From the IMG/VR virus record IMGVR_UViG_3300046170_000274, positions 1 through 64,000 of that record: a stretch of DNA of 64,000 nucleotides; one strand, written 5' to 3'. This document shows, piece by piece, positions 1 through 64,000 of the stretch. This DNA comes from a virus. The position numbers and the translations under genes were made by a program. Every line of letters starts with the position of its first letter. Within the stretch, counting starts at the first letter, position 1. Under the pieces are notes generated by a model. It was given only the letters and a program-made list of their open reading frames with translations. It was not told where the DNA came from and ran no database searches.

Positions 1-39
1 CAGCATAATGCTGAAGCATACATGGTGTTATTAGATTAA
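1..39 (+). CDS. 3' end of a small early gene (partial)
   Basis: The first 39 bases encode the last 12 residues and the stop of the protein that is complete at 60430-60669; the DNA of the two ends is identical here. The window therefore opens inside that gene, and position 1 is an arbitrary cut in a repeating 60,630-bp unit. Function unknown. Confidence 0.85.
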   Translation, partial: QHNAEAYMVLLD

Positions 40-52
40 CACCAACCTTTCT

Positions 53-76
53 GCCCTGGCGCTAACGCGCCAGGGC
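53..76. terminator. 10-bp GC hairpin with TAAC loop after early operon
   Basis: Arms 53-62 and 67-76 pair perfectly around a TAAC loop, 13 bases after the stop codon. The second copy at 60683-60706 keeps a perfect 10-bp stem although two base pairs differ, which is covariation for a functional RNA or DNA hairpin. There is no immediate U-tract, so the terminator role is inferred from position. Confidence 0.65.
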
Positions 77-121
77 GCCAAGTCCGGATCCCTATCCATT
101 CTCAATATAGCTAATCACATC

Positions 122-153
122 GACCCCACCCCCCTTAAACAAAAAAAGGGGTC
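122..153. terminator. Second hairpin before terL (GACCCC/GGGGTC)
   Basis: GACCCC at 122-127 pairs with GGGGTC at 148-153 across an A-rich loop. The same arms recur at 60747-60778 with a different loop. The stem is conserved while the loop changes, so it is probably functional, as a terminator or processing site. Confidence 0.45.
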
Positions 154-251
154 CCACTACTTTTTTCTTTATGGCTTGATTTACAAAGACAGAGCTGTTA
201 AAAACATTTTCAACATCTTAGTGATGCGAAAAAAATTTTAAAAAAATTTTT

Positions 252-1722
252 ATGGATTTAAATAAAGTAGATATAAGTAAATTACCTTCTGATGTAAGAA
301 GACACTTTTAGAAAGCTGCAGGTAATGCATGCAGAAAAAAAGATACAGAATAAAGCTAAGGATGATTTCTATGTCTTTTGTAAAATGCGTGTGGCCCGAT
401 TTTATAGAAGGCTCCCACCATAGACATATTGCAGAAAAATTTAATAAACTTAGCATACGGGTGAAATAACTCGACTGATAGTAAATATGCCACCACGTCA
501 TACGAAATCAGAATTTGCAAGTTATTTGTTACCAGCGTGGATGGTGGGCCGTACCCCTAAGTTAAAAATCATTCAAGCAACTCACACAGGAGAACTTGCA
601 GTAAGGTTTGGTCGTAAAGCTAAAACTTTAATTGATAGTGACGAGTATAAAAAAATATTTGAAACTACTCTTAGAGAAGATTCGCAAGCCGCTGGTAGGT
701 GGGAAACAGCACAAGGTGGTGAGTATTTTGCAGCTGGTGTCGGCGGTGCAATAACCGGACGGGGTGCTGATTTATTAATTATCGATGATCCACATTCCGA
801 GCAAGATGCACTATCGCCCACGGCTCTTGAATCAGCTTACGAGTGGTATACATCTGGTCCGCGTCAGCGTTTACAACCGGGTGGTAAAATTATTTTAGTT
901 ATGACAAGATGGAGTAACAAAGATCTTACAGGTAAATTACTCGCGAACCAAAAAGAAGCGAAAGCTGATCAGTGGCACGTGGTCGAATTTCCAGCAATCA
1001 TGGATCAAGGAACAGAAAAAGCAAAACCCGTATGGCCACAATATTGGAAGTTAGATGAGTTGGAGAAAGTACAAGCAACACTACCTGTTGCTAAATGGAA
1101 TGCACAGTGGATGCAGCAACCAACTAGTGAAGAAGGTGCAATTCTTAAACGTGAGTGGTGGAGAACTTATACTAGGGATTATATCCCACAGTTATCACAT
1201 GTAATACAATCTTATGATACTGCGTTTCTTAAAAAAGAAACTGCAGATTATTCAGCTATCACCACTTGGGGTGTATTTTATCCCAGTGAGGATGAAGGGG
1301 CTAACCTTATTCTTCTCGATGCTATCAAAGGCAGATACGAGTTCCCTGAGTTACGTAGGTTAGCCCTTGAACAATATGAGTATTGGAAACCTGAAACAGT
1401 TATCGTTGAAGCAAAAGCGAGTGGACTACCTCTAACTTATGAGCTCAGAAAGATGGATATCCCCGTTGTCAACTTCACACCGTCTAAAGGAAATGATAAG
1501 CATGCACGTGTCAATTCTGTTGCACCTTTGTTTGAATCTGGTATGATATGGGCGCCTGAACAAAAGTTTGCAGATGAGGTTATTGAGGAATGTGCTGCTT
1601 TTCCATACGGCGACCATGACGACTTGGTAGATTCTACAACACAAGCTCTCATGCGATTTAGACAAGGCGGCTTTCTACAACACCCAGAGGACTATGTAGA
1701 AGACGAAACGCCTCCTACGTAA
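252..1722 (+). CDS. terL: Terminase large subunit, copy 1 (frameshifted near 5' end)
   Basis: This is the ATP-dependent DNA-packaging motor and headful nuclease. Visible motifs are a Walker A-like MPPRHTKSEF (from 487), Walker B LLIIDDPHSE, coupling motif VMTRW, and nuclease acidic residues in SYDTAFLKK, VIVEAKASG and DHDDLVDS. The N-terminal ~75 codons (ATG 252) are shifted relative to the body: comparison with copy 2 shows indels around 288-320, which create an in-frame TAG. No good ribosome-binding site precedes the start, only A/T tracts. The intact protein would be about 490 residues. In copy 2 the end runs on to a TGA overlapping the next ATG, so the TAA at 1720 may also be an artefact. 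Confidence 0.93.
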
Positions 1723-1733
1723 ACGAGAGTATT

Positions 1734-4481
1734 ATGGATGATATAATAAAATTATTGCAAGAATTGATGTCTAAAAAACCTACTCCAAAGGGTGGGATAG
1801 CTGATACTGTCGGCCGGTGTAGAGTTTATTGGTAAGAAATTATCTAAAGAACAGATAGGAGATTTTACTATTATTGGATCTAAACTAACAGATGCAAGTA
1901 GATTTAGACCGTTTGATGTGCGAAATGTAGGTAGAGATAGAAGATATATGTACATGAAAGAATACGCGGATGAATTACAAAGTAACTTTTGAGAAGACAT
2001 TAAGATTTATACAAGACAATCCAGACATTAGATTAACTCAAGCACAGAAAGATAATGTGTTCTACAATCTTGGTGTTTACAGACGTGTCAATGCAGAAAC
2101 TAAAAATTAGAAAAAGGTTATATTGATGAAGGTAAAAACCCAGAAGAAATTTATAAAACAACAGATGAGGATAGACCATTAGAAGAATTACCATTTGTAA
2201 AAGTTTTAGAAAAATTAACAAAACAATAGAAGACTTTCAGAAAAAAACAAAAGAGACAGAAGATATATTTAAGTCACCTAGTCCAGAAGAATTATCAGCA
2301 GGTCAGATTAGATATAAAAAACTGTACAATGGTCCGGGGTACGAGAGAGGTAATTCAAGTTTATATAGAGGTTATGGTAGTAGCTTTTTACCAAGGCTAC
2401 ATGAAAAAGGAATCATCAAACTAGATGATGAGATATATCAAAACTTAAAACAAGGTAAGCACCATTGGGGTGGAGCAGATTTCTTCGCACCGGATCCTAT
2501 TAGAATATGGAGAAAACATTTTGGTGATGATGTGTTTAAAAAATTAGATAACTTCGATCCAGATAACGAAGACATCTTTCAATGGGCTTCTCGAAACAAT
2601 GTTCAACCTGTAAACAAAGTTGGTCCTAAGAATGCGTTAGAGTATATGAACGCAACAGAGATTGGACAAAGGTTAACGGATGAAGCAGAACTACTTAACA
2701 AGTACAAGAACCCTGGATCACAAGGTGAGAATGCTAAATACTATTACGCAGATAAACCAGATCAAAGAATGGAACGGATCACGTACCACGGAGAAAACAT
2801 ACAAGGTTATGAGACAGCTTTACAGAAAGATGGATCCCTGAAGCATATAACAAATACGCTGCAGAATTCCGTCAAAAAACAAATGATGCAAATGTAATAC
2901 CGTTTAATAAAGATGAAGGCATCAGAGCCATAGCTGCTGATTCAGAAGAAGGTAAAGAAATTACAAAAGGTATATTAGATTTAGCAGATAGATCTAGTGG
3001 AGAAAATATTGTTACACTTGCGGATCCTGTATTAGATGCCATTACAGCAATTAAAGCTTTAGAACCTATGGATGCTATGAAAGAAGCAAACTTAGTTGCA
3101 GGTAAACAAGGTAAGTATGCAAACTTATCTGATGAACAAGGTAAACAAAATTATAGAAGATACTAACGATCATATCTTTGAAAGAGATCCTATCGAACCA
3201 GAAGACTTTGCAGAAGGTGGACGTGTTAATTTTAAAGATGGTGGAAGAACAAATTTTTTTAAAGGAGCACAAGCAGATACTAAAAAAGGTAAATCTATGT
3301 CACCAGGAACTTCTGCTAAAGGAGTAGGTAGACAAGATAGAGATTCTCAATACACAGGTGGAGGATATGATTCTTCAAAAAATAAATCAGGAAGAACAAC
3401 TACAACAAGCGGAGAAGGTGGAGGAAGTGGTTATACACCAACTTCAGAACCACAAAATATTGATAACAAATTAGTAGCCGAAACAGGTGTTATAGAAAAA
3501 CAATTAGAAAAAAAATTAAAAAGCTTAATACCAGCAGATTTAAATAAAGATGAAGAAGCTTTATTTCTTATGAACTTAAAAGAAAAATATTTTCCTACAA
3601 AAAGAATTAATGATCCATTTTTTAGAAATACTCAAATTAAAGACAAAGAAATTAATTTACTAGATACTAATCTTTTAGATTTTAAATTAAAACATCCAAA
3701 CATAAGTATTGAAAACGAATCAGGTTTTATTGATAGAGACAAACTAAAAACAGTAATTGATAATGCACAAATTGTTGGAGATGCATCTTTGTTAAATGAC
3801 ACATTACAGTTATCTAGAAATCTAGATACTATGGGATCAGGTATAACAGAAATTAATTATACTCCTAATGAGTATCTTAATTTAACCAGTTCTAATGTTG
3901 AAGATAGAAACTATGATATTACAGGAAAACTTCCAATAGGTCCTTTTGATTTATCTACACAATTAAATTATATGGATAATGAACTTTTAAATAAAACCGA
4001 CAGAATTAATTACGATCAAGATGGTGTAAAAGGTTCTTATGTAGCCGATAAAGATTCTGTAAGACGTAATTTAGATTTAGATAAAAATTATAATATAGGT
4101 AATTTTGATTTTAGTTTAAAAGGAGGATATGATGATGTTAAATATGATGACGGATATTCTAGATATAGTTCTACTTTAACTCCTAAAATATCTTACTCTA
4201 ATAATATTGGAGATGGCATATTTAAAACAAGTGTTGCAAAAGAACTAATAGAGGGAGGTCAAGTTCCCAATTTAAGTTTCTCTGGTTCTTATCCTGTAAT
4301 GGGTGGAGAGCTCACAGGAAATTTTACTAATGTATTAAGTGATGACATGGGTAGTACCATAGGATATGATTATTCCAAAGGTTTACCAGGAAGTAATAAT
4401 TATTTAGAATTTAAAGCAAGAACAGATCCTTTTAACTTAAGAGACTCTGCTTTATTTTTTGGACTTAGAAAGGAAATTTAA
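1734..4481 (+). CDS. Large virion-associated protein with C-terminal beta-barrel-like domain (multiple frameshifts)
   Basis: The start (MDDIIKLLQ) is judged from the second copy at 62371. Indels near 1812, 1988, 2100, 2210, 2830 and 3140 break the frame; the intact product would be ~915 residues. The C-terminal 460 codons are open from 3096. They hold a GGRVNFKDGG motif, a low-complexity Gly/Ser/Thr linker, then ~200 residues of alternating polar/hydrophobic strands with D/N/G turns (for example SLKGGYDDVKYDDGYSRY), ending in ALFFGLRKEI. This resembles an outer-membrane beta-barrel. The position between terL and portal and the GG motif shared with other virion genes suggest a structural or ejection role, which is inference. 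Confidence 0.55.
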
Positions 4482-7400
4482 TGGCTTACATATTTGATCC
4501 AATACGAAACACATTTGTAGATGATGAAGATACAAGTCTTGGTAACAAACTTGCATTAAACGATAACGATGAGTTAGATAAAGCGATTAGACAGCTCGAT
4601 GAGCAGTTTGGTCCAGGCACCGTGCAGGAAGGTACAGAAGGTATACCAACCCCTCCTAAAACTATCGAGAGAGATATGTTTAAAAATGCGTTTAAAGAAA
4701 GCGCAGCAGATGGTGGTATGATTGGTGGTGGAACTATAGTCGGTCAAGATATGGGTAATAGAACTGGGTTTGTTGATCCCAAACTTATAATAGGTGGTTC
4801 AAGAACACCTCCACAGTTTAAAGGTATGTTTGGAGTAAGAACAAGTTTAACCGTTCCTGAAAATACACAAGGCTATTTAGGAATGAGTGGTGAACAGGCT
4901 GTATTTGCAACAGAAACAGATGCTCAAAGATTTATAGATGAGGACATACAAAAATTAAATAAAATTGCACAAGAAAATAAAAAAAGAAGTCCTGTTATAG
5001 AAAAAAGATTAGAAGACATAAGAGAGTATGTTAAAAATTTAAAAGCTTCTGGATCAAAAAAAATATATTTAGATGATATCATAGATAACTTTATAGGTTC
5101 TAAAACTGTTTTTGGAACTGGTAGATATCAAGATGATCAAACAGAAATTAAATCAAGAGTTTCTATAAGAGATAATATTAGAGAAGCTTTAGGTGATAAA
5201 GAATATAACAAGTTAGAAAAAGGACCTGGAGGAGATAGAAGAATTGTAGATGAGAAAAAAGTTAAATTTAATAAATTAGTACAAGACGTAAATAGAGGTG
5301 ATTTACCTATATTAGAATTGGGATCTGAAGCAAGAGGAACAACAACTAATATTAAACAATATCTAACAGCTAATAATAAAAAAAGATTTGATAAGCTACT
5401 TTCTAAATTAAGAGCAATAAACTCTAGATTATCTCAACCACGATCTATTTATACCGATGCAGATCTTGATACAATTTCTAAAACTACTACAAAAACATTT
5501 AATAAAATGACAAAAGATTTTCCTAGCGCTATTGAGTCTAGAACTTTAGTATTTAAAGGTGGCACAAGATTTTATGATGCTAAAAGTTACGCTCTTGCTT
5601 TGATTGGAAGACATGTTGAACAAGGAGGTAAACTTTACAAACATGTGGGTGGTGACACTATGAAAGATGTAAAATTTAGAAACACAAAAACTAATAAATT
5701 AATTACTATTAGAAATATGGATTTAAATAGCCCAGAGTTTAAAGAAGTTACTAAAGTTTATAATGAATTTGAAAAATTAAAAAACAGTCAAATAGATAAT
5801 CCATTAACCGGTGAAAAAATTTCGCTTAACAATGCTATAAAAGAAGGTTCAGGTGGAAAAGATTATATAATAATAGATCATACAAAAGGTATTAAAAAAA
5901 GTCCTTTAAAAAATTTAATTATTACTACTCAAAAACAAAACATAGGTTTTGAATTAGCAGGATTAAGTGACCAAGATAAAAAAAGATTTTATAGAGAAAA
6001 AGTAGATTTTGATACTAACTTAGATAGATTTACTAAATATGGTCAAAGACTTTTAACAAAAGGTAATTACAAAAAACCTACAGAAACTGTTGAAGAATCA
6101 AGATCATTATTAGATAAAATAAAAAGTGGCGCCTCATCTATTAAAAACAAAATGGATGCTACTAAAATGCTTTCGAGTAAAATACCCGGTGGAGCTATTG
6201 CATTAACTCCTCTTGATTTTACAATGAGCATGGCTTCAGGAATGCCTTTAGCAGAATCATTAGCTAGTGCTGGATCTTATTTAATTAAAGATCCATACTT
6301 AGGAAGAGCTGTTAATGTGCCTTTAGCAATAGCACAAGATATGCAAGATCCAGAACAAGCTTTAGCAAAAGGAATTGAACGTGGAGAAAAAGCAGAAGCT
6401 TTCTTACAAGATTTAGTAAGTGGTTTAAAAGAAGGTGCCGGTGATCAACCTGATATAGATCCTTTTCAAGCAGCAGAAGGTGGCCGTGCAGGATATAAAA
6501 CAGGTGGTGGTGTAGAAATTACTCCAATGCCAAGAGTAGATTTCAATGGCGGTGGTGCAGTTGGTGCTGATGATGACTTTGCAAAAGAACTAGAATATTT
6601 TTTATTGAACCCAGAAGCTGAATTACCAAAAGCAGATAGCTACAGAGAAACCATGAACCCTGTTGCGTTATTAAATGACATGATCGATCCAAGAAACTAC
6701 GCATACTACGCAGATAGATTAGCAGAGACTGGTATTAGAGTTGGTGAGTTTGGTGCAAGAGTATTACCTGCACTTGGTCAGTTGACCGCGGATCTTATAC
6801 AAAGACCTGCGTTCAAAGTTACAGGCGGCACGGGTCAAGGTTATGTTCAAGACTACACAGATATAATGCCATCTAATATTAAAGGTACAGGAATCTTTAC
6901 TGAGTTCTTAGATAACTTAGTTGGAACAGAAGGTACAAAAGTTATTACAGAAAAAACAGGATTAAAAAGTTTAATTGAATCTGAAGAACAAAAACAAAAA
7001 GATAGAAGATCAACTATTGGTCCTAAAGTATTAGCAGACCAAGTAACTCTTGGTGCAGAACTTACAGCACCTATATTTCCTGGTTTAAAATTATTAAAAG
7101 CTTATGCTAAAAATAGAAAGCTACCGGTTAATGATACGACAAAAGAAATTTTAAACAAAGAAATTGATGAAGTGTTATCAGCACAAAATTTAACACGTAG
7201 AGATTTTTTAAAAGCAACAGGTGCAGGTGGTACAATTATTCTTGCTAAGATGTTAGGCTTTGGAGATGAACTTGCAACTACAACTAAGGTTGCAGAAAAA
7301 GTTGCAAAAGACACAGTAGGTGGAACTTACCCTCCTCCGTATTTTTTTAAACTAGTAGAAAAAATTAGATTTATGGGAGACGACATAACTGAAAAAGCTG

Positions 7401-7720
7401 CAACACAAGATAGACAAGTTGTTAAAAAATATAAAGATTATGAAATGAGTGAAGATGCTGCAACAGGAGAAATTACAATTTTAAAAAGAAATGAAGGATC
7501 TTTTTATGATCAAGATGGTATACTATCTGAAGAATATATAGTTTATAAACCAGGTATAGCTGATGAGACAACAAAAGGCACTCCTCCTCCTGAATATGAA
7601 GAGTTTACATTAAGACCAGATGGTGAGGGTAAATTAAAAGATTCTGAAGATGGCCTAGATAGCATAGAAGAAATTTTAGAAGAAGTAGGTGACCCTGATT
7701 CTTTAACACTTAAAAAATGA
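4481..7720 (+). CDS. 1,079-residue accessory virion protein with internal twin-arginine motif
   Basis: The ATG overlaps the previous stop. The long uninterrupted frame has an N-terminal Gly motif (GGGTIVGQDMGNRTGF, ~residues 82-97) also found in the gene at 35171, a basic middle region with an HNH-like stretch (IIDHTKGIKKSPLKNL), a second motif EGGRAGYKTGGG (~6477), and TRRDFLK at residues 905-911 followed by a short hydrophobic run. The last is a textbook Tat consensus in an unusual internal place. I do not recognise the full-length family. A virion or DNA-delivery role is inferred from its place just before the portal gene. Confidence 0.5.
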   Translation: MAYIFDPIRNTFVDDEDTSLGNKLALNDNDELDKAIRQLDEQFGPGTVQEGTEGIPTPPKTIERDMFKNAFKESAADGGMIGGGTIVGQDMGNRTGFVDPKLIIGGSRTPPQFKGMFGVRTSLTVPENTQGYLGMSGEQAVFATETDAQRFIDEDIQKLNKIAQENKKRSPVIEKRLEDIREYVKNLKASGSKKIYLDDIIDNFIGSKTVFGTGRYQDDQTEIKSRVSIRDNIREALGDKEYNKLEKGPGGDRRIVDEKKVKFNKLVQDVNRGDLPILELGSEARGTTTNIKQYLTANNKKRFDKLLSKLRAINSRLSQPRSIYTDADLDTISKTTTKTFNKMTKDFPSAIESRTLVFKGGTRFYDAKSYALALIGRHVEQGGKLYKHVGGDTMKDVKFRNTKTNKLITIRNMDLNSPEFKEVTKVYNEFEKLKNSQIDNPLTGEKISLNNAIKEGSGGKDYIIIDHTKGIKKSPLKNLIITTQKQNIGFELAGLSDQDKKRFYREKVDFDTNLDRFTKYGQRLLTKGNYKKPTETVEESRSLLDKIKSGASSIKNKMDATKMLSSKIPGGAIALTPLDFTMSMASGMPLAESLASAGSYLIKDPYLGRAVNVPLAIAQDMQDPEQALAKGIERGEKAEAFLQDLVSGLKEGAGDQPDIDPFQAAEGGRAGYKTGGGVEITPMPRVDFNGGGAVGADDDFAKELEYFLLNPEAELPKADSYRETMNPVALLNDMIDPRNYAYYADRLAETGIRVGEFGARVLPALGQLTADLIQRPAFKVTGGTGQGYVQDYTDIMPSNIKGTGIFTEFLDNLVGTEGTKVITEKTGLKSLIESEEQKQKDRRSTIGPKVLADQVTLGAELTAPIFPGLKLLKAYAKNRKLPVNDTTKEILNKEIDEVLSAQNLTRRDFLKATGAGGTIILAKMLGFGDELATTTKVAEKVAKDTVGGTYPPPYFFKLVEKIRFMGDDITEKAATQDRQVVKKYKDYEMSEDAATGEITILKRNEGSFYDQDGILSEEYIVYKPGIADETTKGTPPPEYEEFTLRPDGEGKLKDSEDGLDSIEEILEEVGDPDSLTLKK

Positions 7721-7875
7721 AAAAATTAACTAAAACAATACCACCTAAAAGAGGTCCTAATCCACAGGGGTTGAATATTCCTCTAAAACAAGTTAAAGTG
7801 TCAAATACACAGGAGAAAATAAATGGCAGACATAGACAAGTCTTTACCAAACGTAAAGACATCAATAACGGTTGA
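7717..7875 (+). CDS. Small basic protein, 52 residues
   Basis: The start overlaps the previous stop (ATGA) and the 3' end overlaps the portal start. The N-terminus (MKKLTKTIPPKRGPNPQG) is Pro/Lys-rich, as in small proteins often found beside marine-phage portal genes. Function unknown; translation through the portal start is possible but unproven. Confidence 0.45.
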   Translation: MKKLTKTIPPKRGPNPQGLNIPLKQVKVSNTQEKINGRHRQVFTKRKDINNG

Positions 7876-10260
7876 TCCCGAAGAAGAAATAGAAATTGCA
7901 GAACAGAAGGAAATAGAAGCTTCTGAAGAACCTGTAGAGGTTAACCCTCAAGAAGATGGTAGTGTAGAAATTAATTTTGATCCAAGCAAAGTAAACATTG
8001 AAGGTCAACAAGGACATTTTGATAACTTAGCAGAATTATTACCTGAAGATATTTTAGATCCAATAGGAAGTGAGTTAGTTGAAAACTATATGGACTACAA
8101 AGCATCAAGAAAAGATTGGGAACAATCTTACACAACAGGTTTAGAATTACTTGGTTTTAAATATGAAAACAGATCAGAACCTTTTCAAGGAGCTAGTGGT
8201 GCAACTCACCCAGTTCTTAGCTGAAGCTGTTACACAGTTTCAAGCGGGAGCTTACAAAGAATTATTACCAGCAGAAGGACCTGTTAGAACTCAAATAGTA
8301 GGTAACTCAGATCAAAATAAAGAAGCTCAAGCACAACGTGTTAAAGATTACATGAACTATGAGTTAATGGAAAAAATGAATGAGTATGAACCAGAGTTTG
8401 ATCAAATGTTATTTCACTTACCATTAGCTGGATCTACATTTAAAAAAGTTTATTATGACGATTTACTAGGACGAGCTGTTTCAAAGTTTGTTCCAGCAGA
8501 TGATTTAGTCGTTCCGTATTCTGCTACCTCATTAGAGGATGCGGAAGCGATTATTCAAACAATTAAAATATCAGAAAATGATTTACGTAAACAACAAGTA
8601 GCTGGTTTCTACAGTGACATTGAATTACAAAAACCACAAAGTATTTCAAAAGACGAAATAGAAAATAAAGAGAGAGAATTAGAAGGAACTAAAAAAACAG
8701 GTAAGCAAGAAAATATTTATACTTTATTAGAATGTCATGTTAATTTAGATTTAGAAGGATTTGAAGATAAAGACCAAGAGTTAAATGAAACAGGAATTAA
8801 GTTACCGTATATTGTAACTATTGATGAATCATCTAGACAAGTTTTATCTATCAGAAGAAACTTTGAACCAACAGACCCAAAGAAAAATAAAATACAATAT
8901 TTTGTACATTTTAAATTCTTACCAGGTTTAGGTTTTTATGGTTTTCGGTCTAATCCACATGATAGGTGGACTGTCTAGAACAGCGACCGCAGCTTTGAGA
9001 CAGTTATTGGATGCGGGAACGTTATCTAATCTGCCAGCTGGATTTAAACAACGTGGAATAAGAGTTAGAGATGAAGCAGCACCATTACAACCAGGTGAAT
9101 TTAGAGATGTAGATGCTCCAGGTGGTAATTTAAGAGATGCTTTTATGACTCTTCCTTACAAAGAGCCATCAGGAACGTTATTACAATTAATGGGAATAGT
9201 TGTACAAGCTGGTCAGAGATTTGCAGCTATTGCTGATATGCAAGTGGGTGAGGGTAACCAAGGCGCTGCAGTAGGAACTACTGTTGCACTTCTTGAACGT
9301 GGTTCACGTGTTATGTCTGCAATACATAAAAGATTATATTCAGGTATGAAACAAGAATTCAAATTATTATCTAAAGTATTCAAAACATATTTACCACCTG
9401 TTTATCCTTTTGATGTAGTAGGTGGCAGAAGAGAAATTAAACAAATGGATTTTGATGACAAAGTAGATATTTTACCTGTTGCAGATCCAAACATTTTTTC
9501 TATGGCGCAAAGAATTTCTATGGCACAAACTGAATTGCAACTTGCAACATCACAGCCACAACTGCATAATTTATATGCAGCTTATAGAAAAATGTATGAA
9601 GCATTGGGTATTAAAAATATTGATCAAATATTACCACCTCCTGCACCAGTTCAACCAATAGATCCAAGTTTAGAACACATAAATGCTTTGGGTGGAAAAC
9701 CTTTTCAAGCTTTTCGTGGACAAGACCACACTGCACACATAACTGCACACTTAACTTTTATGTCAACTAATATGGTTAGAAATAATCCTGCTATTATGGC
9801 ATCAATTCAAAAAAATATTCTTGAACATATTAGTCTAATGGCACAAGAACAAGTAGAATTAGAGTTTGCAGAGCCATTACAACAAATGCAAATGCTTCAA
9901 ATACAAGCTCAACAAGATCCACAAGCTAAACAACAGCTTCAACAGTTGTCAGAACAGATAGAAGCAAGAAAAGCAGTGTTAGTTGCAGAGCTAACAGGCG
10001 ATTTTGCTAAAGAAGAAAAAGAAATTACGTCTCAATTTGACTCTGATCCACTTTTAAAACTAAAATCTAGAGAAGTTGATCTAAGAGCAATGGAAAATGA
10101 ACGTAAAAAAGAAGCTGATGAAGCAAAAGCTGACCTAGATAGAGCAAAATTAGTTCAAGCTAGAGAAATTTTTGACGATAAGCTTGAACAAAACCAAGAT
10201 TTAGCAGAATTAAGAGCTGGAGTAAGTCTTGCAAAAAAAAATAATACTAATATAAATTAA
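7823..10260 (+). CDS. Portal protein (two frameshifts)
   Basis: This is the dodecameric head-vertex channel that binds terminase. The start is MADIDKSLPN behind an AGGAG site. An acidic N-terminus is followed by a portal body (MDYKASRKDWEQ, GASGATHPVL, AEAVTQFQAGAYKELL), a loop region with MQVGEGNQGAAVGTTVALLE, and a Gln-rich coiled-coil C-terminus. The frame shifts near 8212 and 8945 by one base each; homology reads straight through, so one ~810-residue protein is intended. Overall pattern fits the large portals of podoviruses. Family assignment is from recall. Confidence 0.8.
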
Positions 10261-10274
10261 TAAAGGTAAAAAAT

Positions 10275-10454
10275 ATGATAAATTACAAAAAAACAAAAGA
10301 AGTTAGCATTCCTGAACAAAATGTAGAGATAGATCCTAGATCTAAGACTACAGCTGATGGTGCATTTAACTATATTCCTACTGGAGACAAGGAAAAAGTT
10401 AGAGGACAAAAAAGAATGTTAGCTGAAAAGAAAAAACCAGCTACTTGGTACTAA
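10275..10454 (+). CDS. Small protein, 59 residues
   Basis: ATG follows AAAGGTAAAAA. It reads MINYKKTKEVSIPEQN and ends KKKPATWY; it is mixed-charge, with no membrane segment. It lies between portal and holin-like genes, with a 3-nt gap to the latter. Unknown function, probably a minor head protein. Confidence 0.6.
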   Translation: MINYKKTKEVSIPEQNVEIDPRSKTTADGAFNYIPTGDKEKVRGQKRMLAEKKKPATWY

Positions 10455-10457
10455 ATT

Positions 10458-10844
10458 ATGTGGTTATCGGCAATTAAACTAGCCGTTTCTGCTGGTAGTA
10501 AAATTTATGCTAACAAGCAGAAGACGAAAATGGCAATGAGTGAAGCACAACTCATGCACGCTACAAAAATGGCCGAAGGTCAGGAAGCTTACCAAGGAAA
10601 ACTTTTAGAAGCCCGTCAATCGGACTGGAAAGACGAGGCGGTTTTGATAATTTTAAGTTTGCCCGTGTTGGTGCTCGCTTGGGCAGTGATATCGGATGAC
10701 CCAACAGCGATGGACAAGGTAAAATTGTTTTTCGATATGTTCTCGCAGCTCCCGTCATGGTTCACAAATCTTTGGATCCTTGTCGTGGCGTCGATATATG
10801 GTATAAAGGGTACACAAATTTTTCGTAACGGAGGAAAAAAATAA
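10458..10844 (+). CDS. Holin-like membrane protein
   Basis: 128 residues: an amphipathic basic N-terminal half, then WKDEAVLIILSLPVLVLAW and a second hydrophobic segment (LWILVVASIYGIKG). This layout matches phage or gene-transfer-agent three-TM holins, which open the inner membrane at lysis. It lies 30 kb from the endolysin. A head-associated membrane role is possible. Function inferred from topology. Confidence 0.55.
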   Translation: MWLSAIKLAVSAGSKIYANKQKTKMAMSEAQLMHATKMAEGQEAYQGKLLEARQSDWKDEAVLIILSLPVLVLAWAVISDDPTAMDKVKLFFDMFSQLPSWFTNLWILVVASIYGIKGTQIFRNGGKK

Positions 10845-11047
10845 TGAGAAAAAAAATGATGGGTGGCGGAATGTCAAACAGAGTAATGTATAAAGCAGGT
10901 TCTTCAAATCCAAAAGTAAGTAAAGCTGTTAAGAAAAAAATTAAAAAGAAAAGTAAATTTCCAGATCATTCTGGTGATGGTAAAATTACTCAGAAAGATA
11001 TTTTAATGGCTAAAGGTGTAATTCCAAAAACTAAGAGTAAAGCATAA
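10844..11047 (+). CDS. Small basic protein with EF-hand-like loop
   Basis: 67 residues. A Gly/Met-rich start (GGGMSNRVMYKAG) resembles the recurring virion GG motif; a lysine-rich stretch follows, then DHSGDGKITQKD, which has D, S, D, G, I and D at the calcium-loop positions 1, 3, 5, 6, 8 and 12. Its start overlaps the previous stop. Possibly a Ca-binding capsid-associated peptide; function unknown. Confidence 0.6.
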   Translation: MRKKMMGGGMSNRVMYKAGSSNPKVSKAVKKKIKKKSKFPDHSGDGKITQKDILMAKGVIPKTKSKA

Positions 11048-11256
11048 TGGCAAAACTTTGTGCAAAAGGAAAAGCAGCAGCGAAGCGTAAATTTAAAGTT
11101 TATCCTTCGGCGTACGCAAACATGTATGCATCAGGAGTTTGTTCAGGTAAAATAACACCAGGCGGTAAAAAAAATAAAAAAGCTTCTGGTGGTTTGATGA
11201 AACAAGAATTTCGTGTAGGTGGATTAGCTAGACGAAAGAGAATGAGCTGTGCGTAG
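11047..11256 (+). CDS. Small basic virion-cluster protein
   Basis: 69 residues, strongly basic, with Cys at several positions and a conserved-looking core KVYPSAYANMYASGVCSG, then ASGGLMKQEFRVGG, another GG-motif instance. I recognise the core as frequent in marine phages but know no function. It overlaps both neighbours by a few bases, so it is probably translationally coupled. Confidence 0.65.
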   Translation: MAKLCAKGKAAAKRKFKVYPSAYANMYASGVCSGKITPGGKKNKKASGGLMKQEFRVGGLARRKRMSCA

Positions 11257-11506
11257 AAATTTTTCAGATGGAGGTGGATTAAGAAAATGGGTAGCCGAGA
11301 AATGGGTAGACATTGGAGCACCGAAGAAAGACGGCAAGTATCAACCTTGCGGGAGAAGCAAAGGCTCGAAGAGGAAATATCCAAAATGCGTCCCACTTGC
11401 AAAAGCCACACGGATGACAAAAGGGCAAAAGGCGAGTGCTGTCAAACGAAAACGAGCAGCCGGTAATCCTGGCGGTAAACCAACTAACGTAAAAACATTT
11501 GCATAA
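11249..11506 (+). CDS. DUF5872-like small basic protein
   Basis: 85 residues. The core WVAEKWVDIGAPKKDGKYQP followed by CGRSKGSKRKYPKC resembles the DUF5872-type domain seen in marine phages and large viruses (name from memory). Lys/Arg-rich tail. The two Cys pairs might bind metal. It starts 8 bases inside the preceding gene. Confidence 0.6.
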   Translation: MRRNFSDGGGLRKWVAEKWVDIGAPKKDGKYQPCGRSKGSKRKYPKCVPLAKATRMTKGQKASAVKRKRAAGNPGGKPTNVKTFA

Positions 11507-11661
11507 TGAACTTAGAAAAAGATTTACAAAGATTAAAAAAAGAAAAACAGATGAAAGAATCTGCTATCGCACAACTTAGAAAAAGAAGCAAAGATTCTAA
11601 TGCTAGACCTAGAGCAGAAAAAAATATACTATCTAACAACCCAAATTTACAAAAAATATAA
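11506..11661 (+). CDS. Small charged helical protein, 51 residues
   Basis: The ATG overlaps the preceding TAA, and its own stop overlaps the next ATG. The sequence MNLEKDLQRLKKEKQMKESA is a predicted coiled coil. No known family; the tight overlaps at both ends support that it is a gene. Confidence 0.6.
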   Translation: MNLEKDLQRLKKEKQMKESAIAQLRKRSKDSNARPRAEKNILSNNPNLQKI

Positions 11662-11957
11662 TGAGAAAAAAAGAAAACCCTATTAGAAAAACTACTACAG
11701 GTAAGGGTGCAAATTATAGAAAAACAAAATCTGGAGCTGGAATGACAGCAAAAGGTGTAAGAGCTTACAGGGCAGCAAACCCTGGAAGTAAATTAAAAAC
11801 AGCCGTGACTGGTAAAGTGAAGCCAGGATCAAAAGCTGCTAATCGTAGGAAGTCATACTGCGCAAGATCACTTGGACAATTAAAAAGGTCATCAGCAAAA
11901 ACACGTAACGATCCTAACTCACGAATACGACAAGCACGGAGAAGATGGAAATGTTAA
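11661..11957 (+). CDS. DUF6321-like basic protein
   Basis: 98 residues, very basic. The pattern GMTAKGVRAYRAANPGSKLK, then GSKAANRRKSYCARSLGQ and DPNSRIRQARRRWKC, matches the family I know as DUF6321, found in marine phages and giant viruses. A nucleic-acid-binding or packaged role is plausible but unproven. Confidence 0.65.
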   Translation: MRKKENPIRKTTTGKGANYRKTKSGAGMTAKGVRAYRAANPGSKLKTAVTGKVKPGSKAANRRKSYCARSLGQLKRSSAKTRNDPNSRIRQARRRWKC

Positions 11958-12182
11958 ATGCAATTAGAAACGGTAATCAATAAAACTTTAAGATTCCTAG
12001 ATTCAAAAATAGAATCATTATCAATATCTGTAACGTCCGGTGGTGTTGACAATATGGAAAATTACAAGTATATAATAGGACAAATCAATGCACTGGAATC
12101 AGTGCGTCAGGAAATCTCTAACCTGCTAAACGATAAGGAGCACAATGAAGGAACAGTCATCGATATTAACACCAAACAATGA
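11958..12182 (+). CDS. Small helical protein, 74 residues
   Basis: MQLETVINKTLRFLDSKIES, mostly helical and acidic toward the end. It abuts the previous stop directly and overlaps the GroES-like start by 38 bases. Conserved position next to the chaperonin gene is the only functional hint. Confidence 0.6.
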   Translation: MQLETVINKTLRFLDSKIESLSISVTSGGVDNMENYKYIIGQINALESVRQEISNLLNDKEHNEGTVIDINTKQ

Positions 12183-12552
12183 TCTTATTGGTGTAAAAAA
12201 ATCAGAGAAAAAAGAAGAAGGAAAAATTCCTAAACCTACGGGTTGGAGAATAATGGTTTTACCTTTCAAGATGAAAGATAAAACTAAAGGTGGATTAGTA
12301 TTAGCCGAAACTACTTTAGAAAAGCAACAAGTTGCTTCTCAATGTGGTTTGGTTTTAGCTATGGGCCCACAATGTTATAAGGATAAGGAGAGATATCCTG
12401 AAGGCCCGTGGTGCAAGGTCAATGATTGGGTAATGTTTGCACGTTACGCCGGATCAAGGATCAAGATAGATGGTGGGGAAATTCGTCTGCTAAACGACGA
12501 TGAAGTGTTAGCAACAATCGATAGTCCAGAGGACATCTTGCATGAGTTCTAA
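12145..12552 (+). CDS. GroES-like co-chaperonin
   Basis: 135 residues with the Cpn10 fold signature: PTGWRIMVLPFKMKDKTKGG (the basic core plus a mobile loop), GLVLAMGPQCYKD, WCKVNDWVMFARYAGSRI and IRLLNDDEVLATID. Phage Cpn10 proteins such as T4 gp31 work with host GroEL to fold the capsid protein. Location just upstream of scaffold and capsid genes fits that. The N-terminal extension overlaps the previous gene. Confidence 0.85.
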   Translation: MKEQSSILTPNNDLIGVKKSEKKEEGKIPKPTGWRIMVLPFKMKDKTKGGLVLAETTLEKQQVASQCGLVLAMGPQCYKDKERYPEGPWCKVNDWVMFARYAGSRIKIDGGEIRLLNDDEVLATIDSPEDILHEF

Positions 12553-12570
12553 ACATAGGAAGGAGTAACT

Positions 12571-13561
12571 ATGCCAGAAGAAGAAAAAAAACTAGTACCT
12601 ATTGATACATCAGGACCTGATGCGGAAGTAGATATTGAAGAAGAAAAAGATGAATCCGTTATTGAAACGGAATCTTCAAATGAAGGAACAGAACAAGGAA
12701 CAGATAAAACATATGAAAATGAAAGAGAAACAAAGTTAGAAGAAGGCGGACAAGTACAAGAAGAAAAAGAAAAAAAGGATGATGAACAATTAGAAGACTA
12801 TAGTAAAGGTGTTCAATCTCGTATTGCAAAACTTACTCGTAAAATGAGAGAAGCCGAGCGAAGAGAAAAAGCTGCTTTAGAATATGCTAAAGCTGTTGAA
12901 GCAAAAAGACAAACTGTTGAAACTAAATTTACAAAAGTAAATGAAGATTATGTAAAACAGTTTGAAACTAGAGTACAATCTGGTTTAGAATCTGCGCAGA
13001 AAGAACTTGCAACTGCAATTGAAAATTCAGATGCTGTTGCACAAATAGAAGCTCAGAAAAAAGTTGCTGCTTTATCAATTGATGAAGCTAGACTTAATGC
13101 TTTAAAAGAACAACAATCAATAAAAAAAGAAGAACCTGCACCTAAATTATCTGATGCAGATAATCTTCCAAGTAGCACACCAAGTAGCTTACCTTCTCCA
13201 GATCCTAGAGCTGAAGATTGGGCTAGTAATAACTCATGGTTTGGTAAAAACAGAGCTATGACATTTACAGCCTTTGAAATACACAAGGATTTAGTGGAAA
13301 GAGAAGGTTTTGATCCTCAAACTGATGAATATTATGCGGAAGTTGATAAAAGAATAAGACTTGAATTTCCTCAAAATTTTGATACAAAGAGAATCACAAA
13401 CGTCTAAACCGACGCAAAAAGTTGCTTCTGTCAATCGTTCTACAACTAGACAAGGCAGAAAAACTGTGAGACTCACTTCATCACAAGTAGCGATAGCTAA
13501 AAAATTAGGAGTGCCACTTGAAGAATACGCAAAACAAATAAAACTCACGGAAGGAGCGTAA
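12571..13561 (+). CDS. Scaffold-like capsid assembly protein (one frameshift)
   Basis: An acidic N-terminus, a long coiled coil (about residues 70-190) and a Pro/Ser linker. The frame shifts near 13385-13395 into the C-terminal segment RKTVRLTSSQVAIAKKLGVP, which is typical of phage capsid-assembly scaffolds. A good site (AGGAAGGAG) precedes the ATG. The scaffold directs head assembly and is then removed. Role inferred from composition and from its position before the capsid gene. Confidence 0.7.
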
Positions 13562-13562
13562 A

Positions 13563-14021
13563 ATGGAAAAAGATAAAAACACTTCTCGTGCGAATTCAAC
13601 TAGGTCAAAAACTGAAAGACCAAAAGTTTGGGTTCCACCATCATCTCTAGATGCACCCCCTGCACCTGATGGATTCAGGTATAGATGGATAAGAGCTGAA
13701 GTTGTAGGCTTTCAGGACACTAAAAATATAACCGGAAGATTAAGAGAAGGTTATGAATTAGTGAGGGCTGAAGAAGTTGAAAACTCAGACGACTATCCCG
13801 TACTTGATGAAGGTAAATACAAGGGAGTGATTGGGGTTGGAGGCCTTCTTCTTGCGAAGGTACCTGAAGAGATCGCACAGCAACGTCAACAATATATGTC
13901 TGAAAGACATAAAGAACGTAACGAAGCCGTAAACAACGACCTTATGAGGGAGCAGGATAATAGGATGCCTATCAACGTTGATAGACAATCTCGTGTAACC
14001 TTCGGTGGTACTAAAAAGTAA
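13563..14021 (+). CDS. Head-cluster protein of unknown function
   Basis: 152 residues. Distinctive WVPPSSLDAPPAPDGFRYRW and GRLREGYELVRAEEVE, then an amphipathic C-terminal helix. It starts right after the scaffold stop, with GGAG in the overlap. I have seen this pattern in marine podovirus head modules; it is probably a minor head protein. Confidence 0.6.
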   Translation: MEKDKNTSRANSTRSKTERPKVWVPPSSLDAPPAPDGFRYRWIRAEVVGFQDTKNITGRLREGYELVRAEEVENSDDYPVLDEGKYKGVIGVGGLLLAKVPEEIAQQRQQYMSERHKERNEAVNNDLMREQDNRMPINVDRQSRVTFGGTKK

Positions 14022-14049
14022 TTTTTAAATCACTGAATTTTAATAAACC

Positions 14050-14076
14050 GTACTGGAGGCCCTTCGGGGCAGGTAC
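14050..14076 (+). terminator. GCCC-TTCG-GGGC hairpin upstream of the decoration-like gene
   Basis: GCCC (14059-14062) and GGGC (14067-14070) close a TTCG tetraloop, with outer GTAC arms at 14050 and 14073. There is no U-tract; the next ribosome-binding site follows directly. It could be a processing or stability element in the head-gene mRNA. Confidence 0.5.
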
Positions 14077-14092
14077 ATAAGGAGAAACAACT

Positions 14093-14653
14093 ATGGCAAA
14101 TAGAAACGAACAAGGTTTTGGTTTAGTTGCTGCAGGAACGCTAGGACAAACTCCAGCGACTTCTGGGCAAGGTAAATACAAAATCGATGCGGGTTATGCT
14201 ACCACTTTATTTCATGGTGGTTGTGTTGCTTCTGCTGCTGGTTACATTGTTAATGGTCAAACTGCAGCTGCGCCTGTACTTGGTGTCTTAAACGGCATTT
14301 TTTACAATGCAGCAACTACGTTGAAACCAACTTTTGCAAACCATTACGTACAAGTAACACCGGCAAACTCGGAAGATATCGATGCATTTGTATTCGATAA
14401 CCCTCAACAACAATATGTATGCGCAACTGATGATGCAGTAGCACAAGCAGGATATTTAGAGACGTATGACTTTAATACTTCTGCTGGTAGTACAACTACT
14501 GGTCAATCTACAGCAACTTTAAATATCGGAGTAACTGGAAATGATGATAAATCATGGAGATTACTAAGATCTGCTGAAGATCCTGAAAACGATGAAAATG
14601 CGGCTTTCAGATCTGTAGTAGTAGTTGCTAATCTAATTGAGCTACAATCGTAA
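14093..14653 (+). CDS. Putative head decoration protein
   Basis: 186 residues, beta-rich, Gly/Ala/Thr-rich (GFGLVAAGTLGQTPATSG). It has a strong AAGGAG site and sits directly before the capsid gene, the usual place of decoration or stabilising proteins. No catalytic motif. Assignment from position and composition. Confidence 0.55.
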   Translation: MANRNEQGFGLVAAGTLGQTPATSGQGKYKIDAGYATTLFHGGCVASAAGYIVNGQTAAAPVLGVLNGIFYNAATTLKPTFANHYVQVTPANSEDIDAFVFDNPQQQYVCATDDAVAQAGYLETYDFNTSAGSTTTGQSTATLNIGVTGNDDKSWRLLRSAEDPENDENAAFRSVVVVANLIELQS

Positions 14654-14674
14654 AGCTAGAATAGGAGAACAATA

Positions 14675-15577
14675 ATGGCAATATCACGATCACAACTAGT
14701 TAAAGAACTAGAGCCAGGTTTGAACGCACTGTTCGGCTTGGAATATAAACGTTATGAAAATCAGCATGCTGAAATTTATAACGAGGAATCATCTGACAGA
14801 GCTTTTGAAGAAGAAGTTATGTTATCTGGTTTCGCTAACGCACAAGTAAAAGGTGAAGGCTCTGGAGTTTCATTTGATGAAGCACAAGAAACTTTCACTG
14901 CTAGATACACTCACGAGACTGTAGCTTTAGCGTTCGCAATCACTGAAGAAGCGATTGAGGACAACTTGTATGATAGACTTGCGTCTAGATATACAAAAGC
15001 TTTAGCAAGATCTATGAGTAACGCTAAGCAAGTAAAAGCTGTTGAACCATTAATTAATGGTTTCACAACTTTCCAATCTGGTGACGGTGTTGCTTTAATG
15101 GCAACTAACCACCCGACTGTAGCAGGAACGTTCGCTAATGAATTAGCGACTTCTTCTGACTTAAACGAAACTTCATTAGAACAATCAATGATTGACATTG
15201 GTAAAATGACTGATGAAAGAGGTTTAAGAGTTGCAGCAAGAGGACTGAAAATGATCATTCCTTCTGAGCTACAATTTACAGCTGAAAGACTTATGAAGTC
15301 TCAAGGTAGAGTTGGAACAGCTGATAACGATATCAATGCAATCGTATCTATGGGTATGGTTCCTCAAGGTTATAGAGTGAACAACTACCTAACAGATTCA
15401 GATGCGTTCTATATCTTAACAGACGTGCCTAACGGTATGAAAATGTTCAACAGAGCACCATTGAAAACTGCAATGGAAGGCGACTTTGACACTGGTAACG
15501 TAAGATACAAAGCTAGAGAAAGATACTCTTTCGGAGTTTCTGACCCTAGAGGTATTTTTGGTTCGCCAGGAGCGTAA
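14675..15577 (+). CDS. Major capsid protein (Mu gpT-like)
   Basis: 300 residues with an HK97-fold capsid pattern: an N-terminal helix (LVKELEPGLNALFGLEYKRY), an E-loop region (GVSFDEAQETFTARYTHETV), ALAFAITEEAIEDNLYDRLA, and a C-terminal KARERYSFGVSDPRGIFGSP. These resemble the Mu gpT-type major head subunit. Strong AGGAG site; followed by a terminator-like hairpin, as expected for a highly expressed gene. No frameshift. Confidence 0.85.
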   Translation: MAISRSQLVKELEPGLNALFGLEYKRYENQHAEIYNEESSDRAFEEEVMLSGFANAQVKGEGSGVSFDEAQETFTARYTHETVALAFAITEEAIEDNLYDRLASRYTKALARSMSNAKQVKAVEPLINGFTTFQSGDGVALMATNHPTVAGTFANELATSSDLNETSLEQSMIDIGKMTDERGLRVAARGLKMIIPSELQFTAERLMKSQGRVGTADNDINAIVSMGMVPQGYRVNNYLTDSDAFYILTDVPNGMKMFNRAPLKTAMEGDFDTGNVRYKARERYSFGVSDPRGIFGSPGA

Positions 15578-15589
15578 TCAATAATTTTT

Positions 15590-15612
15590 GTGGCGGGACA
15601 CAGTCTCGCCAC
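15590..15612 (+). terminator. Hairpin after major capsid gene
   Basis: GTGGCGGGA (15590-15598) pairs with TCTCGCCAC (15604-15612) over a 5-nt loop with one G-U pair. It lies 13 bases after the capsid stop. Only a short AATTT follows, so termination may be partial. Confidence 0.65.
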
Positions 15613-15637
15613 AATTTACAAATAGAAAGACAAAACC

Positions 15638-15895
15638 ATGACAAAATTTATAGTAAACATTTGGGCGTATAATCATCACGCTAAATTTAAAGTAGAATCA
15701 GAAGATTCCCCAACTGACCTTGAAAAATCTATCCTTGACAAACTTGGAGAAAACAGTATAGTTTGGGAAAACCTTGGAAATAGTTATAATGACAAGGTAA
15801 ATAGAATAACCTATGAGGAGGTTATAGATGATACAAGACCTATACAAAGCAAAAAGGTCCTTGGAGTTGAAGTGGGAACAGGAGCATCTAGATAA
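15638..15895 (+). CDS. Small acidic protein, 85 residues
   Basis: MTKFIVNIWAYNHHAKFKVE; a mixed alpha/beta small protein with an AGAAAG site. Its end overlaps the next gene by 68 bases in another frame, unusually long, so the distal part could reflect an indel. Unknown function. Confidence 0.5.
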   Translation: MTKFIVNIWAYNHHAKFKVESEDSPTDLEKSILDKLGENSIVWENLGNSYNDKVNRITYEEVIDDTRPIQSKKVLGVEVGTGASR

Positions 15896-16037
15896 TAATA
15901 GATACACTCTTGAGATGGTCAGAATCGATGACAAAGTAAAACAAATCATCACTGACATTAAGCTGGAAGAAGCAGCAATTGCCCATAGACAGAACAATGT
16001 TGAAAGTTCTGCTCCAGAAGTTTCAGTAGCTACTTAA
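15828..16037 (+). CDS. Small helical protein, 69 residues
   Basis: ATG preceded by GAGGAGG at a good distance. MIQDLYKAKRSLELKWEQEH and onward is a predicted coiled coil; the tail is Ser/Ala/Val-rich. It overlaps the preceding frame. Unknown; possibly a head-completion factor. Confidence 0.55.
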   Translation: MIQDLYKAKRSLELKWEQEHLDNNRYTLEMVRIDDKVKQIITDIKLEEAAIAHRQNNVESSAPEVSVAT

Positions 16038-16085
16038 TAAAAAGCTACATCGTTGGAAAAAATCCACTCCACACTACAGGCTCTC

Positions 16086-16199
16086 TTGCACTCTACTAAA
16101 AACTAGTATATAGTTTTATTACTATATAAATTAATTAGAACATAGACGTGTATAGTCGACGGCCTAGAGACTATGTTCGGAAACTAGGAGGATATAATT
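16086..16199 (+). promoter_or_regulatory. Promoter-like element and structured leader
   Basis: TTGCAC (16086-16091), a 17-nt spacer and TATAGT (16109-16114) form a weak -35 with a good -10. Downstream, GAACATAG (16138) can pair with CTATGTTC (16171), or ATAGTC (16152) with GACTAT (16169); the two hairpins share bases and exclude each other. A strong AGGAGG follows. This 160-nt gap is large for this genome and precedes highly expressed structural genes. Confidence 0.4.
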
Positions 16200-16682
16200 A
16201 TGGCAAATACTACATTTACAGGACCGGTACGATCAGAAAACGGTTTTGAAGTAATAACTAAAAACACATCAACAGGTGCTCTTACATCTACAATGAGTCT
16301 TAAAGAGTTCACTGCAACTATTACAGTTGCTAATGGTGATACTACAGGAAAAGAAACTTCTATTCAAATTCCTACAAACTTTATTCCATTGGGAATTGGT
16401 GTCGTAGTAACTACAGCTGCAGTTAACGCTGTTAACTTAGTTGACATTGGAACAGATGCTGACACAGACGGTTATGTTGACGGAGCTTCTTTAGCTCTTA
16501 ACACAACTGGTTGGAAAGGTTTCTTAGGATGCAATGGTGCACTAGGTATGTCTGGTTTTGCACCAGGAGTAGCTGGTTTAGCTGGAGACGAAGTTGAGTT
16601 GGTTGTTTCAGGTGATCCAGGTGGAGATACTGTAATCGTTCTAAAAATATTTGGAATTGATTCAACATCTGACACACAATAA
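16200..16682 (+). CDS. Putative virion surface/decoration protein
   Basis: 160 residues, beta-rich and acidic (TGPVRSENGFEVITKNTSTG; VVTTAAVNAVNLVDIGTDAD). It is framed by a structured leader and a strong terminator, so it is transcribed as a discrete, probably abundant unit. It may coat the head or tail; no family recognised with certainty. Confidence 0.5.
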   Translation: MANTTFTGPVRSENGFEVITKNTSTGALTSTMSLKEFTATITVANGDTTGKETSIQIPTNFIPLGIGVVVTTAAVNAVNLVDIGTDADTDGYVDGASLALNTTGWKGFLGCNGALGMSGFAPGVAGLAGDEVELVVSGDPGGDTVIVLKIFGIDSTSDTQ

Positions 16683-16693
16683 TAAATAATTAG

Positions 16694-16713
16694 TGTGGGG
16701 CTTCGGCCCCACA
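16694..16713 (+). terminator. Strong TTCG-loop terminator
   Basis: TGTGGGGC (16694-16701) and GCCCCACA (16706-16713) form a perfect 8-bp stem with a TTCG tetraloop, followed by TGTTAATTTTA. Clear intrinsic-type hairpin between two structural genes. Confidence 0.75.
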
Positions 16714-16738
16714 TGTTAATTTTAACGGAGAAAACAAT

Positions 16739-17029
16739 ATGTCATCAGACCAAAAATTTACAACACTTACAGCTGACGGACAGGTTAAAACTGCTTCAGG
16801 AGGATCTACTAATATTGGTCCTGCTAGAGTTACATACATTCAAGCTACAGGAGTTACAAATATAAAACTTTATGATGCAGCGACTGCATCTGGAGCCATT
16901 GTGTTTGAATCTACTTTTGGGAGTGAAGGATTAGATATGTATATGCCTGGAAACGGAATTAGATGCAGAACTGGAATATATTTAGATTTAACTAATACGA
17001 CATCGGTTACTATCGGTTACACTGGCTAG
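16739..17029 (+). CDS. Small beta-rich structural protein
   Basis: 96 residues, SSDQKFTTLTADGQVKTASG; Gly/Thr-rich with regular strands. GGAG site 10 bases upstream. Probably a minor virion protein by location. Confidence 0.5.
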   Translation: MSSDQKFTTLTADGQVKTASGGSTNIGPARVTYIQATGVTNIKLYDAATASGAIVFESTFGSEGLDMYMPGNGIRCRTGIYLDLTNTTSVTIGYTG

Positions 17030-17037
17030 GAGGTTAA

Positions 17038-17787
17038 ATGGCTAACACTACCTCTGGAACAACTACATTTGATAAAACTTTTTCTATTGATGAAATAGTA
17101 GAAGAAGCTTTTGAAAGATTAGGTATTGAACAAGTATCTGGTTATCAATTAAAAACTTCTAGAAGATCATTAAATATAATGCTTCAAGAGTGGGGCAACA
17201 GAGGAATTCATTATTGGGAAATAGGAGAACTTGATCTTGATTTAATTGAAGGACAAGCAGAATATAAATTTTTTAGATCTAGTGATGATGGTACAAGTGC
17301 TACATCAAATCCAAATGGGGTATATGGAATATCCGATGTCCTTGAAGCACAATTAAGATCTAATAGAACTCAAACAACTCAATCAGATAGTCCGATGACA
17401 AAAGTAGATAGATCTTCTTATGCAGGTTTTTCTAATAAGTTATCTAAAGGCACACCTAATCAATATTGGGTACAAAGATTTATTGATCATATTAGTATTA
17501 ATGTTTACCCTACACCTGATTCAACTAATGCGGCTAAAGATATGCATTTTTACTATATCAAAAGAATTCAAGACATAGGTGCTTACACTAACGCAACTGA
17601 TATGCCTTTTAGATTTATACCTTGTATGGTTTCTGGTTTATCTTATTATTTATCAATGAAATATGCTCCACAATTAACACAACAAATGAAATTATTATAT
17701 GAAGATGAATTTCAAAGAGCATTACAAGAAGATGGTTCAGCTTCTAGCACTTATATTACACCAAAAGTTTATTACCCAGGAGTATAA
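17038..17787 (+). CDS. Head-to-tail adaptor (P22 gp4-like)
   Basis: 249 residues beginning with a helical region (FDKTFSIDEIVEEAFERLGI, then SGYQLKTSRRSLNIMLQEWG), a beta insertion and a C-terminal helical bundle (SGLSYYLSMKYAPQLTQQMK). This is the usual pattern of the first adaptor ring bound to the portal in podoviruses. AGGAGG site. Assigned by pattern and order. Confidence 0.6.
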   Translation: MANTTSGTTTFDKTFSIDEIVEEAFERLGIEQVSGYQLKTSRRSLNIMLQEWGNRGIHYWEIGELDLDLIEGQAEYKFFRSSDDGTSATSNPNGVYGISDVLEAQLRSNRTQTTQSDSPMTKVDRSSYAGFSNKLSKGTPNQYWVQRFIDHISINVYPTPDSTNAAKDMHFYYIKRIQDIGAYTNATDMPFRFIPCMVSGLSYYLSMKYAPQLTQQMKLLYEDEFQRALQEDGSASSTYITPKVYYPGV

Positions 17788-18389
17788 TGTCAAAATACGC
17801 ATCAGGAAAACATTCAAAAGCAATTTCTGATAGATCAGGAATGCAGTTTCCATGGAGAGAAATGGTTAGAGAATGGAATGGAGCTTTAGTTCATTTTTCT
17901 GAATTTGAACCTAAGCAACCACAATTAGAACCTAAACCATATGGTTCTGATGGTATTGCACTAAGTCAAGTTAGAGTAGATAGAACAGAACCTATTACAA
18001 CTGTAATGATACCAGAAAATGGTTTTAAAACCTACCAAGCAGGATCAAGTATTATAAATGTAAATGTGCCAGGACATGGTTTAACAAATGGTACAACATA
18101 TTTATTTAGAGGTGCACCAACAATTTCACCTGGAACAGGAACTTCAACTAATCCTGTATTTGCTTATGCATCAATTCCAGACTTTGATGGAATAACAGGA
18201 GCACAAATAGGACAAGGATCAGGATATGCAATCACAACAGGTCTTTATGATAATGGTGCAAGAGTTACAACAGATTATGCTTTATCTAATTTCTTCTTCT
18301 TTACAGTGAATTCGGATACTGCTACAACAGGAAATATTAAAGGAGGAGGCTACGGTTGTTCCGTTGGGCCTATAACAATAAGCGCATGA
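17787..18389 (+). CDS. Conserved tail/neck structural protein
   Basis: 200 residues. The N-terminus (SKYASGKHSKAISDRSGMQF; WREMVREWNGALVHFSEF) is a pattern I associate with neck genes of marine phages; the C-terminus is Gly/Thr-rich beta. Starts on the previous stop. Exact role unknown. Confidence 0.55.
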   Translation: MSKYASGKHSKAISDRSGMQFPWREMVREWNGALVHFSEFEPKQPQLEPKPYGSDGIALSQVRVDRTEPITTVMIPENGFKTYQAGSSIINVNVPGHGLTNGTTYLFRGAPTISPGTGTSTNPVFAYASIPDFDGITGAQIGQGSGYAITTGLYDNGARVTTDYALSNFFFFTVNSDTATTGNIKGGGYGCSVGPITISA

Positions 18390-18520
18390 TAACACATTTT
18401 TTAAATTGGATTAAAGCTATATTTACACCCAAAAAACAAGATCCTCATCTTGAAATGTATGAACCAAGAAATGATAAAGTAGAAAAAATACGTAGAAAAT
18501 ATGGAGGAGATTCTAAGTAA
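18386..18520 (+). CDS. Small protein with N-terminal hydrophobic segment, 44 residues
   Basis: ATGA overlap with the previous stop, and its stop overlaps the next ATG. MITHFLNWIKAIFTPKKQ is amphipathic/hydrophobic; the tail is charged. The double overlap supports coding. Unknown. Confidence 0.5.
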   Translation: MITHFLNWIKAIFTPKKQDPHLEMYEPRNDKVEKIRRKYGGDSK

Positions 18521-19212
18521 TGGCCTACACTTTAGCTAATTTACAAGACGATATTAGAAATTATACTGAAGTAGATAGTGGAGTTTTATCTAATACAATA
18601 TTAGACACCATTATTAAAAATGCAGAAAATAAAATTTATAGAGAAGCAGATAGTGACGACAATAGATTTTATGCAACATCTGCTTTAGTAAGTGGAAATA
18701 GATATGTAACTATTCCAACTGATTTAAGATTTATTAGATATGTTCAATTAACAGATTCTAATGGTAAACAAACTTTTTTAGAAAAAAAAGATACTAGTTA
18801 TATGGCTACTTTTTATGATACTCCAGGAACTGCTTCTGGAATACCAAAATATTATGGTAATTGGGATGCTGAATTTTGGGTTGTAGCACCTACTCCAAAT
18901 GCTCAATTTTCAATAACTTTGGCTTATGTAAAACAACCTATTAGTATAACAAGCACCACACAACCAACTACAGCAAATCCAGCATCAACAATTGGAACTT
19001 ATACAAGTAATAAATATCAAGATTTACTTTTATATGGATGTCTGGTAGAAGCATATGGATACTTGAAAGGTCCTGTAGATATGCTACAATACTATACTCA
19101 AGCATATGAAAAAGCTTTACAATCGTATGCGATCGAACAACAAGGTCGTAGACGCCGAGACGAATATCAAGATGGTGTTATTCGTACTCCTTTAAAATCA
19201 CCGTCACCGTAA
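18520..19212 (+). CDS. Adaptor protein (SU10-adaptor-like)
   Basis: 230 residues: MAYTLANLQDDIRNYTEVDS, IIKNAENKIYREADSDDN, a beta middle (FIRYVQLTDSNGKQTFL), and a C-terminal helix (YEKALQSYAIEQQGRRRRDE). This fits the phage adaptor family first seen in phiSU10-like podoviruses, which joins portal and nozzle. Overlaps the preceding stop by one base. Confidence 0.65.
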   Translation: MAYTLANLQDDIRNYTEVDSGVLSNTILDTIIKNAENKIYREADSDDNRFYATSALVSGNRYVTIPTDLRFIRYVQLTDSNGKQTFLEKKDTSYMATFYDTPGTASGIPKYYGNWDAEFWVVAPTPNAQFSITLAYVKQPISITSTTQPTTANPASTIGTYTSNKYQDLLLYGCLVEAYGYLKGPVDMLQYYTQAYEKALQSYAIEQQGRRRRDEYQDGVIRTPLKSPSP

Positions 19213-19230
19213 ATTTAAGGAGAAAACAAT

Positions 19231-19653
19231 ATGGCAAATATAATACCGTTCGCGTTTAGAGGAGAGCTCTTTTCGGGAACACATAACTTTGCAAACGGAG
19301 GAGATTCGTTCAAAATAGCTTTGTACACATCTAATCCATACTCAACATCTAGTACAGTTGTTTTAACTACTAACGAAGTTTCTTCTGCAGGTAGTTCAAA
19401 CTATGAGAGAAAAGCTTTAAGTTCACAAGCAGTAGCAAGTTCAACTGCAGTTGCTTCAGTAGACTTTGCTGATAGTACTTGGGCTAATGCTACTTTTACA
19501 GCAGCGTTTGCAGCAATTTATAATGATGACAAGAGTGATAAGTTATGTGTAGTATTAGATTTTGGTGGAAACAAAACGGCTACTAATGGTACGTTTACAG
19601 TTTCTTATCCAGATCCAAGTACACCTGCTAATGCAATTATAAGCATGGCATAA
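19231..19653 (+). CDS. Small tail-associated protein
   Basis: 140 residues, GELFSGTHNFANGGDSFKIA then LYTSNPYSTSS; this pattern recurs in marine-phage tail regions. Strong AAGGAG site. It opens the adhesin region. Function unknown. Confidence 0.5.
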   Translation: MANIIPFAFRGELFSGTHNFANGGDSFKIALYTSNPYSTSSTVVLTTNEVSSAGSSNYERKALSSQAVASSTAVASVDFADSTWANATFTAAFAAIYNDDKSDKLCVVLDFGGNKTATNGTFTVSYPDPSTPANAIISMA

Positions 19654-19665
19654 GGAGAAAATTAA

Positions 19666-20661
19666 ATGGCGTTTAAATTAAACGATAGGGTCAAAGAATC
19701 CAGTTCGACTACTGGGACAGGTACGTTTACACTTGGTGGTGCGGTAACAGGTTTTGAAACTTTTGCTGCAGGTATCGGTGGAGGCAATACGACATACTAT
19801 TGTATTTTTGAAAACGGTACTAATAACTTTGAAGTTGGTTTTGGAACTTTAAATGGCGGAGCAAGTACACTTGCTAGAACTAATGTTATCTCCAGTTCTA
19901 ATAGCGATGGTCTTGTAAACTTTGCAGGTGCAACAGAAGTATTCTGTACAGTGCCTGGTGCAAAGATTAGTTTACCTAAACCAGAAGAGTATGGTTCTTC
20001 ATCAGCGCCAAAAATAATCACAGTTAAAGTTGGTACTAAAACAACAGCACATCCATATTCAGGTCAAGGATCTTCAAGTGCATATTTTCTTGATGGATTA
20101 GAATCACCTGCGATTACATTTTCAGGTGCAGATTCATCATACAAATATTACTATAGATTTGATCAATCTGACTCTACTAACTCAAGTCACCCTTTAAGAT
20201 TTTATTTAGAAGCAGATAAATCTACGGCTTACACAACAGGTGTAACCACTAATGGTACAGCTGGATCATCTGGTGCGTATACACAAATAGCAGTAGATGC
20301 TAACACACCAAATATTTTATACTATCAATGTTCAAGTCACTCATTAATGGGTAACTTTGCAAATACTATATCTAATTATGTAAATGGAAATTTAACTGTA
20401 GGATCTCAATTAATAATGCCTGATGTAACATCAGGTAAAATACTTGTAGCAGATGGTACAAGTTATCAAGAATCTGCAATGTCAGGTGATGCAACAATTG
20501 CATCTGGCGGAGCATTAACACTAGCTAACTCTGGAGTATCAGCAGCTAGCTATACAAATTCATCAATCACCGTAGATGCAAAAGGTAGAGTTACTGCAGC
20601 ATCTAGTGGATCAGGAGGAGCAACTAACGGATTTGTGATTGCAATGTCGATCGCACTCTAG
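19666..20661 (+). CDS. Tail fibre-like protein with cupredoxin-like metal motif
   Basis: 331 residues. The N-terminal module (MAFKLNDRVKESSSTTGTGT) is Gly/Thr-rich and probably attaches the fibre. The middle domain holds HPLRF and, later, YYQCSSHSLMGN: His, then C-x2-H-x2-M, the ligand order and spacing of type 1 copper proteins of the amicyanin kind. The C-terminal module is beta-repeat (GKILVADGTSYQ; SSITVDAKGRVTAASSG). Copper binding is inferred from the motif only. A host-attachment role is inferred from its place. Confidence 0.6.
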   Translation: MAFKLNDRVKESSSTTGTGTFTLGGAVTGFETFAAGIGGGNTTYYCIFENGTNNFEVGFGTLNGGASTLARTNVISSSNSDGLVNFAGATEVFCTVPGAKISLPKPEEYGSSSAPKIITVKVGTKTTAHPYSGQGSSSAYFLDGLESPAITFSGADSSYKYYYRFDQSDSTNSSHPLRFYLEADKSTAYTTGVTTNGTAGSSGAYTQIAVDANTPNILYYQCSSHSLMGNFANTISNYVNGNLTVGSQLIMPDVTSGKILVADGTSYQESAMSGDATIASGGALTLANSGVSAASYTNSSITVDAKGRVTAASSGSGGATNGFVIAMSIAL

Positions 20662-20673
20662 TATAAGGAAATT

Positions 20674-21006
20674 ATGGCACAAAATTTTAAAAACTATATA
20701 ACATCTGCAACAGGAACTTCAGCAGTAGATGCTTTAGGTGGCGCTACTAACAGTATTGACTGTTTAATTAGCGTAAGAATGGCAAATATTTTAACAACAA
20801 CAATAACAGTAGAAGCTTATATCGAAAGAGGTGGTACTAATTACCATTTAATTAAAAATGCACCGATTGTAAGTGGCGGATCACTTGAACTGATAGACGG
20901 AGGAAGTAAAATTGTTCTTGCTTCTGGAGATCAACTGTATGTCAAATCAGATACGGCGTCATCTTTAGATACAGTGGTGGGTGCAGTTGACGCAATCAGT
21001 ACATAG
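20674..21006 (+). CDS. Small tail-region protein
   Basis: 110 residues. MAQNFKNYITSATGTSAVDA, then a beta sandwich-like pattern (VEAYIERGGTNYHLIKNAPI; GDQLYVKSDTASS). Similar small proteins accompany fibre genes of marine phages. Probably a fibre-associated structural protein. Confidence 0.5.
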   Translation: MAQNFKNYITSATGTSAVDALGGATNSIDCLISVRMANILTTTITVEAYIERGGTNYHLIKNAPIVSGGSLELIDGGSKIVLASGDQLYVKSDTASSLDTVVGAVDAIST

Positions 21007-21014
21007 GGAGAATC

Positions 21015-21458
21015 ATGTCGTATTTAGGAAACGCACCAAAACAAAATTTAAATACCATGAACTCTCAACAGTTCAACGGTGATAATTCAGAAACAAACTT
21101 TACACTTTCACAAACTGTAGCTAACACAGCAGAAGTAGAAGTCTATGTCGGAAACGTTAGACAAGATCCATTTTCAGCTTATTCAATATCTGGTGGTACA
21201 ACTTTAGCTTTTACAGCGGCACCTCCGACAGGTACTGGAAATATCTATGTAGTGTTCCAAGGTAAGTCTTTAGGTAATATTGAACCAGGAGCCAATAGCA
21301 TTCAAGCAGGAATGATTTCTGCAATCAACGGTGGATATAAAAATCTAGCAACAGTTTCAGAATCAATAACAGTTGCTGCAACGGACAACATGATGTTATG
21401 TGGTCCAGTATCTTTTACAGCAACAGTCACAGTAAACGGGACATTAACGGTAGTATAA
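21015..21458 (+). CDS. Tail-fibre anchor module, cassette 1
   Basis: 147 residues. MSYLGNAPKQNLNTMNSQQF, then FTLSQTVANTAEVEVYVGNV and RQDPFSAYSISGGTTLAF, a domain common at the base of T7-type fibres. It ends with a beta tail (GPVSFTATVTVNGTLTVV) paralogous to the end of the gene at 24443. It starts the first of two similar adhesin cassettes. Confidence 0.65.
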   Translation: MSYLGNAPKQNLNTMNSQQFNGDNSETNFTLSQTVANTAEVEVYVGNVRQDPFSAYSISGGTTLAFTAAPPTGTGNIYVVFQGKSLGNIEPGANSIQAGMISAINGGYKNLATVSESITVAATDNMMLCGPVSFTATVTVNGTLTVV

Positions 21459-21459
21459 T

Positions 21460-22050
21460 ATGGCAACATTATTTGTAGATAAAGTAGACCCACAATCAGG
21501 AACAAGTTTAGAGATAGGTAGTTCAGGAGATACTATTACTATTCCATCTGGTTGTACAATTACCAATAACGGAACACAAACAGGTTTTGGTGGAACAATG
21601 ACACCAGCTTTTTATGCAGAATTAAGTGCAAATCAAGCTACTACTGACGGAGGAAATTCTAAAATACAATTTAATACAGAAATTTTAGATTCAGATAATG
21701 CTTATGATAATTCCTCAAATTATCGTTTTACTGTACCAAGTGGCGAGGGTGGAAAATATTTTATTTTTACAGGATTGTCGGTATATGGAACTGTCGCATT
21801 TAGTGTTTATGATGCTTATTTAAAAGTTTATAAAAATGGAAGTCAATTTATGACAGAACAACATTATGAGCATGATAGTACACCAAATGGCTCTGCATCT
21901 TTTCACATAGGTAGAATTATGAATTTATCTGCTGGTGATTATTTAGAAGTCTATTTATATGTTGATACAAATGGTGGTAATCCATCTGTTCAAGGTGGAA
22001 CAGGCTCATCAAATAACACATATTTTGGTGGCTACAAAATAATTACATAG
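21460..22050 (+). CDS. C1q-like short fibre protein A
   Basis: 196 residues. The N-terminal module ends in SSGDTITIPSGCTITNNGTQ and GFGG; then a jelly-roll pattern typical of C1q/TNF-like phage tips: FNTEILDSD, FTVPSGEGGKYFIFTGLS, LKVYKNGSQF, NLSAGDYLEVYLYV, GGYKIIT. First of a tandem family. Such domains form trimeric receptor-binding tips; the receptor is unknown. Confidence 0.65.
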   Translation: MATLFVDKVDPQSGTSLEIGSSGDTITIPSGCTITNNGTQTGFGGTMTPAFYAELSANQATTDGGNSKIQFNTEILDSDNAYDNSSNYRFTVPSGEGGKYFIFTGLSVYGTVAFSVYDAYLKVYKNGSQFMTEQHYEHDSTPNGSASFHIGRIMNLSAGDYLEVYLYVDTNGGNPSVQGGTGSSNNTYFGGYKIIT

Positions 22051-22057
22051 GAAAATT

Positions 22058-22651
22058 ATGGGAACAATTAAAACAACAAACATAGAACCAATCGCGGACA
22101 ACGGCACAGTAACCCTGGGTAGTTCTGGGGATACGTTTACGGTACCTTCAGGTGTAACTGTTAACATGTCTAGTGCAACACAGACAGGTGTTGGTGGAGC
22201 TAACACTCCAGCTTTTCTTGCATATTCAGCAAATGGTCAAGAACAATCAATATCAAACTCAACATCAACAAAATTAGATTTTGAAACTGAACTTTATGAT
22301 ACAGATAATGCTTTTTCTTCAAATACAACATTTACCTGTCCATCAGGTCAGGCTGGAAAATATCAATTCACTGCAAATATTTCTTGGTACACTTCTTCAT
22401 CTAGTAGTTTTGAAAGAGCATTTATAATGTTTTATAAAAATGGTTCTCAAATATCAAATTTTGAAAGAAGAGGAACAGATATTTATAGAGGAAGCTACTC
22501 TCAACAATCTTTAAATAACACAATAGACGTAAATTGTGCTGTTGGAGATACTGTTGAAGTATATGGTTGGTTTGAAAGTATCACAGCCACATATGTGACT
22601 AGTAGTTATACAATGGCGAATTGGTTTAAAGGATTTAAATTAATTACATAG
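22058..22651 (+). CDS. C1q-like short fibre protein B
   Basis: 197 residues, paralogue of the genes on either side. Shared landmarks: SSGDTFTVPSGVTVNMSSAT, GGANTPAF, LDFETELYDTDNAF, FTCPSGQAGKYQFTA, MFYKNGSQI, VGDTVEVYGW, FKGFKLIT. The middle loops differ from the paralogues, as expected for diversifying receptor-binding surfaces. Confidence 0.65.
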   Translation: MGTIKTTNIEPIADNGTVTLGSSGDTFTVPSGVTVNMSSATQTGVGGANTPAFLAYSANGQEQSISNSTSTKLDFETELYDTDNAFSSNTTFTCPSGQAGKYQFTANISWYTSSSSSFERAFIMFYKNGSQISNFERRGTDIYRGSYSQQSLNNTIDVNCAVGDTVEVYGWFESITATYVTSSYTMANWFKGFKLIT

Positions 22652-22659
22652 GATAAATT

Positions 22660-23199
22660 ATGGCATCAATTATAAAAGCAAATCAACTACAGGACTTTGG
22701 CGGTAACAGCATTATAACGTCTGATGGTGCGGGGACTATTACTCTGTCTTCAGGAATGAATACAGCGGTTGCTGCAGGGACTAATAACACTCCAGCATTT
22801 TCAGTAAAACAAAGTTCAGCACAAACTGGTATTGCAAATAATACTCAAACTATTGTTACATTTGATACAGAAGAATTTGATACAGATAATGCTTTTGCAT
22901 CAAATAAATTTACAGTTCCAAGTGGAGAAGCTGGTAAATATTTTTTCTGTGCAACTCTTATATTCTTATCTTCTGCTGATTGGGAAGCTGGTTCTCTTGG
23001 TATATATAAAAATGGTACTATTTTAGATGTAGGATATGGTAGAAATTTTTATTATAATACTTGGAAAATTGCAACAGTAGCAGATTTAGCAGTAAGTGAT
23101 TATATAGAATTAAAATGTTATCAAAACTCTGGTGGCTCTTTAAATTTAGGTGCTGGTAGAGATAATGTAAATTTTCAAGGATTTAAATTAATAGGATAG
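22660..23199 (+). CDS. C1q-like short fibre protein C
   Basis: 179 residues: MASIIKANQLQDFGGNSIIT, GTNNTPAFSV, FDTEEFDTDNAFASNKFTVP, GKYFFCATLIF, GIYKNGTILD, VSDYIELKCYQN, FQGFKLIG. Third member of the first tandem trio, closest in the FDTE-NAFASNKFTVPSG region to the cassette 2 members. Confidence 0.65.
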   Translation: MASIIKANQLQDFGGNSIITSDGAGTITLSSGMNTAVAAGTNNTPAFSVKQSSAQTGIANNTQTIVTFDTEEFDTDNAFASNKFTVPSGEAGKYFFCATLIFLSSADWEAGSLGIYKNGTILDVGYGRNFYYNTWKIATVADLAVSDYIELKCYQNSGGSLNLGAGRDNVNFQGFKLIG

Positions 23200-23202
23200 A
23201 TT

Positions 23203-23715
23203 ATGGCATTAAGTAAAATAGACGCGGTAAACTTTTTAACAGGTACAATACCTCAAGGTAACGTGGCCAATGCATCTTTGGGTGCGGTTACAGCTTTACC
23301 AGCAGGTGTAGGTGGTAAGGTTTTGCAATCTGTAACTGCAACAGATTCAGCAAATTATTCAGTAACATCAACTTCTTTTGTAAATAGTTCTAATGGTTTG
23401 ACATTAAATATAACACCATCAGCAACTACAAGTAAAATTTTTGTACAAGTTTCAATAGCAAATCATTTTGCACCAAGTGGACAAAATTTTTTTATGACTA
23501 TTTATAGAGATTCAACTAATCTTGGTGGAGCAAATGGTATGAGTATTCATGGTGGTTTTAGTGAAGCAGTACCAGTTAGTATGAGTATATTAGATAGTCC
23601 ATCATCTTCATCACAATTAACTTATCAAGTTTATTCAAGAGTTACTGGGGGTACTAGCGAATATGGAAGTTCTAGTTGTGTATCAACAATAACAGCATTT
23701 GAGATAGGAGCATAA
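23203..23715 (+). CDS. Fibre-region protein, family G (cassette 1)
   Basis: 170 residues. The N-terminus (TGTIPQGNVANASLGAVTAL, GGKVLQSV) is nearly the same as that of the gene at 26986; the body is a beta sandwich (LTLNITPSATTSKIFVQVSI; MTIYRDSTNLGG; LDSPSSSSQLTYQVYSRV), ending TAFEIGA. Likely another adhesin tip type. Confidence 0.6.
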   Translation: MALSKIDAVNFLTGTIPQGNVANASLGAVTALPAGVGGKVLQSVTATDSANYSVTSTSFVNSSNGLTLNITPSATTSKIFVQVSIANHFAPSGQNFFMTIYRDSTNLGGANGMSIHGGFSEAVPVSMSILDSPSSSSQLTYQVYSRVTGGTSEYGSSSCVSTITAFEIGA

Positions 23716-23717
23716 TT

Positions 23718-24053
23718 GTGAGTAATGTAGTAAAAGCAATTTTAAAAATAAATCCAAACGCACAAGTAAGTGTAAAAAATGATGACGTTAATGAAATCAT
23801 TTGGGAAAATGGAACAACACCAATATCAAAAGAAGATATAGAAGCACAATTCCCAGCAGTTGAATTAGATACGGCTATGGCAGATTTAAGAGCTAAAAGA
23901 AATCAATTATTACAAGACACAGACTTTCATGCACTGTCTGACAATACAATGTCAGCAGATATGACTACTTACAGACAAGAATTGAGAGATATAACTAATG
24001 GAATAACAACAGTCGAACAAGCGAATGCTGTTGTATTTCCAACCAAACCATAA
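23718..24053 (+). CDS. Tail assembly chaperone-like protein (GTG start)
   Basis: 111 residues from GTG at 23718. The N-terminal module (AILKINPNAQVSVKNDDV; WENGTTPISKEDIEA) is shared with the gene at 27491. The C-terminal module LRAKRNQLLQDTDFHAL...YRQELRDITNG is the pattern of phage tail assembly chaperones. It probably helps fibre folding. Confidence 0.6.
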   Translation: MSNVVKAILKINPNAQVSVKNDDVNEIIWENGTTPISKEDIEAQFPAVELDTAMADLRAKRNQLLQDTDFHALSDNTMSADMTTYRQELRDITNGITTVEQANAVVFPTKP

Positions 24054-24079
24054 TATAAGTACAACAAAGGAGAACAAAA

Positions 24080-24430
24080 ATGGCATCACTATCAAGCAAG
24101 ATTAAAACTTACTGCGCTGACAACGGCGTAGCAGAAGTTGACTTTACGGTAGACGTTTTGCTTCAGGATGACTCAAACGGTCAGGGACCTTACATCAAGA
24201 CATGGAATGTGTCAGGTGTAGCTCAACCTACTGCAGAGCAACTGAATGCTGTAGATTCTGCTGCAGATCTCGAAGAGAGACAAAATGCAGTTAGAGCTAC
24301 AAGAAGAAACGCCTACGGTGATCTAGGTTCACAGTTAGACATGCAGTACCACGACAATGTTGATGGTACAACTACTTGGAAAGACCATGTAGAAGCTGTT
24401 AAGACTGCAAACCCGATCCCAACTGAATAA
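24080..24430 (+). CDS. XkdW-like tail protein
   Basis: 116 residues. YIKTWNVSGVAQPTAEQLNA, ATRRNAYGDLGSQLDMQYHD and TTTWKDHVEAVKTANPIP follow the XkdW-type pattern found next to phage fibre genes. AAAGGAG site. It closes cassette 1; no counterpart in cassette 2. Confidence 0.6.
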   Translation: MASLSSKIKTYCADNGVAEVDFTVDVLLQDDSNGQGPYIKTWNVSGVAQPTAEQLNAVDSAADLEERQNAVRATRRNAYGDLGSQLDMQYHDNVDGTTTWKDHVEAVKTANPIPTE

Positions 24431-24442
24431 GGAGATTAACAA

Positions 24443-24898
24443 TTGGCTTACGTTGGAAAAGCTCCTCAAACAGGAGCGTATCAAATTTTGGATGACATCT
24501 CATCGTCATTCACCGGATCAACACCAGGACCGTTTAACTTAACGGTTAACGGGACAGCTGTGTCTCCAGGTAACGAAGCTAATTGTATAATCTCTATTTC
24601 AGGTGTAGTTCAAGATCCAGCAGCCTTTACAATAACAGGTTCACAGATTTCTTTTAGTTCAAACCCAGCTAGTTCTGATACTTTTTTTGGTACAGTTCTT
24701 GGTGATACATTTGACATTGGAACTCCAACAGACTCGACAGTAACAGCTGGTTCTTTGTCATCAACTTTTTTCGTGAAAAATTCACAAACATGGAGTAGTA
24801 TATCAATGTCAGGTTCAAATAACGGAGCCTTGGTTGGACCCGTTACAGTTTCAGGGACGATCACTATACCATCAGGGAGTACATTCGTAATTTTATAA
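24443..24898 (+). CDS. Tail-fibre anchor module, cassette 2 (TTG start)
   Basis: 151 residues from TTG at 24443, behind AAGGAG. VGKAPQTGAYQILDDISSSF, GVVQDPAAFTITGSQISF and GDTFDIGTPTDSTVTAGSLS follow a fibre N-terminal pattern. The end GPVTVSGTITIPSG is paralogous to the 21015 gene. Stop overlaps the next ATG. Confidence 0.65.
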   Translation: MAYVGKAPQTGAYQILDDISSSFTGSTPGPFNLTVNGTAVSPGNEANCIISISGVVQDPAAFTITGSQISFSSNPASSDTFFGTVLGDTFDIGTPTDSTVTAGSLSSTFFVKNSQTWSSISMSGSNNGALVGPVTVSGTITIPSGSTFVIL

Positions 24899-25503
24899 TG
24901 AGTAAACTAGAAACAAACACTATTGATACCGTATCAGGAACTTCGACATTACAAGTTGGAAGTACAAACACGTCTACTATTACTTTAGGTGTAAGTGGTG
25001 ATACAATCAATGTACCATCAGGAGTAACGATTGCTAACTCTGGAACAGCAACAGGTTTTGGTGGTGCTAACACTCCAAATTTTTTTGTATATAAAAATTC
25101 AAGTCAAACTATTAGTGATGCTACAGCTACAAAAATAACTTGGACATCAGAAGTTTTTGATACAGCTAGTGCTTTTGCATCAGATAAATTTACAGTACCA
25201 TCTGGTCAAGCTGGTAAATATCTTTTTAGTTTTGCTTCTCATACTTATGATGCAAGTGAAAAATTAACTCAATCTAATAAGGCTTTTTATAAAAATGGAT
25301 CACAAGTAGGTTCGTTAGATAGAACTGATGGTACTTATGAATTTGTCACAGATAATAGAGTTTATACTATATTATTAAATCTTTCTGTTGGAGATTATAT
25401 AGAAACCTATGTTTGGGGAAATACAACTGACAATTCATCATTCTCAGTTTATGGAGAGGGTCAATATTATACATACTTTCAAGGATTTAAAATTATAGAA
25501 TAA
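24898..25503 (+). CDS. C1q-like short fibre protein D
   Basis: 201 residues: GVSGDTINVPSGVTIANSGT, GFGGANTPNFFVYKNSSQTI, SEVFDTASAFASDKFTVPSG, QAGKYLFSFASHTYD, FYKNGSQVGS, LNLSVGDYIETYVW, FQGFKIIE. First C1q-like gene of cassette 2; overlaps the anchor stop by one base. Confidence 0.65.
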   Translation: MSKLETNTIDTVSGTSTLQVGSTNTSTITLGVSGDTINVPSGVTIANSGTATGFGGANTPNFFVYKNSSQTISDATATKITWTSEVFDTASAFASDKFTVPSGQAGKYLFSFASHTYDASEKLTQSNKAFYKNGSQVGSLDRTDGTYEFVTDNRVYTILLNLSVGDYIETYVWGNTTDNSSFSVYGEGQYYTYFQGFKIIE

Positions 25504-25515
25504 GGAAAATAAAAT

Positions 25516-26071
25516 ATGGCAGACGGAACATTAAAAGTAGGAACAATAACAACGAGCTCTGGATCAGGGACGATTACTCTTGGTCAATCTGGGGATACGA
25601 TTACAGTACCATCAGGTGCAACTGTTGGCAGGAGCAATGGCTAACACTCCAGCTTTTCAAGCAACTTTATCTGGCAATCAAGATATAGCGGATAATACAA
25701 CAGCTAAAGTTACTTTTGATACAGAAACCTTTGATTCTGATGGTACTTTTGCATCAAATAAATTTACTGCATCAATTGCTGGTAAATATTTAATTGTTGT
25801 TAAATTAACTTATTATGATGCTAGTGGAAATTTAAATGATACTTCTATGTCTTTATATAAAAATGGATCAGAATTTGAAACTTCAATAAAAAAAAGAGGT
25901 GGTGAAGATGTTGAAAGAGATATAATTGCTGTTTCAACAATTTTAAATTTAGCTGTAAATGATTATATAGAAGTATATGCTTATGGAAATACAGATAATA
26001 GTGGTGCATATACTATTTTAGCAGCTACTAATGAAAGTCATTTTTCAGCATATAGGATTATAGGAGCATAA
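25516..26071 (+). CDS. C1q-like short fibre protein E (one frameshift)
   Basis: The N-terminus MADGTLKVGTITTSSGSGTI (ATG 25516) continues to DTITVPSGATV, then the frame shifts near 25625 to reach ANTPAFQATL, FDTETFDSDGTFASNKFTAS, SLYKNGSEFE, LNLAVNDYIEVYAYGN and SAYRIIGA. Homology to its neighbours runs across the shift, so one ~185-residue protein is intended. Confidence 0.6.
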
Positions 26072-26682
26072 TGACAGCAATTTTAAAAGTAGACACGATA
26101 CAAGATACATCAGGTAATAACATTATCAACGAGAGTTCTGATACTATTACTATCGGTGCATCTGGTGATACTACTAATATTATTGGAACATTACAGAATA
26201 ATGGTTCTGCTTTAATTAGTGGAATTACAGAAGCTGACCAATGGAGATTAACAGCTGATTATACTTATACTGGTAGTGGAGATTTGGATTCAAATTTAGA
26301 AAGAGTTGATTCTTCTGGTTGGGGAAAAATTGGAACAGGAATGTCACAAAGTTCTGGTATTTTTACTTTTCCTTCAACTGGAATTTGGCTTGTAAAATTT
26401 AATACAACTGCATATTTAAATGGAGACAGAAGAAGTTCTTATGCTTCTATAAAAAACACAACAAATAATTCATCATACAATAGTATTTCAACAGCTGTTA
26501 CACATATTAAACAAGCAGAATCTAATACAACCTATATACAATCATCTACAGAAACTTTATTAGATGTAACTGATACATCAAACCATAAAGTAAAATTCAA
26601 TGTTTTTACATCTGCAACTACTTTAGGAGATACTGATACTAATTATACACACATGATGTTTATTCGTCTGGGGGCTACATAA
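26071..26682 (+). CDS. C1q-like short fibre protein F (divergent)
   Basis: 203 residues: LKVDTIQDTSGNNI, SDTITIGASGD, then EADQWRLTADYTYTGSGDLD, FTFPSTGIWLVKF and FIRLGAT. The N-terminal module matches the family; the globular part is a more distant jelly-roll-like domain. ATG overlaps the previous stop. Confidence 0.55.
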   Translation: MTAILKVDTIQDTSGNNIINESSDTITIGASGDTTNIIGTLQNNGSALISGITEADQWRLTADYTYTGSGDLDSNLERVDSSGWGKIGTGMSQSSGIFTFPSTGIWLVKFNTTAYLNGDRRSSYASIKNTTNNSSYNSISTAVTHIKQAESNTTYIQSSTETLLDVTDTSNHKVKFNVFTSATTLGDTDTNYTHMMFIRLGAT

Positions 26683-26683
26683 A

Positions 26684-26983
26684 ATGGATAGAGATTATTT
26701 TCAAGAAGCATTACATAAATTTAATACTGATACACCTAATTGGTATGGTTGGAAAACACATGATGATAATGGAAATAAAATTCCTAACGATCAAAGAATG
26801 ACTTACGCAAATATTAAAGTTATTAAAGATGGTGCAACTATGCCAACTGAAGCAGAAGTAAATGCAAAAATACAAGAATTAAAAGATGAAGAAACAAATG
26901 CAGAAACTAAAAAAGCCTCTGGTAAACAGAAGCTAAAAGATTTAGGATTGGACGACGACGAAATTAACGCGTTGATAGGATAA
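26684..26983 (+). CDS. Small fibre-region accessory protein
   Basis: 99 residues, charged: YFQEALHKFNTDTPNWYGWK, KKASGKQKLKDLGLDDDEIN, ALIG. The C-terminus is common in small proteins downstream of phage fibres, probably chaperones. Present only in cassette 2. Confidence 0.5.
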   Translation: MDRDYFQEALHKFNTDTPNWYGWKTHDDNGNKIPNDQRMTYANIKVIKDGATMPTEAEVNAKIQELKDEETNAETKKASGKQKLKDLGLDDDEINALIG

Positions 26984-26985
26984 TT

Positions 26986-27491
26986 ATGGCGATAACTAGA
27001 CTAGGCGGAGCGAATGCAATATCAGGCACTATACCTCAAGGTAATATTGCTAACGCATCTTTAGGAGCAATATCTGCTTTACCAGCAGCTATTACTACTG
27101 GTAAGGTTTTGCAAGTTGTGTCCACAAGTAATACTTCAAGTCTTTCAACATCTTCATCATCATATCAAGATGGTTTTTCTGTTTCTATTACTCCATCTTC
27201 TACTTCAAATAAAATTTTAATTATGGCACAAAATGGAAAATTAGATTCTAACACAAGTGGTAATACTATTAGATTAGGTTTGCATAGAGATAGTACTTTG
27301 TTAAGTACATCTTTATATAAATTTGATAGTGCAAATCCACATGGAGCTCAAACAATAGTTCATTTAGATTCTCCGTCAAGTACATCATCAATTATCAAAT
27401 AAGATTTAGAAACAATCAAGGCAGTACCACTACAACTTTACCTTTTACAAGTGCTATGGGTGTTCTAACTGCTTATGAGATAGGAGCATAA
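26986..27491 (+). CDS. Fibre-region protein, family H (cassette 2, frameshifted)
   Basis: The N-terminus (SGTIPQGNIANASLGAISAL) is paralogous to 23203. After LDSPSSTSSI the frame is lost near 27390; one base over it continues YQIRFRNNQGSTTT to LTAYEIGA, matching the paralogue's end. Intended length ~168 residues. Confidence 0.6.
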
Positions 27492-27805
27492 TGAAAATAG
27501 AAAATAAAGTAATAGATGCAATACTTAAAATTAATCCAAACGCAGAAGTAAATGTTAGTGGAGATGATGTTGATCAAATAGTTTGGCACAATGGAACAAC
27601 ACCTATTTCTAAAGCTGACATAGAAGCTAAAATGATAGAGTTACAAGCAGAGTATGATGCTGAAGAATGGAAAAGAAATAGACAAGCAGAATATCCAACA
27701 CATGAAGATTGTATTCATGCATTATTAGATGGTGGCGATACCCTTACAGAACTACAGTCTAAACGAACAGCTACTAAAAATAAATATCCAAAATCAGGAG
27801 CATAG
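27491..27805 (+). CDS. Fibre chaperone-like protein with swapped C-terminus
   Basis: 104 residues. The N-terminal module (AILKINPNAEVNVSGDDV; HNGTTPISKADIEAKM) is shared with 23718, but the C-terminus (RNRQAEYPTHEDCIHALLDG; LQSKRTATKNKYPK) is a different, widespread tail module. Clear domain swap between paralogues. Confidence 0.6.
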   Translation: MKIENKVIDAILKINPNAEVNVSGDDVDQIVWHNGTTPISKADIEAKMIELQAEYDAEEWKRNRQAEYPTHEDCIHALLDGGDTLTELQSKRTATKNKYPKSGA

Positions 27806-27808
27806 ACC

Positions 27809-28252
27809 ATGCTCGGACTGACTTCCATATCCGGTGCTCCAATATCGACATCGTTCTTTAATCCAAACGTACTTATAAACGTAACCGGTAATGCATTAAG
27901 TATCGGAGTTGGAACTCCTATACTTAGCACTGATGTAACAGCTAGTCCTAGTGGTTCTCAAGTAAGTCTTGGAGCAGGAACAGTAACAGTTACAGGAACA
28001 GCGCTAGTAAGTCCAACTGGATCGCAAGTATCATTAGGTATAGGAACTGTAGTAGTTTCAGCAGATGCAAACGTATCAGTTACTGGAAATCAATTGACCT
28101 TAGCAACAGGAAGTGTTACAGTAACAGGAACAGCACTTGTGACTCCTACAGGATCACAATTAACGGCAAACACAGGAGAGGCAGGGATTATTACCTGGAA
28201 CGATATCGTACCAGGGGTGAACATGACTTGGACACCAATAGAACCTTATTAA
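27809..28252 (+). CDS. Repeat-containing fibre protein
   Basis: 147 residues with internal repeats of TGTALVSPTGSQVSLGIGTV-type units (~30 residues) and a C-terminal DIVPGVNMTWTPIEPY. Beta-repeat shaft-like composition. Probably a small fibre or its shaft. Confidence 0.5.
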   Translation: MLGLTSISGAPISTSFFNPNVLINVTGNALSIGVGTPILSTDVTASPSGSQVSLGAGTVTVTGTALVSPTGSQVSLGIGTVVVSADANVSVTGNQLTLATGSVTVTGTALVTPTGSQLTANTGEAGIITWNDIVPGVNMTWTPIEPY

Positions 28253-28258
28253 TAAATT

Positions 28259-28987
28259 ATGGCATCATCTTTTTCAACAAACTCAAAATTAGAACTTGTA
28301 ACCACTGGTGAAAAAGCCGGTCTTTGGGGTACAATTACTAATACAAACTTACAAATATTAGAACAATTATCTACAGGTTATTTATCATCTGCACAACTTG
28401 CAAGTGGTGATCTTACTTTAGCACTAGACAATGGTGCTACTTCTAATGGTAAAAATTTATATATAAAACTAACAGGTACACTTGGTGCAAACAGAAATGT
28501 AACAATACCTGATAGCGCTGAAAGAGTTATTATATTTGAAGATGCAACAACAAGAGGAACATCTACTCTATATACAATAACAGTTAAAACTGTTTCAGGA
28601 TCCGGGGTCGTATTACCTATAGGATCAACATCACTAGTATATTCAGATGGTACAAATGTTAGTCTTGGAATAAGACAAAAAGGTTATGTAACATTAAACT
28701 CTTCAACAATTACTGCATATACTGCAGTCGATGGTGATCAAATTTTAGCTAATACAACAGCTAACCCAATCACTGTAACACTACCTGCATCACCTGCAAC
28801 AGGTTCTGAAGTTACATTTGTAGATGCTAGAGGAACTTTTAATAATAACAACTTGATTATAAATAGAAACAGTCAACCAATTAACTCAGGTACATCTAAT
28901 TTAACTTTAAGCACGGCAGGTCAAGCTTTTTCATTAGTGTATGTGGATTCAACAAGAGGTTGGGCATATAAAACCAACACGGCGTAA
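28259..28987 (+). CDS. Tail fibre-like protein
   Basis: 242 residues. The N-terminus LVTTGEKAGLWGTITNTNLQ, then ILEQ, is a pattern often seen in marine-phage fibres; the body is beta-rich with a terminal domain around TFVDARGTFNNNNLIINRNS. Precedes the nozzle-like gene. Confidence 0.6.
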   Translation: MASSFSTNSKLELVTTGEKAGLWGTITNTNLQILEQLSTGYLSSAQLASGDLTLALDNGATSNGKNLYIKLTGTLGANRNVTIPDSAERVIIFEDATTRGTSTLYTITVKTVSGSGVVLPIGSTSLVYSDGTNVSLGIRQKGYVTLNSSTITAYTAVDGDQILANTTANPITVTLPASPATGSEVTFVDARGTFNNNNLIINRNSQPINSGTSNLTLSTAGQAFSLVYVDSTRGWAYKTNTA

Positions 28988-28999
28988 GGAGCACGGACC

Positions 29000-31207
29000 A
29001 TGGCCCTTATTGATTTTAAAGTACTACCAGGGATTGACAAACAAGACACAACATCTGGAGCAGAAAACAGATGGGTTGATTCTGACAACACAAGATTTAG
29101 ATATGGTCTACCAGAAAAAGTAGGTGGTTGGTCATCTTTAATTTCAGATAGTATTGTAGGTGTTGCAAGACGTGAGTTTGCTTTTGTAGATTTAGAAGGT
29201 AACCGTTATGTTGCAATAGGAACTGATAAATTTTTACTTTTATATTTTGAAGGTCAAATATTTGACATCACACCTATAAAAACACCATTATCTTCATCAA
29301 CAATAGCAACAGTAGATAGTTCCGCAGTCTGTACAGTTACAACTACCTCAACACATGGGTTTGAACCTGGAGATATTGTTTTGTTTGATAGTGTGACTTT
29401 ACCAGGTGGAACTGGATATAGTGCATCTGACTTTGAAGATAAATTATTTCAAGTTATATCTACACCTACTTCAGTAACATTTACAATTACACAAAGCAGT
29501 AATGCTAGCGGCACAGTATCTACAGGTGGTAGTATATCTGTAATACCTTATGAACAAGTTGGTCCGGCTGCACAATCTTATGGTTATGGTTTTGGTATTG
29601 GACAATATGGTGGAACAGTACCGGGTGCACAACAAACTACTTTAAATGGTGGATTAGATGCGGACACTGCAGGTACAGGTGGATCAGGGACTGTTATTAA
29701 CGTTACATCAAACACAGGTTTTCCAACAGCAGGAACTATAGCTGTAGGAAATGAATTAATAACTTACACTGGAAAAGGTACAAACACTTTAACAGGTATT
29801 ACTAGAGGAGCTTTTGGAACTGCAACTACGGGTACTTCAAATGGTCAAGCTCACTCAACAGGTGCAACTGTTACAGATGCATCAAGCTTTACAGGTTTTG
29901 GAAGTGCTGTACAAGCTTCTGAAGTAACCCTAGAACCAGGTCTTTGGAGTCTCAGTAATTTTGGTCAGGTGTTAGTTGCAACCATTGCAAATGGTAAAAC
30001 TTTTACATGGAATGCAGGAGCAGCATCACCCTTAACTGTTAGAGCATCAACAAGCACATCTGGTTTCTCAACCTCAAATAATCCAACTGCAACCAGGGTT
30101 ACGTTAGTTTCACCTACAACACGTCACTTAATTCATTTAGGTACAGAAACAACTATTGGAGATACATCTAGCCAAGATGATATGTTTATAAGATTTTCTG
30201 ATCAAGAAAATATAAACGATTATACACCAACAGCTATTAATTCCGCTGGATCACAAAGACTACAAGATGGAACAAAAATTATAGGTTCGTTAAAAGCAAA
30301 AGAAACAATTTTAGTTTGGACTGATAATGCATTGTATACTATGAAATTTATTGGTGCACCTTTTACATTTGGGTTTGAACAAGTTGGTACTAACTGTGGA
30401 TTGATTGGTAAGAATGCAGCTGTAGAAATAGATGGTGTTGCATTTTGGATGAGCACAAATGGTTTTTTTATGTTTGATGGTACGGTTAAATCTTTACCAT
30501 GTAGTGTTGAAGACTATGTTTACGATCAAGCAGATACCACAAAAGGTCAACAAATAGCAGCAGGTATTAATAACTTATTTACAGAAGTTGTTTGGTATTA
30601 TCCTTCAACTAGTTCTGATTACAATGATCAGTATGTTGCATTTAATTATGGTGAACCTATGAGAGGTGGTGTTTGGTATATTGGAACAGAAGCTAGAACT
30701 TCTTGGATTGATGCAAGTGTATATCAAAAACCAATAGCAACTAAATATAACTCATCTTCTAATGGAACTTTTCCTGAAGTTATAGGTCAAGATGGTTTAG
30801 GTCAAACACAATTATTTGAACATGAGGTAGGCACAGATCAAGTTAATCAAGACGGAAGTACAACAACGGTTACATCTTTTGTAAAATCATATGACTTTGA
30901 TATACAATCAAGACAACAAGGTACAGAAGGTATTTCAGGAGATATATTTTTAGCCATGAGAAGATTTGTACCAGACTTTAAAAATTTACAAGGAAACGCT
31001 AAAGTAACACTAGCTGTTAAAAGATATCCTCAACAATCAGATACAACAACGGCCTTAAGTCCCTTTACAATTAACTCTAGCACTGATAAAAAGGATACTA
31101 GAGCCAGAGGAAGATTTGTTAACATTAAGATAGAAAACACTGATGTTAGTGAGTCTTGGCGTTTTGGCACATTACGAATTGACATACAACCAGACGGACG
31201 TAGATAA
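29000..31207 (+). CDS. Tail nozzle protein (P22 gp10 / T7 gp12-like)
   Basis: 735 residues, uninterrupted. Starts LIDFKVLPGIDKQDTTSGAE, NRWVDSDNTRFRYGLPEKVG, GW: the P22 gp10-type stabilisation/nozzle start. It continues as beta-propeller-like repeats with inserted Ig-like segments (THGFEPGDIVLF; GNELITYTGKGTNTLTGITR). It would form the tube end below the adaptor. AAGGAG near the start. Confidence 0.65.
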   Translation: MALIDFKVLPGIDKQDTTSGAENRWVDSDNTRFRYGLPEKVGGWSSLISDSIVGVARREFAFVDLEGNRYVAIGTDKFLLLYFEGQIFDITPIKTPLSSSTIATVDSSAVCTVTTTSTHGFEPGDIVLFDSVTLPGGTGYSASDFEDKLFQVISTPTSVTFTITQSSNASGTVSTGGSISVIPYEQVGPAAQSYGYGFGIGQYGGTVPGAQQTTLNGGLDADTAGTGGSGTVINVTSNTGFPTAGTIAVGNELITYTGKGTNTLTGITRGAFGTATTGTSNGQAHSTGATVTDASSFTGFGSAVQASEVTLEPGLWSLSNFGQVLVATIANGKTFTWNAGAASPLTVRASTSTSGFSTSNNPTATRVTLVSPTTRHLIHLGTETTIGDTSSQDDMFIRFSDQENINDYTPTAINSAGSQRLQDGTKIIGSLKAKETILVWTDNALYTMKFIGAPFTFGFEQVGTNCGLIGKNAAVEIDGVAFWMSTNGFFMFDGTVKSLPCSVEDYVYDQADTTKGQQIAAGINNLFTEVVWYYPSTSSDYNDQYVAFNYGEPMRGGVWYIGTEARTSWIDASVYQKPIATKYNSSSNGTFPEVIGQDGLGQTQLFEHEVGTDQVNQDGSTTTVTSFVKSYDFDIQSRQQGTEGISGDIFLAMRRFVPDFKNLQGNAKVTLAVKRYPQQSDTTTALSPFTINSSTDKKDTRARGRFVNIKIENTDVSESWRFGTLRIDIQPDGRR

Positions 31208-32298
31208 TGGCAGTTAGATATCCAGACATAAATGATCCAAGAATACCTGAGCTAATACCTAATCAAAGACTTATAGATATTAGAGAACAATTTGGTGTTC
31301 CAGGTGAATTTTTATTAGATGATTATAATCAGTATTATACAAACATGAATGATAATCAACCTATTGAAAAAATAGATGATGGTGTTTCTCCTGATTTTAA
31401 AGAATATATTATGGCTGGTGGTGGAAGTGGAGGTGGTGGAGGTGTAACTCCTGAATTATTAGGAAGTCAAGATGGTGCAATTGGTTATGTTAGACCTCTT
31501 GATTCAAAAGATGGTATAACATCTTTACAAAATTCTATGACTGGTTCTTTTGATATAACTCCAGTGACAAAAGAAGAATTTGAAAAAAACAGAGCACTTA
31601 ATTCTAGATTTATAGATTACAATGATTATTTTCAAAAAACTGTTGCTGATGGGCAGTTTTCTTTTCCAAAAGAAAAAACAGGTATTTTACAAAACATAAA
31701 AGATGGTGGTAGTAAATTTTTAGACTTTATAAAAAAAGGTGGAGTTATAGGTAATATGGTATCAGAATTTTTACCTGAACAAGATCCAAGATCAATCTTT
31801 ATGAGAAATTATTATGGTGGTAAAGATAGTAGTAATTTGACTAGTTCTGGTTCTATAGCATCTGGTTTAATGAAAGGTTACAACCCTGTATCAGGTGGTG
31901 GTTTATATACACTAACAGGTGGTAGATATGGAGATGAACCTACATATGGTTTACAAAATGCTTATGACAGAAGAATAGATACTATTAGAAAAACTTTAGC
32001 TAAACAAGCCAATGATATTGCAACAGGTAAAAGAACAAAACCAGTTTCAGAAGTTTTAAGAGAACGAATAGAAAAACTAAGAGAAGAAAAAGCAAGAGAA
32101 GCAGAAGCTTTTCGAGAAACACAAAGACAAGCAGAAGCAGATAGAATTAGAAATACATATCAACAACAGCAGCAACAAATAAGAGATTCAGGGGGCTATG
32201 CAGAAGATGGTGGAGGTGGTCCTAGACGAGGTGCTTCAGATATACCTGATAGAAATAGAGGTAGTTATGCTACCGATGATACAGCGAGTTTTTTCTAA
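31207..32298 (+). CDS. Virion protein of unknown function
   Basis: 363 residues with a Gly-rich linker (AGGGSGGGGG), a hydrophobic patch (GGVIGNMVSEFLPEQDPRSI), a charged coiled coil (REEKAREAEAFRETQRQAEA) and a Gln run, then a disordered tail. Starts on the previous stop. Likely a minor tail or internal protein. Confidence 0.5.
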   Translation: MAVRYPDINDPRIPELIPNQRLIDIREQFGVPGEFLLDDYNQYYTNMNDNQPIEKIDDGVSPDFKEYIMAGGGSGGGGGVTPELLGSQDGAIGYVRPLDSKDGITSLQNSMTGSFDITPVTKEEFEKNRALNSRFIDYNDYFQKTVADGQFSFPKEKTGILQNIKDGGSKFLDFIKKGGVIGNMVSEFLPEQDPRSIFMRNYYGGKDSSNLTSSGSIASGLMKGYNPVSGGGLYTLTGGRYGDEPTYGLQNAYDRRIDTIRKTLAKQANDIATGKRTKPVSEVLRERIEKLREEKAREAEAFRETQRQAEADRIRNTYQQQQQQIRDSGGYAEDGGGGPRRGASDIPDRNRGSYATDDTASFF

Positions 32299-32462
32299 TG
32301 GCAAAAGTAGTAGTAAGATTACCAGAACCAAAAGAAGAGTATGACTTTTCTAACCAAAAACAAATTAACAGAGCAATTGCTTTGATTGTAGAACAATTAA
32401 ATTCTACATTTTTAAACGAACAAAAACAAGATCAAGAAAGGTTTGCGTGGTTTAATGGCTAA
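32298..32462 (+). CDS. Small protein, 54 residues
   Basis: ATG overlaps the previous TAA. MAKVVVRLPEPKEEYDFSNQ, then a helical part (QINRAIALIVEQLNSTF) ending FAWFNG. Similar short proteins occur before tail genes in marine phages. The stop overlaps the next start. Unknown. Confidence 0.55.
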   Translation: MAKVVVRLPEPKEEYDFSNQKQINRAIALIVEQLNSTFLNEQKQDQERFAWFNG

Positions 32463-32793
32463 CATATATAAAAATGCAAAAGTAGATTTAACTACTAACA
32501 CAGTTACAACTGTGTATACTTGTCCATCAAATTCTAGATCTATTTTAAAGTCTATGTATGTATCAGAAGATAGTGGAAATGCAGATACAATTACAGTAAA
32601 ATTATTTGCTGGAGATCCAGCAAGTGCAGATTCTTTTAGCTTATATAATGTAAAATCTATTGATGCTAATGCAACAGAACAATTAATAACAGAACCCATT
32701 GTAATGATGGAAAACGAAGTATTGCAAGTAACAGCAGCTACAGCAAATAGGTTGCATGTTACATTGTCTATGCTAGAAATAAACAGGGATTAA
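32455..32793 (+). CDS. Small structural protein
   Basis: 112 residues from ATG 32455 (MANIYKNAKVDLTTNTVTTV); this start is preferred over one 12 bases upstream because it overlaps the preceding stop. A beta-rich sandwich-like protein, acidic. Likely tail-associated. Confidence 0.55.
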   Translation: MANIYKNAKVDLTTNTVTTVYTCPSNSRSILKSMYVSEDSGNADTITVKLFAGDPASADSFSLYNVKSIDANATEQLITEPIVMMENEVLQVTAATANRLHVTLSMLEINRD

Positions 32794-32795
32794 AT

Positions 32796-33042
32796 ATGTC
32801 ATTTATAGAAACAGAAGCTTCAGTAAGATACGAAATAGTTAATGGTAAAAAGGTTATGATTATCACACCTAAAAGTGAAGTTACCTTTAACTAATATAAG
32901 AACAGGTCAAGAATATATGTCAGATGCAGAATCGGATGCTGATGTAAATAACCCTGAAACAGATACTAAAAGAGAAGACATACGTAGAGATGTTAAAATA
33001 ACAGTAGAAGAATTTAACTTAGGAGCAGGTTCTGAGTTGTAA
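32796..33042 (+). CDS. Small protein (one frameshift)
   Basis: MSFIETEASVRYEIVNGKKV, then the frame is lost near 32880; one base over it continues PLTNIRTGQEYMSDAESDAD to FNLGAGSEL. One ~81-residue protein is probably intended. Unknown function. Confidence 0.45.
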
Positions 33043-33070
33043 AACTCAAGCTTGTTAGATATAATAAATT

Positions 33071-34298
33071 ATGGCAATTTCAAGAATGCAAGAACCCAGA
33101 CAGAATTACGGACTAGGAAGCTTTGTAAAGAAAGTTACAAAAAAAATAACTAAACCTTTTACAAAAGTTGCTAGTAAAATTGTACCAAAAGAAATAGCAG
33201 GTATTATGAGAGTTGCTGCACCTTTTTTACCACCAGGATACAGAGAAGCTGCATACTTGTTAGGTACAGCAAAACAAACAGGTAGAATTAGTCCAATGGA
33301 TTTAGCCTTAGCTGCAGCACCTACGTTTTTTAATAAAACGCAAATGGGTCAAGGTATCAAAACTAAAGTAGGTAATTTTACATTACCGGGTATGGATAAA
33401 AATTTAGGTGAAATGGCTGTAGGTACTATAAAAAATGTTGGAGGTAGTAAAGATGCTACAAAAGGTTTTTTTGGTACAGGGGGCGAGTTTAATTTATTAA
33501 AAGGTTCTATGTTAACAAAACCTGATGGTAGTTTAAGTTTTTCAAAAGCAGCAGGAATAGGGACTGGTTTATTATCTTTAATACAATCTGCTAGCACACC
33601 AGAAGAAGCAGGAAATGCTTTAGCATCTTCAACAGGAAATTCTGATGATTATCAAAGAGGTTATGATATGTTTAATACGTTAAATACAGATGCTTTTAAA
33701 ATAGATGATCAGTATGTACAACACAGCAGCTAACGGTGGTTTAATGAGAACTAACTATGCAATGGGTAGTGATGATGAACCAAAACCATTACCTAATGAC
33801 CCTACAGAACCGGTCAATCCTTTTAGACCAAAACCAATAGGTCCTTTTCCATCTAAAATGGCTGACATGAAAAGTTACAGTGATTACTATAAAAATTTAG
33901 ATCTAGAAAAAGCTAAAGAAATGTTTATAGAATTTAATGGAAGAGAACCTATAGACATGCAAGAACTATTACAGTTTTTTAAAGTAAAACAACAAGCTGC
34001 AGATGGTGGTTTAATGAGAAGTAATTATGCTCTTGGATCAATGCCCACGAAACAAGAAAGTGGTCTAGGAGGGCTTCCAATTGAGGCAGATATGAGGTAT
34101 ACTGGTGGCTTCATGCCATATGGTGCAGTTGAAAAAGCCGATGACGTGCCTGCTAGATTAAGCAAAAATGAATTCGTATTTACCGCAGATGCTGTAAGAG
34201 CAGCAGGTGGTGGTAGTGTACAACAAGGTGCTAAAAAAATGTATGACGCTATGAAAAAATTAGAACAACAACCTGAAGCAAAAGGAGCAATGGCATAA
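33071..34298 (+). CDS. Internal virion-like protein with GG motifs (one frameshift)
   Basis: The first part starts MAISRMQEPRQNYGLGSFVK with a basic N-terminus and hydrophobic helix (IMRVAAPFLPPGYREAAYLL). The frame shifts near 33715, then NTAANGGLMRTNYAMG and, ~90 residues later, AADGGLMRSNYALG form two copies of the GG motif. The end ADDVPARLSKNEFVFTADAV, then RAAGGG, resembles a domain of phage tail/internal proteins. ~408 residues intended. Confidence 0.55.
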
Positions 34299-35171
34299 TG
34301 GCTGAAGAAATAATTAATAAAACGATAACCACAGCACCCGATTATTTACAACCGGGTATAGAAAAATATTTAGAAGGTGCAACATTACAAGCTGGTCAAA
34401 GAATGGATACCTCCAAGTTTGCACCAGGTGTTGCAGGCATAGGTTCACTACAACAACAAGCACAACAATTAGCAGCAACTCAAGCAGGACTTGGTACTTT
34501 ACAATTTGATCCAAACACAGGAACAGTTTCTGGTGTTCAAGGTCAAGGTGTTGCAGGGTATCAACCTTTTTTACAAGGAGCAGCTGCAATGAGTGGTCCA
34601 CAAGCTTATCAACAATTTGAATCTCCTTATCAACAAGCAGTAAGAGATGCTACACTACAACAATTTGATCAACAAGCAGCAGCTAGACAACAACAAATAA
34701 GTGATCAAGCTGTAGCTGCAGGTGCATTTGGTGGTGGACGTGAAGGAGTACAACAAGCACAATATCAAAACAAATCTGATATGGATAGAGCTTTACTTGC
34801 AGCACAATTAAATCAAGCTGGATTTAGTCAAGCTAATCAATTAGCTGCACAAGGATTTGGTCAACAATCACAATTAGCACAACTACAACCTCAACTAGCT
34901 CAACAAGGTATTGGTTTAGCTCAAGGTTTAGGACAACAAGATTTTGGATACAGACAAGCAGTAATGGATACAGGGTCAACAAGCAAACAGAATGGCAGCG
35001 TATGAACCTATCGAAAGACTTGCGAGATTTGGTCAAGGTCTAACTGGTGTCGGAGGCGGATTAGGTTCTGTTCAAACAACTTATGGAACACCTCCTCCTC
35101 AACAAAGTCCAATGGCAGGAGCGCTACAAGCAGGAATAGGAGCATTTACATTAGGTAAATTGTTTAGTTAA
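34298..35171 (+). CDS. Gln-rich internal virion-like protein (one frameshift)
   Basis: MAEEIINKTITTAPDYLQPG, a Gln/Ala-rich helical body (LQQQAQQLAATQAG; AAGAFGGGREGVQQAQYQNK). The frame shifts near 34975 and continues RMAAYEPIERLARFGQGLTG to FTLGKLFS. ~290 residues. The AFGGGRE element recurs in putative internal virion proteins of marine phages. Confidence 0.55.
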
Positions 35172-36220
35172 TGAATTATAAAGTAATGCAAAGACCGATG
35201 TTTAAACTAGGAGGCAAGGCTGCTTCTCAAGGTACAGGTATTACATCTGGTTTAGATGAGAAAGTAAATTACTCTATTGGTGGTGGAGTTATTCAAGGAC
35301 AAAACATGGGTGCAAGAGAAGGTTTTAAAGATCCTGAATATACTTACGACTCTCTTTTAAAGAGAGCTATAGGTAAGATAGAAAAAAGAGATGCAGCTAT
35401 GGATGGTATGGATAATTTAATTAACATGCAAGCTTTACAACAAGCATCAAATGTTTTGGCAGGAGAAACATCGAACAATCCATTAGACATACTAGTTAAT
35501 TTTGCAAAACAAGGTACATCAATTGCACTACCTGCATTGTCAGCTAAAAAAAAATTAGAACTTAAAAGACTAGATCCCTCAACTGATTTAGCTTTAGCTA
35601 AAGCGTTTAAACCAACTTCAGGAGGTTTTTCTACAAAATTAAAATCACAAGCTGCATTAAAAGGAATACAAGCAGACATTAATAAATTAAGAGGTATGAT
35701 AACAGAAGAGACAACTGATAAAGAAAGAGAATTTATTGAAAGTCAAATAAATGAATTAAGAGAACAAAAAAGAATTTTCTTAAGTGGAAATCCTTATTTA
35801 GAAGCTATAAAATTATATTATCAATTTGATATTAGAGGTCAATCAGGAGCTGATCCAAGACCAGAAGATATAGAAAAATATTTAAAATACACAGGTGGTG
35901 GTAACGCAATGGGTGGAACTCCTAATAGAGTAGATAGACAAATGGGATCACCTATGATGGGTGAACAACCTATGGCACAACCACAACAAATGGCAGCACA
36001 ACAAGACGTTGCTATGGAAACACAGCAAGATTCAGGTAACAAAGTATATGCAATGTTAAGATCTAGATTACCACAAGAAATTTCAGATGAAGTTGTTCAA
36101 CTTATATCTTATAATAAAGAAGCATTTGCAGATTTTGCAAGCATCAAAAATCAAGAAGACGTATCATCATTTAATGACAAATACGGAGTTCAGTTAGTCA
36201 TAGATGTGGCTACCGTTTAA
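35171..36220 (+). CDS. Virion protein with GGG-QxMG motif
   Basis: 349 residues. The N-terminal motif GGGVIQGQNMGAREGFKDPE is a clear relative of the one in the 4481 gene. Then a hydrophobic region (LVNFAKQGTSIALPALSAKK), a coiled coil (~residues 165-200) and a Met/Gln-rich linker (MGEQPMAQPQQMAAQQ). Probably part of the ejected protein set. Confidence 0.5.
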   Translation: MNYKVMQRPMFKLGGKAASQGTGITSGLDEKVNYSIGGGVIQGQNMGAREGFKDPEYTYDSLLKRAIGKIEKRDAAMDGMDNLINMQALQQASNVLAGETSNNPLDILVNFAKQGTSIALPALSAKKKLELKRLDPSTDLALAKAFKPTSGGFSTKLKSQAALKGIQADINKLRGMITEETTDKEREFIESQINELREQKRIFLSGNPYLEAIKLYYQFDIRGQSGADPRPEDIEKYLKYTGGGNAMGGTPNRVDRQMGSPMMGEQPMAQPQQMAAQQDVAMETQQDSGNKVYAMLRSRLPQEISDEVVQLISYNKEAFADFASIKNQEDVSSFNDKYGVQLVIDVATV

Positions 36221-36228
36221 GGAGGCCC

Positions 36229-39200
36229 ATGGCAAGAGACGAAACAACAATACAACCATTTTTAAAAAACGCTTTAGAAAAAGCACCTGAAGATAGAAGT
36301 TTTTTTGAAAAACTTGGAGTAAGTATTTATGGTCCTGGTATTGAAGCAAGAGAAGATGCAAATAAACCAGCCGCTATATTAGATGATAATTACAAAGATT
36401 TTGTAGAAGAGCTACCTGCAGAAGTTCAAATAGATGTAGATAGATATTTAAACATATTTAGAAATGATCCAACACCTGTAATAGAATTTTTAGATGAGTA
36501 CAAAAAAGAAGGGTATTCAGAATATTTTAAAGACAGTAAAAATTTTTCAGACATAGCTGATAAGAAAGACATGGGTAGGTACGCAGACTTTAACATGATG
36601 GGTGCTGGAGCTTATGATGCATTGTATAGAAAAGATGATGCAGGAGACAAAGCTAGAAAAAAAGTTATGGAGTCTAAATTAGTTCAAGCATCTCTTGGAC
36701 CTGGACATGGTATATATACAGCAGCTAGAGGTACAGCAGAACTAGTAGCTTCACTATCAGATTTATATTTAGATACAGAAACATTAGACAATGTGCAAAG
36801 AGCATTACCTGAGATAGATCTTGATGAAGTTTATGGTAATGAAGCTGGAGGTGTAGCAAAATTTACATCTATTCTTACACAGTATGGTACAGGTTTTGCA
36901 CTTGCACAAAAAATTGCAAAGAAAGTAATTGGTAAAGCAGTCAGTACTAAACTTGCACAAAAGACAGCAAAAAATTTAGCTAAAACAAAAGCAGGGAGAA
37001 GCAGGAGTTAACCTTGCAAAGTTTGGTGGCTATTGGGTATTACCAGGATTTGCAGCAGATACAGCAGTGTCAGCTACAGGACAAAGAAGTGTTGGGGATG
37101 TATTTGGTGATGAAGAAGGAAATTTTTTAGAAAAAGCTTTAGCAAATTCTAAACTTGAAAGTTTAGAAGGTATCAAAGATCCAAAAGAATATGCAGCTGC
37201 AGTATTAAGAAACAAATTAAAATTTGGTGCAGAAGGTACAGCGTTTTTAGGAGCATTAACTTTAGTAGGACCTACATTTAAAGGTGCATCTAAAGTAGTT
37301 GGACTTGCATCAACAGAAGTAGTTGGACCTGTGTTAACAGGTACATCTAAATTACTTGCTAGTGAAAAATCTGGATTACCACAAACACTTAGATTTTTAT
37401 CAGAAAACATAGACAAAGGACTTACAAAAGCAGGTATACCTAGATCAGATCTTTGGAAGTTTTCAGAGTATGGTTTAAATATAAAAACATCTATACTAAG
37501 AGGTATAGATCAGTTTAGTCAAAACTTTAAATCAGGTGGTCCTTTTAATGTTCAAACTAGAAATGAACTTAAAAAATTAGATGGTTTAAATAAATCAGCT
37601 AAAAAATCTACTGATATATTTATGAAAGATTTAGATAGACAAATGTATAAGTTAGCTGAAGCTGGTTTTGGTGATATACTTTTTAATTCTACTACAGCTA
37701 CAAACGCATTAAGACAATGGGGTAAAGTTTTAGAATATATGAAAGGTAATATAAAATTAAACAGATTACCAGATCTCTTACAGTCATCTTCATTTGCAAT
37801 TAGAAAATTAATTGATGACTACTCAACAGAGTTATCTCCAATACTAAAAGGTATGAATGTTAAAGATGATCTTGTTAAAAACATGGGTAGATATTTACAT
37901 ACATCTTATGAAATATTTAAAAACAAGTAAATACAGAGCAGATAAAGAAACCTATCAAGGAGCTATAAATTATTTTGTTAAACTACTTAAATCTTTTGAT
38001 AGTAAAATTTTACCATCGGATGCAAAACTACAAGGCAACAGCTTTAGTAAATAGGTTACTAGCAATTGGTAGAGCTGAAGGGATCAACTCCTGCAGCTAG
38101 ATTAAAAGCAATAGCTAATGCTTCAATGGAATTAAACATACCTAAAACTACTTTTAATAAATTTTTTAGTGACGAAAAAATATTACCAGATGCTGTTGCA
38201 AAATTAATGGGAAGAGTAGATGATCCTAAACAAATTATAATGGATACTATTGTTGAAATGGCTCACACAGTAAGTAGTGCTAAAGCATACAAAGAAATAG
38301 CTGAGTTTGGTATGGATAAATTTATATTTAGAAACAGGAAGAGAGTATTTAGATTTTGCAAGAAAAAATGGGTATTCAATCTCCAAGAGATTTAGTTCCA
38401 ATAAAAGTTGCTAAACCATATAATTTAGATTTACAGAAAAATATTTACAGTGGGTAAAGAAGAAATGTTAACTTTACCAGAAATAGCAAAAGCCATGAAA
38501 GATAATACACTGATCATGGACCAGTTATTAAAAGTACCTTTTATGAAATCTGCACTTGCAATTAAAGCAGGAGTACAGATGAACAAAACAGTATTATCAG
38601 TAATGACACAAATGCGTAACATTACAACTGCTGCTATGTTTGCAACAGCTAATGGACACATAGGTAAAGGTGCAAGTGTTGCAGATAATTTTAGAATATT
38701 GTTTGATGACTTTACTGGTAAAAACAAAGATCCCTCAAAAATTAAAAGAAGTATTACAAGAGGCATTAGAAAATGGTGCACTAGACTCATCTACAATTGC
38801 ACAAGAATTAGAACAATTAATACCAGAACTTATGGGTCCTTCTAAAGTAGCTGGAACTACAATTAGCTCAAGGTAAAACATCTGATCAAATTATAGAACA
38901 GTTGTTTACAAAAAAAGGTGCATTAGGAAAAGTTGTTAACAAAGCAATTGAGTCATATCAATTAGGAGATAACTTATGGAAATTGTTTGGTTACAACTAT
39001 GTTAAATCACAATTAAAACCTGCATTAAAAAATTTAGATGAAGTTAAAGATTATTTTAGAGATGTATATAAATATGAATTTAAACCTGTAAGAGCAGATG
39101 GTACAAAGAAAACTTTAGATGATGCATTAAAAGAAATAGCAGGTATTGAAATAAGAGATACTTATCCAAACTATTCTATGATTCCAACTATAGTTCAAAA

Positions 39201-40710
39201 CGTTAGAAAGTTTCCTTTACTTGGTAATTTCGTAGCGTTTATGTCAGAAATGTATAGAAACTCTTTTCAAATTGTAAGAGGTGCATTAAGAAAAATGCAA
39301 TCACAAAACCCTTACATTAGACAAATTGGTGCAAGACAATTAATTGGTTTTACAACAACTGTTGGTATTGCAACACCAGTTGCTATGGAATCTGCACATA
39401 AAATGACAGGAATAACAAAAGAAATGTATCAAGCATATAAAGATAGATTTGCACCTGAATATGAAAAAGCATCAGAGGTAATGCCAGTTACAGAACAACA
39501 AGAAGATAGATCATGGAAAGCAAGTAATCTGTCTTATTTATTACCATACGATGCGGTAACAGCACCTTTTAAAGCTGCTATGCAAACATTAGCAGAAGGT
39601 AGAGATACAGACGAAGGTGTAGTTAAATTATATACAAGTGCACTTAATTCTTTTTTTCAAAAAGCAGTTGAGCCTTTTATACAGCCATCTATTGCTTTTG
39701 AAACATCACAAGAATTAATACCAAACAACGATGGTCAATTTAGAACTAAAGCAGGTGGATTAATTGCAGATATAAAAAATGATCCTGATTGGATTAACAA
39801 AGTTATGTACCATATTTATAAAAAAGTAACTCCAACAACTATTAGAAGTGCGGAAGAAATAGGTCAAGCGATTGGAAAAGATTTATCTAAGTCAGGTGTA
39901 CAAAGAGATTTATGGGATACTGTAGTTAAAATTATGACAGGTTTTAGTGTAACCAAACAAGATCCTTATCAATCAATGAGATTTAAAGTAGGTGGATATG
40001 CAGGTGATATGCAAAATGCTAGACAAGCATTTACTAACGATATTATTAGCGCTAAAAATTTACAAAGTGATATGAGATTATTATCAAGAGGTTTACCAGG
40101 AGAAACTTTTACAAGAGAATATGAAAAACTACAATCTAATAACTATAGAATATTATCAGAAGCATACAAAGACATACAAGCTTTACGTACTTTAAATTTT
40201 ACTGACAAAGAAATAAGAGATCTTATATCAGGTAGAAGAGCTTTTTCTAAACGAGATGTTAACATGTTGATGTTAGGAACATTTGTACCAGAAAATGTTC
40301 CAAACTTTAAAAAAGATTCTGCAGTTGCTAACGCTGTTAAAAATATAAACAGAGAGTTAGATACAAATTATACTATAAATGATTTTATAAATAGACCAGA
40401 ACTATTTCAGATAAGAAATAAATATATGAATATACCACTTGGTTTAAATGAAACAGACAGAGAAGAGTTTTTAAGATCTACAATTGATAGAAAAATAGAA
40501 ACTATGGAACCTAAAATAGAAGAAAATATAAAGAGAATAGATGATCAACAAAGTTTTAAACCACCAGCACCTGCGTCAAATTTTTTACCAGACCCTCAAA
40601 TAGCCAACATGTTTGCACAAAATGTTGACCCAACAACAAACTTGACAAGGACGGAGACTGCATTACTATCACCAGAAGAACAACTTATAAGACAAAGGTT
40701 AAGAACATAA
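36229..40710 (+). CDS. Giant internal/ejection protein (at least six frameshifts)
   Basis: Consecutive open segments starting at 36229 (MARDETTIQPFLKNALEKAP) and running to 40710 together make ~1,490 residues. Breaks lie near 36993 (one extra G), 37925, 38055, 38340-38450, 38770 and 38870. Visible: hydrophobic stretches (SILTQYGTGFALAQKIAKKV; FLGALTLVGPTFKGASKVVG), long helices, and a C-terminal Pro-rich end. Size, helical nature and position just before lysis genes match the T7 gp16-like ejection protein. No clear lytic transglycosylase motif seen. Confidence 0.6.
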
Positions 40711-40790
40711 TGATAAACAAAATTAAAAGTTTGGGCGGTGTGATAGGTATATCCTATCGGGTTTCTTTTGTAGCGGGGGTTACAAAATAA
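40710..40790 (+). CDS. Tiny basic/hydrophobic peptide, 26 residues
   Basis: ATGA overlap with the previous stop and TAATG overlap with the next gene; MINKIKSLGGVIGISYRVSF. A GATAGG/CCTATC hairpin (40742-40758) lies inside. Could be a lysis-related peptide or simply a spacer; weakly supported. Confidence 0.35.
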   Translation: MINKIKSLGGVIGISYRVSFVAGVTK

Positions 40791-40969
40791 TGGCTAAAAG
40801 ATCTGCATTACAGAAAATAGACGACCATGAAAAACTGTGTCGTATTATGCAGAAACAAACTTTTGAGCAAATCAAAGAAGTTAAAGAACGTTTAGCACGT
40901 ATGGAGAAGATGATAATAGGAGGAGCATTTGGAATATGTATTGCACTCTTATTAAACATGCTTAAATAA
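40790..40969 (+). CDS. XhlA/holin-accessory-like membrane protein
   Basis: 59 residues: coiled-coil MQKQTFEQIKEVKERLARME, then one C-terminal membrane segment (IIGGAFGICIALLLNMLK). This layout matches XhlA-type lysis accessory proteins. It is followed after 2 bases by the endolysin gene. Confidence 0.6.
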   Translation: MAKRSALQKIDDHEKLCRIMQKQTFEQIKEVKERLARMEKMIIGGAFGICIALLLNMLK

Positions 40970-40971
40970 AA

Positions 40972-41448
40972 ATGGAACTATCTCGTAATTTTACACTTCA
41001 AGAATTAATTAAATCAGATACAGCTATCCGTTTGGATATCAATAACAATCCTAACTCAGGTCAGATAGAAAAACTAAAAGCACTTTGTGAAAATATTTTA
41101 CAGCCGGTACGTGATCACTTCGGTAGAGTAAAGGTGACGTCAGGGTTCCGTAGCGAGCAGCTGTGCCTAAAAATAGGTAGCTCGATCAACAGCCAACATG
41201 CAAAAGCTGAGGCGGCAGATTTCGAATGTATGGGAACTGACAATGCTGAATTAGCTGATTGGATTTATGCAAACCTAGAATTTGATCAATTGATACTCGA
41301 GTTCTACACGCCAGGCGAACCTAACTCGGGATGGATACACTGTAGTTACACTACAGACAAACCTAGAAAACAATTTTTGTGGGCTTACAAATCAGAAGGT
41401 AAGACTAAATACAAACCTGTAATTGGAAAAGCTAGAGATTTAGTTTAA
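40972..41448 (+). CDS. Endolysin, M15-family peptidase
   Basis: 158 residues. TLQELIKSDTAIRLDINNNP, VTSGFRSEQLCLKIGSS, zinc motif NSQHAKAEAADFE (H and D ligands) and SGWIHCSYT (H ligand) give the H-x6-D...H signature of D-Ala-D-Ala/L-Ala-D-Glu peptidases of the M15_3 group. It would cut peptidoglycan cross-bridges. No signal peptide, so it depends on the holin. Confidence 0.82.
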   Translation: MELSRNFTLQELIKSDTAIRLDINNNPNSGQIEKLKALCENILQPVRDHFGRVKVTSGFRSEQLCLKIGSSINSQHAKAEAADFECMGTDNAELADWIYANLEFDQLILEFYTPGEPNSGWIHCSYTTDKPRKQFLWAYKSEGKTKYKPVIGKARDLV

Positions 41449-42878
41449 ATCCAATCTTTTAATTCTTCACCCATAACTTCAGATGCAATATTTATTTTAT
41501 CTCTTAAAGCCTTCACAATCTTCTCGTCAACGGTATCCTCGGAAATTAAATCGATGTAAGTTACTGTTTTCTTTTGTCCTATTCTGTGTGCTCGGTCTTC
41601 TGACTGTAGTCTCTTTTCTAGATCATAACTATTAGAATAATATATAACAGTATTAGCTTGTGTAAGTGTAATACCATAACCACCTGTTTGAGGTGTACCA
41701 ATAATAAATCTACACTCTGGATCGTTTTGAAACTTACGAATATTATCTTGTCTATCTTCTTGTGGTGTCAAACCATAATAATGAACAAAAGAATTAGCAC
41801 CATACTTTTTAGTTAACGCTTTCATTATATCACTTACACTTGTTTGATAGTTAGCCCATATAATAACTTTACCATCTGTATCTTCTAAAATAGACATTAA
41901 TTCATTAAGTCTATTACTTTCAACTTGTTGTGTGGTCCCATCATCAGCGGTTACATAACCACAAGTTATTTGATGTAGTCTCATTAACTGTGTTAGTACA
42001 GTCATAGTAGTTGTAACTTTACCAGTTTAAATGTGCAATAGCTTGTTCTTTCATTTGTTCATATATCTTTTTTTGATCTGGTGTCAAAGATATGTGACGT
42101 TTAATAAATACTTTTGGTGGTAAGTCTAGACAGTCTTCTTTTAGTACTCTGTAAGAAAATTCTTTTACTGTATCTGATAACTCACCCAAATGTCTAAACT
42201 CTTTTACTACTTGAATAGATCTACCTCTTACATGCATTGTTTTCATTTCTGCATAACGATTACGAAAACTGTAGTATGAAGCAAAGTCCAATAACCACGG
42301 ATCAAGGAACTCACACTGAGTATATAAATCAAGTGGGTTTTTTGTAATAGGAGAACCAGGTCATAATTCTTTTGTACTTAGCATTCTAAACCAATTTTAA
42401 TAATATTTTTAGTTCTTTTAGCAGTAGGTGTTTTGATTGTAGTAGACTCATCAATAGCCATTAAAGCTTTGTGTGAGTTAATAAATTTATTTGCAAACTT
42501 AACACCTTTTTCTGTCGACAACGCTTCAACATTCATAATTAAAATATGCAATGCAGTTTCTATTTCAAACAAAGATTCTAATTTTTCTTGTTGTGTTTTT
42601 GTAATATTAGGTTGCCACAATATAGACACATTTTCTATATGGTCAGGTAAGTGTGTAGGTAGTTCTTGTTCGTACCAAGTTTTAACAACACCTTTTGGTG
42701 CAACAATTAACACACCATCAATCTTGCCTTTGTCATATAACATAGCAACATTATCTATTAACACTTTTGTTTTGCCTGTACCCATTTCCATAAAGTATGC
42801 AAAGTTTTCTTTGTTCCAAGATTTTTCCAACGCAGTTAATTGATGTGCGTATGGTTTAGTTTTAAATTTATAATTCAT
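41445..42878 (-). CDS. Snf2-type superfamily 2 DNA helicase (at least two frameshifts)
   Basis: Reading leftward from 42878: YAHQLTALEKSWNKENFAYF, Walker A MGTGKTK, MAIDESTTIKT (motif II, DEST), then breaks near 42370 and 42010, DFASYYSFRNRYAEMKTM, and the C-terminal lobe GKVIIWANYQTSVSDIM, PQTGGYGITLTQANTVIYYS, RLQSEDRAHRIGQKKTVTYI (motif VI). ~477 residues intended. Such proteins translocate on dsDNA; a role in phage recombination or replication is likely. Convergent with the endolysin gene, whose stop it overlaps. Confidence 0.85.
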
Positions 42879-42899
42879 AATTTATTTTCTTCTTTCTAG

Positions 42900-42936
42900 T
42901 TGACAAATATATAAACATGTTTATATTGCTTGTCAA
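42900..42936. promoter_or_regulatory. Bidirectional promoter around a palindrome
   Basis: Rightward: TTGACA 42900-42905, 16 nt, TATATT 42922-42927. Leftward: TTGACA 42936-42931, 17 nt, TATATA 42913-42908. Both share a perfect 14-bp palindrome ATAAACATGTTTAT (42911-42924) that overlaps both -10 boxes, an ideal operator. Rightward transcripts would start about 42934, next to the ATG at 42936. Confidence 0.75.
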
Positions 42937-43307
42937 TGTCAGAAAGCAATAAAAAAACTACAGTGTATGTAGTACAAGAAATAGCAGGAACAAGATTTAA
43001 TAGTCCTAAAATAAATATTACGGGTGCATTAGAATATGGTGACTTTAAATTTTTGTTACCAGAATTATCACAGCTTATGTGGTCTCCTGGTCCTTTAATA
43101 TTTCAATTAAGAAAACTTTTAAAAGACTACACACCAGATGATTATTTATTATTAGTTGGTGATCCTGCGATCATTGGAGTTGCATGCTCTATTGTTTCTG
43201 ATATTACAAATGGTAAATACAAATTAATTAAATGGGATAGACAAGAAAGAAAATACTATCCTATAGAAATAAATTTATACGAGAAAGGAAAGATAGATGA
43301 CAATTAA
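42936..43307 (+). CDS. Early protein of unknown function, probably leaderless
   Basis: 123 residues from ATG 42936 (MSESNKKTTVYVVQEIAG). An upstream TTG is rejected because the predicted transcription start is at ~42934; no ribosome-binding site exists. Contains LLPELSQLMWSPGPLIFQLR and DDYLLLVGDPAIIGVACSIV. A first-gene position in the replication operon. Function unknown. Confidence 0.6.
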   Translation: MSESNKKTTVYVVQEIAGTRFNSPKINITGALEYGDFKFLLPELSQLMWSPGPLIFQLRKLLKDYTPDDYLLLVGDPAIIGVACSIVSDITNGKYKLIKWDRQERKYYPIEINLYEKGKIDDN

Positions 43308-43848
43308 TTTTGAACAAGACCAACAAGATGCAATGAAGAAAACTGAAAATATTCGGTCTCTTGCAGATCAAGTAGAAATGTTAGAAGGTTTGCACAAAAG
43401 AATAGAAGCAAGTGAAACTAACATTAAAGATTTAAAAAAAGAATACCAACGTATATCAGGTGAGGTTATACCAACCATGATGAGCGAGATGGGTTTAGCA
43501 GAATTAAAACTTCAAGATGGATCACATCTTAAAGTTTCAACGTCGTATCGTGCTACTATTACAGAAGCAAATAAAGAAGCGGCGTTTAACTGGCTTCGGG
43601 ACAATGGACTAGGTGATATTATTAAGAACGAGATCTTGGTATCATTTGGTCGTAACGAGGATAACAAGGCAGCATCATATGCTGAACTTGCAAAGGGTCA
43701 AGGGTTTCAACCGACACAAAAGATGAAGGTTGAGCCTATGACTCTGAAAGCGCTAGTCCGTGAGCGTATTGAGGCAGGTAAAGAAATGCCAACGGAAATC
43801 TTTGGGGTATTCTCAGAGAATAAGACAACAATAAAAAGGAACAAATAA
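43297..43848 (+). CDS. Replication-region protein of unknown function
   Basis: 183 residues: an N-terminal coiled coil (LEGLHKRIEASETNIKDLKK), then beta (LKLQDGSHLKVSTSYRATIT) and MTLKALVRERIEAGKEMPTE. This arrangement is common in phage early operons; possibly a nucleoid- or nuclease-modulating protein. Overlaps the preceding gene by 11 bases. Confidence 0.55.
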   Translation: MTINFEQDQQDAMKKTENIRSLADQVEMLEGLHKRIEASETNIKDLKKEYQRISGEVIPTMMSEMGLAELKLQDGSHLKVSTSYRATITEANKEAAFNWLRDNGLGDIIKNEILVSFGRNEDNKAASYAELAKGQGFQPTQKMKVEPMTLKALVRERIEAGKEMPTEIFGVFSENKTTIKRNK

Positions 43849-43850
43849 AC

Positions 43851-44603
43851 ATGAACCAAGTAGCAGAAAAAAAGAATAATGCGTTAGCAACATTTGATAT
43901 GGAAGCTGATGCAGCACAAGGCGCTCAGAATATATCGCAAGAAGATCTTGCGTTACCATTCTTAAAAATTCTGGGCCAACTATCACCAGAAGTAAACAAG
44001 CGTGATGGTAAATATGTCGAAGGCGCAGAGCCAGGCAAAATAATAAATACTGTAACTAATGAACTGTATGACACAATACAAGTTGTGCCAGCTCATTACA
44101 AAAGACAATACATTGAATGGCAAGACAGAGGTACCAGTACAGGTGCACCTGTAGCAATTCACGATGCAGATAGTGACATTGTAAGTCAGACGACTAGAGG
44201 TAAAGATTATAAAGATAGATTACCAAATGGTAATTATCTCGATAATACTGCTAGTCATTTTGTATTGACTCTTGGTGATAACCCACAAACAGCTTTGATT
44301 TCTATGAAGTCTACTCAACTTAAAGTTAGTAGAAAGTGGAACTCAATGATGATGGGTATCAAGATGCAAGGTAAAAACGGTTTATTTACACCGCCTACTT
44401 ATAGCCACATTTACAATCTATCTACCGTTCAGATGTCTAATGACAAAGGAACATGGTTTGGTTGGGATGTATCTAAAGTTGGTCCTGTAACAGACAAAGC
44501 TATATATGATATGGCTAAGTCATTTGCAGAATCAGTAGGTAAAGGTGAAATCCAAGCGAAGCACGGATCAGAAGAAACTACAAAAGGTTCTTCAAACTAC
44601 TAA
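43851..44603 (+). CDS. Putative single-strand DNA-binding protein
   Basis: 250 residues. EDLALPFLKILGQLSPEVNK, IINTVTNELYDTIQVVPAHY, YIEWQDRGTSTGAP and a Ser/Tyr-ending acidic tail. I associate this pattern with phage replication genes called ssDNA-binding; the OB fold itself cannot be shown here. Between early regulator-like gene and primase. Confidence 0.45.
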   Translation: MNQVAEKKNNALATFDMEADAAQGAQNISQEDLALPFLKILGQLSPEVNKRDGKYVEGAEPGKIINTVTNELYDTIQVVPAHYKRQYIEWQDRGTSTGAPVAIHDADSDIVSQTTRGKDYKDRLPNGNYLDNTASHFVLTLGDNPQTALISMKSTQLKVSRKWNSMMMGIKMQGKNGLFTPPTYSHIYNLSTVQMSNDKGTWFGWDVSKVGPVTDKAIYDMAKSFAESVGKGEIQAKHGSEETTKGSSNY

Positions 44604-44617
44604 CCAGTATCCTAGGT

Positions 44618-44651
44618 AGTGGGCGTCTAAGCGAGAGTGGAAACGCCCACT
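44618..44651 (+). terminator. Intrinsic terminator before primase gene
   Basis: AGTGGGCGT (44618-44626) pairs with ACGCCCACT (44643-44651), 9 bp with a 16-nt loop, followed by TTTATTTT. A classic rho-independent signal, probably an attenuator that reduces primase expression relative to the binding protein. Confidence 0.8.
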
Positions 44652-44661
44652 TTTATTTTGT

Positions 44662-46155
44662 ATGATAGAAAGATTTAAAAATATATTTTATGGATTAGAC
44701 CGTGCACATGGTGTCACTTTAGTTGGTGAATCAAATGGTGACGGCAACAAGATCAAAGGTAAATCGTTTGTTAAACGAGAACCAGTCACAGATGAGTTGT
44801 GGCAAAAGCATTTAGATGGTGCTAACAGTTTAGGTATTATACCAATCAATGATGACAACAAATGTAAGTGGGGATGTATAGACATTGACTCATACGCAGA
44901 GTTTGATCACAAACAATTAATAAATAAAATAAAACAATTTCAATTACCATTAGTCGTATGTAGATCAAAGTCTGGTGGTGCTCATGTATTTTTATTTACA
45001 GAAGATTATGTATCAGCAGGTTTGATGCAAGATAAATTAAATGAGATTAGATCTGTATTAGGTTATGGTGGATCAGAAGTATTTCCAAAACAAAGAGAAT
45101 TAAAATCAAAAGATGATACAGGAAACTTTTTAAATTTACCATACTTTAATTGTGGTCAGACAACAAGATATGCCTTTATGGAGGATGGCGAAGCTGCTAG
45201 TATAGATGCTTTTTTTGAACTCTACGAAAGACATAAACAACAAGACATTAGCAAGATAGAAATTAAAAGACCAGAGACACCATATTCTGATGGACCACCA
45301 TGTATAGAATTAATGGCACAAAATAAAATTGGTGAAGGTGGTAGAAATAATGCACTATTTCATTATGGTGTGTATGCAAAATCTAAATGGCCAGACAATT
45401 GGAAAACAAAAGTAATGATCTTCAATGAGACTGCAATGCAGCAACCATTGTCAGATACAGAAGTACAAATAATTATAAAACAACATGATAAAAAAGAGTG
45501 GGGTTACAAATGTAATGACCAACCTATGTGTAGTTTGTGTGATAAAAAATTATGTAGGTCTAGAAAGTTTGGTATAGGTCAAGAGATAATATTTCCAAGT
45601 CTAACAGATTTACAAGTAGTTAACCTGGAAGAACCTTACTATTACATGAATGTAGATGGAGATAGATTGTATCTAGATTCAGCAAAACATTTAGCTAACC
45701 AAACTTTATTTCAAGAAGAATGTATAAAACAATTAAGAATAAATCCACCAACACTAAAGACAGGTGATTGGAAAAAAATTACTACTGTATTATTAAGTGG
45801 TGCAGAGATCACAGAACCTGCAGAAGGCACAAGTACAAAAGATATATTAAATAATTACCTAGAAGATTATTGTGTAAACAGAATACAAAAAGACGATTAC
45901 GAAGACTTACGTAATGGTGGTACTTATACTAAAGATGGCTTTCATCACTTTGTATTTGATAACTTCTTTAACAACTATCTATCAAGAAAACATTGGAGAG
46001 TTCCATATCAAAGAACATCACAGATGTTAAAAGATGATCTAAACTGTACAACTAAACGTGTAGGTAAAACAAAACTATCTGTGTTTGTTGTAGCTAGGTT
46101 TGATAAGAAAACAGAAACATACAAACCAAAAACATTTAAGAAAGAAAACTACTAA
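44662..46155 (+). CDS. AEP-type primase
   Basis: 497 residues. Motif I WGCIDIDSYAEFD (D-x-D), motif II SKSGGAHVFLF, EVFPKQRELKS and LPYFNCG match the archaeo-eukaryotic primase fold (TOTE-like/PriCT phages). A Cys cluster follows (CNDQPMCSLCDKKLC). C-terminal winged-helix-like part from ~360. It would lay primers for the family A polymerase at ~48 kb. Confidence 0.75.
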   Translation: MIERFKNIFYGLDRAHGVTLVGESNGDGNKIKGKSFVKREPVTDELWQKHLDGANSLGIIPINDDNKCKWGCIDIDSYAEFDHKQLINKIKQFQLPLVVCRSKSGGAHVFLFTEDYVSAGLMQDKLNEIRSVLGYGGSEVFPKQRELKSKDDTGNFLNLPYFNCGQTTRYAFMEDGEAASIDAFFELYERHKQQDISKIEIKRPETPYSDGPPCIELMAQNKIGEGGRNNALFHYGVYAKSKWPDNWKTKVMIFNETAMQQPLSDTEVQIIIKQHDKKEWGYKCNDQPMCSLCDKKLCRSRKFGIGQEIIFPSLTDLQVVNLEEPYYYMNVDGDRLYLDSAKHLANQTLFQEECIKQLRINPPTLKTGDWKKITTVLLSGAEITEPAEGTSTKDILNNYLEDYCVNRIQKDDYEDLRNGGTYTKDGFHHFVFDNFFNNYLSRKHWRVPYQRTSQMLKDDLNCTTKRVGKTKLSVFVVARFDKKTETYKPKTFKKENY

Positions 46156-47640
46156 TGCGTCACATAATTTATGGACCACCAGGTACAGGTAAAACACATA
46201 CATTACTAGGACACATAGAAAAGTTTCTAGCTAACACACCACCAGATAAGATTGGTTATTTTACATTTAGTAAGAACGCTGCACAAGAAGGTAAACAAAG
46301 AGCAGTAGATAAATTTAAATTATCTTATAATGATGTACCATACTTTCAAACACTACATTCATTTTGTTTTAATCAACTTGGTATAAATAGAAACCAGGTA
46401 ATGCAACCAAAGCATTACAAAGAATTATCAGAGAAGATGCAAATAGAGTTAGAAGGTGCAAGACAAGACGAAGACTATGAAGGTATATTTTATTCTCCAG
46501 ATCCATACATACAATTAATAAACTTAGCACGATCAAAAGAGATGGACCCAATAAAATTTTATCATTTGAATAACAACTCAAAGATACAATTAAGTAAATT
46601 AGAAATTATAGTTGAAGAGTTAGAGAACTACAAAGAACAAAATGGTTTGATTGACTTTCCAGATATGCTAGATAAATTTATAGCGAGTGGTGAATCACCA
46701 AGTCTAAGAGTTATGTTTGTAGATGAAGCACAAGATTTAAGTTTGATACAATGGAGATTAGTTAAAAAGATAGAAGAGAAAGCACAAGACTCATACATAT
46801 CAGGTGACGATGACCAGGCCTATATACAGATGGAATGGTGCACATGTAAGTACATTTATAAATTTAGAAGGTGATAGAACTGTACTAGAACAATCACAAA
46901 GGGTACCACAGATACCTTTTCAATTAGCAAACAAGATAATAAAAAAAGTACACAACAGAGTAGAAAAAGAATGGCTACCAAAAGAAGAAGAGGGATCTGT
47001 TTCTTACTGTAGCAATCTTCACGAAGTAGATTTCTCACGTGGTAAATGGTTAGTGTTAGCACAAGCTAACTATATGTTAGCAGGTATTGGAAACATATTA
47101 GATGAAAAAGAATTGTATTGGCAAAGAAGAAATGCTGTACCAAGAGTAAAAAATATCTATGAAATTATATTGAAATGGAATGACTTACGAAAAGGTATAC
47201 CTTTACATTATAATGATGTTAAGAAGATCGCTGCAAAGATGACCAAAGATAATTGGGATCCAAAGTTATTTAAAACAATAATCAAAGATGGTTTCTATGA
47301 CATAGATACTTTGAAAGAGAAGTATGGACTTAACACAGAATCTGAATGGGACGAAGCATTAAATGAAATAGGTGATGAAGATATAAAGAAGATAAAAAAA
47401 TTAATTAAGTCAGGAGAAAACTTAGACAAGAATCCTAGAATTAGTATTTCTACAATACATGGCGTCAAAGGTAATGAACGAGAGAATGTAGTTGTAATAA
47501 CAGACTTGGCTGGTGCAGCATTTATTGATTATGAAAAAGATCCAGATGATACACACAGATTATTTTATGTTGCCTGCACAAGAACAGAAAAAAACTTATA
47601 CATAATAGAACCACAAACTAAAAAGGCATACAATCTATGA
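46155..47640 (+). CDS. UvrD/Rep-like superfamily 1 helicase (one frameshift)
   Basis: Walker A IIYGPPGTGKTHT at the N-terminus, YFTFSKNAAQEGKQRA (motif Ia), FQTLHSFCFNQLG, VMFVDEAQDLS (motif II), SGDDDQA (motif III). The frame is lost near 46820 (an extra T in DDQAIYRWNG) and continues to ISTIHGVKGNERENVVVITD (motif V) and RLFYVACTRTEKNLYI (motif VI). ~495 residues. Starts on the primase stop. A likely replicative or recombination 3'-5' helicase. Confidence 0.85.
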
Positions 47641-47892
47641 CGAACAAAGATATATTTGAGGATGCATTTCCTCAAGACAAACAAATAGGCGGGAGTCACT
47701 ACAAAGACTTTCACATTCAACCCTACGAATTTATTTCAAAGAATGATTTATCATTCTTTCAAGGGCAACGTTGTGAAATATGTTTGTAGATATTTACACA
47801 AAAATGGTGTAGAAGATCTGGAGAAGATTAAACACTATTGTGATTTAGAAATTAAGAAATTGAAAGATATGAAAAATGCCAAGAGCAAGTAA
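47637..47892 (+). CDS. DUF3310 protein (one frameshift)
   Basis: IGGSHYKDFHIQPYEFISKN and LSFFQG, then a shift near 47765 to NVVKYVCRYLHKNGVEDLEK: the DUF3310 signature, as in the C-terminal part of T7 gp1.7 nucleotide kinase. ~85 residues intended. ATGA start overlap with the helicase. Confidence 0.7.
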
Positions 47893-48088
47893 GATTGTAA
47901 AAACTATTAGCATTAATAAAAAATATAAATTTAATCTAGAAATTTATCTAGGACTAGAAGACAAATTCTCATGGGAGATATTTCCTCATGACTATAACGC
48001 GGCTTTATATGCATTTAGCAATAAGGATAAACTTAATAAGACTATAGAGAGTAAACATATCTATGAACCAAAACAAACCAATATTTAA
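47876..48088 (+). CDS. Small replication-region protein
   Basis: 70 residues, basic N-terminus (MPRASKIVKTISINKKYKFN), then acidic. Overlaps DUF3310 and polymerase genes at its ends. Unknown, perhaps an accessory factor. Confidence 0.55.
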   Translation: MPRASKIVKTISINKKYKFNLEIYLGLEDKFSWEIFPHDYNAALYAFSNKDKLNKTIESKHIYEPKQTNI

Positions 48089-49916
48089 ACCACAGACAGA
48101 GTGGCTACCACCAGAATCTTTTCCAGACTTATCTAAGTATGATGAGATTGCAATTGACTTAGAGACTAAGGACCCAGATTTAAAATCTACAGGTTCAGGT
48201 TCAGTCATTGGTAATGGTGCAGTAGTTGGAATAGCTGTAGCTGTAGAAGGTTGGTCTGGATATTATCCTATCGCACATGAAGGTGGTGGTAACATGGATA
48301 AGAATATGGTCATAAAATGGTTTACCGATGTACTAAAAACACCTGCAATTAAGATATTTCACAATGCAATGTACGATGTATGTTGGATTAGGTCTATGGG
48401 CCTTAAAATAGAGGGTAGAATAGTAGATACCATGATTGCTGGCTCTCTCGTGGACGAGAATCGCTTTCGATACGATTTAGGTAGTTTGGGTCGTGATTAC
48501 GTCGGAATCGGCAAAAATGAGGCTGTATTGAAGGAAACTGCAGCGCATTGGGGCATCGATCACAAGGCAGAGATGTATAAACTACCTGCGATGTATGTTG
48601 GCGAGTATGCAGAGCAAGATGCGGTTCTAACTCTAAAATTATGGCAAGAGATGAAGAAACAAATTGAACATGAAGATGTACAATCTATCTTTGACTTAGA
48701 GACAGAACTATTTCCTTGCCTCGTTGATATGAGATTCTTAGGTGTGCGTGTAGATACAGAAGCAGCTCACCAATTGAAGAAAAAATTAGTTGGAGAAGAA
48801 GAGTTAGCATTACTAAAAGTAAAAAAAGAAACAGGAATAGACATTCAGATATGGGCTGCAAGATCAATTGCCAAAGTTTTTGAAAAACTAAACTTACCTT
48901 ATGACGTAACTGCGAAAACACAAGCACCATCCTTTACTAAAAATTTTTTACAGAACCATCCAAATCCGATCGTTCAACAAATTGCACGTGCAAGAGAGAT
49001 TAATAAATCACATACAACTTTTATTGATACCATATTAAAGCATTCACATAAAGGTAGAATACATGCTGAGATCAATCAGATTAGATCCGATCAAGGCGGA
49101 ACTGTGACAGGACGTTTCAGTTACAACAATCCAAACTTACAGCAGATACCAGCACGGAACAAGGAACTTGGACCACTGATCAGAAGTTTGTTTATACCTG
49201 AAGAAGGATGTAGCTGGGGTTGCTTTGACTACTCACAACAAGAGCCACGACTTGTTACACACTATGCAGCATTAGATGGACTCTATGGTGTAGAAGAAGT
49301 TCTTGATGCATACAACGATGAACCGGATACAGACTTTCATAGAATTGTTGCTGACATGGCAAACATACCTAGATCACAGGCCAAGACAATTAACCTTGGT
49401 TTGTTTTATGGTATGGGTAAAAACAAATTACAAGCAGAGCTAGGTGTATCTAAAGAGAACGCTGAAGATCTATTTAGAACGTACCATGACAAAGTCCCTT
49501 TTGTTAAAATGTTAATGGAAAGTGTAATGCGTAGAGCACAGGACAGAGGTCGAGTTAGAACTTTACTAGGTCGAAGATGTAGATTTAATTTATGGGAGCC
49601 CAACCAGTTCGGGATACATAAAGCATTGCCTCACGAAGAAGCGCTCACGGAACACGGACCAGGGATCAAGAGAGCTTATACATACAAAGCACTCAATAAA
49701 CTTATACAAGGATCAGCCGCAGACATGACTAAAAAAGCTATGGTTGATCTGTACAAAGAAGGTATCGTACCGCATATACAAGTACATGATGAACTTGATA
49801 TATCGGTCGATGGTAATGCAGATAAAATAAAAGAGATTATGGAATCTGCAGTTGAACTAGAAGTACCAAACAAAGTGGACTATGAATCTGGACCAAATTG
49901 GGGTACAATTAAATGA
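48063..49916 (+). CDS. polA: Family A DNA polymerase with 3'-5' exonuclease
   Basis: 617 residues, uninterrupted. Exonuclease motifs IAIDLETKDPDL, IFHNAMYDVCWI and YAEQDAVLTL; polymerase motif A CFDYSQQEPRLV, motif B RSQAKTINLGLFYGM, motif C IQVHDELDIS. In motif B the residue aligned with E. coli Pol I Phe762 is Leu, a state linked in the literature to slower, more accurate synthesis and temperate lifestyle. No integrase is visible, so the lifestyle link is uncertain. Confidence 0.93.
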   Translation: MNQNKPIFKPQTEWLPPESFPDLSKYDEIAIDLETKDPDLKSTGSGSVIGNGAVVGIAVAVEGWSGYYPIAHEGGGNMDKNMVIKWFTDVLKTPAIKIFHNAMYDVCWIRSMGLKIEGRIVDTMIAGSLVDENRFRYDLGSLGRDYVGIGKNEAVLKETAAHWGIDHKAEMYKLPAMYVGEYAEQDAVLTLKLWQEMKKQIEHEDVQSIFDLETELFPCLVDMRFLGVRVDTEAAHQLKKKLVGEEELALLKVKKETGIDIQIWAARSIAKVFEKLNLPYDVTAKTQAPSFTKNFLQNHPNPIVQQIARAREINKSHTTFIDTILKHSHKGRIHAEINQIRSDQGGTVTGRFSYNNPNLQQIPARNKELGPLIRSLFIPEEGCSWGCFDYSQQEPRLVTHYAALDGLYGVEEVLDAYNDEPDTDFHRIVADMANIPRSQAKTINLGLFYGMGKNKLQAELGVSKENAEDLFRTYHDKVPFVKMLMESVMRRAQDRGRVRTLLGRRCRFNLWEPNQFGIHKALPHEEALTEHGPGIKRAYTYKALNKLIQGSAADMTKKAMVDLYKEGIVPHIQVHDELDISVDGNADKIKEIMESAVELEVPNKVDYESGPNWGTIK

Positions 49917-49925
49917 GGATAAACT

Positions 49926-50576
49926 ATGGCATATTTAAACGCAAACATACCACCAACTTATGCGCAAATAAGAAAGGAGTATCTGTATGATCTTAAAAAA
50001 CATAAGGGAGAAGTTGCTGACTGCATTATCTTTGGTCTTAGCGCTCTTACAGGTCGGGCTATATTATTTCATGCTATTATGGAAAACGGTGCAATATTTT
50101 ATCGCCTACCAATTAGCGCGTTTATTCAACAGGGATTTGATGCATCCGGAGTGCCCTCAAGACGACTTGATGAACTACAGCTCTGGAATTGTTTTTCTTA
50201 TTATCCTGCTGTTCATCGTTGGGATATACTAGACGGACAAGCCGGTAAGTATATAGGAAAAGATAAGAAATGGCACCCTGGAAAATATTTATTTACAGTT
50301 GACTTTGCACATCCAGAGTCTAATATACTTGACACTGATCATTCAGAGATTCCGCACGAACACAAGTGCGCTCACATAATTGCACTAGATGATGGTAATT
50401 ATGCAGCACAACCTAACAATAGATGTATATGGGACATACCTTCTTTTACAGTAAAAGATGATATTCCCGATTGGAAAGTGCAGACTTCTGAGTGGAATGT
50501 AGAAGATAGTAGAGCATGGCGGACAGAAGATACCGACAAGTTCTTCTATGAAATCGAGGAGAAAAAAAATGATTGA
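49926..50576 (+). CDS. Conserved early protein of unknown function
   Basis: 216 residues. Hydrophobic patch DCIIFGLSALTGRAILFHAI, then GAIFYRLPISAFIQQGFD and Trp-rich, acidic C-terminus (IPDWKVQTSEWNVEDSRAWR). Appears intact. I know it only as a recurrent neighbour of marine-phage polymerases. Confidence 0.55.
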   Translation: MAYLNANIPPTYAQIRKEYLYDLKKHKGEVADCIIFGLSALTGRAILFHAIMENGAIFYRLPISAFIQQGFDASGVPSRRLDELQLWNCFSYYPAVHRWDILDGQAGKYIGKDKKWHPGKYLFTVDFAHPESNILDTDHSEIPHEHKCAHIIALDDGNYAAQPNNRCIWDIPSFTVKDDIPDWKVQTSEWNVEDSRAWRTEDTDKFFYEIEEKKND

Positions 50577-50670
50577 TAAAATGAAAAGTAAAGCTATGCA
50601 TTACTGGTCAGACCACAAGATTGAATGTCTTGTATTCGTTGTACTTATTGTAGCTTACGTATTAAAGTAA
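50569..50670 (+). CDS. Small single-span membrane protein, 33 residues
   Basis: Overlaps the previous stop. MIDKMKSKAMHYWSDHKIEC, then LVFVVLIVAYVLK, one membrane span. Similar short peptides occur in phage early operons. Confidence 0.5.
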   Translation: MIDKMKSKAMHYWSDHKIECLVFVVLIVAYVLK

Positions 50671-50768
50671 TGATTATGGAGTATGCTAGGATGGATTATA
50701 GATTCACAGCAATGTTAATTATTGCTCTTTGTCTCCTAGCATTCTTCGGAGGTCCCAATGTCCAATAA
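50670..50768 (+). CDS. Small membrane peptide, 32 residues
   Basis: ATG on the previous TAA; MDYRFTAMLIIALCLLAFFG gives one span. The stop lies inside the next gene. Plausible small membrane protein with neighbours of the same kind, so perhaps a membrane complex. Confidence 0.45.
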   Translation: MIMEYARMDYRFTAMLIIALCLLAFFGGPNVQ

Positions 50769-51114
50769 ACCACTAAACATCGGAGAAGAGGCACGAGTGC
50801 AGATGCCGATGAAGACGGTTGCTAGCCTGATCGTGCTCGTCGCAATGGGCGTGTTCGCATATACGGAGCTGACTGCGAGGTTGGTATCGTTAGAGACATC
50901 ACGTGAGTTGTTTGAGAATGATTTGTTAAAGAAATCAGAACAAGTGCCCACGGACCAGGAGCAACATTTTTTAATCGAGGATCTTTATAAGTCTGTAGAG
51001 AAAATGGAAGAGACTCAAGAGATGAACATGACAAACAAAGTTAATATAGAATTTTTAAGAGAACAATTAGATAAAGCACTAGCAGATATTGAAGTGTTAA
51101 AAGATAAAGGTTAG
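50758..51114 (+). CDS. Membrane-anchored coiled-coil protein
   Basis: 118 residues: NIGEEARVQMPMKTVASLIV then a membrane span (LIVLVAMGVFAYTELTARLV), long coiled coil (MEETQEMNMTNKVNIEFLRE). Spanin- or tether-like topology, although far from lysis genes. Preceded by GGAGG. Confidence 0.6.
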   Translation: MSNKPLNIGEEARVQMPMKTVASLIVLVAMGVFAYTELTARLVSLETSRELFENDLLKKSEQVPTDQEQHFLIEDLYKSVEKMEETQEMNMTNKVNIEFLREQLDKALADIEVLKDKG

Positions 51115-51132
51115 ACAAAACGGAGGTCATTA

Positions 51133-51366
51133 ATGGAGTTAGTTGTAGCCCTACTTATGATTGTAAACGGAGAGATCAAAGAACACAGAATTCAAATTGA
51201 TCCTGAGACAGGTAAACATTCAATGTCAATGTGCTTGAAAGGTAAGAGAGTTGCAATGAGATCGAATAAAAATAATAATGTTATTTATCAATGTATCAAG
51301 TCTATGGCCGAGCTCGAGTCGAACGTAGACGGATCGAAGTCAATTAAAAAATTAATATTAGAATAA
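51133..51366 (+). CDS. Small protein with hydrophobic N-terminus
   Basis: 77 residues, MELVVALLMIVNGEIKEHRI; possible signal anchor, then RIQIDPETGKHSMSMCLKGK with two Cys. CGGAGG site. Unknown. Confidence 0.55.
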   Translation: MELVVALLMIVNGEIKEHRIQIDPETGKHSMSMCLKGKRVAMRSNKNNNVIYQCIKSMAELESNVDGSKSIKKLILE

Positions 51367-51503
51367 TGAAGAAAAATTGTAAACAGTGTAAAAAAGAATT
51401 TGAAGCTAAAGATGAATTAGATATGTTTTGCAGCGATGACTGCAAACAAGACGCTCTCGCAGACCTTGACAATGACAGCGATGAGTGTTTAAGTTGTCAG
51501 TAA
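51366..51503 (+). CDS. Tiny zinc-ribbon-like protein, 45 residues
   Basis: NCKQCKKEFEAKDELDMFCS with C-x2-C and C-x4-C pairs, then an acidic tail ending ECLSCQ. Starts on the previous stop and ends on the next start. Typical phage zinc mini-protein. Confidence 0.6.
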   Translation: MKKNCKQCKKEFEAKDELDMFCSDDCKQDALADLDNDSDECLSCQ

Positions 51504-51709
51504 TGAAAATACAGACAGAAGTTGTTAATGGACAATGTCCAACATGTGATGAGTTTACTATGTTAGTTGGAATTACAAATCAATTATATAGATGTATGAA
51601 TTGTGGTTCTGATTTAGAACAACATATTAATGGTAAAATAGTTTATCTACCACATATTACCAGACCAAAAGATTCTACTCCTTTTGTAAAAGAATGGAAA
51701 GATGGCTAG
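51503..51709 (+). CDS. Small zinc-ribbon protein, 68 residues
   Basis: ATG 51503 on the previous stop is preferred to an upstream in-frame start. NGQCPTCDEFTML and YRCMNCGSDLEQH give two C-x2-C knuckles. It may bind nucleic acid or a host protein. Confidence 0.65.
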   Translation: MKIQTEVVNGQCPTCDEFTMLVGITNQLYRCMNCGSDLEQHINGKIVYLPHITRPKDSTPFVKEWKDG

Positions 51710-51836
51710 ACAAAGTTTTAAGTTCTTCACACCCCGTGATAAGCCTAAGAAAAGAGGCGCTCGTCAACATAAAAAAAATAAAAATAAGTCAGAAAAACGT
51801 CAAAAAAAACAGACTCGTTACAAAGGACAGGGTTGA
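51702..51836 (+). CDS. Very basic 44-residue protein
   Basis: MARQSFKFFTPRDKPKKRGA, then Lys/Gln/Arg-rich to the end. Likely nucleic-acid binding. Its stop codon (TGA 51834) lies within the -35 box of the next promoter. Confidence 0.55.
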   Translation: MARQSFKFFTPRDKPKKRGARQHKKNKNKSEKRQKKQTRYKGQG

Positions 51837-51860
51837 CATTATCCTAAAATATCCTACATT
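51833..51860 (+). promoter_or_regulatory. Sigma70-like promoter giving a leaderless mRNA
   Basis: TTGACA 51833-51838, 16 nt, TACATT 51855-51860. The spacer contains TATCCTAAAATATCCTA, two copies of the ATCCTA element common to this region. The next ATG begins 7 bases after the -10, at the predicted transcription start. Confidence 0.6.
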
Positions 51861-51866
51861 GTAGGT

Positions 51867-52070
51867 ATGAAAGAAAAAACAATAACAATTACAGTAGATG
51901 GTACTAATCCTGGTCAATGGTCTAACCTTTTACTGGAACTAAATATAATGAAAAAAGCATGGAGACCTTTTGGGGTCAACATGAATTTGAAAGCACCAGG
52001 TATCAAAAATATAATTGAGTGGGGCAACAAGACAGGAGAGTATGTCAGACCTAATCGAAAAAAAAAATAA
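51867..52070 (+). CDS. Small early protein, 67 residues
   Basis: MKEKTITITVDGTNPGQWSN, then LELNIMKKAWRPFGVNMNLK and a basic end. No ribosome-binding site; the promoter position implies leaderless translation. Unknown function. Confidence 0.6.
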   Translation: MKEKTITITVDGTNPGQWSNLLLELNIMKKAWRPFGVNMNLKAPGIKNIIEWGNKTGEYVRPNRKKK

Positions 52071-52276
52071 TGGAACTAATAATACAGAACGACGGATTGT
52101 ATCAGTTAGTAGTTGTCACAAAAGAGATGACGGAACATATCTCATTATTGGCAGAAGTAGACTGCATGGATCTGTGCGAGATACTAAGACTAAAACTAAC
52201 AAGCTACGTAGATAGTTTAAATCTACATGTAATGAATGATGGCAGCGGTAATTTTTACGGCTGCATCTGTAAATAA
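52070..52276 (+). CDS. Small early protein, 68 residues
   Basis: TAATG junction with the previous gene. MELIIQNDGLYQLVVVTKEM; ends HVMNDGSGNFYGCICK. This frame is preferred to the overlapping frame 52015-52215 because of the coupled start. Its stop abuts a terminator hairpin. Confidence 0.55.
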   Translation: MELIIQNDGLYQLVVVTKEMTEHISLLAEVDCMDLCEILRLKLTSYVDSLNLHVMNDGSGNFYGCICK

Positions 52277-52314
52277 ACCTATCCCTAAAGAGGGGAAATA
52301 ATGTGGGATAGGTT
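52276..52314. terminator. 10-bp bidirectional terminator
   Basis: AACCTATCCC (52276-52285) pairs perfectly with GGGATAGGTT (52305-52314), between the rightward gene ending at 52276 and the leftward gene ending at 52347. The arms contain the TATCC/GGATA element also present in nearby promoters. Confidence 0.65.
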
Positions 52315-52346
52315 ATGGTGAGAAGATTCTTAACCCACTAACATAA

Positions 52347-52565
52347 TTAAATTACCTTGTCAACTTTACACGAAAATTTTGTATAAACTTCCATACTGTT
52401 GACCCATTCTGGATCAAATTCTGTGATTATTCTGTGTGAATAACTATAACCATAAACTATACAGTCATAATAATTATCAAATAATTTTTCTTTGGTGGGT
52501 ATAACTTTACATTCATTTTGTGCTACCCCTGAACACATAACCATTAATAAAATAAATTTTGTCAT
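52347..52565 (-). CDS. Small secreted protein
   Basis: 72 residues from ATG 52565: MTKFILLMVMCSGVAQNECK, a short signal peptide with Cys residues, then YYDCIVYGYSYSHRIITEFD and FSCKVD. Likely periplasmic with disulphide bonds. A TATAGG box 7 nt upstream of the ATG suggests another leaderless mRNA. Similar small secreted proteins occur in marine phages; a superinfection role is conceivable. Confidence 0.6.
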   Translation of the reverse strand: MTKFILLMVMCSGVAQNECKVIPTKEKLFDNYYDCIVYGYSYSHRIITEFDPEWVNSMEVYTKFSCKVDKVI

Positions 52566-52592
52566 TGACAATCCTATACTATCACTTATATA
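52565..52592 (+). promoter_or_regulatory. Sigma70-like promoter for RHH operon
   Basis: TTGACA 52565-52570, 16 nt, TATATA 52587-52592; the spacer begins ATCCTATACTATC. It faces the start of the leftward secreted-protein gene, so the two may be co-regulated. Confidence 0.6.
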
Positions 52593-52620
52593 TTAGGTCT
52601 TAACATGAAAGGAAGTACAC

Positions 52621-52794
52621 ATGACAGACATGAGTAAATACAAAAATGTTTCTCTAACTAAAGAAACATACGCTACTTTGGATAAGTTATCAAAGATAAT
52701 ATTGCCCGATGCAAAACTAAGCGTAGCAAAGACAATTGAAGCAATAGCAAACGAGAAAGCGAAGAAATTAAATGGCAAGTTCAAAAAAAGTTAA
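52621..52794 (+). CDS. Ribbon-helix-helix transcriptional regulator (57 residues)
   Basis: ATG 52621 follows GAAAGGAAG. YKNVSLTKETYATLDKLSKI, then LSVAKTIEAIANEKAKKL: beta strand with alternating residues, helix, helix, as in Arc/CopG-type RHH proteins. Such dimers bind short inverted repeats. It is the only evident DNA-binding regulator and lies among promoters carrying TAGGATA repeats, its possible targets (inference). Confidence 0.65.
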   Translation: MTDMSKYKNVSLTKETYATLDKLSKIILPDAKLSVAKTIEAIANEKAKKLNGKFKKS

Positions 52795-52969
52795 GAAAGT
52801 CTACATATGTCCTACCTGTAAAGGTAATGGCTATGTAAAGGTCGCATGCATTATGGAGAAAGAAGACATGATTCATCAATGCTGGGACTGTGACTCTCAA
52901 GGAGAACTTTATGACTACGGTGATGAGGACTTTTCAGATCTTGAGGGAGAAGGGATGTCAATACATTAA
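52772..52969 (+). CDS. DnaJ-type zinc-finger mini-protein
   Basis: 65 residues: VYICPTCKGNGYVKVACIME ... QCWDCDSQGE, two C-x2-C-x-G-x-G-like knuckles, acidic tail. Overlaps the RHH gene by 23 bases. Unknown function, common in phage early operons. Confidence 0.65.
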   Translation: MASSKKVKKVYICPTCKGNGYVKVACIMEKEDMIHQCWDCDSQGELYDYGDEDFSDLEGEGMSIH

Positions 52970-53409
52970 TGATAGAAGATGTTGACAAAGCTTATATCGC
53001 AGGTTTGTTTGATGGTGAAGGATCAATTCATATTAAACGTGGGGTAGAGAAGAAAAAGAAACACAAGGGTAAACCTGGATATCGGTTATCTAATTCTATG
53101 CGTATCAGTATGGAAATCACGATGACCGATAGATCAGTTTTGATTTGGGTTCATGAGGTTTTAGGTGTTGGGACACTAACTCCTAAGAAAGTAAAAGGTA
53201 ATAGAAGCGATGGCACGCCGTATTTAAAACAATATAGGTGGAGATGTACATTTAGAGATGCATACCATGTGTGCTGTCTTCTATGGCCGTTTGCGCATAC
53301 TAAATTACCTAAGATACAAGAGGTGATAGAGCACTATACAACTAAAGCATTTAAGGATAATGTAATATCTTTAGATGAATATAAACAAATAAGAAACGAT
53401 GTTCGATAA
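52969..53409 (+). CDS. LAGLIDADG-type homing endonuclease (free-standing)
   Basis: 146 residues. AYIAGLFDGEGSIHIKRGVE carries the catalytic motif with the acidic D/E pair; SMRISMEITMTDRSVLIWVH follows the family fold. One motif, so probably a homodimer. It starts on the previous stop. Mobile by nature; no intron seen beside it. Confidence 0.8.
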   Translation: MIEDVDKAYIAGLFDGEGSIHIKRGVEKKKKHKGKPGYRLSNSMRISMEITMTDRSVLIWVHEVLGVGTLTPKKVKGNRSDGTPYLKQYRWRCTFRDAYHVCCLLWPFAHTKLPKIQEVIEHYTTKAFKDNVISLDEYKQIRNDVR

Positions 53410-53527
53410 ATATATTTATAATTTTTTATACTTTGTAAACCATGTATCAACTAAACTAACAAGTTGGTCATGGTGTAAGTTATATTCAGATAGGAGAAAA
53501 GGCTATGGCTACAAAAGAAAAAGGTAG
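53399..53527 (+). CDS. Small aromatic/basic protein, 42 residues
   Basis: ATG 53399 overlaps the endonuclease end. FDKYIYNFLYFVNHVSTKLT, then SWSWCKLYSDRRKGYGYKRK. This aromatic-then-basic pattern is known to me from marine phages. Ends inside the next gene. Confidence 0.5.
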   Translation: MFDKYIYNFLYFVNHVSTKLTSWSWCKLYSDRRKGYGYKRKR

Positions 53528-53675
53528 AACGTTTGATGGTATTACAAGACCATCGAATGATTTATACAGAGAAAATTTTAATAAAATATTTGGTAAAAAA
53601 GAAAAAACTTTACATGAAGAACTTATGGAAGGTTTTGAAAAAGAACAGAAAGAATTAGATAATGAAGAAGAGTAA
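53505..53675 (+). CDS. Small acidic protein, 56 residues
   Basis: Site AGGAGAAAAGG before ATG 53505. MATKEKGRTFDGITRPSNDL, then charged helix ending in acidic residues. Overlaps the nuclease start by 14 bases. Unknown, perhaps its partner. Confidence 0.55.
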   Translation: MATKEKGRTFDGITRPSNDLYRENFNKIFGKKEKTLHEELMEGFEKEQKELDNEEE

Positions 53676-54426
53676 TAAATACAATTATTTAGAAGGAAAA
53701 CAAATCACGGATCCTGATACTGGAAAACGTGTCTATGAGATAAGTTCTTATAGACTTCCAAGTGTAACTACTATATTAGGGGCTACCAAAAATACAGAAT
53801 TTTTAACCAAATGGAAGGCCAAAGTCGGTGAAGAACAAGCGACACGAATCAAGAATATATCTAGTGCACGGGGGACCAGTATGCATAAATTCCTCGAGTC
53901 ATTTATTACCGATGTTGGCTACGATGATCTTACAGAACTCGGACAGGCGGCGTTGCCCATGGCCAAAAAAATTATGGAGATCGGTCTTGCGCCGGTGGAA
54001 GAGTATTATGGTTCCGAAGTTACGTTACACTATCCGGGCCTATACGCAGGTCAAACAGACCTTGTCTGTAATCATAATGGTATGGAAACTGTCGTTGACT
54101 TCAAGCAAGCTAACCGTCCGAAAAAGAAAGAATGGATCGAAGATTATTATTTGCAAATTGCAGCATACGCCATGGCACACGACTATGTATACGGCTCAGA
54201 GATTAAACAAGGAGTTATCATGGTATGCACGCCTGACTTATATTACCAAGAATTTAAGGTAGAAGGACCAGAACTTAGACGCTGGAAGCACGAATTCTTG
54301 AAACGTTTAGATATGTTTCATGAACTACAACACGACGAGAAAGAGAGAACAACACCAATGAAAGCGGAGGATTTTAATGACGGATCAAACGAGATGGGGA
54401 ATAGACCAGATTCAAGTAAAGAATAA
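53662..54426 (+). CDS. PD-(D/E)XK exonuclease (RecB/Cas4-like)
   Basis: 254 residues. SVTTILGATKNTEFLTKWKA, ARGTSMHKFLESF, then catalytic YAGQTDLV (D), VVDFKQANRPKK (D-x-K) and YYLQIAAYAMAH (Q-x3-Y). Typical of phage recombination exonucleases. A distal Asp/Asn-rich tail overlaps the next gene. Confidence 0.85.
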   Translation: MKKSNKYNYLEGKQITDPDTGKRVYEISSYRLPSVTTILGATKNTEFLTKWKAKVGEEQATRIKNISSARGTSMHKFLESFITDVGYDDLTELGQAALPMAKKIMEIGLAPVEEYYGSEVTLHYPGLYAGQTDLVCNHNGMETVVDFKQANRPKKKEWIEDYYLQIAAYAMAHDYVYGSEIKQGVIMVCTPDLYYQEFKVEGPELRRWKHEFLKRLDMFHELQHDEKERTTPMKAEDFNDGSNEMGNRPDSSKE

Positions 54427-54586
54427 GGCTATAAAATACCAAAAGGACCTGGTTTCAAGCGCCATGGCCCATGTGGTCAAGATGGACGAATCAGGGATCA
54501 CGGACCTTATGTTGCAGATTGAGGCAGAATATGAGCGTAAATATGGCGACAATGTGGCAAAGAAGTACACAAAAACCGTACTATAG
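54377..54586 (+). CDS. Small helical protein
   Basis: 69 residues starting inside the nuclease end. MTDQTRWGIDQIQVKNKAIK, then ESGITDLMLQIEAEYERKYG. Coiled-coil-like. Probably coupled to the nuclease; unknown. Confidence 0.55.
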   Translation: MTDQTRWGIDQIQVKNKAIKYQKDLVSSAMAHVVKMDESGITDLMLQIEAEYERKYGDNVAKKYTKTVL

Positions 54587-54589
54587 TAT

Positions 54590-54815
54590 TCTGTGACAGA
54601 TTTTATTTTTTTTTTATTTTTTCTCTGGATAATGTGTACCAAGTGTACTTTTGGTCTAGAAGTGTTGGTATATATGACTTTAGGGTGGACACTTTTTGGT
54701 ACACTTTTTATTTTATTTAGAGATAAAGTGTACTATCAAATTTCGGTCCACGCGCGCGAATGTGTTTTTTAAAATAAAAAATCTGTGGTAGAATACTATA
54801 GAAGGAATTAAACCT
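54590..54815. promoter_or_regulatory. Intergenic region with four GTGTAC elements
   Basis: No gene. A T-rich run (54601-54622) could end the upstream transcript. GTGTAC occurs at 54634, 54643, 54728 and inverted at 54699, three of them as AAGTGTAC or its complement. A CGCGCGCG tract is at ~54753 and a TATAGA box at ~54797 precedes the next gene. Operator or origin-like iterons are possible. Confidence 0.4.
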
Positions 54816-54968
54816 ATGCCAAAAAAGAAATCTAGAAGAATAAATAGCTACAACAAACCTAAGCTGGTCAAGCAAGCAGTCAAGTTTCCATATAAGCGTG
54901 TACGTATCGATTGGATTGATATCATCACTGAAGGCGGCTGGGGTACGGTAAAGAGTTTACTGACATGA
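54816..54968 (+). CDS. Small basic protein, 50 residues
   Basis: AGGAAT site. MPKKKSRRINSYNKPKLVKQ, then VRIDWIDIITEGGWGTVKSL, a motif common to small phage early proteins. Overlaps the next start. Confidence 0.55.
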   Translation: MPKKKSRRINSYNKPKLVKQAVKFPYKRVRIDWIDIITEGGWGTVKSLLT

Positions 54969-55129
54969 AACTAGCAACACCGGTAAGTGAAGGGTGGTTG
55001 TTTTCTAAAGACAAAGATACTGTAAGAATATTTGCAGGCTATGATGTTGATGATGATGGGTCTATTACTTTTTCTGAGAGGTCGGTGTTTCCAACTTCTT
55101 GTGTGAAGAAGATAACGAAGATTCATTAG
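54965..55129 (+). CDS. Small early protein, 54 residues
   Basis: MKLATPVSEGWLFSKDKDTV, RIFAGYDVDDDGSITF; an acidic centre recalling an EF-hand. ATGA overlap with the gene before. It runs 65 bases into the end of leftward terS. Confidence 0.5.
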   Translation: MKLATPVSEGWLFSKDKDTVRIFAGYDVDDDGSITFSERSVFPTSCVKKITKIH

Positions 55130-55585
55130 GTGTCACATTTATTAGAGATCCGTAGTCGTCTATTATCTGTTTCATTTTTGCTTCTAGCTCTTGTTCTGAT
55201 AGGTCCTCTAGTTTTCCTGTTTTTATTATCTTTCTATCTATGTATAGTCCTGCTGCTTTCCTCTGTTTGCTTCCGCATTCACTGCTGAAGAAAATGATCC
55301 TTTTTTAAAGCGGCTTCTCTCGAGTCTAGCAAGTTCTGCCAGGTGTCCATCATAAGTTACTTCGTGTTTTCTTAATCTTTCTTCTTTAAGTTCACCAATA
55401 TACTTAACTACAAGTGGTGAGTATTTTGGATTAGTTAGTTCTGATCCTTCTCGCATTGCTCTATCCTTACTGTACCCAGCAGCGATAGCAGCTTCACGTT
55501 TAGTCATTGGTCCTTCCGGTCCACCGAATACTAAGAACTCAGCGAATCGTTGTTGCATTTCTGTTAATCTTTTTGGTACACCCAT
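55065..55585 (-). CDS. terS: Terminase small subunit (one frameshift)
   Basis: Leftward from ATG 55585: LTEMQQRFAEFLVFGGPEGP, then MTKREAAIAAGYSKDRAMRE, an HTH of the small terminase type, then a coiled coil. At ~55260 one base is missing (GGAAAGCAG); restoring it continues KAAGLYIDRKIIKTGKLEDL to TSQKK, 173 residues. It recognises the packaging site. Remote from and opposite to terL, with TTGACA-driven transcription on the other side. Confidence 0.75.
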
Positions 55586-55586
55586 G

Positions 55587-55615
55587 TTGACAATTTAAGG
55601 GAACTATCCTATAAT
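55587..55615 (+). promoter_or_regulatory. Perfect-consensus sigma70 promoter
   Basis: TTGACA 55587-55592, exactly 17 nt, TATAAT 55610-55615. The -10 overlaps ACTATCCTATAAT. ATG at 55623 is 8 bases after the -10, so the mRNA has at most a one-base leader. It lies directly against the start of leftward terS. Confidence 0.85.
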
Positions 55616-55622
55616 GTCAAGA

Positions 55623-55815
55623 ATGAAAGTACATAGAAATCAAGAAGAATTACAAGACACTATTGAAGGATATAAGACTTTAGTTGAAGAACAGAAGAAA
55701 GAAATCTTTTGAATTAAAGAAAGTTGTATCTGAAAATGAAAAAAATAAAAATCTCTTGCAAGGTTACAAAAAAGTGATAGAGGATCTATCTATCAAGTTA
55801 AGAAAAAATTCATGA
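55623..55815 (+). CDS. Small coiled-coil protein (one frameshift)
   Basis: MKVHRNQEELQDTIEGYKTL, VEEQKKE; shift near 55705; FELKKVVSENEKNKNLLQGY, KKVIEDLSIKLRKNS. ~64 residues intended. Leaderless by promoter position. Confidence 0.55.
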
Positions 55816-56051
55816 GAGTACAAGACTTGCAGTTGTTTCTAAGCAACTTTACGAAAGGTAGCGACGCAGTAAAGAACGCCGTCATCTATGTAGAGATAAA
55901 TGGAAAACTACATGCTATTCGAAGAATGGAAGTACATGAAAATGCTACTCCTATAATTGGTCAGCCTGGTCATAGTGCACATAGATTGGTTATGAAAACC
56001 GAGAAACCATCGAAACTTATCTTACCTGAAAAGCTTCAACGGGACTACTAA
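55812..56051 (+). CDS. Small early protein, 79 residues
   Basis: ATGA overlap with the previous gene. MRVQDLQLFLSNFTKGSDAV, NAVIYVEINGKLHAIRRMEV. Beta-rich. Recurrent in marine phages to my knowledge; unknown role. Confidence 0.6.
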   Translation: MRVQDLQLFLSNFTKGSDAVKNAVIYVEINGKLHAIRRMEVHENATPIIGQPGHSAHRLVMKTEKPSKLILPEKLQRDY

Positions 56052-56057
56052 CTTCCC

Positions 56058-56435
56058 TTGAAACCAGAACGAAAATTATATGAAAAAATTAAAAAAAATA
56101 TTACATCTATCTCGTGGAATAGACTTGAAAATCATAGCTTACTCGGTACTCCCGATCTATTGGGCTATAATAATTCTGGGCACTTTTTCACTGTAGAACT
56201 AAAGGTATGTAAGGGGAATAAAATAAGGTTTTCTCCACATCAAATTAGCTTCCATGTGAGGCATCCACACAATACTTTTATCATAGCAGAGGCCCTTGGT
56301 CCGAGTACCAAGAAACTTATTTACATGTACAAAGGATCACAGATCTTGGAGCTTGATGCTTGCGGCTTGAAGCTTGAACCTTTATGCTTGGGGCTTGATG
56401 CTTGCAGCCTGGTGCTTACTAAGCTTGGTGCTTGA
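56058..56435 (+). CDS. VRR-NUC-like nuclease (TTG start) with repeat-encoded tail
   Basis: From TTG 56058: LLGTPDLLGYNNSGHFFTVE, LKVCKGNKIRFSPHQISF, the G-x-P-D...E-x-K...Q pattern of small PD-(D/E)XK resolvase-like nucleases. From about residue 96 the frame enters the GCTTGNN array and becomes LELDACGLKLEPLCLGLDAC, so the natural C-terminus seems overwritten by repeat expansion. Confidence 0.65.
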   Translation: MKPERKLYEKIKKNITSISWNRLENHSLLGTPDLLGYNNSGHFFTVELKVCKGNKIRFSPHQISFHVRHPHNTFIIAEALGPSTKKLIYMYKGSQILELDACGLKLEPLCLGLDACSLVLTKLGA

Positions 56436-56485
56436 AGCTTGCTGCTTGGAGCTTGACGCTTGCTGCTTGAAGCTTGATGCTTTGG
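56344..56485. repeat. Heptamer array (GCTTGNN), array 1
   Basis: About 20 consecutive 7-base units, with one 2-base phase break at 56421-56422. Fifteen units keep GCTTG exactly; five are degenerate. The last two bases vary freely among units. It spans the end of the rightward nuclease gene and the end of a leftward ORF. Confidence 0.9.
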
Positions 56486-56616
56486 CCCTGACCAGGTGCA
56501 CGCTCGCTTGCAGCCGTCGCTTCAGCATTGCTAATGACCTGATCAGATTTATTACGCTCGCGTAATTCTTTATAATATTTTGGATGTTTAAATACAAACA
56601 TTCTAGTGTTTACCAT
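56419..56616 (-). CDS. Small leftward protein with repeat-encoded tail
   Basis: 65 residues from ATG 56616: MVNTRMFVFKHPKYYKELRE, RNKSDQVISNAEATAASERA, then SIKLQAASVKLQAASFKHQA, a 7-residue repeat produced because three heptamers equal seven codons. Starts inside the end of the upstream leftward gene. Confidence 0.5.
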   Translation of the reverse strand: MVNTRMFVFKHPKYYKELRERNKSDQVISNAEATAASERAPGQGQSIKLQAASVKLQAASFKHQA

Positions 56617-57202
56617 ATTCAATATTTTTTACCAGCGGATCCCAACAAGCGCGACAGTCGCCGCATTCATTATTGTTATCAGGGGCTGGACAGCTTCGAC
56701 TCTTCGTCGAGACCGTCGACGTATTGGCCCAGCTCTTGACTGGTCCCTGGTCAATCATCGGTGATGAGAATCTTACAACTAAGTTTGCTGGCGCCTTGTG
56801 CATATGGTCCTTGATCCACGCTTCACGGTTGGCATCCAGTGTCGCTTGCTGGGTGTTAGCTCACACACTTTGAAGATCTTCTCGAGATGGTCCACGTCCT
56901 GGACGTCGCCGCTGTCATGCCATCTAAAAACATCAGGCTTTTTTGAATTGATTAACGTTGCCATTGCTTCAACCCATTGCGGGTGAGCTATTGCCTTCAG
57001 GCGCTTGTATTGCGCGGCTTGTACAACAGCGAAAACATAGCAGCCCTTCTCAGCGTAACAGCCTGAGCATACTGAGTTAGGTATTAATTTTAATTTGTTT
57101 CCAGTCTTGCATTCAGCAGCAGGAATTCCAATTGCCCAGCCGGGCATCTTTGATGGTTTACTTAGACCCTCCAACCAGGGTCCATGCTTCTTTAGTATTC
57201 AT
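56603..57202 (-). CDS. GP88-family-like protein (two frameshifts)
   Basis: Leftward from ATG 57202 (AAAGGAGAAAG site). Shift near 57185, then GLSKPSKMPGWAIGIPAAEC, SVCSGCYAEKGCYVF (Cys cluster), VFRWHDSGDVQDVDHL; shift near 56800, then MHKAPANLVVRFSSPMIDQG to CGDCRACWDPLVKNIEYG. Resembles phage 'gene product 88'. Cys clusters suggest metal or Fe-S; function unknown. Confidence 0.65.
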
Positions 57203-57378
57203 AATTCTTTCTCCTTTAATTTATAGGATACAATAACATTATAATTTAATCTTGTCAAGCTTGCAGCCTGACGCTTGCAGCTTGAGGCTTGTCGCTTGTA
57301 GCTCGGGCCCTGGTCCTCTAACCAGCGCGCATGCTGCAGGAAGACTCGGGCCATTGCTGGCCCTGGTCGTCTACTCAT
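57199..57378 (-). CDS. Small leftward protein running through array 2
   Basis: 59 residues from ATG 57378: MSRRPGPAMARVFLQHARWL, EDQGPSYKRQASSCKRQAAS. The second half is encoded by heptamer array 2 and by the promoter of the next gene. ATGA overlaps at both ends support translation. Confidence 0.45.
   Translation of the reverse strand: MSRRPGPAMARVFLQHARWLEDQGPSYKRQASSCKRQAASLTRLNYNVIVSYKLKEKEL
57230..57258 (-). promoter_or_regulatory. Leftward promoter abutting heptamer array 2
   Basis: On the minus strand TTGACA is at 57258-57253, 17 nt, TATTGT 57235-57230. Array 2 begins at the adjacent base 57259, so CAAGCNN units lead directly into the -35. Drives the GP88-like gene with a short leader and AAAGGAG site. 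Confidence 0.6.
57259..57307. repeat. Heptamer array (GCTTGNN), array 2
   Basis: Seven units in phase: five exact GCTTG (57259, 57273, 57280, 57287, 57294) and two degenerate (57266, 57301). Same orientation as array 1. Confidence 0.85.
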
Positions 57379-57527
57379 TTCAAGTATCCAATCTCTTTCA
57401 GGTAGTCATAGGCATCATCCATCGTGGATCTAAAATGCTCAGTCCTGTATTCAGCTGGACAGTCTTCGTCAGCCTGGCAGCACATGGCTGCCAGGTGAGC
57501 TGCAAGTTTTTTTTCTTTATCAGTCAT
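57375..57527 (-). CDS. Small leftward protein, 50 residues
   Basis: MTDKEKKLAAHLAAMCCQAD, EDCPAEYRTEHFRSTMDDAY. Helical, with three Cys. Overlaps neighbours at both ends in a leftward operon of mini-genes. Unknown. Confidence 0.5.
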   Translation of the reverse strand: MTDKEKKLAAHLAAMCCQADEDCPAEYRTEHFRSTMDDAYDYLKEIGYLK

Positions 57528-57582
57528 GCATCCACTCCTTCGACAGCTCATCCGTCTCAGGTTCCGGGAAGCGTTTAGCCAT
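57520..57582 (-). CDS. Tiny leftward peptide, 20 residues
   Basis: MAKRFPEPETDELSKEWMHD, with overlaps at both ends (start inside the previous stop region). Weak by itself; supported only by the continuous operon layout. Confidence 0.35.
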   Translation of the reverse strand: MAKRFPEPETDELSKEWMHD

Positions 57583-57682
57583 CTTTCTCCTGATCAGCCT
57601 TTACCAGCCGGAGGATCTCTTCCAGTGCGTTTGCTATTCTGTTAAGCTGTGAACCAGCTTCATATATTTTCATTTTACTCAT
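57575..57682 (-). CDS. Small leftward helical protein, 35 residues
   Basis: AAAGGAATAATT before ATG 57682. MSKMKIYEAGSQLNRIANAL, EEILRLVKADQEKDG. First gene downstream of the promoter at 57703-57731. Confidence 0.5.
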   Translation of the reverse strand: MSKMKIYEAGSQLNRIANALEEILRLVKADQEKDG

Positions 57683-57702
57683 AATTATTCCTTTCTAAAT
57701 AC

Positions 57703-57731
57703 ATCCTACATTATCCTTGAGCCATTGTCAA
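57703..57731 (-). promoter_or_regulatory. Leftward promoter next to heptamer array 3
   Basis: Minus strand TTGACA 57731-57726, 17 nt, TAGGAT 57708-57703. The same -35/spacing/-10 combination occurs at 59446 and 60169. Array 3 lies 5 bases upstream. Confidence 0.65.
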
Positions 57732-57736
57732 GCGTT

Positions 57737-57757
57737 GCTTGCTGCTTGAGGCTTGAA
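57737..57757. repeat. Heptamer array (GCTTGNN), array 3
   Basis: Three exact units (57737, 57744, 57751) followed by one degenerate unit, same orientation as the other arrays, just upstream of a leftward promoter. Confidence 0.75.
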
Positions 57758-57773
57758 GCTCAACTCTCCCCTT

Positions 57774-57804
57774 CTTTAGAATGATTTTTAGAATCATTCT
57801 AAAG
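57774..57804. terminator. Perfect 13-bp hairpin
   Basis: CTTTAGAATGATT (57774-57786) and AATCATTCTAAAG (57792-57804) are perfectly complementary around a 5-nt loop. No adjacent gene end on the plus strand; it may stop leftward transcripts before array 3 or be an operator. Confidence 0.6.
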
Positions 57805-58165
57805 TGGCTCTCCGGTAGGTCTCACCCGAGATTATTCCTAACGCGTGCCGCGCATAGCGTCCAAGACCAATGGGCCACAATTCATATTACCCGTTGCGCC
57901 TCCTGATCAGGGAACTCGGCGCACCATGGTGTTACACACATCGCTAGGTTGCCCATCATCGCTAACGTACAGGGAAATGCCAAAGGCAAGATTTGGACGC
58001 TGGTGTACTCTTACTGATACTATTATTAGCAGGACCCTGAGTTGAGGCCGGCGTGCTTTATTTTAACAGCCCGGGCAACAGGCCTAACAAGTTATCACTT
58101 GTCAGGGTCCAGCAAATAACAGGACCATTACACAAAGTCATAGGTAATGGTCCTTTGATCAGTCA
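57805..58165. other. 361-base GC-richer gap without a confident gene
   Basis: Only short leftward ORFs are seen (for example MMGNLAMCVTPWCAEFPD, then MNCGPLVLDAMRGTR after a stop near 57877), possibly one broken ~40-residue gene. The right half is dominated by complementary GGACC/GGTCC segments. Base composition is clearly more GC-rich than the rest. Confidence 0.5.
58032..58154. ncRNA. Candidate structured RNA with four GGACC/GGTCC arms
   Basis: GGACCCTGA (58032-58040) pairs with TCAGGGTCC (58102-58110); inside, AGGCC (58045) with GGCCT (58081) and ACAAGT with ACTTGT (58087-58102). AGGACCATTAC (58121-58131) pairs with GTAATGGTCCT (58144-58154). Segment 58106 can instead pair with 58122, giving competing 1:2, 2:3 and 3:4 stems. 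Confidence 0.4.
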
Positions 58166-58351
58166 CTATGCTACGAGGGGGGTTACCGGCCACAGTTTCA
58201 GGTAACATTCGGGGATCCCTTTACCGCCCACCTTGTTATAGTGTTTATCTCCACAGTCAACAATGACTGATCCCAGATCCATCCCACCCTTTCGTTTGTT
58301 ACATAGACACTTGTTAATGTGCCAGCGTAATGGATCAGGGATCAGTAGCAC
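58166..58351 (-). CDS. Leftward small Cys/His protein (GTG start)
   Basis: 61 residues: LLIPDPLRWHINKCLCNKRK, VIVDCGDKHYNKVGGKGIPE, CYLKLWP. Cys/His spacing could bind zinc. The GTG (58351-58349) lies inside a hairpin arm. A later ATG (GGMDLGS) is an alternative start. Unknown function. Confidence 0.45.
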   Translation of the reverse strand: MLLIPDPLRWHINKCLCNKRKGGMDLGSVIVDCGDKHYNKVGGKGIPECYLKLWPVTPLVA

Positions 58352-58375
58352 TCAATGGCTATCTTCCAGAGTGCT
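58347..58375 (-). promoter_or_regulatory. Hairpin covering the GTG start
   Basis: AGCACTC (58347-58353) pairs with GAGTGCT (58369-58375). In the leftward mRNA the start codon sits within the 3' arm, so translation may depend on opening the hairpin. Confidence 0.4.
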
Positions 58376-58403
58376 AATGATCTCTACTTGTTTAGAGTAT
58401 TAA

Positions 58404-58432
58404 TATATAATCCTTGACTATCCTATTGTCAA
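58404..58432 (-). promoter_or_regulatory. Leftward sigma70-like promoter
   Basis: Minus strand TTGACA 58432-58427, 17 nt, TATATA 58409-58404. The spacer carries ATAGGATAGTCAA, and the plus strand reads TTGACTATCC at 58414, so the site is an inverted TTGAC pair around TATCC/GGATA: another candidate operator. Confidence 0.7.
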
Positions 58433-58476
58433 GTAGTAAAACAAATTAAAATAAATTAAATATAGAAAGGTCTAAA

Positions 58477-59442
58477 ATGACAAAAATAAGAATGAATACA
58501 GAGTTGCGAAACAAACTCTTTAATAAAATAAAAAATGTCTTTGAGAACGAGGACACTCAAGAACGAGAGGCATATCTTCAATCAAGAGAGTATGTTGATG
58601 AGCAATATAAAACTGCACAGAACTTGCAAAGAAGTTGTTGAGAGATCATATCCAACAGAAGATGTTGCAACTTTAAGACACTTTAAAAATAAATATGGAA
58701 GTCCTTGTGATGTTGTTGCAAAAGATAAATGCTTTTACTTTGCACATAGTGAGGGACAAAGATGATGAGGGCGATATAAAAGAAACTAAATCACACTTTG
58801 ATTTTGGTTTGTTTGGTAATCTAAATGGTAGTGAGTACGGTAGTGAAGACGGGACAAAAGTTTGCACTTGCATATTTTAGAGAAGATTTAAAAGCTATGG
58901 ATTGCAACCCAGATATCTATGCACAACAAAAAGAAAACAAAGACAATCCACACAAAACAAAACATGTTGATGAGTGTTTAAAAGCACTTGGCAAAGTTGG
59001 TAATTATCATTCTTCAAATGATAATGTTGGTATGGCAAAAACATTTGATGACCAATATTATCTTGATGTAATTGGAACATCTTATTGCAGATCACGTGCT
59101 ATCGCTTGTACTAAAGATGAGTATGAGGCATTTGAAACTTGGCGAATTGCAAAAGCTAATGTGGTATCTAAACACCAAACATGGATTGATACAATTCAAA
59201 AACAATGCGATCAGTTAAAGATTGGATTGAAAGCATACAGATATCTTTCAGAGGGTATTGAACTTGCTACTGAACTTGGAATACAATTAGATGAGGCAGA
59301 GTTAATTAGAACTAACTCAACAGGTTTGACTATCTATAATCCAAGCAACTTGGCTAGTATGATTAAAGGTATGAAGAATAAAAATCAATCAAGAGAGGCG
59401 AAGATATTGGCTAGAAAAAAATATGAAGAAAGTCTAAATTAA
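58477..59442 (+). CDS. Early protein of unknown function (three frameshifts)
   Basis: MTKIRMNTELRNKLFNKIKN, broken near 58625, 58755 and 58855, with segments AKEVVERSYPTEDVATLRHF, KETKSHFDFGLFGNLNGSEY and ALAYFREDLKAMDCNPDIYA. The rest is open to KYEESLN. ~320 residues, helical with a central beta part. AGAAAGG site. Divergent from the 58432 promoter. Confidence 0.6.
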
Positions 59443-59445
59443 AGT

Positions 59446-59482
59446 TTGACAAATAGGACTATCTAATATAGGATAGTCCTAT
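59446..59482 (+). promoter_or_regulatory. TTGACA-N17-TAGGAT promoter with 11-bp operator
   Basis: TTGACA 59446-59451, 17 nt, TAGGAT 59469-59474. A perfect inverted repeat, ATAGGACTATC (59453-59463) and GATAGTCCTAT (59472-59482), brackets the -10. Strong candidate repressor site. Confidence 0.7.
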
Positions 59483-59500
59483 TAACTAGAAAGGTATAAT

Positions 59501-59689
59501 ATGACAAACAAAACATTCTATATAACTTATTGGGCTTCTAAACATAAGAAGCACATTACAAGAAAAGGCAAACATGACGACAAGTCAAGATATGGCACAT
59601 CTAAACAAGGTGTACCCTATTATGTTTATTATGACTTAGATAGTCATGGTTACAGAACTGCAACTACAACATGGAAAGTGAGGCACTAA
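59501..59689 (+). CDS. Small basic/aromatic protein, 62 residues
   Basis: MTNKTFYITYWASKHKKHIT, then RYGTSKQGVPYYVYYDLDSH, GYRTATTTWKVRH. AGAAAGG site. First gene under the 59446 promoter. Unknown. Confidence 0.6.
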   Translation: MTNKTFYITYWASKHKKHITRKGKHDDKSRYGTSKQGVPYYVYYDLDSHGYRTATTTWKVRH

Positions 59690-59844
59690 TGTTATACGCA
59701 ATTTACTTTGCATTGCATTTTGCAATGTGTTTTTTAGGGATAGTAATAGCCATGCATTTTGACATGACTATTGGTTTATTAATTGCAACTACATTTGGAG
59801 TTAAGTTTCTTTTTATGTTGCCAAATAATAGAGAGGGTTACTAA
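59689..59844 (+). CDS. Small membrane protein, 51 residues
   Basis: LYAIYFALHFAMCFLGIVIA and MTIGLLIATTFGVKFLFML, two spans. Starts and ends with one-base overlaps. Unknown membrane function. Confidence 0.6.
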   Translation: MLYAIYFALHFAMCFLGIVIAMHFDMTIGLLIATTFGVKFLFMLPNNREGY

Positions 59845-60194
59845 TGCCAAATAAACATTTTTGCCAAGGACCAAGATGTCATGAACAAGTTACACAAGAT
59901 AGATTTCTAAAATCTCGTGGTGTAATTCGTGGACGATATGCATATGCAGATAGAGATAGAACACCTAACTCGTGGGGTTATCTACCAAACATGAGTGATG
60001 TTTATTTCTGTAGTCAATCATGTAAGTTTGATTGGTTAGGTCTTAACATGGAAAACATTGAACAAGGTCGACCGATAGAGTTTATAAGACACAGACGAGA
60101 GAGCCAAGGTTATGCCAAGGTCAAGAACGATGAGTCTAGGTGGGGTCCAGAATATTCTATTCAAAGGGTTGACAATGGTCAGCTTATAGAGTAG
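59844..60194 (+). CDS. Zinc-finger-like protein, 116 residues
   Basis: FCQGPRCHEQVTQDRFLKSR and YFCSQSCKFDWLGLNMENIE: paired Cys resembling MYM/TRASH-type zinc sites; basic central part. The promoter for the next operon lies in its last 30 bases. Confidence 0.6.
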   Translation: MPNKHFCQGPRCHEQVTQDRFLKSRGVIRGRYAYADRDRTPNSWGYLPNMSDVYFCSQSCKFDWLGLNMENIEQGRPIEFIRHRRESQGYAKVKNDESRWGPEYSIQRVDNGQLIE

Positions 60195-60223
60195 GATAAT
60201 CCTATTAACAAGAAAGGTATATT
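60169..60223 (+). promoter_or_regulatory. Second TTGACA-N17-TAGGAT promoter and shared leader
   Basis: TTGACA 60169-60174, 17 nt, TAGGAT 60192-60197, inside the preceding gene. TAGGATAATCCTA is palindromic. The 36 bases from 60192 match those from 59469 with three mismatches, including the ribosome-binding site and ATG context. Confidence 0.7.
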
Positions 60224-60439
60224 ATGAAAAAAGAACCAATTAAAAAACTAAAAGAAGAGTTTCTACCAGGGGGCTCAATGAGACAGTACATTTTAGATAA
60301 GGCTGTCCATTACTTACAACAACCAGGACTACAAGCAAACAAGCATATGTTTTGTATTGATATACTTAAGATGACGGAGACTGAATATCTTGAGGCACTT
60401 AACAAAGCAACTAACGGAGGGTTAGAACAATGGAACTAA
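60224..60439 (+). CDS. Small early protein, 71 residues
   Basis: MKKEPIKKLKEEFLPGGSMR, QYILDKAVHYLQQPGLQANK. Helical. AAGAAAGG site within the shared leader. Unknown. Confidence 0.6.
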   Translation: MKKEPIKKLKEEFLPGGSMRQYILDKAVHYLQQPGLQANKHMFCIDILKMTETEYLEALNKATNGGLEQWN

Positions 60440-60669
60440 AAGATAACAAGACAGAACAACGTAAGAATAGATTCAATGGCGAGTCTATTATGTTGACAAA
60501 GGAAGAAGCTATCATTCATGATAGAATCTTTATCAATGAGATGGAAGCAACACTAGAAGATCAAGACGCAGGTGTTGACGGTACGTCAAAGCTTTGGGAC
60601 AAAGTACGTAAAGACATCAACTACTTCAGACAGCATAATGCTGAAGCATACATGGTGTTATTAGATTAA
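60430..60669 (+). CDS. Small acidic protein, 79 residues (complete copy of gene cut at 1)
   Basis: MELKDNKTEQRKNRFNGESI, EEAIIHDRIFINEMEATLED, ending NAEAYMVLLD. Overlaps the previous gene by 10 bases. The last 39 bases repeat 1-39 exactly. Last early gene before the hairpins and terL. Confidence 0.65.
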   Translation: MELKDNKTEQRKNRFNGESIMLTKEEAIIHDRIFINEMEATLEDQDAGVDGTSKLWDKVRKDINYFRQHNAEAYMVLLD

Positions 60670-60682
60670 CACCAACCTTTCT

Positions 60683-60706
60683 GCCTAGGCGCTAACGCGC
60701 CTAGGC
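60683..60706. terminator. Covarying 10-bp hairpin, copy 2
   Basis: GCCTAGGCGC and GCGCCTAGGC pair around TAAC. Compared with copy 1 (GCCCTGGCGC), two base pairs changed on both sides of the stem, keeping pairing. Confidence 0.7.
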
Positions 60707-60746
60707 GCACGGATCCCTATCCAATACCAACATTGCAACTAACGTC

Positions 60747-60778
60747 GACCCCACCCACCCTTTGCACAAAAAGGGGTC
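60747..60778. terminator. GACCCC/GGGGTC hairpin, copy 2
   Basis: Arms 60747-60752 and 60773-60778 are the same as in copy 1 while the loop sequence differs. Confidence 0.45.
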
Positions 60779-60885
60779 CCACTACTCTAGGTTGTATTGC
60801 TTGATTTAGACAGATAAGGGTGGTAAAAACATATTCAACACTTTATGGTGCAAAAAAATTATAAAAAAATTTTTTAAAAAATTTT

Positions 60886-62378
60886 ATGAATTTAAATAAC
60901 GTAGATATTAGTAAGCTACCTGCAGACGTCAGAAAGACATTCAAGAAACTGCAAGTCATGCATGCAGAAAAACAAATCCAAGGTAAAGCCAGAGATGACT
61001 TCATGTCCTTTGTCAAATGTGTGTGGCCCGATTTTGTAGAAGGCTCGCACCACAGACACATAGCAAAAAAATTTAATCAACTTGCATCGGGAGAAATAAA
61101 CTCGACTGATAGTAAATATGCCTCCACGTCATACGAAATCAGAATTTGCAAGTTACTTGTTACCAGCGTGGATGGTGGGCCGTAACCCTAAGTTAAAAAT
61201 AATCCAAGCAACTCACACAGGAGAACTAGCCGTACGATTTGGTCGTAAAGCTAAGACCTTGATTGATAGTGACGACTATGGAAAAATATTTGAAACAAGA
61301 CTAAGAGAAGATTCGCAAGCCGCTGGTAGGTGGGAAACAGCACAAGGTGGTGAGTATTTTGCAGCTGGTGTCGGCGGTGCAATAACCGGACGGGGTGCTG
61401 ACCTATTAATAATTGATGACCCACATTCTGAGCAAGACGCAATGAGTCCGACTGCAATGGAGTCTGCTTATGAATGGTACACATCAGGACCAAGACAACG
61501 TCTTCAACCTGGTGGTAAAATTATATTGGTAATGACAAGATGGTCTAACAAAGATCTTACAGGAAAATTAATTGCAAACCAAAAAGAAGCTAAAGCTGAT
61601 CAGTGGCACGTGGTCTCTTTTCCAGCAATCATGGACCATGGATCAAAGAAAGCTAAACCAGTTTGGCCTGAGTACTGGAAGCTCGATGAATTAGAGAAAG
61701 TCCAAGCAACACTGCCCACGGGCAAATGGAATGCGCAGTGGATGCAAAACCCAACGTCTGATGAAGGTGCAATTATAAAACGTGAATGGTGGAGAGTGTG
61801 GAAGAATGATTGGATACCAGAACTGCATCATGTCATACAATCTTATGATACAGCATTTTTAAAAAAAGAAACTGCAGACTACTAGTGCTATTACTACTTG
61901 GGGTGTATTTTACCCGGACCAAGACTCAGTGGTCCTAATTTAATTTTACTTGATGCTATAAAAGAACGGTTTGAGTTTCCTGAACTAAGGCGTAAGGCCT
62001 TTAGAGCAATATGAGTATTGGCAACCAGAATCAGTTATAGTTGAGGCTAAAGCTAGTGGTTTACCTCTAACTTATGAGCTTAGAAAGATGAATATACCTG
62101 TAACTAATTTTACACCTAGTAAAGGAAATGATAAACATGCTAGGGTCAATTCTGTTGCACCTTTGTTTGAATCTGGTATGATATGGGCGCCTGAACAAAA
62201 GTTTGCAGATGAAGTTATAGAGGAATGTGCAGGCTTTTCCATATGGTGACCATGATGACTTTAGTCGACTCTACGACTCAAGCTCTCATGCGCTTTAGAC
62301 AAGGTGGTTTCGTACAACACCCAGAAGATTACTAGTGACGAACCTCTTAACCAACGTAAACGACAGTATTATGGATGA
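60886..62378 (+). CDS. terL: Terminase large subunit, copy 2 (several frameshifts)
   Basis: MNLNNVDISKLPADVRKTFK starts a clean N-terminus missing in copy 1; one extra A near 61095 shifts into MPPRHTKSEF. Further single-base insertions lie near 61883, 61998, 62232 and 62262, several just before a TAG. All packaging motifs are present as in copy 1. It ends YYG with a TGA overlapping the next ATG. Together the two copies allow the true protein to be read. Confidence 0.9.
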
Positions 62379-64000
62379 TATAATAAAATTATTGCAAGAA
62401 TTGATGTCAAAGAAACCTACCCCTAAAGGTGGGATTGCTGATACTGCAGCAGGTGTAGAGTTTATTGGTAAGAAATTATCTAAAGAACAAGTAGGTGATT
62501 TTACTATTATTGGATCTAAACTAACTGATGCAAGTAGATTTAGACCGTTTGATGTACGAAATGTTGGTAGAGATAATAGATACATGTACATGAGAGATTA
62601 CGCTGATGAATTACAAAGTAACTTTGAAAAGACATTAAGATTTATACAAGACAATCCAGACATTAGATTAACTCAAGCACAGAAAGATAATGTGTTCTAC
62701 AATCTTGGTGTTTACAGACGTGTCAATGCTGAAAAAAATAAATTAGAAAAAGGTTATATTGATGAAGGGTAAAAACCCAGAAGAGATTTATAAAAAAACA
62801 GATGATGAAAGACCACTTGAAGAGTTGCCATTTGTAAAAGTTTTAGAGAGAACTAAAAAAACAATAGATGAGTTTCAGAAAAAAGTAAAAGAGACTGAAG
62901 ATATATTTAAGCCACCAAGTCCAGAAGAATTATCTGCAGGTCAGATTAGATATAATAAACTGTACAATGGTCCGGGGTACGAGAGAGGTAATTCAAGTTT
63001 ATATAGAGGTTATGGTAGTAGCTTTTTACCAAGACTACATGAAAAAGGAATCATCAAACTAGATGATGAGATTTATCAAAACTTAAAACAAGGTAAGCAC
63101 CACTATGGTGGAGCAGATTTCTTCGCACCAGATCCTATTAGAATATGGAGAAAACATTTTGGTGATGATGTTTTTGAAAAGTTAGATAACTTCGATCCAG
63201 ATAACGAAGACATCTTTCAATGGCTATCTCGAAACAATATACAACCAACAAACAGAGTTGGTCCTAAGAATGCGTTAGAGTATATGAACTCAACAGAGAT
63301 TGGACAAAGATTAGCAGATGAAGCACAACTACTTAACAAGTACAAGGACCCTGCATCACAGGGTGATAATGCTAAATACTATTACGCAGATAAACCCGAT
63401 CAGAGAATGGAACGGATCACGTACCACGGAGAAAACATACAAGGCTACGAGACAGCTTTACAGAAAATGGACCCTGAAGCATATAACAAATACGCTGCAG
63501 AGTTCCGTCAAGCAACAAATGACGCAAACGTAATACCGTTTAACAAAGATGAAGGGCATTAGAGCTATAGCTGCTGATTCCGAAGAAGGTAAAGAAATTA
63601 CAAAAGGTATATTAGATTTAGCTGATAGATCTAGCGGAGAAAATATTGTTGCACTTGCGGATCCTGTATCAGATGCCATTGCAGCAATTAAAGCTTTAGA
63701 ACCTATGGATGCTATGAAAGAAGCAAACTTAGTTGCAGGTAAACAAGGTAAGTATGCAGACTTATCTGACGAACAGGTAAACAAAATTATAGAAGATACT
63801 AACGATCACATCTTTGAAAGAGATCCTATCGAACCAGAAGACTTTGCAAAAGGTGGACGTGTTAATTTTAATCAAGGGTCTGCTCCAACAAGTGGTTTGT
63901 TAAACAAATCTTATTGATGTTGCAACAGCAAGTGGTGCACTTGTTAGAGCAACTAGAGCAATCTTTCAACCGCTATGGGTTAATGGGCCGGAAATTTATC
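62371..64000 (+). CDS. Large virion-associated protein, copy 2 (partial, frameshifted)
   Basis: From ATG 62371: MDDIIKLLQELMSKKPTPKG, open to ~62769, then YKKTDDERPLEELPFVKVLE, RIWRKHFGDDVFEKLDNFDP, and after a shift near 63553 DSEEGKEITKGILDLADRSS. After AKGGRVNF the sequence differs from copy 1: NQGSAPTSGLL, another shift near 63915, then DVATASGALVRATRAIFQPL. Runs off the window. Confidence 0.6.

What the first reader, a model, noticed from the sequence alone, without database searches (positions are those of the whole stretch)
21015..27805. Duplicated adhesin cassette with six C1q-like fibre genes
Cassette 1 (21015-24430) and cassette 2 (24443-27805) have the same order: anchor module, three tandem C1q-like genes, a TGTIPQGN-type gene, and a chaperone sharing AILKINPNA. 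Each has one private accessory gene. The phage thus carries at least six related but different tip proteins, which may give a mixed or switchable set of receptor-binding tips.
Basis: seen in the sequence. Interest (0 to 1): 0.75.

Follow-up and report, generated by a model that had tools for sequence, protein, structure and literature searches.

The report
Eight-socket swappable receptor-binding tips in marine phage
This ocean virus of bacteria (related to viruses of the abundant SAR11 bacteria) carries two rows of four small recognition proteins, each bearing a start sequence specific to its position while its receptor-binding end is swapped freely between viruses and between positions, which probably lets the virus display a mixed and fast-changing set of host-recognition tips.

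Summary
Row 1 is A1 [1a, 1b, 1c, 1d + chaperone] X1; row 2 is A2 [2a, 2b, 2c + Y2, 2d + chaperone]. Five tips are C1q-like; 2c looks like a related TNF/C1q-type head; the two TGTIPQGN genes are predicted TNF-like lectin folds. It is not a recent duplication: A1 and A2 are 28% identical in the window, whereas each is mostly 71-100% identical among about 90 other viral contigs with the same order. The main result: the first 12-35 residues of each tip track the position, the head behind them does not. Same position with different head family gives 61% tag identity; different position with same head family gives 12%. Near-identical heads (91-99%) occur in different positions behind different tags, even across rows. 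Cultured pelagiphages HTVC115P and Lederberg carry a row-2-type array. No reverse transcriptase, invertase or integrase was found, and the genes are tightly packed on one strand, so a co-displayed mixed set is favoured over an on/off switch. Genes 2b and 2d of this record are frameshifted, most likely by sequence error. Docking and virion composition are untested.

The parts
21015..21458 (+). A1: row-1 anchor, T7-tail-fibre-N-like / phrog_18673 'tail fiber protein'
   Evidence: phrog_18673 2.4e-10; 8 of 33 orthologues match PF03906 at E down to 0.003; orthologues 71-99% identical
21460..22050 (+). tip 1a: tag MATLFVDKVDPQSG + C1q-like head
   Evidence: Pfam C1q 1.7e-4 (below curated cut-off); tag/slot statistics
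22058..22651 (+). tip 1b: tag MGTIKTTNIEPIADNG + C1q-like head
22660..23199 (+). tip 1c: tag MASIIKANQLQDFGGN + C1q-like head
   Evidence: phrog_15750 4e-7
23203..23715 (+). tip 1d: tag MALSKID.. + TNF-like-lectin head (TGTIPQGN type)
   Evidence: AlphaFold2 pLDDT 83.4, Foldseek to PLTL/BC2L-C; profile match to PDB 9efk orf22 C-terminus 2.7e-21
23718..24053 (+). Ch1: tail-fibre assembly chaperone paired with tip 1d
   Evidence: PF16778 Phage_tail_APC 2.3e-7, above cut-off; T heads followed by a chaperone in 59 of 70 cases
24080..24430 (+). X1: XkdW-like protein that closes row 1
   Evidence: PF09636 4.5e-12, phrog_9114 6.7e-31; 53% identical to HTVC115P gp61
24443..24898 (+). A2: row-2 anchor
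   Evidence: phrog_18673 3.4e-53; profile matches fibre gp28 of cyanophage P-SCSP1u (8i4m, residues 573-673) 4.5e-10; 57-60% identical to HTVC115P gp60 and Lederberg_2
24898..25503 (+). tip 2a: tag MSKLETNTIDTVSG + C1q-like head
   Evidence: AlphaFold2 pLDDT 88.8; Foldseek C1QL3 E 2.3e-8
25516..26071 (+). tip 2b: tag MADGTLKVGTITTSSG + C1q-like head; frameshift near 25628 in this record
   Evidence: 5' end matches HTVC115P gp58 at 97.6% over 41 nt
26071..26682 (+). tip 2c: tag MTAILKVDTIQDTSGN + separate TNF/C1q-type head family
26684..26983 (+). Y2: small partner gene of the 2c head type (probable chaperone)
   Evidence: follows this head family in 37 of 56 cases; no convincing Pfam or PHROG match
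26986..27491 (+). tip 2d: tag MAITRLG.. + TGTIPQGN-type head; frameshift near 27388 in this record
   Evidence: intact homologue at L001:1437-1925
27491..27805 (+). Ch2: chaperone-like partner of tip 2d
   Evidence: phrog_9114 3.8e-27; identical protein in L001

Best explanation
The region encodes two host-recognition arrays. Each has one conserved anchor protein (A1 or A2) followed by four short fibre proteins. Each fibre has a short N-terminal address tag that belongs to its position (1a-1d, 2a-2d) and a head, mostly of the TNF/C1q type (glycine-rich or large 370-aa heads in some relatives). The tag most likely decides where the fibre docks on the anchor or tail; the head binds a host surface molecule. 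All eight genes are probably expressed together, so each virion would carry a mixed set of tips. Heads, with their chaperone when they need one, are exchanged by recombination; the conserved tags and flanking genes supply the homology, so a new head ends up joined to the tag of its new position. Shown here: order, tags, head families, head exchange between phages and between positions, chaperone pairing, purifying selection. Inferred: docking by the tag, trimerisation, simultaneous display, host-receptor binding.
For: Slots assigned by gene order alone and start codons by adjacency: tag identity (residues 2-12) 0.61 for same slot with different head family, 0.12 for different slot with same head family; unchanged (0.615 against 0.121) when families are reassigned from heads only. 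134 cassettes keep the tag order; the 6 exceptions are all interchange of the similar 1c and 2c tags. Slot labels need 10 changes on the tag tree and 135 on the C1q head tree. Head identity stays at 0.36-0.41 while anchor DNA identity rises from 0.6 to 0.98. Single-position sharing: L091/L092 share only 1d, L124/L129 and L152/L159 only 2b. The same head in other slots behind another tag: L103 1b = L089 1a 99%, L015 2b = L166 2a 98%, L175 1b = L161 2a 96%. L001 matches the window at 99.4% from inside gene 2d onward, yet upstream only the 5' ends of tip genes match. Isolates: HTVC115P gp60-gp55 is A2-2a-2b-2c-2d-chaperone with tags 13/14 and 14/14 identical to 2a and 2b; Lederberg carries TGTIPQGN-type heads in all four row-2 positions. 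Natural anchor-head fusions in L120, HTVC115P gp64 and Lederberg_5 tie anchors and heads to one fibre.
Against: No virion data: neither docking of tags on A1/A2 nor simultaneous presence of eight tips is shown. The predicted monomer gives no regular structure for the tag. Genes 2b and 2d of this record are frameshifted. Row 1 is not universal: some relatives have a single anchor-head fusion instead (L120, HTVC115P). Most loci are metagenome fragments, in which repeated tags could cause some assembly chimeras. The head tree is weakly supported (44 of 250 inner branches starred). L001 starts inside the array, so one crossover would explain it.
Confidence: 0.72

Rival explanations
1. The four proteins of a row are consecutive segments of one linear fibre (as in T4 gp34-gp37), so position-specific N-termini are segment joints and only the last one meets the host.
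For: Fixed gene order with position-specific N-termini; position d has a different tag type, the larger heads and the chaperone.
Against: All four positions carry globular C1q/TNF-type heads at the C-terminus and all four turn over, with no position kept constant as a shaft would be.
Confidence: 0.14
2. The tips are alternatives: they compete for one socket or are switched on one at a time, giving virions with different tips.
For: Tags of positions a-c are distantly alike, and the 1c and 2c tags interchange.
Against: Tags are otherwise position-specific; no reverse transcriptase, resolvase or integrase; same strand and nearly gapless genes; promoter and terminator matches at chance level.
Confidence: 0.08
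3. The conserved 5' ends are kept mainly as recombination landing sites or for translation start, not as docking tags.
For: At codons for identical residues the tag has higher codon identity than the anchor of the same contig pairs (e.g. 0.78 against 0.5-0.6).
Against: A smaller rise at the 5' end is seen in several backbone genes too; the amino-acid sequence of each slot is conserved and different from the others, which neither role requires.
Confidence: 0.06

Closest known systems
Branched tailspike complex of Ackermannviridae (TSP1-TSP4; PMC11414711)
   Same: Several receptor-binding proteins per virion, conserved N-termini that set the place in the complex, variable C-termini exchanged by recombination in the conserved 5' ends.
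   Different: There the joints are gp10-like XD and TD domains on large tailspikes; here no gp10-like domain was found, the tags are about 12-35 residues, the tips are small C1q/TNF-type heads, and there are eight positions in two rows.
C1q-domain host-recognition genes in metaviromic islands of marine phages (Mizuno et al. 2014, PMC3909814)
   Same: C1q-domain proteins next to the tail fibre in pelagiphage-type genomes, hypervariable head with better conserved N-terminus; XkdW and tail fibre assembly genes in the same islands.
   Different: That work treats single genes in another pelagiphage group; in the passages read it reports no multi-slot arrays, position tags or movement of heads between positions.
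Tail fibres of marine T7-like podoviruses (cyanophage P-SCSP1u gp28, PMC10575957; Lederberg_5)
   Same: A2 is related to a mid-fibre stretch of gp28; A1 weakly resembles the T7 fibre N-terminus.
   Different: In those phages anchor and head lie in one polypeptide; here the anchor is a separate short protein followed by four separate tips.
Distal tail-fibre adhesin swapping in T-even phages (Tetart et al. 1998; from citations and general knowledge)
   Same: [quoted passage not shown] chaperones travel with fibres.
   Different: One adhesin per fibre there; here eight positions and exchange between positions.

Membership tests
C1q/TNF superfamily (five C1q-like tips) | C1q-like jelly-roll head | tested here: met
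   Profile to adiponectin 1.5e-20; AlphaFold2/Foldseek TM 0.82 to C1QL3
C1q/TNF superfamily (five C1q-like tips) | Match above the Pfam C1q curated cut-off | tested here: inconclusive
   Window 1a scores 22.2 against a cut-off of 23.7; 28 of 74 family members match C1q at E<=0.001, best 2.4e-9
C1q/TNF superfamily (tips 1d, 2d) | TNF-like jelly-roll | tested here: met
   AlphaFold2 of 1d to TNF-like lectins, E 4e-5, TM 0.71-0.76 normalised by target; 2d by homology only
C1q/TNF superfamily (tip 2c) | TNF/C1q jelly-roll | tested here: inconclusive
   Single members match BclA_C and TNF; Caprin-2 E 0.13; no fold predicted
Ackermannviridae-type branched tailspike complex | gp10-like XD domains | tested here: not met
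   No such match for the anchors in Pfam, PHROG or PDB sequence searches
Ackermannviridae-type branched tailspike complex | Several receptor-binding proteins joined in one virion complex | not testable with these tools
   Needs virion structure or mass spectrometry
Diversity-generating retroelement | Reverse transcriptase in the genome | tested here: not met
   No PF00078 match in the 66.9-kb record
Invertible tail-fibre switch | Site-specific recombinase and inverted repeats | tested here: not met
   No PF00239 or PF00589 match; no framing inverted repeat

The most novel reading that the evidence does not exclude
A position-code system: eight sockets on the virion, each read by its own short N-terminal tag, draw interchangeable heads (C1q, TNF-lectin, glycine-rich, large fibre, with chaperones) from a pool shared across marine phages, so that host recognition is combinatorial and can change one socket at a time.
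Probability: 0.55. Interest if true: 0.78.

Novelty: new variant of a known kind. Interest (0 to 1): 0.64.

Why it matters
Pelagiphages are among the most abundant viruses in the ocean, and how they keep pace with host diversity is an open question. If right, their specificity is set by eight separate, individually replaceable tips rather than by one fibre. That would explain why strains with nearly identical genomes differ completely in recognition genes, and it gives a simple way to annotate receptor-binding proteins: read the tag. It is testable in cultured phages (HTVC115P on HTCC7211, Lederberg on HTCC1062) whose tip genes are annotated mostly as hypothetical proteins.

Tried and rejected
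Recent tandem duplication: rejected, because A1 and A2 are separate conserved families and heads do not pair across rows. Diversity-generating retroelement, invertase, integrase: none found. Decay of all but one tip: rejected for the clade. In this record the frameshifts near 25628 and 27388 lie at tag/head or head/3'-end junctions, but frameshifts also occur near 32880 and 34950, and the exact junction sequences were found in no other viral contig, so sequence error is preferred though not proven. Programmed frameshifting or a separate start at ATG 25637 was considered; no relative supports it. Codon conservation of tags as proof of recombination: weakened by a control on backbone genes. PDB search for A1 gave only antibody light-chain background. 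Literature searches for short position tags on phage fibres gave nothing on the point.

Full report
What is there. The window lies in a 66.9-kb IMG/VR virus record. Its tail region is related to phage 023Pt_psg01 and to pelagiphages HTVC027P and HTVC023P. From 21015 to 27805 all genes lie on one strand with gaps of at most 26 bases. Read by comparison with relatives, they form two rows: A1 [1a 1b 1c 1d+Ch1] X1 and A2 [2a 2b 2c+Y2 2d+Ch2].

Head folds. The C1q-like genes match adiponectin and C1q-like proteins by profile (1.5e-20 and about 1e-11), and the predicted structure of 2a (pLDDT 88.8) matches C1QL3 and also tail fibres of cyanophages A4 and A-1(L). The TGTIPQGN gene 1d is predicted with good confidence (mean pLDDT 83.4, head blocks 85 or more) and matches TNF-like lectins PLTL and BC2L-C, so it too is a tip. 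2c is a third head family with weak TNF/BclA_C signals.

Not a recent duplication. A1 and A2 share 28% identity in the window, although a profile comparison confirms common descent. Across other contigs A1 orthologues share 71-99% and A2 orthologues 78-100% with the window's copies. Among 227 non-redundant loci, 90 carry an A1-type and 88 an A2-type cassette; the labels are approximate for fused anchors.

Position tags. Tips were numbered by gene order only, with start codons chosen by closeness to the gene before. Residues 2-12 are then 76% identical in the same slot with the same head family, 61% in the same slot with a different family, 12% in different slots with the same family and 11% otherwise; the signal fades by residues 37-48. 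Assigning families from heads alone gives the same result (0.615 against 0.121). Tag order was kept in all of 134 cassettes except for six interchanges of the similar 1c and 2c tags. Head families per slot differ: 1a-1c mostly C1q; 1d and 2d TGTIPQGN-type or a 370-aa fibre; 2a-2c C1q, 2c-type or TGTIPQGN-type.

Heads move. On a tree of 256 C1q heads the slot label changes 135 times, on the tag tree 10 times. Head identity is flat (0.36-0.41) over anchor DNA identities from 0.6 to 0.98 and rises only above that. Some pairs share a single slot and nothing else (L091/L092 1d; L124/L129 and L152/L159 2b), and some contigs carry the same head in another slot behind another tag (L103 1b and L089 1a 99%; L015 2b and L166 2a 98%; L175 1b and L161 2a 96%). 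L001 is 99.4% identical to the window from position 27363 onward, yet upstream only the 5' ends of the tip genes match.

Chaperone logic. TGTIPQGN-type heads are followed by a chaperone-like gene in 59 of 70 cases, the 2c family by Y in 37 of 56, C1q heads and 370-aa fibres almost never. The partner thus goes with the head type and not with the slot. In L001 the chaperone and the last 30-odd residues of 2d match the window while the rest of the head differs, as expected if the chaperone recognises the C-terminus; this is inference.

Cultured examples. HTVC115P (host HTCC7211) has X1-, A2-, 2a-, 2b-, 2c-, 2d-type genes and a chaperone in order (gp61-gp55); its 2b tag is identical to the window's over 14 residues although its A2 is only 57% identical. 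Lederberg EXVC029P (host HTCC1062) has the same row with TGTIPQGN-type heads in all four positions; its tags are less close, clearest for 2c. HTVC023P and 023Pt_psg01 have four and three tandem genes with similar N-termini and glycine-rich heads.

Switch or mixture. No reverse transcriptase, resolvase or integrase was found; promoter-like and terminator-like sites are at chance level. dN/dS is about 0.38 for C1q and TGTIPQGN-type heads and 0.14-0.18 for anchors, so heads are under weaker but real purifying selection. A mixed display is the simplest reading; it is inferred, not shown.

Frameshifts. Genes 2b (near 25628) and 2d (near 27388) are broken in this record; so are genes near 32880 and 34950 outside the arrays. 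L001 has an intact 2d homologue. The junction sequences were not found elsewhere. Sequence or assembly error is the likeliest cause, but imprecise recombination cannot be excluded for the two junctions in the arrays.

What is known. C1q-domain genes of marine phages are known to be hypervariable with a better conserved N-terminus (PMC3909814), and branched complexes of four tailspikes with conserved N-terminal joints are known in Ackermannviridae (PMC11414711). I found no description of an eight-slot array with short position tags; the paper library is incomplete, so this is not proof of novelty. Hence 'new variant of a known kind'.

Noticed in passing
window 32796-33040 and 34298-35170: Two further frameshifts in genes outside the arrays; 50 and 7 relatives respectively have the reading frame open.
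   Followed up: partly
L167:4264-7065 and L184:4164-6028: Contigs in which row 1 runs straight into row-2 slots (1a then 2b-2c-2d; 1a-1b then 2b), so X1, A2 and several slots are missing: deletion by recombination or assembly chimera.
   Followed up: partly
L120:4709-5650, HTVC115P gp64 (L239:3531-4388), Lederberg_5 (L240:4327-5115): Anchor and C1q- or TGTIPQGN-type head fused in one protein at the place of row 1.
   Followed up: partly
L085:2235-7931 and L083:5090-9297: HTVC023P gp59-62 and 023Pt_psg01: tandem tips with tag-like N-termini and glycine-rich (PF21722) heads; their stalk matches the C-terminal half of window 28259-28987.
   Followed up: partly
L129, L124, L126, L107 (slot 1c); L062, L165 (row 2): The 1c and 2c tags are interchanged, which suggests equivalent sockets in the two rows.
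   Followed up: no
window 23203-23715: Its family matches the C-terminus of PDB 9efk 'orf22' (18 chains) at 2.7e-21; the phage behind that entry was not identified.
   Followed up: no
window 19666-20661: Fibre gene upstream of the arrays varies from about 125 to 446 aa among relatives, with a conserved N-terminus.
   Followed up: no
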